Positions 1 to 64,000 of a stretch of 64,000 nucleotides of DNA are shown here, piece after piece. The notes beneath the pieces are model-generated. The model had not been told where the DNA came from and ran no database searches. It saw nothing but the letters and a program-made list of their open reading frames with translations. The stretch comes from Cucumis sativus (taxonomy: Eukaryota > Streptophyta > Magnoliopsida > Cucurbitales > Cucurbitaceae). The translations under genes and the position numbers were made by a program. Positions within the stretch are counted from its first letter, which is position 1, and each line of letters opens with the position of its first letter. Where the stretch lies: NCBI RefSeq assembly GCF_000004075.3, contig NC_026657.2, positions 30,660,408 to 30,724,407 of the forward strand, in the 5' to 3' direction.

Positions 1-3000
1 ACGTCCAACCTTAATAAAAAAAAAAAAGTTGAAATCCAATCACATACTTCAATCCAAAATTCTCTTCTCCTTTCTTATCTTCATCCTAAAATAGATAACT
101 TTCAACAACTAATTTGTAATTTTTCTCTTCCAATATATCGTCCATGAGCCTTACTCTCCCATTGCTTAGCTTTGTTACAATTGAATGCAAAGTACGACTT
201 GGTGTCTTCCATTAAAAACTTGTAGTCCCATCTCATACTTTAAACCAATCTCTATTCTTGTACTCTAAATTTTTTCCAATTTCACTTATCTTCAACCAAT
301 TTTGAACTTTTCAACCTTAGATCGAGTTATCTTAAGTGACTCTTAATTTGTTCATTTCCAAACTCTTCAACCTCAAACCTTAAACCAAATCTTGAAGAAC
401 AATTTCCATCCTTAAATCAAATTTCTCTAGTATTTAGTCTCTTAATTTGTTCATTTCTTGAACTCTTCAAATCAAATACTTTTATCCACAATTCTCTTAT
501 CCTTTCTTATCTTCGTCTTTATCGTGAAATAGATAACTATCAACAAACTAATTTGTCATTTTCATCATTCAATATATCGTCTATGGGTCATATAAGTACC
601 TTCACTCTCCCATTTCTTAGCTTCACTACCAATAATCTACAATTTAATGCAAAGAACAGCTTTGGGACTTCCGTAAAAAACTTGTAGTCCCATCTCATAC
701 CTTAAACTATTATCTATTTTTGTACTCTAAATTATTTCAAATTTCTCATATCTTCAACCAATTTTGAACTTTTCACCCATAGATCGAGTTATCTTAAGTG
801 ACTCTTAATTTGTTCATTTCCAAATTCCTCACTCAAATTTATACTCTTCAACCTCAAACCTTAATCCAAATCTGGAAGTCCAATATCCACACTTAAATTA
901 AATTTCTCAAATCTTTAGTCTCTAAATTTGTTCAAAATTTGGAAGTCCAATCTCCACACTTAAATTAAATTTCTCAAATCTTTAGTCTCTCTAAATTTGT
1001 TCATTTTTTAACTCTTCAACGTCCCACATTGATAAAAAAAAAAAAGTTAAAGTCCAATCAAATGCTTTTAACCATAATTCTCTTCTCATTTCTTATCGTC
1101 ATCGTGAAATAGAGAACTATCAACAACTAATTTGTCATTTCCTCTTTCAATATAAAGTCCATGAGTCATACAAATATTTCTAAGCTTCACATCCAATAAG
1201 CTACAATTTAATTGCAAAGAACATCACGAGGACTTCCATAAAAAAACATGTAGTCTCGATCTCATACTTTAAACAATTCCCTATTATTGTACTATTAATC
1301 TTTTTTCAATTTATCAACTCTTCAAACAATTTTGTACACCTCAACCTCAAACCAACTTATCTTTAAGTGACTCTTAATTTATTCATTTCAAAATTCTTCA
1401 ACCTCAAACCTTAATCAAAATCTTGAAGTCCAATTTCCATCCTTAAATCAAATTTCTCTAGTATTTAGTCTCTTAATTTGTTCATTTCTTGAACTCTTCA
1501 AACGTCCAACTTTCATAAAAAAAAAGCTGAAATCCAATCACATACATTAATCCAAAATTCTCTTCTCCTTTCTTATCTTCGTCCTAAAATAGATAACTTT
1601 CAACAACTAATTTGTAATTTTTCTCTTTCAATATATCGTCCATGAGCCTTACTCTCCCATTCCTTAGCTTCATTACAATTTAATGCAAAGTACGACTTGG
1701 TGTCCTCCATTAAAAACTTGTAGTCCCATCCCATACTTTAAATCAATCTTTATTCTTGTATTATTAATATTTTTCCAATTTATCAACTCCTCGCACTTAT
1801 TAGTTCATTTCCAAACTCTTCAACCAAATTTATACTCTTCAACCTCCAACCTTAATCCAAATCTTTGAACTCCAATTTCCAACCATAAATCAAATTTCTC
1901 TAATCTTTAGTCTCTTAATTTGTTCATTAACGTTCAACCTTAATCAATAAGTTGTAGTCCCATCTCATACGTTAAACCAACAATTTATAATCTTGTGTAT
2001 CTCGTATCTCTTAGGACGTGTTTGGGGTGGACTTGAGGGGAGTAGAGTGGAGTATTTAAGCCCACTCCACGTTTGGGGCATAGATCAAGCAAAAGGGGGA
2101 TTAGGGTTATTTTACTCCTCGTCACACACTGTTCCACTCTCTCAACCGGGTGTAACTCGAGACCACCATTAATTTTGTTTTCTCATAGTCGATCTCGACC
2201 GAGATCAACCCCAAAATATCTTCCCAAATTTAAATAACTCTTTGAAGAAAATTTCTCGATCTCCCTGCAAAGACATCTCTGGCAACCTTAGACCGAGATC
2301 ATACTAATTAGTCGACGTTCTTTAGCTCGAGACAACTTAGACCCAGGATCATACTACATTATCATATGTTCTTTAGCTCGTGACTATCTCAAGCCGAAGC
2401 CCCGAGCTAAAGAAGATGAAGTAATGTAGTACGATTTCGGGCCAAAGTTGGCCCTGAGATATAGCCCCGAGCTAAAGAACATAAGGAAATGTAGTATGAT
2501 CTCGAGCAAAAGTAGGCCCGAAATAGGCCCAAGAGAGACCAAGAAATTTCCGTCAAATAGTTTTATAATTTTGGAAAGAATCTCGAGGTCAATCTCGCCC
2601 GAGTTCGACCACGAGAAAAACAAAAATTTTTCAATTGTCCTAAGATGCACTCAATCGAAGGAATGAGACAGTGGGCGGCAAGGAATGGAACACAAAATAA
2701 GGGGTAAAATAGCACTAATCCCCCTTTTGCTTAATTCATGCCCCAAACGTGGAGTGAGCTTAAATACTCCACTCTACTCCCCACAAATGCAGACTATTAT
2801 AAAATCCATACTATTATAAGTCACTTCTCGCCCCAAACGCCCCCATAATTTTTCCAATTTATGAGCTCTTCAACCAATTTTGTACTTTGTTGTAATCCAA
2901 ATATTGATTAGGTCCCTTGAATTCAAATATTGAAGTCCAATCTCCAACCTTAAACCAAATTATTTGAAGCGACTCGTAATTTGTTCAATTTTCGAACTCA

Positions 3001-4150
3001 TCAACCAAATTTTATACTCTTCGACCTTCAAACCTTTAATCCAAATCTTTGAAGTATCTCCAACCTCAAATCAAATTTCTCTAATCTTCAGTGTCTCTAA
3101 ATTTGTTTATTTTTCGAACTCTTCAATCGAACATTAACGATTGATCCTCTTTAATCAAAAAGTTGAAGTCAAATCACATTCTTTAATCCAAAATTTCCTC
3201 ATCTTTATTTATTTGCCTTCATCATGAAATAAATAACTACCAACAAATTTTTGTTTTCCCATTTTCAAAATATAATCTCTAACATATTATGTTCCAAACA
3301 CAATTACTTAAAAGTCAATTTTATTCACTTCCCATCCAACAATCACCACCTTCATCCAAACAATGACATGTTGCCTTTCATTCAAAAAGTTGTATTCCAA
3401 TCTCATACTTCAAACCTAATTTTACCAACTTATGAACTCTCCAACCAATATTGTACTTTGTATACCAAAGTTTGGCTAGCCCCCTTAAATCCAAATGTCC
3501 AAGTCCATTCTCCAACCTTAAACCAAAATTCCTTCAACTTTTTGCCAAAATTACTTTATCGTTTGTACCTTGTAATTTGCAAATATTCTAAACTCTTCTA
3601 CTAAATAATTCTTTTTAATTCAAATAATGGCTGGACCACTGACATCAAATAGCATAAATAAAAGCGCATACTTTAATCCAAAATTCTCTTATCCTTACTT
3701 ATCTATATCTTCATCGTGAAATGGATAACTATCAACGACTAATTTGTCTTTTTCCTCTTTCAATATATCGTCCATGAGTCCTATATATACCTTTACTCTC
3801 CTATTTCTTAGTTTCACGTCATATTATCTACAATTTAATGAAAAGAACGGTTTGGTATCTTTCATAAAAAACTTGCAGTCTCATCCCATACATTAAGCCA
3901 ATCCTTATTCTTATATTCTTAATATTTTTCCAATTTAGCAACTCTTCAACCAATATTGTACTCTTCATAAAATATTATCTTATCCTTTCTAATCTTCGTC
4001 GTGAAGTAAATAACTATCAACCCTAATTTGTCTTTTTCCTCTTCCAATATATCGTCTGTAGTCTTATAAGTACCTTTACTCTCCTATTTCTTAGCTTCAC
4101 ATCCAATTATCTACAATTTAATGCAAAGAACGACTTGGTGACTTCCATAA
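1..4150. repeat. Degenerate AT-rich tandem repeat array
   Basis: A family of related blocks of about 440-580 bp recurs here. An anchor reading CAATATATCGTCCATGAG or a close variant starts near 131, 570, 1148, 1629, 3761 and 4045, with a more decayed copy near 3265. Each block also carries an oligo-A segment followed by GTTGAAATCCAATCAC, a TTCTCTTCTCCTTTCTTATC segment, and CTTGTAGTCCCATCTCATAC. Inside it, about 67 bp is duplicated head to tail at roughly 874-1007. The array runs off the left edge of the window, and no gene-like ORF is supported in it. The 61-117 aa ORFs found here are low-complexity translations of the repeats. Family identity is unknown to me. Confidence 0.8.
2014..2845. mobile_element. 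Fold-back / long terminal-inverted-repeat element (MITE-like)
   Basis: The left end (GTGTTTGGGGTGGACTTGAG, then GGAGTAGAGTGGAGTATTTA, then CCACGTTTGGGGCAT, then AAAAGGGGGATTAG) is found inverted at the right end (2713-2845). The inner arms are also inverted copies: TTCTTTAGCTCG on the left (about 2319 and 2368) pairs with CGAGCTAAAGAA on the right (about 2403 and 2467), so almost the whole 830 bp can fold back on itself. It interrupts the surrounding repeat array and has a higher GC content. There is no transposase ORF, so it is non-autonomous. Flanks are TTA on the left and TAA on the right, which is not a clean direct target duplication, so I cannot assign a superfamily. Confidence 0.75.
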
Positions 4151-4292
4151 AAAAAAAACAACAATCAAAGATATAATAGCAAAGTAAACATTTATAAGAT
4201 ATGAGAAATGTTTATAGAAAGTTATATAAAAACTAGGCAGAAGGAAGGCTAACCTTATTTTGAAGAGAAGAGTATAGTAAACTATATATTAC

Positions 4293-4535
4293 CTCACTCC
4301 CACAATTATTTTGAAGCCATCTTTTAAATACCTTTTAATATGTTTTTTAACATCAAATTTACATCCTCGAGCAAGGTTAACCTAAAGATAAAGAGCACCA
4401 TCATAAAAGGAACAAATAACTGGTTTATGATCAGTAGATAGTTGGAAATTGGAAACTCACCTCGATGAATCCATGACATAATGCCAAGTAGTCAGCCTTG
4501 CCAACGAACTTGAAAATTTGTCGAAAGAAGCACCG
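4293..4535 (-). pseudogene. Two-exon fragment of an MLO-family membrane protein gene
   Basis: On the minus strand, exon 4535-4461 (75 bp, 25 codons) follows a TTTCAG acceptor and reads RCFFRQIFKFVGKADYLALC then HGFIE, ending at a GTGAGT donor. Exon 4381-4293 (89 bp) follows TTTAG and reads VNLARGCKFDVKKHIKRYLK then DGFKIIVGV, ending at GTAATA. Together they match the conserved MLO stretch FFRQ..KADYL.L.HGFI...KFDF.KYIKR.L..DFK.VVG, which lies in the central cytoplasmic loop region of these seven-transmembrane calmodulin-binding proteins. I see no flanking MLO exons on either side, so this is an orphan fragment. The splice sites and frame are preserved, which suggests either a recent capture or lack of time to decay. 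MLO assignment is from family knowledge of this motif. Confidence 0.75.
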
Positions 4536-4687
4536 CTGAAACGAAACAACATACTTTAGGTGTTTCAAATCTCTATAGGAAAGCGATTGTAAGTATTATA
4601 AGTTTGAACCACACAATATCCATATCTCCATATTCTTCAAAACCATTTTTATTCTCAAATATGCTGCATAATATGTATAGTAGTGTG

Positions 4688-4731
4688 CTATGTATGTTGC
4701 AGTTTTTTACTATGTATGTTGCAGTTTTTTA
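4688..4731. repeat. Perfect 22-bp tandem duplication at a rearrangement junction
   Basis: The unit CTATGTATGTTGCAGTTTTT plus TA occurs twice head to tail at 4688-4709 and 4710-4731. It ends exactly where homology to the ABCG gene begins (about 4730), so it marks the breakpoint between the MLO-side and ABCG-side sequence. Confidence 0.9.
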
Positions 4732-5056
4732 CTGGCAAGAAGCACTTTCCCAACTGTAGGTTCATTAATTCTACTGTCTTTATTTTTCTGCATTAGGCAA
4801 AATATGCTTTTATGATGAAAAAAATAACAAATGACTAAATTTAATATTAGTTTTCAATTTATCCAAATCATTGTTGAGTTGAGATTTACCTTGCTCCATC
4901 TATCATCTAGGAACTCATTGATGCCAATGGCGTTTTGTCCATACATCATGGGAGACAAATAAAAGCCCCAAATCATCCATCGCTCAACATTATCTAATGT
5001 GCACAAAAGGAAAACCAAAAGTTGGCAAACAAAAATACTGGAATCTACTAAAGTAA
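4730..5056 (-). pseudogene. Duplicated fragment of the ABCG/PDR transporter gene (exon 9, intron 9, part of exon 10)
   Basis: This stretch matches 14610-14936 of the intact ABCG gene at about 98% by eye, introns included, so it arose by DNA-level duplication rather than retroposition. The exon 9 copy is 4993-4890 (104 bp, complete, reading [20 protein letters not shown] and so on, with one V to G change). The exon 10 copy starts at 4787 and is cut at about 4732 after 56 of 166 bp. On the other side homology stops at about 5056, after which retroelement-like sequence follows. The fragment cannot encode a transporter by itself. Confidence 0.9.
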
Positions 5057-5150
5057 CAGCATCTCAGAAATTGAAGATGATGGGGTTCGTCAGCGGCAGG
5101 AGAAGTCAGTTCCAATGGGTCAAGATCTCAACCCCAAATCTTAGATACCG
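5057..5150 (-). other. Retroelement leader-like sequence with weak primer-binding site
   Basis: Read on the minus strand from 5150, the sequence begins CGGTATCTAAGATTTGGGGT, immediately inside the inner end of the putative LTR. It resembles the plant primer-binding site complementary to initiator tRNA-Met (TGGTATCAGAGC), but with several mismatches. It is cut off after about 94 bp by the ABCG fragment. Confidence 0.35.
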
Positions 5151-6406
5151 TGTGAGATAGCCAGAAAAGAACGAAGCTACTGAAGATTCGGCTAGCGGGA
5201 TGACGGCGAAAGATGGTTAGGTGTTGAACGGCTCGACTGACGACGAAATCCGTGGAAGAAATCGGAGAGAGCAACGCCGATCAAGGCCGGTTGACCCTTC
5301 AAATCGGCCTGAAGAGTTGCGGTGCAGCGTGGTGATCGTCGTCCGGTGAGTCGAGCGGCGCAACGGAGGTCGGATTTCGGTGGGCGGTTCGTTGGCTGGC
5401 TTTTGTTAGTCGTAGGAAGACATTGCCTAGCCGTCGCCCCCTTAATCTTCACGAACTCTAACCAGACGACCCGTACCCGACTCGTTCCGTTTGAAGACTC
5501 CCAGATCGTGTTACTCAGATCCGCCGATCCGTTCGACAACGCTCAGTTCCCCTCAGATTCAACGACGCTCAGATCCGACGCCCAGTTCCGCGCTGCTCCG
5601 GTCCCCTCACCTTGAGGAGTAGCGCGAAAGGCAAAACCCTTTCTGGAGCAGTACTGAATAGTTCCTCGAGCTCTGTTGGACGCCACGCTGTAACTGCGAA
5701 GTTGAGCCTTGACCTCGCACACCGATATCGAAAGGGAAAGCTGTTCAATGAGCTTCGGAAGGCCGGCGACGGAGCTTCGGGGCCGGCTATAGATTCGGAT
5801 CTGAGATGGAAGAAGTTGCGGAGAGGATTTGAGAGGAGAAACCCTAGGTCTCTAAGACTCGTACATTCCAAATTTTCAAATTTTCAAAACATTTTGAAAT
5901 CAGTTATCAAATTTATCACACTTATAGACCGTTAAAGTTGAAATAGTGCTTGTTGTCCAAATTAACAAAAGCGGTCTTAGTCAATTTTTCATTCAATAAT
6001 TTAATACAAAATTAACTTCAATCACTATTATATTTTGTAGGAGTTCATGAACCAAACCAAAGCCTATGAAGACTAATATAATCAATTTCAAAATTTAAAG
6101 ATCAAAATAGGCTTTAAATAGATAGTATAATGATAGACCCACATAGGCCATAGTAAAGATGTATGTCCCTAGAGATAAGAATAGAGAAAGAAGAAAGAAT
6201 GATTGAGAGTTAGTTGGTAGTTTTCTATTGCGTGGGCCTTAGGAATGTGTTTATTTAAGTGAGGCCAAATATTCACTTATTCTGCTTAGTGTTTGCCTAT
6301 TTAAATATAGTAGGGCAAATGTATCTTTTTCTTGAATGATTTTGGTAAAGAATTCTCAACATAGAAGTGTGGAGAGATTGGGAAGCTCTCAAATCCTTCC
6401 CCAACA
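5151..6406 (-). mobile_element. Putative LTR of a truncated retrotransposon
   Basis: On the minus strand the block starts TGTTGGGGAAGGATTTGAGA at 6406 and ends GGCTATCTCACA at 5151, giving the TG...CA termini expected of an LTR, with a PBS-like sequence just inside. A TATA-like CTATATTTAAATAGG lies near 6300-6314. The part at 5190-5850 is much richer in GC than anything around it and contains overlapping ORFs on both strands (97-115 aa) that resemble no family I know; I treat them as non-coding. The second LTR and the internal coding region are not present in this window. A segment near 5915-5951 recurs at 10915-10951. Call rests on termini only. Confidence 0.4.
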
Positions 6407-6521
6407 ATTGATAAATAAAATTGTGGCTGAGCCTAGATAAAAAGAAAAGAAACGTATATTCATATTTGATTCTACAAATAAGCCAATGGTATAGTTGTGC
6501 ACAATTAATATTATAATGTAC

Positions 6522-9173
6522 CTTGAAGGTTTTATTATTCCATTAATATCTTTAAGTATCTGAATATTTTTCTTCTTGGATGGAGTCAACCCCGTCAACC
6601 CTAGACAGCTCTGTTTTTAAACCATTCAAAGTAAAAATAAGAAACATGAAAATTAAATGTATGATAGTTTGGGGTAGATGGGTATGTTGGACCGTTGGTA
6701 GAGCGTTGAAAAACGATATTTTAATTGATTAAGAAAGCGATTGAAATTTAATACAACTTTATTATAATGGTAATTGGCACACTTCTTCTTTAAGACTAAA
6801 GGTACAATTTCCATTTCAACAATTGTTGTACTTAAATAAACAAACAAGACAACACGATATAATTGGATTTCAAATTCAATATGTGAATTTGAAACTCACG
6901 ATCAATATATATAAGCTTTTATTATTATTCTAACTATGTTCAGATCGATCAAATGTTATTTTAATTATTTGAACAATTGTATGGTATTGTAATGACCAAA
7001 TAATCTTATTTTATTCTCTAATTTAGTAAACACAGTCTTTCGACTAATTTGAAGAATTGCACAAATCATACAAACTATTTACTGATGAAAGAAGATTCTT
7101 TTCCGATTTTTGTTCATTTTTTTAATGTTTTTTTCATATGGATTGATTCATTTTCATTCTATTTTTAAGAGTTTAAAAGGGTCTTTTTTTTAATTTCAAG
7201 AATCAAAGTCAAAAATACAAATACTAATGATTAATATTAAATATGATATTAATTTTGATTTTACTATGAATGCATAAATGACTTCTTTATCAAAAGGTCA
7301 AGTCTCATTTCTATTTCCTCGTGGTAAAATGTAACACATGTCATGTGAAAAAAAAAAGGTAGCTTATTGAGGTTAATTAATTATTTGCCAATTCAAGTTA
7401 AATTATAGATTATAATTAAATACAAACAATAAAATTTTGAGAAATTGTTTTAAGTCGCAATACCACTTGAAATAATTTTAAATATATCAAGGATATATAA
7501 AGTAAATATATATTATAAAAATCCAATATAACTATCTGGTCTTTGAAAAAATAAAATAAACTTTTGATCGTATGTTTCTACTGTTTCCATTTTTCCTAGT
7601 CAAATTTAGAAAATGAGAAGAAAAAAAATTCATAAACTATTTTTTTAATTTTAAAAAATTGTATCCAGTTATAGCAAAATTTTGGATTATATCAATGATA
7701 ATCTTCCATCACTATAGTATGTTAATGACTATCTATAATAGAATTTGTCAAGGGCCAGTAAATATTTTGTAAAATTTATTATTTTTTAAAATAGCTCGTA
7801 TGAGTATTTTAGATAATATATATTATTGTATAGATTATAGATATTAAATATATTTTGGATAATCAATATTTGTGTAAAGATAGGCAATATAATTATAAAT
7901 TTTTATCCACCAATATTCTATATAAAAACAAAAATGAAGTACTTAATTAAATGATAAAATGTAAGAGAACATTAATGTGGTCGTAAATTGCATTATATTG
8001 TTATATTAAGAAAAAATGTCAAAAATAGAAAAATTTCCTAAATATTTATGAATTTTGTCTCTTTTGCTTTTTTTATGGAATTTAATTGATTGTTTAACCA
8101 CTTAAAATAAAAACATATAAATATTCTCATCTTAATTAAATTATTATCATTTATTTCTAAAAGTAATTAATTAAAAAACTAACAATATTTTACTGATAAG
8201 ATAAAATATTGATGGTAAATGTATTCTTTTATTTTTGACATTTTAATGTTTATAAAAAGTTATCGTAAATTATTAAAAATATTTATAACCATTTGTATTC
8301 GATACATGTAACGGTCAATCTATCACATATATTATAAATTATTCTACTTCTAAATATAATAAAATAAATTAAATTTTACATCTGGTTAAATATAAATTTT
8401 GAAATTTTACTATATTATAAATATTTTTATTAATTTACTATAACTTTTTATAAACATTAAAATTAATTAAATATTGATAAAAAATATTTTTAAATATAAT
8501 AAAAAAATTAAAAAATTTTACAAAAATAATAATACATCATAATATGCTACCATCATCATTGTTCTCGTCTATTAATCTATCTCGATTTAATAGATGGTAA
8601 TGTTTTCAATATTTGTAAACACTTCTACAAATTTGATTGATTAAAATAAATTTTGTTTTTTTTTGTAGATATAGCCAAATGTAACTAATAAACTAAATAT
8701 ATTAAAACAATTACCTCAAAAGTGTTGAGTGCGACGTTGATCAAATTCGGGTGAGCTCTACTCCCGACGTAAACATCTCCTTCAACTGACAATTTCTCAA
8801 AACGAATTTCGATCTTTGGAATTTCAATCCCAACTCTGCAAATCAATCAAAATCCCAAACAAAATCAAATTTTCAAATCCCTGAACTCAACATTTCTCTT
8901 TCATTTTAGGTTTTAGGGCTTTTACCGATCCATTCTGTCTCTAATCCATCTCAGAAATTCCTCGTTATCTTCTTCAACAACCTTCACCATTCTTTCCATC
9001 AATCCTTTCCTCTCCTCAAAACCCATCCTCCTCACATCCACTTCATCGTAAACAACTCTCCCATTCTCCACCGCTTGTCGGAGCATTCCCTTACGCATCC
9101 GATCGTAAGTCGGAAGTCGCTCAATCGCCGCCCATAGGAGCTCTTCCTCGTCGTCCACTACAGTAGTCGCCAT
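6522..9173 (-). pseudogene. Truncated ABCG/PDR transporter gene, exons 1-3 only
   Basis: Exon 1 is 9173-8926 (82 codons plus 2 nt, starting MATTVVDDEEELLWAAIERL), exon 2 is 8835-8715 (121 bp) and exon 3 is 6610-6522 (89 bp, containing GLTPSKKKNIQILKDINGII). All three have intact splice sites and the same phases and, for exons 2 and 3, the same lengths as the intact paralogue at 10020-23123. They encode the cytosolic N-terminus that precedes the first nucleotide-binding domain of PDR transporters. Exon 4 with the Walker A loop and everything after it is missing; retroelement-like sequence and a small exon 9/10 copy follow instead. Splicing exon 3 to the exon 9 copy at 4993 would read AGA TAA, a stop at about codon 154. 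The product cannot be a transporter. The 2.1 kb intron 2 is AT-rich and featureless. Confidence 0.85.
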
Positions 9174-10019
9174 AGAATCCCTATTTCAGCGCAACAAAAA
9201 CCCTAAAGGAACAATGTGATAAAAAAAACGAGTCACGTTTCCGAAGATTCAATCTCCATCAAGAATATAAATATATATGTATACACAAACACGAAAAGCG
9301 ACGACATACACAGAATACAGTTAGTTACCAAGCATTCGCCGTTGAAGTTTCCGGTGAAAGTGAAACTCCGGTGGTCTGAGAACTGAGAAGAGGGCAGCTT
9401 AAATGGAAAATGAAATAGATAAGTTGTTTCGGAGTTGCGATCTGAAGATTCCATTTTAGCATCAGCTGAATGGGAAGAAGAAGAAGGAAGAATGCTTGTC
9501 ATCAAAATTTTCTCTACGAAATATAATATACTTTTTTTACGTTATTAAATTTCTGAAAGAGACATTTTAAAACATACAAAAATATTAATTTATTAAAAAA
9601 ATCACTTTTTAAAGTTATGTCATTGGGTAAATTTTAGTTAACATAGATTTTAATTTATAAATGTTTTGAATCACCCAATCTAAAGTCCAAACATACAATA
9701 ATATAATTAAAAAGCTAATAATATAAGCAATATGTCCATCCAACTATTTCCTAGCGGAGTGTAAAAACTTAATAGAGCAATAAATGGATATGTTTTAGTT
9801 GTTGAATCACAAGTGGACACAAAGCTAATATAATAGACGAAAAATAGCCTTTTCTTTGTATTTTTTTTTTTTATTAAATAGTCAAACTTTGTGAAAATAG
9901 GAACCGCTTTGTTTTCCTTTCCTCATTTAGTCACTCTGAAATAATTGATTTCCTACGATACAAAGGCTATAGTAAAAATGTAATAAACTACAAATTTCAC
10001 ATAACAAGTAAACGGTTGC
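9174..10019. other. Spacer between the truncated and the intact ABCG genes
   Basis: 9174-9530 is the upstream (5' UTR/promoter) side of the truncated copy on the minus strand; 9530-10019 is the likely 3' flank of the intact gene. It is AT-rich with an oligo-T run at 9862-9873. I see no coding exon. The 90 aa minus-strand ORF at 9233-9505 has no recognisable similarity. Confidence 0.6.
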
Positions 10020-13000
10020 CTATCTCCTTTGGAAGTTAAGATATTTGATTCCATAGGCAAACACAAAGATGAACACGAGAACCCAGATGAAATGTGCTGC
10101 AATCACGATGGGGATGAAGTCGTGTTCGTACCCGAACCCTTCTTTAAGGAACAACTTTAATCTTACACTGCCAACTCCTGGTATCTGAACAAGACTGTCT
10201 TTGTCACCAACCTGGGAAGCTACAATGCCATATATAGTCCAAGCCACAGGATTAGCCCAATAATACCACCTCCACCATACGGGGATTGCCTACAAAAGAG
10301 TTGGTTTAACCATGAGTTTGAGAAGTTGGAAAAATGATCAAAGATCGAAATATCGAGAATTTGGGCGTCATTTACCGGTCGAGGAATAAGAAAACCAGTG
10401 AACAAGTTCCAAAATCCAACAAAGAAGGACATGACAATGGCTGCAATGTGGTAGTTTGGAGTCAATGCTACAACCATCATCCCATACAGTGTGAAGTATG
10501 TGAAACACATAAAAACCAAGTAACAGAACAGCAGAAACTTCCCCAATTTCCACTCAAATCCAATCATGCTATAAATAATGAGAGAATAAATTATAGATTG
10601 AACAAAAACGTAGATGGTTTCAATTGCCACCTGCAAGAGAGAAGATTTTTTTTTTTAATTTGGGAAGCTAAGTCTTGAATGAATAAAGAAAGATTATATT
10701 CATCTTAAACTCAATATAGATATGATTAACATAATATTAAACCTAGCAGTATTATCTTTACCTCTTCCTATTTCTTACAAGAATACTATATGTTGGGTCT
10801 CGTGTTGCCCAAACATGATCAAGAGTTAGAAAATATACCAAAAACATTGAATGGTAGGTTCGAACAAAAAGTGATGGGCTCCAAATAGTATTCAATAGCT
10901 TTGGTTTCAAATTATCACACTTATAGACCGTTAAAGTTGAAATAGTGCTTTTGTAAGGAAGATTCGAGAGAGAATTTTATGTGATTGCAATAATTTTTCA
11001 CACTGTAACTTTTTTTCAATGGTTGTGGTTTTGCTCTAATGGATTTTTTCACGAAAATTATTGTGTTTCTTATCCTTATTGATTTCTCTATTATTTTTAT
11101 GTTTAATTTTGCAACCGTAATAATGAGTTTTTTTTCTCACCATAAACTTACATAGTTTATTAGATTTAGATTAAGCTTTTGGGTTTAGTTATGATTTGAA
11201 AGGGTGAATAGCTTTTGTCACCTGAGCAAATGCATACGGCAAAGCGGAATACATTCCGGCAGCTTTTTCTCGATAGAAGGCTGTTCTTTCAATAGCAACC
11301 ACAGACTGCACAGATGAAGCATTGCTAGCTCCAAGGAATATGATAGCAGAATAGATAGCACCCATAACATTCAACACATCTTGTTGCTTGGCTCTGTTGA
11401 AGTACAGAAAAGACACAAACATGTAAAAAAAATCAATAAAGTAGAATGTGACAGGCACACAAATTGCATAGGCCAATGAAGAAACCTTACAATATTTGTC
11501 CCTTGTTCCAGAAAACTAGACCAAATAAGATACCGACAACTATTGTACTGAAGAAGCGTATGGCATTGTATTGAGTGTGTCTCCAATAAGATCGATGTTG
11601 TTTCCAGAAACAAGCTCTGCATTGAAAGAAAAACGATTGCGAGTATTCGGTTGGGAAGTGTAGGTCTTTGGATCCAGGGGCAGGAGTACTAAGCTCCATT
11701 ATAAGTTCTTGATTCCGCCTGAAACAAGAATTTACAATGCTAAGAGAAAAAGAGGTGGAAATTCGAGCTGACACGTGAACTTAAAACTTAAAAGCACAAC
11801 CATGCATACCGATAAATGGGAGATTTAGCAAAAGTATCAGCAAAATCAATATCTAGTTGAGCCTCCATTGGAGGAGCAGTAACCTCAAGCATCCATGTAG
11901 CAGGATTCTTACCATTTTCAATCTTTGGAATCCCTGGAATAGCCTGCCATCAAACAGCCACTAAATTTAACACTTGGGTAGACAATGAAAACACACCCAT
12001 ACACAAAAATTATATCAACATAAGATTTCATCTCAAAGCCAATTGATAATGAGAGGATTAACTCATGTATCTTGTAAAGATGACAAGGTCTCTTATTCAG
12101 AATCATCAACATGTCTTCTTCAAAATGGCGTGCCTCTTTAGGTTGGTGTCTTGGGTCAAATCCCAATTTTGGACCGAATACCCAATTGGGTTTTGCTATT
12201 GCAGTTGTATTAGCTGATCTTTTTTAAGGCATTTTTTCGTGCATCATGTTTCTGCGCTTGCCAAGATCTTCATGGTCGTTAGATCTGTTACTGTCTGGAA
12301 AATATTTTTCTTTATTTGGTGCAGATTTTCAAAAGCGGCTTTCTGTTTTTGAGTCCGCAAGGATTTTCTCCCTTTACTGTGTTGTTTCATTTTGCTAACT
12401 TAAGGTTTTGTAGGGTTGCACAATTTTTAAGCAACAGTAAGGCTTCGCTATAGAGTCGAATGAACCTCGCTGTGAGGCTGTGCCAACCATCATTGGTGCT
12501 TTGCTGTGAAGTTCGTTGGTGCTCCTCTTCATCATAGAAGTTGTTGATTAAGTCCTTGCTTAGAGGAGTCTAAGTTTGCCTAGGTGAGAGGATTTTTGGT
12601 GTTTATTCCAAACCAGTGGTGAAAAGAATGCTAATGCATCTCGAGGGAATCTCAAGTATAGGAAAATCCTAAACTCTTTACCAGGAGTTGAGAGTCATTT
12701 TGGTGAATATCTAACATATAAATTCTTCATTGTAATCGCTTATCTCAAATTAGTAAAGTTCTTTTCATCGGGCACACTACCACTCGTTGTAGTTGTGGTT
12801 ATACCAAACTCGGATACCGATCTTTTTGTCTTAATCTATCTCTCTATTATTTTATGTTGTACTCATTCTCCACGACATTTGTGTTTGACTTGTGAGTCCT
12901 TAATTTATTAGATTCACCTAAATTCTGGATTTCATAAGCTCTAAAGATGATCTATCTCAAAATCAATTGGTAATGAAATAAATAATTTATGTGCTTTTCA

Positions 13001-16000
13001 ATGTACGATTTTCAGCATAAAAACCAAAACAAATATACTCACCTCGAAATATTCAATGAGTTTGCAAGATCGCTCACCAAGAGGTCCGGCATAAATCATT
13101 TGTCCACCACGTTTCATGAGCAATAACTACATTATTATGCATTGAAGTATAGAGAATTAAAAATGGTTTAGCGCTAAACAATCGTTCAGAGGCTGTTCAG
13201 TGGTACCTCATCAAAAGCTTCAAAAATGTCTATGCTTGGTTGGTGAATTGTGCATACAACGGTTCGTCCAGTATCAACTGTATTTCGCACGGTACGCATA
13301 ACAATGGCAGCAGATCTAGCATCAAGACCAGAAGTTGGTTCGTCCATGAAAATAATCGACGGATTAGCAACCAACTCCACTGCTATTGTCAATCTCTTCC
13401 TTTGTTCTGTTGAAAGACCATCAACTCCTGGTAGCCCCACTAAAGCATCTCTCAATTTATCTAGTTCTATTAGTTCCATAACTTCTTCCACAAACATCTA
13501 CATCAATGTAGAATAGCTATTCAATAAAACTTCAACCATATTCTGCATTAACTGGAAGCATAAAGCAGCAAGCGTTTCTAGTGGGAAATACCTTTCTTGT
13601 TTTGGTATCAACATTGGAGGAAAGGCGGAGCCAAGCAGAAAATAGGAGCGACTCATAGACAGTGACATGAGGCGAATGAATGTCAATTTGTTCACAGTAA
13701 CCACTTACTCTAGCAAAGGTTGATTGCTTCTTGGGATAACCAGAGATGTATATACTTCCTTCAATATAACCACTGGTCTTTCGTCCAGCTAATACATCCA
13801 AGAGAGTAGTTTTCCCAGCCCCACTAACACCCACAAGAGCTGTTAATATCCCTGGTCGAAAAGCTCCGCTAACATCTTCTAAAAGTTGAAGACGATCTTT
13901 CTCGACCCCATGCAGCTTCATTTCCTAAATTAATTGGAATACATTGATATAGTTTCAGTGCCTTCAAAACGACATTCATTAAAAAGTAAAAATTACAGCC
14001 TATTTAGAATGGCTTTCCAAGTGCAAACACCCAGAGAGCAAATCCAAATAGGTTATTTCAAACTTGAGTTAACTTACAGCAGGCATATCTACATAATAGT
14101 TAACATGGTTGAATGCAAGTGAAAGTGGCTGGAAAGGCAAAACCATTCCTCTTCTTTGCAATTGATCTAAATAAAGATTTGACAATTTTGATCGTTAGCC
14201 TATGATTTTTCTCTAATAAATATCATGGCTCTAATTAAAGGAAAGATTACTAGAAATCCAAAAGAATTTGGATTAAGCAAATCTTCCTTACGAAACTTAA
14301 ACCTTGTGCATTGACCGTATTATTTTTTCTTTTCTTCTTGTCTTCATCCGTGGTAATGAGAGCCTTTGCATCAGCAAGTGCTGAAAATAGCTTCAAAAGG
14401 TTCAGTACAGTTACGACAATGATAATGACAATAATCATCATTACTTAAATGGTCATTTCAAATTATTTTCTTGAATAAATGAAGGGTTGAGATGACTTAC
14501 GATTCAAGTAAGTCAAAGCTATTGTAAATAGAACGTTGAAAAGAAGGTTAAAGCCAAAAAGTGCTGCAACGCAAATCCAGTACCAACGTTCTTCCTTAAA
14601 GAAACCCCTACTGGCAAGAAGCACTTTCCCAACTGTAGGTTCATTAATTCTACTATCTGTATTTTTCTGCATTAGGCAAAATATGCTTTTATGATGAAAA
14701 AAATAACAAATGACTAAATTTAATATTAGTTTTCAATTTACCCAAATCATTATTGAGTTGAGATTTTACCTTGCTCCATCTATCATCTAGGAACTCATTG
14801 ATGACAATGGCGTTTTGTCCATACATCATGGGAGACAAATAAAAGCCCCAAATCATCCATCGCTCAACATTATCTAATGTGCACAAAAGGAAAACCAAAA
14901 GTTGGCAAACAAAAATACTGGAATATACTAAAGTAAAATGTTCAAGAGTTAAAATTTGTGTTCTGGAATCAACAAATAAAGAAAACAAAAAAAAAACAAT
15001 AGAGCGTTGACACACATCTATGTGTTACATCTACGGACAGAGGGAGAGGACAAATTTATCAAAGAGAAAATTCAAAATATATATCAATTATCAAATGCAC
15101 CACTCAGGGTAAAGTGTTTTATAGTGCATTTCTTTAGACTCTAAGGTTAGAATCATAGATAATGTAAAATTGGAAAATACAAATTTAAAAGCAAGACTCT
15201 GTACTTGGTTGTTCCATGCGTCAGATTTCAGATGCAAGACATTCCAATGATAAGGAAAACGAGAACAATCACTTACCTCTGTCAATAAGGAAACCTCCAA
15301 GCAATAAAACTATTAAAAGAGCAAAGGTTCCCAAAGTACTTGCTACAACTAGCGTTCTTCCAATTGCAGCCATGAGTCGAAATAGCGATAGAGCTGTTTG
15401 ATGAGTGGCAAAGAAGGCCAAAAATTGCTTGAAGAACCTAGAGTATGAATAGACAGGTAATTAAGTAAAGCTTGTTTTTGTTAACAAATGAAAAAGAAGG
15501 AAAGGAAATATACATACCTACTAGGAGCAGGAGCAAACCCGATCGTGTAATAAGTTAGAAGAGTCCATATTCCTGATTCTATGAAAGAGAGAGGAATTCT
15601 GAGGATAAATATAGGCAAACTGAATGCCCAAGCAGGATAGAACAAGAAATCCCTCTGTCTAAAGAACACTGGAAACCTGAAAATAGTGAGGGCCAATTCT
15701 GCTATTCCATTAAACATGACATTTATGAGACTGAAAAACAAGGCTCCAAGGAACTTGCTTCCACCAATGACAGTGCCCACTTTCATTTCAGTCCTTAAAA
15801 ACACAGTCATAGCAATGACGGACATGATGGTGATCTGGACCGTCTTAAAAACATAGACAAATGAATTTCGTTTCATTATCAGTACTTCTCTTGAATAGCA
15901 TGCCCTGAATAGCTCCCAGTTTGATAAACCATATTTCTCTTTGACTAATGCAGCTGGGTGAGCTTTAGATTTGTCATAAGGAACTTGGAGATCAGAGGTA

Positions 16001-19000
16001 AGTTGTTGACCAATGGTAAAAGATTTGAATCCCTGACAAAACTTAGAAACAGAAATGAATCTATATGGTTTGTTTTTTTTGAACCAGTATTGTTCTTGGT
16101 CCTTCTTTGATGTGACTTCTTGTAAGAAATCAGCAACTCCTTTCCTTTCTGGGCATCGAAACCCCATAAATTTAAAGAAGTCAAGGATTTTTTCTCTTGG
16201 ACCTTGGTACACGATTTGACCTTCGGAAAGAAGAATGATATCATCAAATAGATTAAAAGTTTCAGGAGCTGGTTGTAGAAGAGAAATGACCATTGTTACA
16301 TCCATTATATGAACCATTTGCCTCATGAACTTGCATATCTGAAATGTGGTAGAACTGTCTAAGCCTGTTGATATTTCATCCATAAAAAAAGCCTTTGCTG
16401 GTCCTACCAGCATCTCCCCTACACATATTTTTCCCATTCTTTTTAATTAAAATTTTGACACAAAACGGCAAAAAGAACATCGAAAAGGTGAAAACTGAAC
16501 ACGTTCTCAACCTGTAGTAAGACGTTTCTTCTGGCCTCCAGAGATTCCCCTCCTCATTTCATCACCAACTAAAATATCAGCACAAACTTCCAACCCAAGT
16601 ATCTGTTCAAAGTCATTCCCCCAAAATTGTCAAGAAATACAATTATTGAGATAGTTGTAGTCTCAATCCAACAACCTTCATAACGTTTTAGTCTCCTTAT
16701 ATTTATTTCATTTCTGTTCTGGTAAATAGTATTGGAAACAAATTGGATGTGCTTTTAGAAATGCAGTATTATACTAACTTCTCAAGAATTCAGTCTTTGA
16801 CAAAACTAATTGTTTAGTCTTAATGTGAAATATTCAGTTAAAATAGTAATAAACACTAACATGTAGATGAAAGTTGGCATAGTACAACTATACGACATAT
16901 CAATTTTAGCTTCTACATGATATTTATTTAAGTATTGATATAACTACATTTACGGTAACTCATCAACTTGAAATTCTAAATTGATTGGGGATTTGGCATG
17001 GTATTAGAGCAGAATATACTATATTTATACTCCTACAATGTTAGTTCCTTCCAATTAATATAAATTTCCACACGAGGAGTGTTCAATCAATTGACATAAT
17101 TAACGTTAAAAATCACAGTGTTCTTTAACTTTTACAAAAGTAACAATTTAGTTCATGGACTTTAGTTTGTACAATTTAGTCTCTATGCTTTCAATTTTAT
17201 GACAATTTAGTTCTCAAACTTTATTATGTAACAATTTAGTCATTGTACTTGATTTGCAATGATTTAATCTTTATTGTAGAAATTAGTGTTAAGATTCAAT
17301 AACATTCCTTGCATAAATAAATCGATAAACAAAAATTAGCAATTCAATATTTTTACAAAATAAAATGTCTACATCATCATAAAATAACATAAATTGACAT
17401 CTAATTTTGACGATTTTTTTCTAATGTTAGAGACTAAATTGTTACTTTCATAAAAATTGAAGGACAAAAAGTATTTTTTAACCATTACCGTAATCCAACA
17501 ACTTAAGTTTTTGGTACTACAAACCAGTATACAAACATACAAACGTATTAGGAGAAATGAAAGAGTAGTTGAAAGTGCTAACCTTGAGAATGTACTCTGT
17601 AACCAAACTTGCTTTTTGGCCTGAAACAGAGATAGCTTTCATGAAAGCATCAATCTCAGGATCTGGCTTAATACCTGCTTGTTTCTCTCTTCTTGTAAGC
17701 TCAGCCATAAGTTGATATCTTGTGCCAACTCCCAAACAACGACCGGAGAAATCTAACGACTCTCTCACTGTCATCTCTCCACAATGAAGGTCGTGTTGAC
17801 TGATATAAGCACAGGTTCTTTGAGGCACAAACTCATGCATTTCATGCCCACAGTATGTCACTTTCCCACTTTCCTATTAACATTTTCAATATCGTTATAA
17901 TTTTCCTTTTGTACTTCCAACTTATCATTCTCAACCCTCTCAACTTTCTAATATTTTATTTAGTCATTTAACTTTAAAAAAAAAAGTGTTGATTGTCAGT
18001 TGATTCTTTTATTGTTTACTTTAACAAACGAACTCACCCTATAGGCGCCTCTATGCGTAGATATTTAATGCTTACGTTTTTCTAGTTTTCTTTATTTTCG
18101 TTTGAATTAGCTTTGAAATTAAAAACTTTACCTATCACACAACTTTAAATAGCATAAATCAACTAGTTTACGGATATACTCTTAACTAGAGGTTGTAAGT
18201 GTGAATTTCACTCTTATACGTTGAAACTGAGAAAAATATATACAAAGATCAACACTTATCCATCAGATAAACCAACAAAAGATACACATGCTTAGGTTGG
18301 ATTTTTATTAAATAATTTTCCTTTAAAAAAGAAAATTATTAAAACAGTGTTTTTTTATTCCCTTTTTTACCCAAATAGAATAAACATGAAATTTAACAAG
18401 ATATGCCTAAAACAAATAGTGGTTATGATTTATTTTAAAAATCATTATTGAAAGAAAAAAAAGATATAACCAATGCATTGAATTTAAAACCTTTAAATTT
18501 TTGTCAAGTTTCCCAGCAAGTGCCAACAACATGGTAGTTTTCCCACAGCTTGGAGGACCCAAAAGTAATGTCATCCTGAAAACAAGAAATTAATATCAAA
18601 ATTCAATACACCAAACAGCATTGGAAGAGATAACTTTTAGTATGAAGCCACAGTTATCCAACTCCCGTTGTTCACACTGCAAAAATGCCTTCATAAATAT
18701 TTTTTTAATATCGACTGGCAAGTAATAAATAAAGATAGTATGAAAATTTTCTATATCAAGTACAGAACATATTAAAGTGTGAAAATAATTTAAAGAGTAA
18801 AGAAGTTCCTCTTTCTATCTATTCTTAGTACAATCATCAAATTTAAGAATTTGAATAACTAGAAGAAAAAAAAGAAGTTAGTAGAAAGAGAAGCAAAAAT
18901 TACTCTACATTTATACTAAATGAAAATTCACATTAACCATGTAAAAGTTAGTTATAGCTTGTTTAATGTTGTGTTTTTGTTCATGGAAACTATTTTAGTT

Positions 19001-22000
19001 AATGTCATTAATTATTCAATAACTATACATTAAAAATCTTGATTAGGTTTTAGATAAGATTTTTGTTCCCATATACTTGATTTAAAATATTAGCCATGTA
19101 CATGTTGACGTTATAAACAAAAGATGTGTCGAATATATGTCGGGTTCTTATTAGATAATTGATAAAAACTTAGACAATGACTAAAATGGTTTAATACAAA
19201 GTTATGGGACTAAAGTAAAATATATAAGCCAACAATACACATTTTTTTTATTAAATGCCTTAGAACTCGAGACAAGGAGACACTGTATAATCTATAAAAC
19301 AGTTTTGTTTTTATTAAATACCTCTCAAAGGCAAAATAAAGTTTTCATTACTTTTAACATTTAGTTTTATTAAAAAAGATATGTACCTTGAAGGTTTGAT
19401 AATTCCACTGACACCTTTAAGTATATGAATTTTTCTCTTCTTGGATGGAACCAGCCCTATCAACCCAATCAAGCTCTGTTTTTCATTACATTCAAACAAA
19501 AAATAATTAGAACATGATTACCTACTTGCGACATGTCTGCCACGTGACTTAATCCTCTATTTTCATAATTTTATTTTACTAATTCACAACTGAAAAACTA
19601 GGAAGGTAATCAGATCATAGATGTATATTAATACTAATGTTGTAACAGCTATAGTATAATCATGCATAAGCAACACAAGAATACGTATTGAGGATAGTGT
19701 GTCTACAAAAAATAAGTCCACTAATGTAAAGTGAAGGTATTGCAAAGTTGTCCTATCTATAAAGCTACAACAATTATAGTGACACACTTGAGACTTGACT
19801 TTTTTGAAACAATATTTAGGTTCCTCCTAAATGCAAGACTCCTTTTCAATTTTCTTTGGGCAATCATAAGTTAGCAAATAAACACTTAATTCCCCTAAGA
19901 ACGGTAAGGCTTCTACTTACGTAGTAGTTTATCTTTCTTTCTTCAAGTGAAGCTCTTCTCTCAGTAAACTTAGGGTTTTCCTAAGTTAGAGAATATCTCT
20001 CACTTTAATGTAAACCCAATCAATATCCTCTAAATGAGAACTAATGAGATATGAACAACAACAACCGAAACTCCTTGAACCTGATATCTCTTGTCTTGGA
20101 ATATATACAAGTGTTAATTGAGCTGAGCTCATATTGACAACAAAATAATTGTAGAAACAACAACGACTGCCCGTTAAAACCACACATGTTGAGACATTCC
20201 AATTACCAACATTCATTATAGAGAACAAACCAGATCTTAAACAATGACCATTTTTTTATTTATATCCTAATTCAATTCTCTTCGCTCATTTAGAACTATC
20301 ATACTTTTCTTTTGTATTCTCTCTCTGAAAAAAGATTGTCTGTTGATGAAATTGTATGAATATAGGTTGTTTATGATTTAACGATCATACAACAATATTC
20401 TTTGTTTTGTTAGATTGTTTGTTACATAATATATCTTAAATATTCTTTGTTTTGTTAGATTGTTTGTTACATAATATATCTTAAACTTAGCCTAAACTTT
20501 TTGTCTATGTTCAATTAATAAAGGGTTAATTGACACATCTTTGGTTTATTCATTTATTTTCATTATATTTATGAATTGCACTTGGACATGCATATTTATA
20601 TATCTTTAATGTAGTTTTAGGTAACTAAAGGAATTAAATGTTTGACAGTTGGATGTATATAACAAAATACGAACAAAAAGAAAATAAAAAATAAACATAA
20701 GCACTTAGCTTAAGAAAACGTTAACTAGCTACATTTTTAAAAAAACAACTAGCTAAGCTTGATCAGCAAAAGCTAATTAATGGATAAAAGAACTAAATTT
20801 AAGTAACACTTTAAATTAATTAATTGATTGATCTTTTTATAATTAATTGGTTTTAAGACAATTTAAATTAAATTAATACTAAAAAAAAACAATACAATTA
20901 TTTAAATTGACAATACATAATTCATCAATCTTCTCCACATTAATACAAATAAATAATTACCCAGTCAAAATAATAACCCCTTTCTTCTATCATTTAATAA
21001 ATAACAATCCCTTTTTTTGGAAGAAAAAAAAACTACTAATAAGTAGAGAAATTTACTGCCTGTAATTGTTTATATGATAGGAAATAATGCTGCTTTAGGG
21101 GATGAGGTTCCTATTGGCTAAGGTCTGTGGGTTATGCCATTATGGGTTAGGTTTGTCATTGGGGTCTTAAGATAATGTACCCTTGCACTCTCAATTTTTC
21201 ATCCACCCTTCTTCAATGTTTCGCCATAAATTTATAAATATATTTTTGCTTCTTAAATTTTCAACCATATCTCTTTTTGTCATTAAATTTTGAGCATATG
21301 GTCAATGGGTCCCTAGATTTCAATTTTTTACCCTTCTACTCTTTAGTGAGTTTAATTTTCAGTTTCAATATTTTAAGATTTTATCTTTTAAGAATTTTAT
21401 TTCCACCATTCAAAATTCACACTTTAATTTTTTATTATTATTAGATATTTTAATATATATTAATTAATTTAAAAGAATTTAATTAGTTCTTCCTAACTTT
21501 TAATTCATACGGACCTTTTCTCTAAAAAAAATATTTTAAAAAATATAATTTATTCTTCTAACGAGTAGTTATTTTAAGTTGTAAAATAATATTTTTTGTA
21601 TATGGTAAAATGTAACTATCTATCTACCATGTCTATCAACTATAAATTAAATATTGTTTAAAAATAATTTTTTCAAATTTAAAACAGTCATGATGGTATT
21701 TATTTTTAAAGAATGACTATCTTTTTTCTTTATTTTTTTAAATTTGAACTTAAGTTAATCCACCACAACTAACACAACTATTTCTGAATAGGCATATGAT
21801 TAAAAATCATTTAATAGTAAAGGAAACAGTAAATCTTAGGAGGAAAAACTATTTCGTCATTTCTTATAAAATCATTTAATAGCAATAGCAACCAACCAAA
21901 TAATATGTTTGATCATAGGGAGTGGGTCCCAAATCATGAAAAGGGAAATTCTAGCCCTTTCCATTAAATAAGAACTTAAATTCAAAGTCAAAATCAATGT

Positions 22001-23123
22001 TGAACATATCGACCCTCGCTAACTTTTTTGAGGGCAAAACAAATTCAACCATCCATTTCGAGAAATGATCTCCACTAATCTTCTAACATTTTTAATTTTA
22101 CCTTAATATATTTACAAGTTTTCAATTAGGGCAATTAGTTTTAAAAAATTGTTAATAAAAGCTTGATACTTTTTTCTATCTCTTAAATTTTAAAAATGGA
22201 GTCAAATGAATCTTGATTTTGTTTGTCCTCGTAGCTCCAAACCTACAAATACATTTTATTTGATCCAAACCCAAGGTTTAATTTTATTATAAAAAATATT
22301 ATTGATATTTTTTTAATCTTTGGGTTTCACAATATCACATTCTTAATTTTCTTTTTATTAGATAATCATAAAAATGGTATAATATAATTAATTATAATTC
22401 TTTCGAAAATGGGTATTCAATCAAAAAAAAGTTCAGATCAAACAAAATATAAATATCCAAACATGGATTAAATTATATATATTTTTTTTATTTTTTTGCT
22501 ATGTTTAAAAATACTTTTAGAAATTTTGTTAATTAAAACGGATGTTAGAAAAATAACAATAATTTAACTCTTTGAGAAAGAGAGAAAAATGGTGGGAAAA
22601 AATACCTCAAAAGTGTTGAGTATAACATTGAGCAGAGACGGCAAAGCTCTGCTCCCAACATAAACATCTCCTTCAACAAACAAATCCTCGAAACGAACTT
22701 CGATTTTCGGAATTTCAATCCCAACTCTGCAAAATCAATCACACAACAATTTTCATTTTCAATTTCAATTTTAGGGTTCTTCCCATTCTTCTTTCTTAAT
22801 CTATCTTACCTATCCGTTCTTTCTCTCATCCGTCTCAGAAACTTCTCATTATCTTCTTCAACAACCTTCACCATCCTTTCCATCAGCTCTTTCCTCTCCA
22901 TAAATCCCATCGTCGTCACATCCACCACTTCCTCAACCACTCTTCCATTCTCCATAACCTGTCGTATTATTCCCTTCCTCATCCGTTCGTACGTCGGAAG
23001 CCTCTCAATCGCCGCCCACCGCAACTCTTCCTCTTCCTCCTCCATCCTTCTGCTCTTTGGAAACGACTCCGACGGCGTCTCCCATGCCTCTCGTATGCTA
23101 CTCGCGATTCGACTCGTAGCCAT
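10020..23123 (-). CDS. Full-size ABCG (pleiotropic drug resistance, PDR) transporter, 20 exons, 1412 aa
   Basis: Plasma-membrane-type ABC exporter with NBD-TMD-NBD-TMD order. Exons: 23123-22810, 22726-22606, 19475-19387, 18575-18491, 17873-17583, 16602-16512, 16418-15518, 15437-15277, 14873-14770, 14666-14501, 14380-14303, 14148-14078, 13924-13592, 13497-13207, 13126-13043, 11943-11810, 11718-11491, 11393-11222, 10630-10376, 10289-10020. They sum to 4239 bp with no frame break. NBD1: Walker A GPPSCGKT at residues 181-188, signature ISGGQKKR 320-327, Walker B FFMDE 341-345. NBD2: Walker A GVSGAGKT 856-863, signature LSTEQRKR 963-970, Walker B FMDEP 985-989. Hydrophobic TMD segments follow each NBD, and the C-terminus YLNFQRR is typical of PDRs. 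Length is normal for the family (about 1400-1450). Sequence style is close to PDR1/NtPDR1-like members; the substrate cannot be inferred. Introns 2, 5 and 15 are large and carry repeat or transposon-like DNA. No lesion is visible, so it looks functional. Confidence 0.93.
10900..11160. mobile_element. Retroelement-LTR-like remnant in ABCG intron 18
   Basis: Intron 18 (11221-10631) contains TATAGACCGTTAAAGTTGAA at about 10922-10941, part of a stretch of about 37 bp shared with the putative LTR at 5915-5951, followed by a T-rich segment (GTTTCTTATCCTTATTGATTTC) of the kind seen in copia LTR ends. No boundaries or target duplications could be fixed. Confidence 0.3.
11944..13042. other. ABCG intron 15, probable old insertion
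   Basis: This 1.1 kb intron lies between the exon ending GAATATTTCGAG and the exon starting GCTATTCCAGG. The middle part (about 12170-12900) differs in base composition from ordinary introns here and includes TATAAATTCTTCATTGTAATC near 12717 and ACTCGTTGTAGTTGTGGTTA near 12782, resembling the regulatory part of copia LTRs. I see no ORF and no clear termini, so the insertion is inferred only. Confidence 0.3.
16603..17582. repeat. ABCG intron 5 with degenerate ACAATTTAGT repeats
   Basis: The motif ACAATTTAGT or a close variant recurs at about 17144, 17173, 17202 and 17230 with spacing near 29 bp, interspersed with words such as CTTTCAATTTTATG; an inverted relative occurs near 17433. Upstream at about 16998-17012 lies TGGTATTAGAGCA, which differs by one base from the tRNA-Met primer-binding site TGGTATCAGAGCA found next to plant LTRs. 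No coding sequence is visible. Confidence 0.5.
19476..22605. other. ABCG intron 2 (3.1 kb)
   Basis: Largest intron of the gene. It carries a perfect 45-bp tandem duplication at 20396-20485 and otherwise AT-rich sequence with no supported exon. An 80 aa minus-strand ORF at 19986-20228 and others nearby have no recognisable similarity. The size difference from the 2.1 kb intron 2 of the truncated paralogue shows that the two copies have gained or lost DNA independently. Confidence 0.6.
20396..20485. repeat. Perfect 45-bp tandem duplication
   Basis: Two identical head-to-tail copies (20396-20440 and 20441-20485), each beginning TATTCTTTGTTTTGTTAGAT and ending ATAATATATCTTAAA, lie inside ABCG intron 2. 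Perfect identity indicates a recent event. Confidence 0.9.
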
Positions 23124-24000
23124 GACTTACTATTTCTAGCTTCTGATTGAAAAAAAAAACACACTAAGAAACCCTAGAAATTTCGATTCGAAGGATTAGG
23201 AAAACATAGCGCATTGATCGTTAAGCAAGAACAGAACAGGGATGCGAGCATTGGGTATATTATTTGAATGGTTTCTCCCTTAAGGAGGTGTGAACTGATG
23301 GAGGGAAACAGATAGGCGTGGAGGAGAAAGGGAAAGCGAAGGAGAATTTAATGAAGAGGTAAAGAGAGAGGTTGAATATCCATTTAAGTAGAGAAATGGA
23401 GCTTTCCGGCTCTGTTATGTGACGACGCCGACGTGTAGTTGAAGATGCTAACTATCAAAAAAACAAAAAAATGTTTTTTGATGTTTTTCTTTTCATCCTT
23501 TTCTCTTAAAAAAATGGTATTAAATATTAAATATGATGAAAAAGACTCTTTAGTCCTCAACAAGTTTTTACTCATTTCTTCGCTATCTGAATCGTTCCAA
23601 ATTTTTAAGTTGAACAATTAAATTATTATATAGTAAAGCTCATATATATAATTGTTACATAATTAAAAGTTTAAAGACTAAAATATTGATTTTCAACCTT
23701 ATAAATGTTATAATATTTATTACTAATGTTGATTAAATCAAGATATACAAATAAGAGTAAATCACTCCAAATTAAATAAGGAGTAATTTTAAGACGAAAA
23801 TACTCTTTTCTTCTCGTATATGCAACTTAACAATAAAGAGGCTTCATACAACAAACAAATTTTAATTAGCATGTTGGATGAGATAAATCAAGTGATAAAA
23901 TCATTTTTAAGTTTGAGACGTAGACTTACTAGCCACTGCTCTACTAGATCATGTTTGTTTAAATTATGATATTTGAGTATTTAAAATGTTTATTTAAACT
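23124..24000. other. Upstream region of the intact ABCG gene
   Basis: The first 300 bp upstream of the minus-strand start are less AT-rich than the rest and contain pyrimidine-rich stretches on the coding strand, as expected of a plant 5' UTR and core promoter. I could not single out a convincing TATA box. The short ORFs here (60-77 aa) have no recognisable similarity. Confidence 0.4.
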
Positions 24001-26373
24001 TATTTATTTTAAAAAAATTATTGTGTAATATGAATCAAACTTTAATCTAGAAAGAACCAGCCATAATATTGAAGTTTGAATCAACTAAAATTATATTGTG
24101 AGATTTTTTATTTTATTTTAGAGATTCAAATAGTGTATCAATTTATATCACTCGTCCACTTTGTTTACATAAATATAATATATGATAATTATAATTTTTA
24201 TCAATTAACTCCCTAAATTTTCTTAAGCAGTTGAGAAATTTACCCAATTTGAAGGGAAGAGAGTAATTAAAATGGTTATAAATGTAAAAAAGAGTTGGTT
24301 GATATTCTCACAAAAGTCTATAGTAATAGAATTAATATAATAATTAGTCTGTAGTTTGAATATTTTATACACAACATTCAAACTTTACATCTTTGATATA
24401 CTTTGAAAACATCTCAATAAGAAAAATAATACTGAAAGTAACCCTATAAAAACATTGGAAATATCACAAGATGAGGGAGGAAAATATATTAAAAATAGGT
24501 GAAAATTTAAAACACATAACAAAATTATCTTTCAGTATTTACATTCTAAATATAATTATTCAGAAACTAAACCAAGGTTATGTTATGTATTCTTCAAAAT
24601 ATGATAATGTTTTCTGAAAGTACAAATTCAAATATTATTATTTCCATGTTAAATTGTTATTTTTTAATTAAAATAATTTTTTCGTTGTTAAAATAACAAT
24701 AAATTTTTCTTTACGAGTTGTTGTTCTTAAGGCATTATTTTCAAGTGAAAATATGGTATTTAGAAGTAAAATTATCAAATGATATTTGTTTCAGAAAAAA
24801 ACTATAAAATTAAAATTAGCTACAAAATAAGTTGTGATTTTTTTTGTAAAGAATATATATGTAAATAATAAATAGCAACCAAGCACAGTACTTATTTGAA
24901 ATCCAGAAAATAATCGTATTAGTTTTCAAATTCTTATTATTTTCATAATTTTCACACAAAAAATAAACATTACAGATATAGCTATTAGCTTTAAAATAAT
25001 TAGGTATATAGTAACTTTAAAAAAAATATATAAATATAATCAAACAATCAATAATAGAAGTCTATCACTGTTGTGAATATTAATCTATCAACAATAGATT
25101 TATATCGAACTTGTTTGGATTATTAACTTTATAAATACATAAAATTTATATTTTACATTTAAAAACACTTTTTAGTTAATCTCAATAAACTAACTGTTCA
25201 TTTAAACAAGTTGGTAGGATGATATGACATATAACAAATGAAGAATCACATCTTAACTGAGATTGTAAAATGAAGCATTACAAAACTAATCATAACTTCA
25301 ATTATTTAAAATATAGACTTTTCATTTATAAGTGAGTAAGAAACTCAAATCCTCAAATTGTTTTGTGTATATAAAATAAAAAATAACGGTGAATTTAAGA
25401 TGAGATTCATATCTACAACTCTCAAGCGAGTTTAACGGTGTCTCAATTAGTTGAGTTAATTTATTTAAAATAAAAAATAAATTAATTTAATTCAAGAATA
25501 AGTAAATAGATAAATTTAATATATATATATACATATTTTATTAGATATTTGTCATTTGGAAGAGAAATTATAATTATGGTAAGTTTTTTTTTTTTTCTTT
25601 ATGGTACACAATGGTATAGTTGGTGAATAGTAATAACAATGTAGCACAATATACTAGAGATATCGAGAAGCTGATGTATGAAGAACATGGTTTCGTAGCA
25701 TTTATTAATTAAATCACATGGCATTTAATACCTTTTAAAATTTTTAAGCACTTCATTTTGACAATTTTTTTAAATCTAAATTTTATGCTTTTCTTCTCAC
25801 AAATGTTAATACTATGTAACATTAGTAAAGATTCCAAGAGATATTCATATGTAGAAGAGCAAAAAAAACTCATGCAATGCCAATTTTAGATTTTTTTTAA
25901 AAAAAATTATAATACTGTGTAATCAAACTCAATAACTTTTTAAATCTTAATTTTAATTTGTTTAAATTTCCAGTACGTTGCTATATTGATCGATATATCT
26001 CAATATGTAAACATAATCTTTTCTTAAAAATGGATTAAGGATAGAATTTTTTTCAAAGAAAAACAAATTTACTCACATTCTCCCAATCTTAAATTTACGA
26101 TATTATCATTTATTATTAAACCTAAATAGTTCTTAAGCTTTGCGTTGATAGCTAATTTTTTTATAAAAAAACTTCATATATAAAAGTTAAAATTATTTAT
26201 TATTTGATCAATTGAAAAATAAATTAGCAGTAACGTTAATTATATATATTTATTACCCTTTCGCATTCCAACACTCATACTTAACCTATAAATCTTGATG
26301 AGATAAATATGTTAGGATATGAAAATTCTACATCGATGACTGTCATTTCAAAGATTAAATTTCTTGAATTTAT

Positions 26374-26421
<48 letters not shown>

Positions 26422-29349
26422 AGATAGTTATTAATACTTTCAAAGTTCTTTTCTTTAGTCCGTTATAACACATGGCTTCCCTATAAAATGCATTAATTTG
26501 TTAATATAAACTCATGGTTAAAGCTAAGTAAATAATTGTGTTCTACCTTTCAATAGGTTGATTTGAGGCATGCCAAACTCTTTAACTTTTTTGACTTCAT
26601 TTCCTTTTAAAAATTAAATTGTTATATTGAATTTCTTATTTGCTAATTTTGCAATTTTTGTGTGTTTTTTTTTTTATATATATTTTCCCAAGTACCTATT
26701 TTTGTTTAAGTATAATTTTATTGAAATTTTTAGTAACAGCTTCAAATTTTGAATAAAAAGTATATGTTTTAATCCATAAAATTATACTCGTTAATGGTGA
26801 TGGACTAATTTAGGATGGATATGTAATTTATCAGTATTGTTTTATCTCAATTCAAGGTAGGAGAAGGGTTATAAATAACATAACAAATGAAACTATTTAT
26901 AAAGTATAACAAAATTTTTAAGTGGACATTATAGAAATCGATGTATTTTGTTATACTTTGTAAATGTTTTCAATATTTTATTGTTTTTGAAAACGTTCAT
27001 TTTTAAAATTTAAAATATCGAAATTGTGTCTAATCATGTTATTAAACTTTATTAACTTGTCAATATCATTTCTTACACATTTTTATGAGTTCCACGTCAA
27101 CATCGTAAGTATGAATCAACACAATTAATCTTATATCTTTAACAGAAACGTAACAATTCTCTTATGTAGATTAAATGTTTTTGTAGAATAATATTTAATA
27201 CACACATCTAAATTGCTATAGATCCACCTTTTTAATCTATGTGTCTACTTAAGTTTATGCATTTATGGTAGAGATTATTTAGAAGAGTAATGCCTTAAAG
27301 AATACATTTATTGTTCCAAATTTGATGTTGATCTTAAAAGAACTAATTCATTATATTAACAAAACCCAAAAACAGAAAGAAAAATTGGGTAACCAAGTTC
27401 TCAGCCAACTTTTCTCATTAGATTTTAGTACTTTGAAACTCAACTTTTATAATTAGTGAGGAGCACCCAATTTGAGTAATCACATGTTATAAAAAATGAA
27501 ACAAATTGATAATAAAAGAAAGATAAATAAGAAATCTACACACTTGCATGTGCATTAAAGATAAAGATATATGTATATATATATATATATGTTATTGCTT
27601 CTAAAAACACCACAGGGACGATCAGTTAATCACACAAACCAGTAAATATATCATAGTTAAACAAAATATTTGAGTGATATATTGGTGTCACATTTGAATA
27701 CATGGTTTAGACATTTGAATCCCAATTGATACTATTTCATGACTTTTCTTTCGATAATTTTAATTATAGATTTAGTCTCAAGCGTTAGTCCGTAAACAAA
27801 ATGTTTATGTGGGCACACTTCGACACATAGGGTTTGATGTCAAATCTTAAATGCTATTTTCTATAACTTAATCTCTAAATAAAAATATATAACTTCAGTT
27901 TTACCTTTCACATTGTAGTTACATCCGTTGTCAACCATTTTTTTTAACGAAATTGTCGTATATATCCGTGACAATTCTTTTTCCAAATAGGTTATAATCT
28001 AGTTTCTTCCTTTTTTTTTTTTTTTATAAAATATAATCTAAAAGTTACATAATCTTTCTTATGCCATAATTAATAACAGTAGTATAGTAGCAGTAATAAT
28101 AGATATTAAAATGTAACATGGTACGGAGTTATTTTATTTATTCTATAGAGTTATTGAACTATAATGAAATGAGAAAATTTGAATTCCCAACTAAAATAAA
28201 CAGTGGCAAAAAAAAGTGCAATAAATTTTGGTTGATCAATTTTCAAAAAGGAAAAAGACAGCTGTGACAATAAAAAATAATTCCTTTTTGTTTAAAAGAA
28301 AATCCAAACTGCTTTAAAAGATTAAATGAAAATGAAACGTGGACCAATAAGGAAGTTCCAAATGTTGCTTAAAAATTTGTTGGCAGATTTGAACATTGGG
28401 TACCAAAATGTCACGTTTCTCAATTAATATTCTCTGATAACTTATGTGCTCAATAAATACTTTCTATTTTTAATTACTATTTATTACCTATCTTTTCAAA
28501 TATACCTCTCTATATAATATATATTTGCCATTGAGATTATAATTTTGTTTTTATTTGATTCTTCATGTTTTACAAATATCAAATTTGAGTTATTAAAAAC
28601 AAAAATCCAGCTTGATAAAAAAAAAAAAAATCAGTAAAGTAAAATAAATATTAACTCCACTTATAAATATATTATTTGGTGAAGTCGTCATGTGATTGAT
28701 AGTTATCGAAAATAAGAGATTAGTTTGGAAAATCATAATTTAATTTAGTATCTTAAGTATAATTTACCCTAATTTATTATTTTGAAAGATTGTTGTTTTC
28801 ATTATCTTATCTTTCTTCTCATCAAGTTTAATGTGTTGATGTTTATGTTTTTAAAAGCATATATTAAATATTATGGAATAAAACCCTATCTTCATTATTT
28901 TATTTTTATTTAATTAGCTAATTACGAGAGGTGTACACTATTTAATTTATTGACTTCACTTCTTAAAAAAAGAAACATTTTCTTAAGATGTATATATTTT
29001 TAATATTCCTAAACATTCCAAGCAAATCGTTTTCACAAACAGTTGGGTCTTCGTTGAATTCCATGCCCAATTTTTATGTTCAACTCAAACTTTCTTTCTC
29101 CAAACAAAATAAATTAAAAGATTATTATAATTAAAATTAATTGCACGGACATGAAAGCAAACGAGAGTTGATTTATGAACCAATGGTATTGACTATCCGA
29201 AATATTCTCATAAAATTCAACTTGAACTTTAAAAGTTAGGTTGAGGTAAAAGTGGTTGTGATAGACTAATAAATAATTTGTTTTACCAAACGAAGCAAAA
29301 ACATATCATTATTATTTTTTCGTGATCACATGAAGTGTTGCTTGATATA
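24001..29349. other. Gene-poor AT-rich DNA
   Basis: About 5.3 kb without any ORF or exon that I can support. It contains a long TA dinucleotide run at about 26378-26419, a shorter one at about 27574-27590, and homopolymer runs such as T at about 28011-28025. No RNA gene was recognised by eye. Confidence 0.6.
26378..26419. repeat. (TA)n microsatellite
   Basis: About 20 uninterrupted TA dinucleotides. Such runs are length-variable and can form cruciform structures. Confidence 0.95.
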
Positions 29350-29945
29350 TGTTGAGGAAGAAATTTCGACTGATTAAATTCTACCCATCATCGATGGTAA
29401 TTATATTTTTTTATTGAGTTTGGATAATTAAGTTCAAATGATTAGCCAAGTCCAAGTTCAAAAAGCAGATTGATCCAAATTCAGTAAAACAAATTGACCA
29501 AAGCACAAGTTCAAGTCCAACAGACAATAGGTCCAAGTCCAAGTCCACCAAACAAATGAGTCCAAACTCGCCATTTATTTGAACATTTTTAATTTAAATA
29601 ATAATTAGAGTTCTGAATAATTGAATATTCAAATTTCTATAAAACTCTGAAGACATGCAAGTTCGGGTGATGTTTTGTGTTTCATTTTCGATAACTCACA
29701 TTTTCAGGCAAACGTGTTTACAAGTGGTACTTTGGGCCCTCGGATCCAGTGCCCAGTTGGGCCAAATGCAAGCCCAATAAAGGCTCATTAATTTCCACCA
29801 AACAAAATTGACTCTGACTAAGCTCAAGTGAAAGTCTCAAATTAATACTCATTATGGGTCAAAATTGGCAGGCCGTATACAGCCAGTTATACATTTCTCG
29901 ACTTTTGGTTAGATAACACCAAACACAATACCATTCTTTGCAACA
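29350..29945 (+). mobile_element. Putative solo LTR
   Basis: The block begins TGTTGAGGAAGAAATTTCGA and ends CCATTCTTTGCAACA, giving TGTTG...CAACA inverted termini. Internally there is a TATAAAA box near 29638 and an AATAAA polyadenylation-type signal near 29775, in the order expected of U3-R-U5. GC content jumps near 29730-29770. The flanking five bases (ATATA and GAGAC) do not match, so either the ends are wrong or the target duplication has decayed. The repeated CCAAGTCCAAGT words at about 29448-29550 lie inside it. Confidence 0.35.
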
Positions 29946-30404
29946 GAGACAATAACAACAACAACCGTATAAGAATTTGTTCCTCCTCGTTGAATTTTGT
30001 TAAATAATAATATCTTTTTCATTAAAGAAAAATATCGAATATGTTCCCATACTTTACAAGAAAATTCAAAACAAATACTAAACTAAGATCAAACCAAATT
30101 ATACTGCCATCTTTTAATTTTTATTAAATCAAGAAAACAAAATTCCCCCAACAACATGAACCTGGACGTTGATATGTGTGTAAACGCATAAATAAAAGTC
30201 AACAAAATTTTATTCCCCGGTGTTAAACGTGGCAATACAAGATTGGATATCATATTCTTTATTATTAAACATTTGACGATAAATTAAAATAACATTTTCA
30301 TGTAGATAAATATAAAGAGCATTTGCAAAAATGACAAAATAAGTTATAATAATTAAATTCATAGTACACCTATCAAGATGTAAAATGTCACAAATGTCCT
30401 CGAT

Positions 30405-30660
30405 ATTATATATACGTTTGATACACCTTATACACCTAATACTTCTTGATACACCAGATACATTTGATTGATACACTTGATGCACCTGAAACATTACTAA
30501 TATATGTTTGATACACCTAATGCACTACATGTATATTTAGTATTATTCATTTATGCAATTGATTGATTAAATGCATTTGATATACTTGAAGTCCTACTTA
30601 TATACTTGATATACACCTGTAAACTTGGTTCATATACTTGATAATGATACACTGAGTTAC
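30405..30660. repeat. Degenerate minisatellite based on TGATACACCT
   Basis: Short words such as TTGATACACCT, TTATACACCTAAT, TTGATACACC, TTGATACACTTGATGCACCT and TTGATATACACCT recur about every 10-20 bp. The 94 aa minus-strand ORF overlapping it (30210-30494) simply translates this repeat and is not treated as a gene. Confidence 0.75.
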
Positions 30661-31224
30661 ATCATTCATATATTTAATAATACTCTAATGAACTGCATAA
30701 AATTTGAAAAAACAAAAAATCACATAAAAAGTATCTTAACCAACCAATACATATAATATAAGTATATCACAACACTGATATACAAAACCGAGATAAAGTA
30801 AAAAAAAAAATGTAAAAAAAACAAAACAAAATAACTTAGAATAAGATTCAACTCAAAATACACATCAAATAAAGTAAAAAAAAAAAAAAAAAACCACAGA
30901 TGAAGTTGAATTACTCCGATCAACAATCATTATATTTCATATTGCAATTATTGTACTATTGATATTATAAAATTAAGATTAAAACATAAATAATAAATAA
31001 TTTTTATAGTATGAAACTAAACAAATAATCAGGGCTTTAAAAAATTGAAGAATAAATAAATAGTGAGTAAGACATTGAAAAAATGAAGAAAAATAAATCA
31101 TTGGATGGTAGATTATGAATAATAACAAATCTAAGATGAAAAAGTGATAATTTTGCCATATTTACAAAATTATAAAACAATGTACTATAATTGCTATATC
31201 ATATTCTCAAATTAGTATGATGTG

Positions 31225-31410
31225 CAATTTCTCTAAATACAAAGGGTCTGATTGGGGAGGAAAGGGTTATATAACCCTTTATTTGTTTGGGATAACCTTT
31301 CTCCAATTTTCTCAATCCTTTGTTATTCCTTACTCAATCTTCCTTAATTTTCTCGATCCTTCCTTATTTCTTACTCAATCCTTCCTTATTCCTTCCTCAA
31401 TATCTAAGGG
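31225..31410. repeat. Perfect 20-bp palindrome followed by CT-rich degenerate repeats
   Basis: AAAGGGTTATATAACCCTTT at 31261-31280 is its own reverse complement. It is followed by four or five imperfect copies of a unit like TTACTCAATCCTTCCTTATT up to about 31400. The 94 aa plus-strand ORF here is a translation of the repeat. Confidence 0.75.
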
Positions 31411-32012
31411 CCATATTATGTATAGTACATCCCAAATATTCTCCCAAGTCTATTACCTTACATATATGCTACATTTATTATTAAAGATCTTTAGCCATTA
31501 GCTATACATGAATTTAGATATTTACACGTCTTGAATAATATTTAAATGTCTAGGTTAAAATTCATTTATGTTGAAGTGTATTTATTATTATAATTCCTAA
31601 TTATATAGTATGTGAGTAAATATTAATTTAACAGTAGTAAAAGGAGTAAATACAATAATACAAAATGAATTTGACTACGAGAAAGAAATAGTAACGACAA
31701 TAAAAGAATAATTTGAAAAATGTTAATATTATAATTAATTTTGTATATGGTATTAGTTAATATTTTAAGCTATTATAATTCGAACCGTAGCAGTGCATGC
31801 AAAAATAACAAAAAATATTTAAAATAATAAGATCAATGTAAATTTAAAAATCGATAACTCCTTAATAATCCACTATCAAATTTCTCAATATTAGTAATTA
31901 AGTTTAAATATTGGTCAATATAACACATTCAATCACAACTAACATTATAATTTAACAATTTTTTCCTTTTTCACATTGACCATTGCCTTTTTTTTAAGCA
32001 CATTTCACTTAA

Positions 32013-32029
32013 TGACGTAGATGATGACG
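32013..32029 (+). promoter_or_regulatory. as-1-type element (two TGACG motifs, 7-bp spacer)
   Basis: TGACG at 32013-32017 and TGACG at 32025-32029 are in direct orientation with seven bases between them, the same spacing as in the classical as-1 element bound by TGA-class bZIP factors. It lies about 614 bp upstream of the MDHAR start codon; the second motif continues into ACGTGGCA, an ABRE/G-box-like core. Function is inferred from motif structure only. Confidence 0.6.
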
Positions 32030-32143
32030 TGGCAAAGCTGGCTGTTACTTCGAGAAGGATGCAATTTTTCGGACGACGAAATATTGACATTGGTAGCCGC
32101 CGGATGCGGGTCCCCTTTTTTGAAAATGGACTACTTAAAATTT

Positions 32144-32152
32144 GCCACGTGG
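32144..32152. promoter_or_regulatory. G-box (GCCACGTGG)
   Basis: A palindromic CACGTG core at 32146-32151 in the MDHAR upstream region, about 490 bp before the start codon. G-boxes are bound by bZIP and bHLH factors. It lies within a locally GC-richer 250-bp block (32010-32230). Confidence 0.6.
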
Positions 32153-32642
32153 AACAACCCATCTATACCTTTTTTTTTTCCATTATTTTTCTGTCCGGAC
32201 ACCGGACAGCGTGGCGCTGGCGCCCCATATAACAATAAGCTAAAATTTAAAATACCTACCGCATAATTAATTTAAAATACTTTGTATCACTGTTTGTACT
32301 CCTAATCAGAATTCTTATGAATCACTTTAATCAGATAATTAAAATAATATAATTTAGTGTTATAAAATTCAGTCACCCTCCACCTAAAAATGGTTATAGT
32401 AATAGGTTTTGTTTAATTAAGAACTTGTTGGATGTAATATACTACTTTATGGTTAAAAAAATTGTTGTAAGGAAGAAAAGTAATTAGAGATAATTTTATT
32501 TGTCTTAAAAAGAAAAGGCATAATTTATTTATTCTTGGCTTTAAATATTAGCCAATCGCGCCTAAGCGATTCATTTCGTTTTCATTTTTCGCGTCTTTCT
32601 TTTGAAAAGCACAAGCAAAGGATCTTTTTGTACTCACCAACT

Positions 32643-37935
<5,293 letters not shown>

Positions 37936-40900
37936 AAACTTGTTTTAGTAGATTTGTATTTGTCGAAAATGAATTTGAGTTTGCTAAATGCTTGTAATGT
38001 TCATAAATGTTAAGTTTGGTCTTTTGTTTCCTTTTAATCCCAACAGTTTTTACATTTTATTGTGCTGTTATCAATTCTGAGTTGGGTTGCCTTTGCGTTA
38101 CCACACTATGACCTCCTCCAACTTGTCAAATTACATGCGGATTACTTTATGATTTTAGTGTTGTTATTACTAGGAGAAATAAAATACATTTTTTTTTTAT
38201 CAATAGTTGATTTTCTATTGGAATTTGTCATACACTCTGATTCTTTTTTTATTAGTTTATCCTCAACGTATATTTCACTAAAGTCTCATTAGTAAAACTT
38301 TAGACCAATTAGTCTTTGTCTATCTTTTGGTATGTAATATAATCACATCTTTATGTCTCGAATATGTTCGTAAGTTAAAAGTATATACAGTAATTCCCAC
38401 ACTTTTCCTATAAAGTAATGTTCCAATTTTCATCTTTACGTCCTTGAACAAATTAGAAGGGAGATTTGCACTATGTAGCAAAGAAAATTTAGATATTATA
38501 ATCCATATCACCCATTTTTTCATTATGGAAGATATGACAACAAAATAAATAAATATTTAAATCAGGTTAACCTCTCCTTCCCAAATTTCTTTTGGTGAAA
38601 AAATATCTGAATAGTGAGAAATTGAAGCTTGCATAATAAAGGTGCGTTTTTGTTTTTTTATTTTTATGAGATGTGTTTTATTTGTTTTTCTTTTCTTTTT
38701 ATATTTTTAAACTAAAATTACTAAATTACTCTTCTCTGTCACTAAATTTCTTAAATAAAATTGTGGTTAATTTTTGCGTTTTTGTATTTGGTTTACAACT
38801 AAAGCAATATTTTTTATTTTTGTGAAAGTGAAATAGTTTTTTATTTTCTTGCAAATTTTAAAATATTGGATCATGAAATCAATTTTTATTTTATATTTTT
38901 GTGATAAGTGCTAGTGATAAAAAGACAATAGAATCATTAAAATGGAAGTAACCTTGAGAATTTTTTAAAAGAAGAATAATTAAGTATATTATTCTCCATG
39001 TTTTTGTTGTTTATACTTTTATTAGTTTATCAATACAACTGAGATGAGTTGTCCCTATCACCCCCTCCCATTTATAACCCCTTATCCTCAACTCTTTTTA
39101 AACCTCCAATATTCTATATCGAATCATCTAATACATATATGATGTTCAAAGATTCAACAGCCATGTAGTTGTCAGTCCCATATCAACATCATCAAACTCA
39201 TCAAACAACAAAACTTCAAAATTGGGTTTGGGAATAAATTCCATATTCTCATCTCATGAGAATCTATTTTCACTAATTCTTCCTTCCTCGCTTAAACAAA
39301 GACTCTTAGCCTAAAAAAATGAGGTTCATGTGATGATTGATAAGAAAGAGATCTAGCAATAAACTATTGAGGAGCAATAGTTTTGTATATGATTATGATA
39401 ATTGAAAAGAAAGCTGTTGTATTCTATGTTAATTGGGGCACATAGCTATCCCTAAAAGACAAAGAGAAAGGAACAAAAATCCTTGTCATTTGGCCTACAT
39501 AACATGGACACAAAGATAAAGAGACTTTAAAGTCTTTTTCATTGTGACAACTTATGTTAGTGATACAAATGAAAGGACTCACTATTGCCACTTGTACCCC
39601 TTTTTTTTTTTGCTTTTAATTAATTAATTTACTGATTGATTTGGAAATCTTAGATGATGAGATTCATAGAAAACTGCCTATCAAAATATGCCTTTGAGAA
39701 TATAAATTATATACAATGATAACAAACATTTAGAAAAAGATAAGCTATGGGACCTTGAAGAGTAATATTTATGGTGACGGAAACTTTAGTTGAAACATGA
39801 TTGCTAAACTTTTAAGTAAGGTGATTAATGCAAAAAATTGAATTGTATTTCATTTTCTCAAATACTTGTTTAAACAATTGCTTACATATATATATAGAGA
39901 TTATACAAAACATGATATGGATTTTCAACCAAGAAAGTCTTTCATCATCATCATTAAAACTTTATTTTTGCATGTATTGATTTGCATCATGTATTGTGAA
40001 TAAAGTTAGAGCAGCAAAATAGGTCTATTGGTTAACATATGTAATGATGTAATAATGCATTGGTTTATATAAAATATTAATAATTTAGATATAATTTCAC
40101 TTTTTATTTAATTTTATTTGGACTTAAAATTCCAAGGCAAGAGTCAGCTCATAATTAATTAAAAATTTATGAACAATCTCATGGCAGACAAAATAATAAT
40201 AAAAAATAAATAAAACAAACTTTTTGTTGGCTGTGACATGCTTTGATTATTGGGTTTTCTGACCAATTAATAGTAATATGTCAAAATCATAGATGGTGAC
40301 AGTGATTTGGATTATATCGAATATGATATTTTATAAAGTAAATATAGCTATGTTTACTAACTCCTTTTAGTACAACAATTGAATGTAAAATTATATTTTT
40401 AACGATGTGTATGTCAATTTTACTATCAAATGTAACCTTTTTTTGACGTCTACAATACGTTATACCTTTAATTCTTTATTTTTGTTTGTTCCGTCACTCC
40501 TTCGTTAAAAAATGACAATGAAATTCCAACTTCCTATCTCCAATATCATATAAATTATTAAATTGAAAGAAGAAGAAAAACACTAATTTCTAAACCACTT
40601 TTGGTCCCTTTCTCTATCTTTCATCATCTCTCTACTTTAATTATTTACTATATTCATTTTAAAAGTATAAAACTTATCCAATTATCCTTTATATTTAAAA
40701 TTCATAAAAAGAATTTATGCTATTCGCACTATCATGTATTTATATATATAGCACAATAAAACTTGTATTCCTTTAAGATTGAAAGTTTTAATTACCATAT
40801 TGTAGTAAAATTTTTGATTGACCAATATATAATTTTTTAAGATAGAAAATTAATATAATATCTATATTTTAAATATGGTTTTGGGTGATTTCATTGAAAT

Positions 40901-43900
40901 AATTTAGCGTAAAAGAATTAGATGTGGAAATAAAATTTGGAGAAGGGATGGGTTGGTGTTAGCATACATATTTTGAATATGAAAAGTCAAAATCAAATTT
41001 GTTTTAACAAATAAAATCCTACACAAAAGAGACCCATAAAAAGAAAAGTAAAAATGGGGCCAACAAAACAAAGGAATTATGGATTTCTTTTTCCTAAAAC
41101 TAAATGTTGTTAGTCCAAACAAAATCATGATTTGGGTCTGTGTGCAATTTATTTATTTTATTTTATTTAGGATCAAAATCAAGTTGAATTTTCGACAAAT
41201 GAAGATCACAAAAATTTAAAACAAAAAAGGTATGTTCTTCGAAGGTCACATGGAGAAAGAAAAAAGAGAAACAAAAATCTAAAAAAGTCATCTAGAAAGG
41301 ACAAAATCGATGTGTGTCTCTCATTTTTTTTTGAAACCTCAACCTAAATAATTACTTTCAATATATATATATATATCAATGATTAAGATAGTTGATTGTT
41401 AGTCTGTGATTCATAATTATTTTCATTTAGTTTTATAGTTGAAATGTCAAACTAAATAACATTGATTCTTTTGTTTGAATTTTTTCTTAATAATAATATT
41501 TTAGTTATACCAATTCGAGAAGTCTAACCATTTTTATCGGTGTAATTTTATTCTCTAATAAGTTTTTGTTTGACATAGTGTTAAAAAAAAACTTGTTCTT
41601 ATTGCAGCTTAATAAATTAAATTATAAAATGAACGTTTTAAAAAAAATAACAAAATCTATTAAATTCTCTCTAATTTATTTATAGATTTTTACAGTCATT
41701 TCTTTTAAGTAGGACTACGTCTCGAATAATGTTATGATTTATATTTTTTCAGCTCAATAAATTGTCCTTACGAAGATCCCAAACGTTTTCAATTTGATGT
41801 CATCTATAGCACTTTTTTGAATAATTGAATAAGAAGTCACCTTTTTTTAACAATAAAAAGTTTTAGTAAACCCAATAATCATCTATTTTTTATTCTTTAT
41901 TTTTGAAAAACTAAACTTATTAAACTCTAGTTCTATATCTATCGATTTATTGTTTTATGTTGTCAACAATTTAAAAGTTGTATTTTAATTTCAAAACTTC
42001 CGACCACCCTCTTCAAAAACTAAAAATAAAGCCTTAAATATGATAAATATATTTCTAAAAGTAATAGAACAAAACCGATAATTTAAAGAAGTTGTCAACT
42101 AAAAGAAAACAAATTTAAAAGTTGGATATGAAAGTAGAATTTAATAATAAAAGAGTTACGATTCAATTTTAGAACAAACTTCTAATATTATTGTTGACAT
42201 GTGATTTGTCCATGAAATACATACACACAATGTGAGAAAAATGTAGCTTTAATTGGTAGGAGCATGGAGAGACATGTTCATCATTGTTAACATCACTAAG
42301 GAGACCAACTTTATGTACTCTCCGTATACTTTCTAAACATTTGATGTTGCTTTTAAAACATTAAATACAATCCCCCGTCAACAACCCCACGACAAAGATT
42401 ATACAAAAAAAAAAACTGATATGACAATTTGAGTTCAATTTTTCAACATCGACTTTCAAACCTTGTGAAATTTAAACATTAAAGTTTTTAAAAATGGTTT
42501 AAAATTATTTATAAAATTTTATTATATTCAAGCTAATTTTTATAAAGGGAATAAAAATATTAAAACTATTATGAGCAAAATTTATTTGTCAAAGTCTGGA
42601 TTGGTTAGAAGAATATATATTTTTTTTTGTGGGAGTGGTGGTGTGTATAAGATAGAAAGATTATGATCGTTTTATATAGAAAGACGTTTAATGTATTCTT
42701 TGCCTATATTTATTTTATGGAAATGTACGATTTGATAGAAATAGCGAATGTTATCACTAAGAAAGAATATAATTAGAATATGTTAAAAAATCCTCCACTA
42801 TTTGTTCTTTTAATATAAATACAGAAGAGATGGTTAGGTTTTGTAAAGTATATGTTTCTAGACTTCAAATATTAATATCGTTTAGTTAGTAATTTTAAAA
42901 ATATCTTGATATAATCTTCAATTGATTTTTTAATTTAAGTTTGTTTATTTAAAGGCTAATATACTTATTCTCTTCCATTGAGATGTAACAGTATTAAATT
43001 AAATTGAGAAATACAATTTTATTGTAGAAAGCAGATTACGAAATTAATATAAGAAAAAAGAATGACGAAAATTTCCAAAAATTTTCCCCAAAAGAACAAA
43101 CAAATGTGTAATTATTTTTTAAAATAAAGTAAATGGAAACTAAAAAGAAAAAGGGATTTGAAGGTATTGAATGAAATAAATAAAATAAAATAAAAAAGGA
43201 AGACTTTCCCAATGCAAAAAAAGGAGAAAAAGTATGGTCAACAGTCAACGCTCTGCACCCACGTGAGGAGGCTAAATTTAACCTAATCAAATTATACAAT
43301 TTAGTATTTTACCAATGAAACAATAATATAATTTATCATCGTTATTATTATTATTAAATGTGGCAATAAAGTAGATGGTTAGTAGAAGTGTCATGTCACA
43401 CAACACTAACAATTCAATAATGGTGTTTATATATTTGTTTCACACCTCTTCGTTTATTTAATTTCAATAAATGCATAGTTTTGAAGTTGCCACAAACCAT
43501 ATTAAAGTGTGATTAATTATCCAAATAAAAAAAGAAAAAAGATTGTCTACGCAAATTCATGAGATTTAAGTTTGCGAGTCAGTTGTGTAAGGAATGTGTT
43601 AACATACTGTAAAATGATCATCCAATTTTTTCTTTTAAACTAAATTATAGGATTCACAAAACAAAGTTTTTTATTTAGGTATTTTTTAAATGTTCCATGG
43701 TTATCACATCGAAAAAAATAAAACCTAAGCGTGAATTGATAATCGAGATGCAAATAATTAATGAGGTGCCAAATAATTAACTGATCACAATGCCAAATAG
43801 TTAAAAAATGTGTGCTGTTAAATACATGATGCTAATTAATTAATAGACCAAATGGGTGTTGTCAAATAATTAAAACATGTCATGCTAATAATTAAAGCAC

Positions 43901-45650
43901 GATCACAGCTGTCAAATACAAGATACTAATTAATTAATTAAATAATTCAAATGCAAAATTAATACTTTATGCAAATGGATACTAAATATTATAGTGCCAA
44001 ATAATTACAAAATGCTAATTAAAATGGATACTAAATATTATAGTGCCAAATACTCTATCCTTTCAAATTCTTCCCAAGAAAAATCCTCCTCTTTCTGTAG
44101 GGAAGTGGAAGAGTGGGAAGGTGGGAGAAAGTGAGAGAGCGGTAGAAAGTGGGTGAATGGAAATGTCATGAAACAAAATAAAAACAAAAATAGGTGATGG
44201 TTGAGAAAAATAAAAAGAGAAAACAACTTTTTATTTTATTTTAATTATGTTTTTGTTTTTCAAAGCATAAATTTAAATTCAAATATTTTTATAACAAAAT
44301 AAGGTATCTATTCTCACCATACGTGTTTTAATTTTAATATAGATAATAAAATATACTTTATTTTATCATATTAATTAAGTTGTCATTGAAGACTATGATT
44401 ATTGTCGCTAAATATGGAAGATTTTCAAATAATAAAGATGGAAAATAAGATCATAAAAAAGTTTGGACAACTGAAAATGTATACTATCATATTTAAAACA
44501 AGTGGCAAATAGTGCCAAAGATGGACCTAACACAAAAAGCCAACCAACCATTTTCAAACTCCATGCTCATAATTTCCAAATCATATATCAGAGAGATAAA
44601 TAAAAACAATTTAATAAACACCTCAAACTTTGTTCATTATTTTGAGAACTAATCTGCCTAATTTCTTAATACTTTAAATTTAATTCATTGATTTGGATTT
44701 TTCTCGTTTCTTTTCTTGTGAATCATGATATAGTTGTAAATACATGTTAATTAATACTTTACTATTTATTAAAATTTATCCTTTAAATTAGAAAATTTAT
44801 AAAAACTAACAATCTTAATTATAAAATATAACCAAGTTTTAGAGTTTTAGATTTTATTACTAGTTACTAATTGCACTTGGCAAGTCACTCAAACTCTCTA
44901 AGCTCTCTTCTAAGTTATTCAATTTAATTGATTATAGCTTATTTTTAAGTAAAAAAATCACTAATCTAAAGAAAAAAAAGGAATTTACCCAAAATAAAAG
45001 TCAATCTTATATTTAATAAAATGTTACATTTAATTAACATTAGATATCGATATACAAAGTTTAGAAAATATTACTATATATATAAATGGAGTTTGGAAAA
45101 AATATGTATAAACAAAAGATAACATTATTCGATTTTAATGTTGATTCATGTGTAAGCAAGCATGGATTACTATAACTACTTGAAATTAACATGTTGGAAC
45201 TAGAAAATTATAGTTAAGCAGGGACGATCTCAATCCAAACATCATTTCAAGTAATTTTTTATTATCATATTTTTTCTTTTTTATAATAAACATAACTTTA
45301 TATTTTTTTTTCACTATCCATCTTGTATGAAACGTTATAATTACTGACATGCCAACTAAGGAATGTAATATTTGGTAAGTTATTTCTTAATTGACAAGTA
45401 GTTTGATACTGTCCAATAAACTTAGTTTAACTTCTCTATCTAAACGTAGGAGATCCAATCATTCTCTATATAATAATTATTATTATTATTGTATTTTGAA
45501 AAATGAAAAATTGGAAAAATTAAAGTATATTAATAGTTGCAAAAACTTTCAAAAAAGTGTTAAAATTGGACAAATAATTGTAGAAATTGAATACTTGAAT
45601 GATAAAAATTGAATCTACATATATTGAATTTACAAGTTTATATAAGTTTG
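37936..45650. other. Gene-poor AT-rich DNA between MDAR and the IQM gene
   Basis: The first 300 bp are the likely MDAR 3' UTR and downstream flank. The rest shows no exon or RNA gene I can support; ORFs up to 87 aa are low-complexity and biased to Phe/Leu/Ile. Repeats include a short TA run near 41360-41375 and the ATTAATT-rich repeat at 43740-44055. Confidence 0.6.
43740..44055. repeat. Degenerate repeat of GCCAAATAATTAA / ATGCTAATTAATTAA units
   Basis: Words such as TGCCAAATAATTAA, GTCAAATAATTAA, GATGCTAATTAATTAA and GATACTAATTAATTAA alternate across about 300 bp. At the right end a 31-bp piece (AATGGATACTAAATATTATA and following GTGCCAAATA) is repeated exactly with a 49-bp period (about 43974-44003 and 44023-44052). 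Confidence 0.75.
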
Positions 45651-45706
45651 AATGCCTAGTTTTTTGAAGTTGAATTTTTAATAGTTGAAAGTTGGATAAA
45701 TTTACC

Positions 45707-45713
45707 TATAAAA
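45707..45713 (+). promoter_or_regulatory. TATA box of the IQM gene
   Basis: TATAAAA in the context ACCTATAAAAGAGAG lies 160 bp upstream of the start codon, followed by a pyrimidine-rich leader at 45790-45825, consistent with a transcription start near 45740. Confidence 0.6.
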
Positions 45714-45873
45714 GAGAGTTGGATACCCCATCCACATGTTTAAATTGTAATACACATCGACTTCCATAAATAATCTTCAAAATTTTATTCTTTACTCACA
45801 TCCTCTTCTTCCTCCTCTCTGTCAGAAAATTTTAGAGTCCTCTGAGTCCTGTTTTCACACACAAACTAAGTTG

Positions 45874-48800
45874 ATGGAGGTTCACTCTCAGCCCCTTTCC
45901 ACATCCTTGAACCACACTTCATTTCCACACTCTCTCAACTCTTCTGCCATTTACGATCCTCCTTCTGAGAATCATCAATCCTCTTCCTCCGGCAACTCTC
46001 CGGTCATCGGTACTTCAGAAAGTGACGCCTTCGAAATGCCTTTCTCATCCGACGGCGACCCCTTACCGACCCAAATGGTCAACAGAGATGGTGGCGATGA
46101 CCTGGGGCTCGCGGCATTGAAGCTGCAGAAAATGTACAGGAGCTACCGGACCCGACGACTGTTGGAGGATTCTGCTGATCCTCCTTCTGAGAATCATCAA
46201 TCCTCTTCCTCCGGTGAGTCTCCGGTCATTGCTACTTCAGAAAGTGACGCCTTCGAAATGCCTTTCTCATCCGACGGCGACCCCTTACCGACCCAAATGA
46301 TCAACAGAGATGGTGGCGATGACGTCAACACAGCACTGCAGCTCTCGGCAGTGAAGCTGCAGAAAGTGTACAGGAGCTACCGGACCCGACGACTGTTGGC
46401 GGATTCCGCCGTCGTAGCTGAAGAGCTCTGGTAAAAGAAAAATTGATTTCAATTTTTACTTTCTAGTTATGTTTTCTTTTTTCTAACTGAAAATTAGTTC
46501 ATAGAAATTTGAATTTTCTGATGGCCGTGAATTTTTTTTTTGAAGGTGGCTTGCGTTAGACTACGCTAGATTGAATCACAGTACGATTTCTTTCTTCAAT
46601 TACTTGAAACCTGAAACGGCTGCTTCCCGCTGGAACCGAATCACTATGAATGCTTCGAAGGTGAGATTTGTGAGCTTTTTATTACTTCACATTTATGGAT
46701 TTGGAAAGGGGTTCTGATGGAATAATTTGAAGTTGTTTTGGTAGGTGGGAAAAGGGTTGTCAAAGGATGCTAAAGCTCAGAAACTTGCTTTTCAGCATTG
46801 GATCGAAGCTGTAAGTGGAAGCTTAGTTGGAAAATCTCAAGAACAATATTGGGTTTTAATATGTTGCTTTTTTTCTTTTTCCTGTTCAGATTGATCCTAG
46901 ACATAGATACGGGCATAGTTTGCATCTTTACTATGAAGAATGGTGTAAAGCTAAAGCTGGTCAGCCATTTTTCTACTGGTAACGGCTTTTGTTCTAATGT
47001 TTCATTCTGTAGGATCTTTGTCTTTCTTTTGATATTTTTCTGAAATATTCCTGGGTTCTGAATGGTAACTTTGAAAAGTTTTGGGTTTCATATTCTATTT
47101 AGTTCTTAAACTTTTGCTAAGTATCATCATTTATTTTGATCCTCATGTTTCGTATGTTAATGATGGTTACATTTTGCACATGAATAAGTTTCCTACAAAA
47201 ATTGCTGACACTTCGGTTTGGCTAGTTTGTTTGTATCTTACACACTCTTGCACTTGCTGGATACATATCAAACATTTATTACTGCAATTGATTTGTTAGA
47301 GACTAATTGTACAGAGTCAAAGTAGGTACAACAATTGTTAGACATGTACACTCGTTTAAGTATACTAAATGTAATAGACACATGTGACAAAAATAAAATT
47401 TGAGAGCAGATATATCAAAATAATTTTTAAAGCATATAAATACCCAAACACATTAACATTTGAATTTCCATTATTGTATTAACCTGATGTGTATTTTTAA
47501 AATTCTATATTTTAGAATATAATGTGTCAGTCATGTATATTATATCCGTGTTCTATATATATGTTTGGCACATGGGGTGTTCTGATTATATAAAGTAGTC
47601 TTTGAGTATGTGTAACTTGTGTTTGGTCTGTGGGTTTTGTAAAGGTTTTTATGATGCAAAATAAAAGTTGGATTTCATAAGCCCAAGTTCATATCACATA
47701 GTTTTATGCAGCACAGGGATTTCAAAAACCAAACTCGACCTGCACTAAGTAAACTCATAGGTGCGCCGGCGAACACCTTTTAACTCTTAAGATTCTTGTT
47801 AAAAGAAATTCAAGGAATAAAAGTCTTAAGAGGAGGTTTTTACAGTGGCTAGATATGTAAATCAACACATTTGATTTGAAAGTAGAAGATCATAGGATTT
47901 TAAACTAAAGTTTTATTCACTTATGGAATACGGTGGCTAGACATGTAAGCTTGCACATTTGATATGTTCAACTAGAATTTGATTTGAAAATTGATCGACT
48001 ACCTAGAATTTGGATTCGAACTTTCTATCTTCTTGGCTTTCATCTCCTTGAAGTTGCAACTTTATTGACATAACTATTTGAAAACCTTGTCTTAATTGCT
48101 GTAACATGCATGAAAACTTACAAAACTTGCGGTGAATAATGTATGATTTTCATTCATGGTGCAAATAAATTACTGTTGAACTAGGCTCACTTTGATTTAT
48201 CGTGATTTACTTCTACTGAACTTAAATTTACGTCTCATTGCCAAAGGGAGTTTCTTCAAATCCTCACAACTTATCTGAACTTTTTTTGTTATTCAAACAT
48301 TGCAGGCTTGATGTTGGAGAAGGAAAAGATGTTGACCTTAAAGAATGCCCAAGATCGAAACTCCGGCAGCAAACTATCAAGTATCTTGGACCTGTATGTC
48401 GCCTATTGATTAATATTTGAAGCAGTTTCAAGTCAAAACTCATTTTGACAGAAAATGATTTCGATTTTTGATGCACAGTCTATAAAGTTTCCAACCCAGT
48501 TTAAATTTCATCCTAACATGGTTTCTTTCATGGTGCCCTTTTCACTTATTAATATCAGCAAGAGCGAGAACACTATGAATACGTCGTTGTCGATGGGAAA
48601 ATTGTCCATAAACAAAGTGGAACTTTCCTTGATACAAAGCGAGGACCAAAAGGAACGAAGTGGATATTTGTAATGAGCACTTTGAAGAGGCTTTATGCTG
48701 GTGAGGTAAGGATGCAACCTTGAAACATAGTCCTCATTGTTGTACTCTTCTAGTTCTACTTATTTAATTACCTAAGGCACAACTCCATTTCAACCGTAAA

Positions 48801-49777
48801 CGGTAATACCAAAGTAACCGATTCACTGTCGTCATGTTTCAGAAAAAGAAAGGAGCTTTCCACCACTCAAGTTTCTTGGCAGGAGGAGCCACATTGGCTG
48901 CTGGGAGGCTAGAGGTAGATGATGGAGTTCTCAAGGTATGTGTGACGATCAACTTTTGATTGAATAAAAAAAAAATTGATTGAATCAAAGGCCGTTGGGG
49001 TTGGTAGTATTGGCTTAACTAGACCTTTTCGTTCTCTGATGGCTTTGATATCTTCAGGCCATCTCAGCATATAGTGGACATTACAAGCCTACCGATGACA
49101 ATCTCGACATCTTCTTGAAGTTCCTTGAGGAAAACGGTGTGGTTCTTAAGGATGTCGAGGTACTTACAACTTCTATGAAACAGCAAAACAAGCTGACATA
49201 CTACTCCTAGTTCTACATGATAAATGAAGTCATTTAAGTTCTGTTATGATCTCGTGGTCTTCAGGTAAATCGAGCAAATGACGATCTTGAAAGCTACGAT
49301 GACTTAAAGTCGGTCGGAGGAGGTCAAATGAAGGCCGATTTCATGAACAAACTAGAAGCACTTGACATCAAAACAATTGAGGAAGTTGGGGGAGCTGATA
49401 TTTCTTCAAAATCAGCTCAGATCTCCCAAGCCGGAGGCAAAACAGAATACAAAAGGACATTATCTGGTGGCCTAAAGAGCCCAAAAGCTGACGTACCGGA
49501 GAAGGCGATATTGAAGAGAATTAACTCAAAGAAGACAGTAAACTCTTATCAGTTAGGCCATCAACTTTTACTCAAATGGACAACTGGAGCAGGTCCGAGA
49601 ATCGGTTGTGTTGCCGACTACCCAGTTGAGCTACGAGTACAGGCATTGGAGCTTGTTAACCTATCTCCAAGGACTCCTCCTACTCCGCCGGATTGGAAGA
49701 GGATGGTAGCTTTCCCAACCCCAACGACCCCAACAGCAAAGGATATCTTCAATGCTGATGATAGTTTTAACTTTTGA
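45874..49777 (+). CDS. IQM-family (IQ motif-containing, calmodulin-binding) protein, 9 exons, 589 aa
   Basis: Plant-specific IQM protein expected to bind calmodulin in a Ca2+-independent way. Exons: 45874-46430, 46546-46660, 46745-46810, 46890-46978, 48306-48393, 48559-48705, 48843-48935, 49058-49159, 49265-49777 (1770 bp, no frame break). The conserved IQM core follows the IQ motif: [122 protein letters not shown]. Unusually, residues 28-101 are repeated at 102-179, so there are two IQ motifs, [11 protein letters not shown] at 84-94 and [11 protein letters not shown] at 162-172. The ATG at 45874 is the first in-frame ATG. The C-terminal 170 residues (exon 9) are more variable and Pro/Thr-rich near the end. 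Confidence 0.93.
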
Positions 49778-50600
49778 AAATTGTTGTATCCTTGAATCAT
49801 TCCACCTTGTGGTGCTATGTAGCTATATATAAACAATCTACAATCAAGAACGTAATGCTTCAATCTTCATCATGTTCTGTCAACTGATCAATGTTAGTGT
49901 AAACTTATTGGAGCATCATCTTAGTATGTATAATTACAGCTGCTTCTTCTTTTGAGCAATAAATTCTTGTTTAGGATTTTTCTGAGGGTTTGTGTTTAAG
50001 TGTCTTCATAAGTTTTTCTTTCCCTTCTTTCAAGATGTGATGTGGGTGAAGATTCAAGCATCTTTATCTTTTGATTGATATGATCAAATGATTTATTTTA
50101 TTTTATAGGCATCATCCTACCGTCTACGTTCAAAGTAATTATATTTATTTGAAATTTTAAATTATTTCAACGTAATATTGTAATTTTTAAAATTCAAAAA
50201 TATTTTTAAGATTAAAATATTATTTAATACATGTATTTTTAGAGTTTGTTCGTATTTTTAAATATAACAAAATCAATAAAAAATATATAAAAAAATCATA
50301 TCCAGCACGCATAGAATAAAAAATTTATTATATTTTTGTACGAAGGTATATCTTAATAAAATTAGAAGTTTTTCTCTAATAAAATATTTTTGATCAATTT
50401 TCCTATTTACAAGAGTTTACTGTTTTATATATATACACAAAAATAAATATTATTGGTAGTAAAAGAAATTGTTGAGATGATTTATGGTGGTATAGTTGCC
50501 ACGTTGCAAAGGTTGCAGCTTTAATCTCTTTGTTCATATAGCCACCACCCTTCTAAAAAGAAGCACTTTTGTAATCCAAAACACAAATACATATATATAT
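49778..50600. other. Spacer between the IQM and bZIP genes
   Basis: About the first 100-200 bp is IQM 3' UTR. The rest is AT-rich with no supported gene; it leads into the promoter of the bZIP gene. Confidence 0.6.
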
Positions 50601-50663
50601 TCACACAAATGCGAAAAAGAAAAAGTGATTTTTTTATAAAAAATTTGTATAAGAAAATAGAAA

Positions 50664-50795
50664 GCCACGTGGATATTATATGGAGGAGCCACACACCGAC
50701 GCTTTCAGTGAACCCATGGTTCGTAGCCTACAATTCTTGTACGGCGGAAATGCCACGTGTAACTATTATACGAGCGCTGAATCCATTACGTGGCT
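50664..50795 (+). promoter_or_regulatory. Cluster of ACGT-core (G-box) motifs upstream of the bZIP gene
   Basis: CACGTG cores lie at 50666-50671 (GCCACGTGG) and 50754-50759 (GCCACGTGT), and an ACGTGG core at 50788-50793. They lie 98-225 bp before the proposed start codon, in the proximal promoter or early leader. ACGT cores are typical targets of bZIP factors, so feedback or abscisic-acid-type control is possible but unproven. Confidence 0.55.
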
Positions 50796-50890
50796 CTCAC
50801 TGATTCATGGAGACGCGCAAGCTTTCACTCATCATCCACACGCGCTCTCTTTCTCTTTCACTCTCTCCATTCTTCTACTTCTCCTCTGCT

Positions 50891-53800
50891 ATGGGTTCTC
50901 TTCCTCTTACTCTTATGGCGGCTTCTTCTTCCAAGTGCTCCGATGGGACCACTTCTTCTGGTTTGAGTTCTTCTTCTTCTTCTTCTTCCTCTTCTTCCTC
51001 TTCTTCCTCTATGTCCTCTTCTATGGCTAAGGCGGCGGATCAGATGGTTAAGGTTGAGATTGAGGCGGCGGAGGCTCTTGCTGGTTTGGCGGTTTTGGCT
51101 GTTAGAGAAACTGGAACTCAACCCTTCCAAACTAAATGGGGGATTAAAGGGAAAGGGAAACGAGCTAGGAAGGAGGTTAAGACCGAATCGCCTACTTCTG
51201 GCTTTGCCGACTCTTTGCCTGCTCGTGCGGATCTGGACCTTCGGATTGAGGTTATTCTCTCTACTCTTTTTTTTCTTCTTTCTTTCTTTTGGTGTTGCTA
51301 GGTTTTTTATTGCATTTTGTTGAAATTCAAAATGAGGGGCCGGTTTTTTATTTTGTGTTTTTAGATGGGGAATTAAAATTTTTACTTGTCTCGTTTGTGG
51401 CATTGGAAATTGAGTAGGGGTGTTCTTAACTGAGCCGTCGGTAATTGAACGAGGAGGAATCACTCGTTTGGTTATGTTTTTTCTAAATTGGGATGGCTTC
51501 TAAGGCAATACCATGGAATGCTGGCCTCTTTGGTTTCCATTCACTATGTAATCTTCAAATGTGTTTGCCTGGCGGTTTGTTAACTTCACATTTCTGTCCT
51601 TTGGTTTTAGATTCCAAGGACTAGGATTCGCATTGGTGATGCTTATCTCTGAAGTGTGGAGTGGAATTAAGAATGTGGAGATTTTTTTGTCTTGGATTCT
51701 AAAACAAGTTGTGGGCCATTGCTAGATTAAGTGACACCATTTGCTAACTTGTGAAAGCACATTAAAAGTGAGTTATGTTTGGAAAAGAAATTCCCTCATA
51801 CAGTTGTTGAAACATTAACCCTTTTTTATCTAATCAACACACACGCCTACCTCGATTAATCTAACAGGATAACTCCTTTGTCTCTACAATATTTGGGTAT
51901 ATTTAATTGAAGGAAACTCGGTGAATATTAGACCCTTCAAGTTTTTTCTAAAAGACATTAGTATAATCTTCAAATTCTCGGTGGCTGGACTAGTAAAGGG
52001 GAGCGCTTGGCTTGTTGTTTTCAACATCTCCATTTCTTACTACAAGCCCGCTTGTTCCAAATTACATCCTGGTTTCCTTTTTTAAGACTTTGACTTGTGT
52101 CAAACTGCTAAACGAGTAAAGTTGAATTACTATGCTGCCCATGCACACTGTTTGATATTCAATGAGTTTTCTTGACAACCAAGTATGGTAGAGTCAAAAC
52201 AATTGTCTCATGAGAATTGGCATGGTGTACACAGTATTACTATGTTGTCCATTTGTTTTACCAAATTAGGTTCTGGTTTATGTTATTATGACTTATGTCA
52301 AACTGCTAAACAAGTAAAGTTGGTATTACTATGCTGCCCATGCGTGGTGTTTGATACTCTACAAGATTTCTTTGCAACAAAATATAGTAAAGTCAAACAA
52401 TTGTCTTGTGAGAACTGACATATGAACACTCGTTGATAATAAAAGAAAACAAGAATTACACCACTTTACACCACTTCTGCGGGCCTCGACAAACTACTTT
52501 TATTTGTAGCAGCAGGATAGAGGGGTGGTAAAACATCAACCATCAGAGAAAGAGTGTACTATTCAGTCCCAGCCTGAGCCAGAAACAACCGGAGAGGTGA
52601 CAAAGATGGACAAGGAGGCTGAATCGTCTAAAGTGAGTCCTGCATGTACTACAAGCTACCAGTTTTTTGGCTGCAGGAGGTCAAGGCGTACTCTAACTGA
52701 GGTTATGATTGCTAACATCTTCCTACACAGGTTTACTTACTTCGTTTCAAGCTTTTCATAAGCGACTTTCTTCTTCAGGCTGAAAAGGAAGAAAGGAGAA
52801 TACGAAGGATTTTAGCGAACAGAGAGTCAGCCCGGCAGACAATTCGGCGTAGGCAGGTTCATAGAATTTCTTCTTAAGATAAATTTTTGAGTTTTATTTT
52901 TCAAATTTTGTATCATATATTTAATATGTCTAGGACATCATTGTGATATTTTATCATGCAAATATGTTTATTGAAGATGAATGTTATTGAAAACCCTTCT
53001 TTCTTGTTTTCATTCTTTTGTTGGATGGATTTCTATATATTACTCTAAACCATCTGTGGATGTCTTTGGTAAACTTGTATGGTCACAGTAGAGAGGAGAC
53101 TTAGGCTCTAAACCAAGAATTTAACATTACTCTAATTCTAAACATGATAACTAATAAAAATGGTTGTCAAAATTAAATCTCTCTCTCTTGATTGCTATAC
53201 TGTTGGAAGTTATTTGTTCTTCAACTTGCTTGCTATACTTTTGGAAGTTATTTTTGTGATTAACCGTACACCATACTCATATTGTCAGTGCAATGTAACT
53301 GGTGTCGGCTTCTTCACAGTCCAACTTTAATCCTCAGTAACAAGTTCAAGGGAGATTAACATCCTTACTTGGTCTAGGGAAAGAAAATACCAGGTGTTTT
53401 TATTCTTCGACACCGTCAAGAAAGGGTTAACAATGTCAGTTAAGTGTGCCATTATGATTTAATTTATTACAAAGAAAGTAGTAGCTATAAGATTATTCTG
53501 AATCATTGCCTTACAAGTGAAGTGATCAAAGTCTCCATGAATGAATTGGTTGAATGGATATTTTTCACAGTTTTGTACTTGTCCGTGTTACATTGTTGCT
53601 TTATTCAAATTGCTTTTGCATTTAATGGCTCATTTTATTATGCAGGCTCTATGCGAGGAATTAACTAGAAAGGCTGCTGATCTGGCATGGGAAAATGAAA
53701 ATCTAAAGAGGGTAGGCATTCACGAAAATGATACTATTTTCTTCTCTACCCCCAAAACACCAAAAAAAAAAAAAAAAAAAAAACAAACAAAGGACCCATT

Positions 53801-54874
53801 TATATTCTTTTAACTTTTCTGTTTGTCATAATCTTTATTTACCTTCAACAATCAAGGAAAAGGAGGTGGCCCTGAAAGAGTACCAGTCCCTGGAGACTAC
53901 TAACAAGGAATTAAAGGAACAGGTAGGATGGGGTTGCATTTAAGAAGTGTGTGTGTGGTCATGGTCTTACGATATCTCCCAACAAATTCACTTGCTCGCT
54001 CGTTTGTGTCTAGTTGGCTGAAGCAGTAAAGCCGAAGGTGGAGGAGATCCCAGGAAACCATAGATCGTCTCATGTTCAGATGCCTCCTTTACCTACCAAC
54101 TGCCCTCTTTTCTTGTTTAGTCGCCTTCCATATTTCTGGCCATCTGTGGTTCAATCTACAAGTTCCTATCATGAACTACCCAATGTCGTCGTTGTCCCGT
54201 CAAGTATTAATCCTCCTGCTAATAATAATGCTTCTGTGTCTGGCTCTTCCCAGACACAAGAAAACTTTACGAATGGCACCGGCTCGAGAGCACCATTGTG
54301 CATATTACCACCTTATTCTTGGTTGTTACCTCATCATGATTTTAGGAACCAACAGAGTCCTCAAATCTGGTTTCCTGCTGGAAATGATCAAGAGGGTGTT
54401 TATTCGAAATCCCAAAATAGTGCTATTACTTCAAAAGATGTCCGTGCAGAAAGCAGACATTCTTCTTTGCCTTCAGCCGAAGAAGAAAACGAAGCTCCTG
54501 ACTTGAATGAAGCTCCCAGTTTAGATGAATCTTCAAATCCAAAGGATGATACTCAGAACACAGTTGGAGTAGCTGTGGAGGGATTCGATACCAATGCAAG
54601 AGCTCCAGTTAGAAAAGTGCTTTCTCCTGTAAGACTTGAATGTATTGAACCCAGTTCCGCTGCCACACTAGATAACTGGAACGAAGATGATCATGGTGTG
54701 TCATCAAGAACGTGTGATGATTTGTGTTATTTTGCAGAAAGAAGGCATGAACCAGAGGTAGTCCCTTGTAAGAAAACCGTAGATGCAATGGCCGCAACTG
54801 AGGCCAGGAGGAGGAGGAAAGAACTAACAAAGTTAAAGAACCTTTACGCCCGTCAATGCCGTATGCAATCTTGA
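50891..54874 (+). CDS. bZIP transcription factor with atypical basic region, 6 exons, 538 aa
   Basis: Exons: 50891-51250, 52516-52701, 52779-52856, 53646-53711, 53857-53922, 54014-54874 (1617 bp, no frame break). Basic region EERRIRRILANRESARQTIR starts at residue 187; Asn196 is followed after seven residues by Ile204 instead of the almost invariant Arg. The zipper has Leu at 214, 221, 228, 242 and 249 with Ala at 235, and the linker and zipper are split over exons 3-6. The N-terminus is Ser-rich (a run of 15 Ser near residue 27, coded by a TCT/TCC microsatellite). The C-terminal part is unordered, acidic in the middle (EEENEAPDLNEAPSLDESSN) and basic near its end (EARRRRKELTKLKN). I chose ATG 50891 (G at -3 and +4) over the upstream in-frame ATG at 50807, which would add 28 residues and has a weak context. 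Likely nuclear; target genes unknown. Confidence 0.88.
50964..51018 (+). repeat. TCT/TCC trinucleotide microsatellite coding poly-Ser
   Basis: A run of Ser codons, mostly TCT with TCC interspersed, in exon 1 of the bZIP gene. On the other strand it gives an Arg-rich 201 aa ORF (50858-51463), which is an artefact of the repeat. Confidence 0.9.
52025..52430. repeat. Diverged tandem duplication (about 198 bp) in bZIP intron 1
   Basis: TGTCAAACTGCTAAACGAGT at about 52098 recurs as TGTCAAACTGCTAAACAAGT at about 52296, followed in both copies by AAAGTTG, TATTACTATGCTGCCCATGC-like sequence, GTTTGATA and CAATTGTCT..TGAGAA. The copies are roughly 80% identical by eye, so the duplication is not recent. 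Confidence 0.8.
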
Positions 54875-55948
54875 TCCACATGGCCAGTTAGTTTGGCAAC
54901 AGTTTGCTGTCACACAGCAATCTTATGTGTTAAAGTCCTGTATTCCATTGGCTTTTGTTGCCAGAGGCAGGCCACAGAGCAATGAGACGTAGCCAGAGTT
55001 CTGACTTCACTTCAGCTTTCTTGTCCAGGCGTACATTGTGCATTCCAGAGCTCATAGCACATCAAGATCTTGGTGCTGGAGATAGGTAGTGGTAAAGATG
55101 ATTTAGGCACAATTTGCTTACAAATGAAATGAGAGAGGTACTAGGACTAAAACGCTGATTAGTTCAAAGAGCTTTGAATTGGATTTGGTAGGGCAACATA
55201 GAAGAGGAGGTAAGTGTAAGAATTTTGTATTTAAATATTTCTATGGTTACTTCGAAGACCCTTGTTATTGGGTTGGCTTACACTTCTTCAATGAAGTGAA
55301 GCATAAGAATGGAGTGTATGGAGATCTGTTAGTTACTTTATTAAGAAGCAAGGAACAGTTAGGGGGAAAAAAAATGTAAAAAGCCAAATGGAAATCTGAC
55401 ACTTCTCTAAAAAACTTGATCATGTATACTTCATACATATTATAATCATTGCCATAGTGACTTTAGGCTTTGGTTTCTTAAGATTTTAGTTTTTCAAAAT
55501 CAAGTTTATAAATAGAGTATACTAATTTAAAATATTTTGTTGGTAAACTAGCTTAAATGATTAAAATACTAGTGTTGAAAATATAATACTGATTTCACTC
55601 CTTTCATTAAGATGCAAACGATAGTTTACACTCAGTTTTCTTAAACTTAACCTAAATTATAGAATTTCTACGAAGGATTTGTATTCTATTATTGACTTGT
55701 AACATGAATTATATATTTTTACAATGAGCTAAGATGTTAATATTTGGGGTGCATTCAAGACTTGATAATATATAAGTTTTTGAATGTTTAATTCAAAAAG
55801 GAAAAAAAAAAAAAAAACAACCAATCTCATCCCAACAAAATTAATTTAATATTGACATTTACATAAAAACATCTAACAAAAGAAGATCTAAGACTTCTTA
55901 AAAAAAAAAATCTAAGACCAAAAACAAATATGAACAAATAAAGATGAA
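54875..55948. other. Convergent spacer between the bZIP and subtilase genes
   Basis: 54875 to about 55160 is GC-normal and probably the bZIP 3' UTR; the remainder is AT-rich with A runs at 55801-55817. No additional gene is supported. The 66 aa ORF at 55179-55379 has no recognisable similarity. Confidence 0.6.
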
Positions 55949-58900
55949 TTAAACCTTGAACACCAAAATTGGGCTCCTAACATAATGCTTAGAATCATCC
56001 CATTCAAGTGAAGCCGTCAACGGTGCCTGCCCCACCGCCGGCGCAGCCCCTTTCACCACCACCTTAAACGACAGTTTTTTGTACGCCCGATCAAATTTTA
56101 GAGTATCCGGCGAGACTTTCACCGACAAACCTGCCGGCGATTTCACCTTCGCTATGTACGTCGATGGGCCGAAGCCGACGTGGGTGACGGTCCGGTGGAA
56201 GACGGCGGAGACAGAGGTGGCGTTTCGGTCGACGGGGACGTACATGGAAGGGTAGTTGATGGCGTCGAAGCCACTGGCTCGCGGGACGTCGGAGCAGTTT
56301 AAAGAGGTGTCTCCGGTAAGGATGGCGAGGGCGGAGCCGGAGTCGGAGTAGCGTTTGTTGGTGCAGAGGAAAGAGAGGTAAGAGGTGCGAGTGAGGTCGT
56401 AAATGAGACCTGGATGCACCGCTTTGATCGGATTTATTTGGCCAGTGCCAGCGCCAATCACGTCTAGTTTATCTCCAATCTTCAACGGCGTCGCTGCAAA
56501 ATTCGTAGAAGGCGAGTTCTAAATTATAAAAAGAAAGAAAAGAAAAAAAAAAAAAAGAAGAAAACCTTACAATATAAAATTCCAATATCTTAAAACCTAA
56601 GATAGAAGTTTAGGTTCAATCTCACCACCATATTATTGAACTAAAAAAATAAAGATTAATTGTAACATTTTATATATACAAAATTCAACCCTTAGAGCAA
56701 TATAGAAAGAAGAAGGAAAAGGAATAAGGATACGTACCGGTGGTCATAAGGGCAGACTTGAGGGCAGCGGGGGACCAAGTGGGGTGAAAAGCTTTGAGAT
56801 AGGCGGCCGCAGCGGCGGCATGAGGACAAGCCATAGAAGTACCAGAAAGAAGATTGAAAAGGGAATGTCTATTGTTTGTAATTGAAGCCAAATTTGAGTA
56901 TGCTGCTAATATGTTCACCCCCGGTGCTGCAATGTCCGGCTGTTTAAATCGGTGTTTCATTTTAAGTATGCTTAATTACTGGGAATCTGTATCTTAAAGT
57001 TAATTAATTTAAGAAGTCAATACCCCAAACAGATTTAAAATTACCTTAAGAATATTGAGAGCGATGGTTTGAGGACCTTTAGAAGAAAAGGAAGCCAAAT
57101 AGGGAGCATCAACCTTCCTTGTAGTAGTTTTGTAAATGACAGCTTTAGGGTTTCTATACATATATTAAAAAGAAAATTAAACATGAGATGAATAATTAGG
57201 GTTTTAATTATAATAAATTAAGATGTGAGGAGAATTTTAGTTTGACTTACTTGGTGGAGTTAATGTAGGCTTCAACATAATCAGAATTGGTAGAGGAAAG
57301 ATGAGTGGATGGAATAGGAGTGGTAATAGCCGTTTCAGAAACGTTCATAAGATTGGAAATTACACCTTTGCCTCCAAGTTCAGAAATGGTGTATTCTTGG
57401 TCCATTGATCCCAAACAATACACTATTTTCCCTTTCACTTTTTTCTCATCAAGAGTCCCAGAATCACACCAACTGCATGCCACCATCAAATTCATCAATT
57501 AATTAGTTAATCAAACCTGATCACTCTGGGTTTCACATCCATAATTATGTCATTCTTATTGTCTATTACCTTGGATCAAGATAGGGATCGGATTGATTGG
57601 GTAATGCAGCATTTGATCCGGAGATTAAAGGGTACATCTGCTTCTTTGGAGTGAATGTGTTTACTGATACTCCCTGTGCAGGAGGAATAAGATGTTTAAA
57701 GGGCAACTCAACTATGGTGTGTGGACAACCAATAACTCATTACACAATATATACTTACAGACAGTTTCTTATTGTTGCCCAACTTCACGACGGTACTGAA
57801 ATCCCTATCAATGGTAGAAGCCGCCACCGTCATTATCCACGGCGCCGTGTTCTCCACCGTCTTTAATTCCGGCCCGCTGTTTCCCGCCGAGCAACTAGTC
57901 AATATTCCTTTCTCCATTGCGTGAAATGATCCGATCGCGATCGGATCATTGAAGAATTCCGTCGACTCACCGCCGATGGACACCGATATGATGTCCACTC
58001 CGTCGGCGATTGCATGGTCGAATCCGGCCAGCAAGTCCACGTCACTGCACCCATCAACCCAGCACACTTTGTACATCGCGATTCTCGCCCCCGGAACGCC
58101 GCCGCGAGCCGTTCCTCCGGCGACGCCGTAGAAACTGGCGCCGTCAACGGAGGCTCCGGCGATTGTTGAGGCGGTGTGGGAGCCGTGACCGATCTCGTCG
58201 GCGGGGCTTTTATCGATGGAATTATCTATTTGTCCAATGTCGAAGAACCTCGCGCCGATCACTTTCCTGCGGTTTTGATCATCATTTTGAGTCCCCACAT
58301 GGAGAATTGCAAAATTCTAATGAACAATTAATCTTAAAAATGAAAGTAATATATAATGGTAAAACAAAGAGAAAGTGAGAGACCTGTTACAGGAAGTGAA
58401 ATTACGACCAGTAACACATTTGCCTTTCCACTTAGAAGGAATTTCACCATAACCATCGTCTTTAAAACTTGGACCTTCCATCCATATTCCCGAATCCAAT
58501 AGTCCCACGATTACGTTGGATTCTGCGGCGGCGTTCCGCCGGCTCACCGCCTCCGACAGCCCCAAAAAATCCCATGATCTCGTTGTATGCAATTTTCTTG
58601 TCTTGCTCCGAAATACTGACACCACTTTTTTTTCCTCTGCATCATTATTTCCCATTTTCATCATTATATGTATTCATTTACATCTTAATCAATTCATTTA
58701 TTATCTCACTCTACAATTCTCTTTTAATTGAAAATCAAAGATATAAACTTATTATCCACTTTCTAAAAAATGATGGTAAGTGTTTTATTTAACATAGTAA
58801 AACAAATAATAGAGAAATTAAGAGCAAAAGTATAAATTTATAAACTAAAAATAAAATTTTTAAGGAAGTTGATGAAATAAATAAATTGGGACTAACTTGC

Positions 58901-59377
58901 TAATTTGTTGGCTTCATGGGGAGAGAGTCTTGCAGCAAATCCATTAAAGCTCCTTCCATAGCTATGGATCTTGGCTTTTCTTGCCATTTCCTCACTAGAA
59001 AACCCATTCACTTAAAATTGTTAAAAATAATTAATCACAAAATATAATTAACAAAAAACTATATATATATATTTTTTGGGAATTAATTAATTACTCTCCA
59101 ACAGCATTAGCAAGAAGGCTATGATGATGATCTGACAAAACTTCATGGCTCTCTAATTTTGGCAATGCTCCCATGTACACAACATATGCCTGTGTAAGCA
59201 AAAGTTTACAAAATTAAAAATAACGACAGTGGCCGGAAGATGGCGGAAGCCACCATGAAGGGCGGCGGTGGGGTTTGTTTTTACCTGTCTGTCAGCATTA
59301 TTGGTTGAAGAGACGGTGGCGACAAAGAGGAAGATGGAAGTGAGAATGAAACGTAATTTGAGCATTTTGTGATTCAT
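55949..59377 (-). CDS. Subtilisin-like serine protease (SBT4 / cucumisin-like), 10 exons, 742 aa
   Basis: Secreted S8 family protease. Exons: 59377-59285, 59189-59095, 58994-58897, 58636-58384, 58266-57759, 57673-57570, 57472-57251, 57153-57045, 56939-56738, 56493-55949 (2229 bp, no frame break). A hydrophobic signal peptide ([17 protein letters not shown]) is at about residues 7-23; the I9 prodomain AYVVYMGAL...[14 protein letters not shown] runs to about 112, and the mature enzyme probably starts at [10 protein letters not shown] (113). Catalytic Asp143 (LLDSGIW), His207 (GHGSHT), oxyanion Asn309 (SAGNSGP) and Ser529 (GTSMACPH) are all present. A PA-like insert and a C-terminal fibronectin-III-like domain (NYPSMYVP...[12 protein letters not shown]) follow. 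Overall it resembles Arabidopsis SBT4.14 (XSP1) and melon cucumisin. The segment after the catalytic Ser reads [11 protein letters not shown], rather than the usual PHVxGVAAYxK. Confidence 0.94.
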
Positions 59378-59413
59378 ATTTTGAGAGTTATGATTGTTAT
59401 GATTGTGAATGAA

Positions 59414-59424
59414 TTATATAAATA
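59414..59424 (-). promoter_or_regulatory. Possible TATA box of the subtilase gene
   Basis: On the minus strand TATTTATATAATTC lies about 40-47 bp before the start codon, which would give a leader of only about 10-20 nt. The position is close but possible. Confidence 0.4.
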
Positions 59425-59429
59425 GAAGA

Positions 59430-60330
59430 GAGGAAGAAGTGAGTTTTCAGATTATAGTTAAGATTTAGAGGGAAATGGGAAAATTTGATTGCATTTAATT
59501 AATTGATTAATTTCGTATAATATCGTAAATATTTTGATAGAATTTTCTAAAGATATGTTTGTTTGTGTTTAGAATATCACTTTCAATAATTTGGCCAAAG
59601 TAAAAGGAAGGAAGAAAAAGTAAATACTGTAAATTTGTTTGGATTTTCATTTTATTATTGGAGAAGGGTAATTTCTTTTTTTCAATATCATGAAAATTTT
59701 ATATAACTAATTTTCTTTGATTTTTTCAGTTAATTTATATAGATTTTGGTTAGGCTCATTTTTTAAATACAACCAAATATTTACAAACTTATTGTTATGA
59801 TATCAAATCTCTCAAATCACTTCTAAGAATATGCATTCTCCAAATTCACATTCTCATATCATTAAATATAGCAACAAAATTATGATTTAGTGAATATGAT
59901 ATAATATTAATAACAAACCTAAGAGCATGTGTGAACCATTACAAAATGGGAGTTAAAACTCTAAACACATTAGTTTTAGTCTTTCAACGTCTATTTTGTC
60001 ATATAAAAGGGAAGAAAAAGAATAAGTATGTAAAAAGTATATACTGATAGTGAAGAACAAAAGAAAGTTATTGTCTTATGTGCCATGCGAGTTGATAATG
60101 GAAGTTGAAATTAGTGATAATTTTACATTCCTTTCGAATTTAAAAGTCATCTTCCCTTCTACAATTACTATACATATAAATGTAGGTACAAGTTGAGTGT
60201 ACTTCGATAACCTCTTGTTCAAACGTCAAAATATTCATTGAAGATTCATAAAATTGATTCATACTGATAATTTATTTTAAACTCTTAAAGAGCCTCGTAA
60301 AATTATGCATACCGATACAAAGTTGGGAGG
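59430..60330. other. AT-rich spacer between the subtilase and WD40 genes
   Basis: The subtilase promoter faces the 3' flank of the next gene; both are on the minus strand. No exon, RNA gene or clear repeat is visible. Confidence 0.55.
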
Positions 60331-60939
60331 AATACAATATTTAAAAGCTCATTTACAAAATAAAAGAGTTAAGAAAAACAGATTACATATAAATAAGAAA
60401 ATAATCAAGCTCAGATAATAGCCTTATTTACTAGAACCTCTTCTACCCGAACTGCCTAACGACATACTGAACCCGAAACCCATTAGCTAAGGAGGCGAGC
60501 TCTGTGTTAGTTATTTTAGAATACATAATTGGCTAAAAGATAACAGTTTAGTTAACCATGACTGCTGATGTTCCTCCAACTATTCATAACTCGTAAGAAT
60601 AAAAATCGATATCTGCTGCCCATTCCATTTCACCTGAACCCAAAAACCAAATCAAGTTTGCTGTTTGCTTAGGCTCTTGAACTTCCCTTAAATAACCTTC
60701 CTAGTTATTGGTCTTCTGCTATCGCAAGGTCATGCTCTTTTATTCGTTTAGCTGCTCCTCTAATTTAAGCCTGTCGAGGATGAAAGCACCACGGGTCGAT
60801 GGCAATAACAATTATTGCAATTCGAAATGGCTTCTCCGATCACAACTGTACAAAGAACTGAGCAAGAGCATAAGTTGTGCATCATGAAAATCAGCTGCCC
60901 ATAAACATTTTTAGAAAGCCATTTTTTTTCAAATTAATT
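60331..60939 (-). other. Likely 3' UTR of the WD40 gene
   Basis: Base composition here is more balanced than in the spacer, with no ORF continuing the gene and a stop codon at 60940-60942. I infer that the transcript continues through part of this stretch; the end was not located. Confidence 0.4.
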
Positions 60940-63900
60940 TCATTTTTTCTTCATCAACTTCATATCGAGGGCCGACAGCACTATCTCCCGACAGCGTAGA
61001 ATTCCAGCTGCCCCACCATAGCACAACCATTCTTCACTCCCTATGTTCATGTTCCATCTCACTCTATGCATTGCAACTGATTTGGGAGGGAGATTTTCAA
61101 AGTGATCCCCCGAAGTAGGCAATGCGTCAGCATCCATCTGTGCTTCTAAGACAGCATCTGTTTGTGCATCTACGTCAGCATCCATATGTGCATCATCTTT
61201 AGGCTCATCGCTACATTCTAATTCTAGCTTCTCAACTCCCTCCTTGCACTTCGGTTGAGTTCGGTTCTTCTTCTTGGTGGGTGTCAGTGTATCCTCAGAT
61301 CCAGATTCAACACGGACATCGACATCCGAGCAAATGGTTGCTTCATTTTCCAACGTTGAAGCTGTGGCAGTTTTATCTTCGTTAGACTGCACTGAATCAG
61401 ATAAAATAGCTCGCATGGACAGTGGGTGTTCAGATTTGTTGGACAGCTTCTTCAAAGGGATTGGAACGTTTGGTGGTGGCGAGCGGAATGTAATGATTGA
61501 TTCCTCCTCGGTTAAGTATTCACATACATAATGTGGGGTGCGATGGCGTGAATTCTCTTTGTCCGCTGCTTTCGTAGTAAGCTGAAAATTAAACATGGAA
61601 GAAAAACAAACAATGAAATGATAATTCAAGGCATGATTTGAAGTGTCTCAATTATTTTCAACTCCATCTGTGGTCCATAGAGAAAAAGAAAGTATATATG
61701 AACTCTTCAGCTATTTATATACTTCAACTATCAAAACTAATTTTTACGGCCAATAACTCTTTATCAAAGAATTGATAATTTTCAACTGATCAAACAGTGC
61801 AAAATATTTGATGATAACAAGAGGGATTGTTGAAACCATCCCAAGATCTGGGATAGGATGCCTTTGTCTAGACCCCTTTTGTAATTCTCTCCTTCAATGG
61901 AAAAGTAGTTTATTATATTAATATATACACACATAAATAAATACTCAGTAGCAAAGTAGGATAAACTAACAGAATTATAAGCTAAGATTAACAAAACAAA
62001 ATAAAATAAAATAACTGAGACCAAATAAATGACAAGTGCCGAAGAGGCAAACATAGCAAAATCTACTGTGCAAGTTAAACTTACTTGGAAACGGACAACA
62101 GCTCCATCAGCACCACAGTATGCAACCATGCCTGAAATAATCAGTTGCTATATCTTAAATGTACATGATAAAATTCAAATATTTACTTGATTGTGTTAAA
62201 ATTTAAAAATTAAAAGTAAAACCAAATCAGACGTAATGATAATGTGATACAATTGTTGCTTATTTCCACACGGCTGAAATTAAATCAAGACAGGCATATA
62301 ACCACACAAATGAGAATGTGTTTTTCATCTGTTTAATGACATGAAGAAACATAAATAATCAGGAGAGTGATACCAATATAAATACATTTTCAGTTTACAA
62401 GACTAACGGTACACTAGAGCTGTAGAGACCTTAGACCACTGATGATAGCAATAAACGTAAACCAATTCAATGGCAAATGGAAAACCCATAGTACCGTGGT
62501 TGATGTTAAAAATTAGATCTCTAGTAAACTAAAGCTAAAAAACCATGAATTACAAAATATACCTGTCTGCCTGGACACTTGAATACTCCAGATGGCATAT
62601 GATGAACAAATATAAGTGTGTAAACCTTTTTGTTTTATCGCTGTAAAGGGTCGGCCAGTTGCTGGAACATCATTTGCAGCCTTTAGCAAACTGAGAAGTC
62701 TCAATGTTCCATCATCAAAGGATAAAAAAACGCATCTAACCAGAATAGGGTCATTGTAAAGAAAGACAGTGAGTAATACCATACATTAACGTGGCTTATC
62801 TGCATTCTACCAAGATAAAGTATGTACCTAGGATTAGGAAGCCAATCCAGACTATATATAATCCTCGGTGCTGGATGAAGGTCCCACAAGGGACGGAAAG
62901 GATCTCTGATATAATATTGTAATGATTGATATCAGATTGCCACTGAGTTGAAATGAAACAATATAATGTGAACTGAAAACCAAAATAATTCAAACCACAT
63001 GCAATGATCACAGAATAAATGGAATAAGAAATCGTATCATTAGAGAACCTTCCTATAGACTATGGTCCACATGGAAGGAAAGAAGAAAAACGCATCTCCA
63101 AGGATGAAAAACAATCTTTGATATAAAAGTTATGAGGATTTCCACAAATCACAATTATATCTTCTCTTATTGCCAATTAGAAATGATTTTAGCAATTCCT
63201 TGGATATGAGCTTTTCTTCTTTGTAATTCCATCTCATCAATCAACACAATGTTTTTTCTCCACTAGGTGTTTTCTGAATAAGATGCCCTTCTAGTATAGT
63301 TTAGTTCAATTTTACCCTGTCAGGTGGAAAATTTTTTCTATGGCCTTTTATATTTCTTTCATCTTGTCTGAATGAAAACTTGACTTTACATATAATCCAA
63401 AAATAATAATAATGAAAAATAAAAGAAAATAAATAACTCCACCAACCTTAGGTCCCAGAATTTTAAACCTCCATGACCAGCAGTAAGTATCACATTTGCA
63501 CTTTCAAGATCACTGCACATAATATGAAAATACATGTATATTTAAAATTTCAACCTTAATAAGATAGGATTGGATTGGTCACCTAACAGTAGAACCTTTT
63601 TTATATCCAAAATTGTCAAGGTGCACCCATAACTGGACAACCCATTTCATTGTTAGTAGTCCAGTTATTATTCTTTGTCATCAAAGGTAAAAATGTTTTC
63701 CCGATTATGTAAACAAGCAGAGCATTAGGATGGGAGGATTGGCACTGTGACCATTTTTTTAGGGTAAAATTTCCCAATTACTGTGAATAAGCAGATATAT
63801 CAATAACTAAACTCAAATATGACAACCTTTTTTATTTCTACTCTCTCTCCCTCTGTTTTTTTTTTTTCCTTTCTTTGGAAGGAGGGCGGGGAGGTTGTAT

Positions 63901-64000
63901 ATGAATATATATAAGTTCAACTTGCTACAAACCTTTCACTTGGTGCCCATGCAACCGCTCTTATAGGAACTGTATCTGCACTAAAACGAAGTAAAGGCCT
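60940..64000 (-). CDS. WD40-repeat protein, TFIIIC subunit (GTF3C2)-like, 3' part, at least 6 exons
   Basis: Partial: the gene continues beyond 64000. Exons in the window: 64000-63933 (partial), 63512-63447, 62905-62828, 62735-62563, 62131-62085, 61581-60940; they give 357 codons plus stop in one frame. The first exons form WD-type blades: IRAVAWAPSES, ILTAGHGGLKFWDLRDPFRP, IYSLDWLPNPRCVFLSFDDG, TYICSSYAIWSIQ and MVAYCGADGAVVRFQ. After them comes a hydrophilic insert with basic and acidic stretches (TPTKKKNRTQPKCK; an acidic Asp/Ala repeat), and a final blade MHRVRWNMNIGSEEWLCYGG then AAGILRCREI. This pattern fits the plant proteins annotated as WD40 proteins related to subunit 2 of RNA polymerase III factor TFIIIC; an alternative is another nuclear WD40 scaffold. 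Family assignment is moderate, WD40 nature is firm. Confidence 0.75.

Follow-up and report, generated by a model that had tools for sequence, protein, structure and literature searches.

Probable stacking of host exons in the 5' leader of a plant LINE: a chain of pieces from six loci in the cucumber genome

It has long been asked by what route LINEs replace the leaders and promoters at their 5' ends. Capture of host exons through splicing is already known from the sources consulted in excerpt, involving single genes in human L1 and successive layers in primate SVA elements. For instance, chimeric insertions of human L1 carry 5' exons of MAP3K13, FHIT, PALLD and CREM, with the parental L1 absent from the source genes in 15 of 17 cases, according to the sections available of Law and Burns 2026 (PMC13174262). 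Similarly, SVA_F1 and the chimpanzee pt_SVA_D6 each acquired a first exon by splicing, from MAST2 and STK40 respectively, and many SVA members have additional 5' transductions that include exons of eight other genes (Damert 2018, PMC6139936, in part). In plants, L1-like machinery mobilises host mRNA, giving rise to retrocopies (excerpts of PMC4838847).

The window analysed here is a stretch of 64,000 nucleotides of the cucumber (Cucumis sativus) genome, C3:30660408-30724407, which was compared with a 226.6-Mb assembly in 88 contigs. At 5055-5837, on the minus strand, it contains a GC-rich chain whose traced pieces come from six loci, spread over five chromosomes. To judge from its sequence, this chain is the 5' portion of an L1-like LINE. 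We consider it likely that the leader of this LINE lineage grew by repeated exon capture, through the splicing and retrotransposition of chimeric host-LINE mRNAs. As in the available account of human L1 chimeras, host 5' exons end at splice donors and are fused in sense to the 5' end of a LINE with a target site duplication (TSD) and poly-A; unlike those chimeras, which carry exons of one gene each, the cucumber leader chains six loci, shows further addition in the window copy and is carried by a plant LINE (PMC13174262). The layering of captured exons is shared with SVA as described in the excerpts seen, although SVA is non-autonomous and hominoid-specific, whereas the carrier here is an autonomous-type LINE with ORF1, endonuclease and reverse transcriptase domains, and the cucumber chain is deeper (PMC6139936). 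The plant L1-like retrocopies, in the passages available, differ in being single-gene copies and not LINE leaders (PMC4838847). In the literature searched, mostly papers outside subscription and in part excerpts, no plant LINE with a leader chained from several genes was found. The history of capture in this lineage can be read from its chain of host pieces, and the sisters differ in the layer that comes next; cucumber accessions can be resequenced, making parental insertions searchable; and exons of unrelated genes can be joined by LINEs.

The sources of most pieces, and the donor edges at which they end, could be read directly from genome matches, and are given here from the outermost inward on the minus strand. 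The outermost captured exon (5801-5837) matches C1:21524000-21524036 at 100%, with the donor CTCAG|gtatct in its source; in the window copy it is joined to ATCCGAATC, and it is absent from the sister element on C2. Next is a captured exon (5722-5802) from C2:1518837-1518917 (96%, TTCGG|gtaaat), the source of which lies before a 677-aa ORF with hAT domains and is hence described as part of a hAT-transposase-derived gene. A short segment at 5684-5721, from which a 33-base pattern allowing up to three mismatches was found genome-wide in the window copy and C2 alone, separates this exon from a piece (5638-5683) identical to C7:17738940-17738985 (100%, GAAAG|gtgaac). This is followed by a 32-bp piece (5609-5640) matching C5:24821531-24821562 at 100%, the donor of which, TCAAG|gttcat, lies 2 nt inside the end of the match, and the source of which reads gttAG|GGTTTT at its start, and by a piece (5426-5608) from C3:26313918-26314100 (97%, GCTAG|gtcaaa). 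A 37-bp segment at 5390-5426 likewise gave no source, a 27-base pattern with up to three mismatches being found in the genome at the window copy and C2 alone. Innermost are exon B (5131-5389; C1:27641634-27641892, 97%, TTGGG|gtaaaa), its source lying upstream of, and on the same strand as, a PRELI-domain ORF; exon A (5063-5133; C1:27640613-27640686, 96%), with donor TCTCAG|gtgaac and acceptor tgaag|GTTGAG in the source; and the first eight bases of exon C (5055-5062), from the same C1:27.64 Mb locus.

A single locus (C1:27.640-27.642 Mb) is the source of exons B, A and, in the C2 copy, C, which follow one another in order and with the introns removed. AG acceptors are present at several joins (C5:24821531, the hAT exon and the LINE of the C1:8.06 type) and absent at others. 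On the strength of the splice signals and ORFs, we infer that the captured pieces were exons and that the genes supplying them are expressed. Part of the C3:26313918 piece also has a copy, at 91%, in the C5:15238442 region (L043, 1501-2947); it immediately precedes a pol reading frame of copia-like appearance, identified by eye, that has the opposite sense. Beside the leader, a 50-bp stretch at 5907-5956 is repeated at 96% at 10907-10954, in the region of an ABCG gene.

The sole near copy of the window leader is C2:13529697-13530444, aligned over 748 bp at 98% with 17 mismatches. There the leader chain runs into a LINE of 6,892 bp (C2:13529596-13536487) encoding DUF4283 (ORF1), Exo_endo_phos, RVT_1 and zf-RVT domains in interrupted frames. 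This sister ends in a poly-A tail, directly visible together with an exact 17-bp TSD (C2:13529579 and C2:13536488), of which the first two As could belong to the tail. A start of the element at AGATCTG was ruled out, as the TSD places it around 100 nt further out; the outermost 82 bp correspond to C3:3012207-3012288 (99%), without a splice donor. The body of the C2 LINE has no match in the window, where the leader stands alone with none of the LINE domains. The window's junctions may have arisen from a mis-join in the assembly; however, the leader has an exon that the C2 copy lacks and departs from that copy at 17 of 748 sites, and is therefore not simply misplaced C2 sequence. The initial annotation was correct in placing a retroelement leader-like piece at this position, although the piece proved to consist of host sequence and to be the 5' leader of a LINE, rather than that of an LTR element.

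Among the 25 matches listed, the family to which the sister belongs has 19 loci with an ORF1 start, once double rows had been merged and those of the window and source pieces left out. The 5' sides of 18 of these (all except C4:21.86) were read by eye: 13 have a simple GA-rich leader, three (C6:10.04, C7:9.52 and C5:15.71) lack one, and two, C2:13.53 and C5:20.06, have captured leaders. In the C5:20.06 sister, the hAT exon, with an internal deletion, is followed by a chain different from that of the window and C2, made up of a segment of 64 nt, in which a stretch of 47 nt starting at an AG matches C4:19495118, and of a 435-bp piece that shares 98% identity with C4:7528163-7528597 and ends GTG|gtaagg. 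The LINE part begins where the sister at C1:8.06 reads ACCAG|CTCCTC, with 97 bp identical, and the 3' end has an A-run and TTGACG as a TSD, just six bases beyond the As. For the outermost 44 nt, no source was present among the matches listed. The C4:19495118 sequence (L068, 266-316) is itself a repeat, found in seven places besides C5:20.06, with a pyrimidine-rich tract and AG preceding MEVKSCK...; perhaps it is the ORF1 start of another LINE family, caught in the C5:20.06 chain.

Across the three sister elements, a GT lies at the edge of eight of 12 traced piece ends, counting those within 0-2 nt of the end of the match, when 1.8 would be expected from random positions in the same loci (exact P = 6e-5). 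Eight such ends were reached in five of 100,000 simulations, and the donor-consensus score in none of 100,000. The four ends without GT are those of exon C, C5:13374167, C3:3012207 and C4:19495118. With two same-gene joins removed, six of the ten between-source ends have GT (1.5 expected; P = 0.0012), as do five of eight in the window/C2 chain alone (P = 0.0024). A first version of the test, using one copy per piece, found GT at six of 12 ends, with two ends unanchored (P = 0.016); the later versions used the best-preserving sister for each end, a choice made after the first result had been seen.

These figures bear on two other ways in which such a chain might have been assembled. Pieces as small as these, drawn from several chromosomes, and repair-like joins at 4714-4740 and 5055-5058 could indicate a patchwork made at the DNA level, through repair of a double-strand break with several templated filler insertions or through a Pack-type DNA transposon collecting fragments. 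However, such a process would account neither for piece ends coinciding with splice donors above chance nor for three consecutive exons joined without introns; the C2 sister, a LINE, has both a TSD and a poly-A tail; and no inverted repeat of at least 60 nt, the minimum searched, brackets the leader piece. We regard a DNA patchwork as very improbable, and the transduplication of DNA that the initial annotation proposed as the route of capture gives way to splicing of chimeric mRNA and retrotransposition as the most likely one. Alternatively, reverse transcription might have switched templates between mature mRNAs and LINE RNA, with no chimeric pre-mRNA being spliced. This fits the 82 bp that lie farthest out in the C2 sister (C3:3012207-3012288), which lack a GT, as do three other ends, but stopping at exon ends in six of ten joins is not expected of exchanges between mature mRNAs, and template switching is accordingly judged unlikely.

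If splicing and retrotransposition of chimeric mRNAs is accepted as the preferred reading, host pre-mRNA could have been joined to LINE RNA in trans, or a LINE could have been inserted in each host gene. Trans splicing, a possible sub-case, has been proposed for human L1 in the available text of Law and Burns 2026 (PMC13174262). No LINE body was present in the donor stretches compared (0.6-10 kb each), the sole LINE trace in them being a 98-bp LINE 3' end in one (L022), at a distance of over 4 kb from the piece that was captured; no donor locus coincides with any of the 19 LINE loci with an ORF1 start; and the same exon of the hAT gene occurs in two different chains. Against this, parental insertions that have since been lost would look alike, the donor flanks compared are short, and the cut in exon C does not lie at a splice position, as would be expected of insertion inside an exon; this cut argues for at least one insertion in cis. 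A broader suggestion, which we offer as a rather doubtful conjecture, is that serial trans-splicing of host first exons allows a lineage of plant LINEs to renew both promoter and leader, needing no insertion in the donor gene, with the leader exon of the hAT-derived gene as a preferred donor in two independently built chains.

Under serial capture, a LINE transcript would gain one or more host exons by splicing from a host donor to an AG near the 5' end of the element; the chimeric mRNA would be reverse-transcribed and inserted elsewhere, giving a new element that begins with host exons; and later rounds would stack further exons in front of the earlier ones. The window and C2 copies have five source loci in common, in an identical order, the sixth (C1:21.52) being found in the window only. 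The window copy has one extra exon (C1:21524000) spliced on in front; at this point the C2 copy is extended by other sequence, which was apparently not spliced on. Of the differences from the five sources, over 643 sites, nine are common to window and C2, ten are found in the window only and six in C2 only; the nine shared changes imply that the chain was assembled once and then copied. None of these falls in the three outer pieces (0 of 159 sites), compared with 9 of 513 in the inner ones, a trend towards older pieces inside that has the direction predicted by serial capture and is not significant (p = 0.13). We infer the order and number of the rounds, the precedence of splicing over reverse transcription and the deletion of the LINE body. 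The window copy would later have lost everything 3' of the leader, presumably by end-joining, and the leader would have become joined to a shrunken MLO/ABCG duplication block: it ends after eight bases of exon C, meeting the ABCG fragment at AACA (5055-5058), which is common to exon C and the C7 copies of that fragment. The window copy's own 5' end was sought and not located, and with its 3' end missing it shows no tail or TSD of its own.

The adjoining sequence has a different history. Window 4200-4714 is an MLO gene fragment on the minus strand, with two exons (4461-4535 and 4293-4381) that were correctly recognised as MLO-like by the initial annotation: both are flanked by AG and GT on reading the sequence, the first matches Pfam Mlo above the cut-off (1.1e-6), the second matched no Pfam family when searched alone, and 4262-4628 aligns at 86% to C6:28197230-28197596. 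Around the latter, six Mlo matches follow one another in order (C6:28195321 to 28199476), making this locus a candidate for the matching MLO gene whose search had been recommended; no MLO gene continues to the left of 4293, where a repeat array lies. Copies of the fragment are found on C7 (13153609, 13163434 and 13168572; 97-99%), on C3 (C3:30648290, 95%; C3:31651690, 88%) and, besides C6:28197230, in three tandem units at 23.03 Mb on C6 (84%). The following fragment, at 4730-5058 on the minus strand, consists of ABCG exon 9, intron and part of exon 10, as had been claimed: 4730-5056 is 97.9% identical to window 14609-14936 and 96.9-97.5% identical to four C7 copies, with variants common to both gene 2 of the window and the C7 copies, and its ABC2_membrane match is weak (1.1e-4, below the Pfam cut-off).

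MLO and ABCG fragments recur at C7:13.153-13.176 Mb beside the same repeat array as in the window, in the order array, MLO fragment, around 570 bp and 3.2 kb of ABCG sequence, in direct and inverted copies; the ABCG stretch C7:13154691-13157854 is 96% identical to window 13281-16425, and C3:30647943-30649780, to the left of the window, is 94% identical to C7:13153278-13155062. As this MLO-ABCG order is found on both C7 and C3, the pairing is that of an older duplicated block and not a capture at this place, and by sequence window 4200-5058 is a trimmed copy of it. Here the MLO fragment is directly followed by just 319 bp of the C7-type ABCG stretch, around 1.9 kb of the C7 block (C7:13154124-13156027) being missing, and a 22-bp tandem duplication (4688-4733, from self-comparison) marks the join; none was reported at the C3:30648290 copy. 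The missing 1.9 kb, the 22-bp duplication and the 4-bp microhomology at 5055-5058 fit repair-type joining, so this part of the initial annotation suits the last steps; capture of gene fragments by a retroelement applies to 5055-5837 and not to the MLO and ABCG pieces of a block duplicated on C7 and C3.

The array at window 1-4154 is a diverged set of direct repeats, a related array lying beside the MLO copies on C7, C3 and C6:23.03 Mb, and includes a 92-nt inverted repeat (2028-2119 and 2700-2791, 89% complementary, 580 nt apart). At C7:13153277-13178093, array, MLO fragment and ABCG fragment form multi-kb direct and inverted repeats, adjoined by a more diverged ABCG stretch (C7:13179359-13182153, around 74%), and at C6:23024321-23040398 repeat array and MLO fragment together form a unit of 5.1-5.8 kb that is present three times in tandem, the units being around 93% alike. 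To the left of the window, C3:30649628-30657947 is an 8.3-kb array of a 151-bp unit, with copies more than 99% alike; window 13498-13652, within the ABCG gene, matches this unit at 98%, and the array is apparently a young satellite derived from a gene fragment. Gene 2 also matches the truncated ABCG gene 1 (6516-9185) at 8922-9156, 8706-8842 and 6516-6640 (81-83%).

The third component, at 6130-6431 on the minus strand, is from its genome matches an old dispersed LTR-like repeat, to which at least 22 of the 41 matches listed belong, at 77-83%. It can be read as TG...CA on that strand, yet matches run past the CA end to 6431-6442, so the putative LTR is described here as a dispersed LTR-like repeat; no TSD was seen by eye, and an LTR pair examined at C1:9.28 Mb led to no LTR assignment. 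The pieces of the proposed mosaic are therefore real, with three separate histories: a duplicated block, a LINE leader and an old repeat. We rejected the idea that one mobile element extends over MLO, ABCG and LTR, as the whole block (4200-6500) occurs once among the matches scored and its parts have separate copies, sub-blocks recurring where copies of the unit had been envisaged. Elsewhere in the window, 45955-46409 contains short repeats in direct orientation, 147 and 74 nt in length, that are 91-96% alike.
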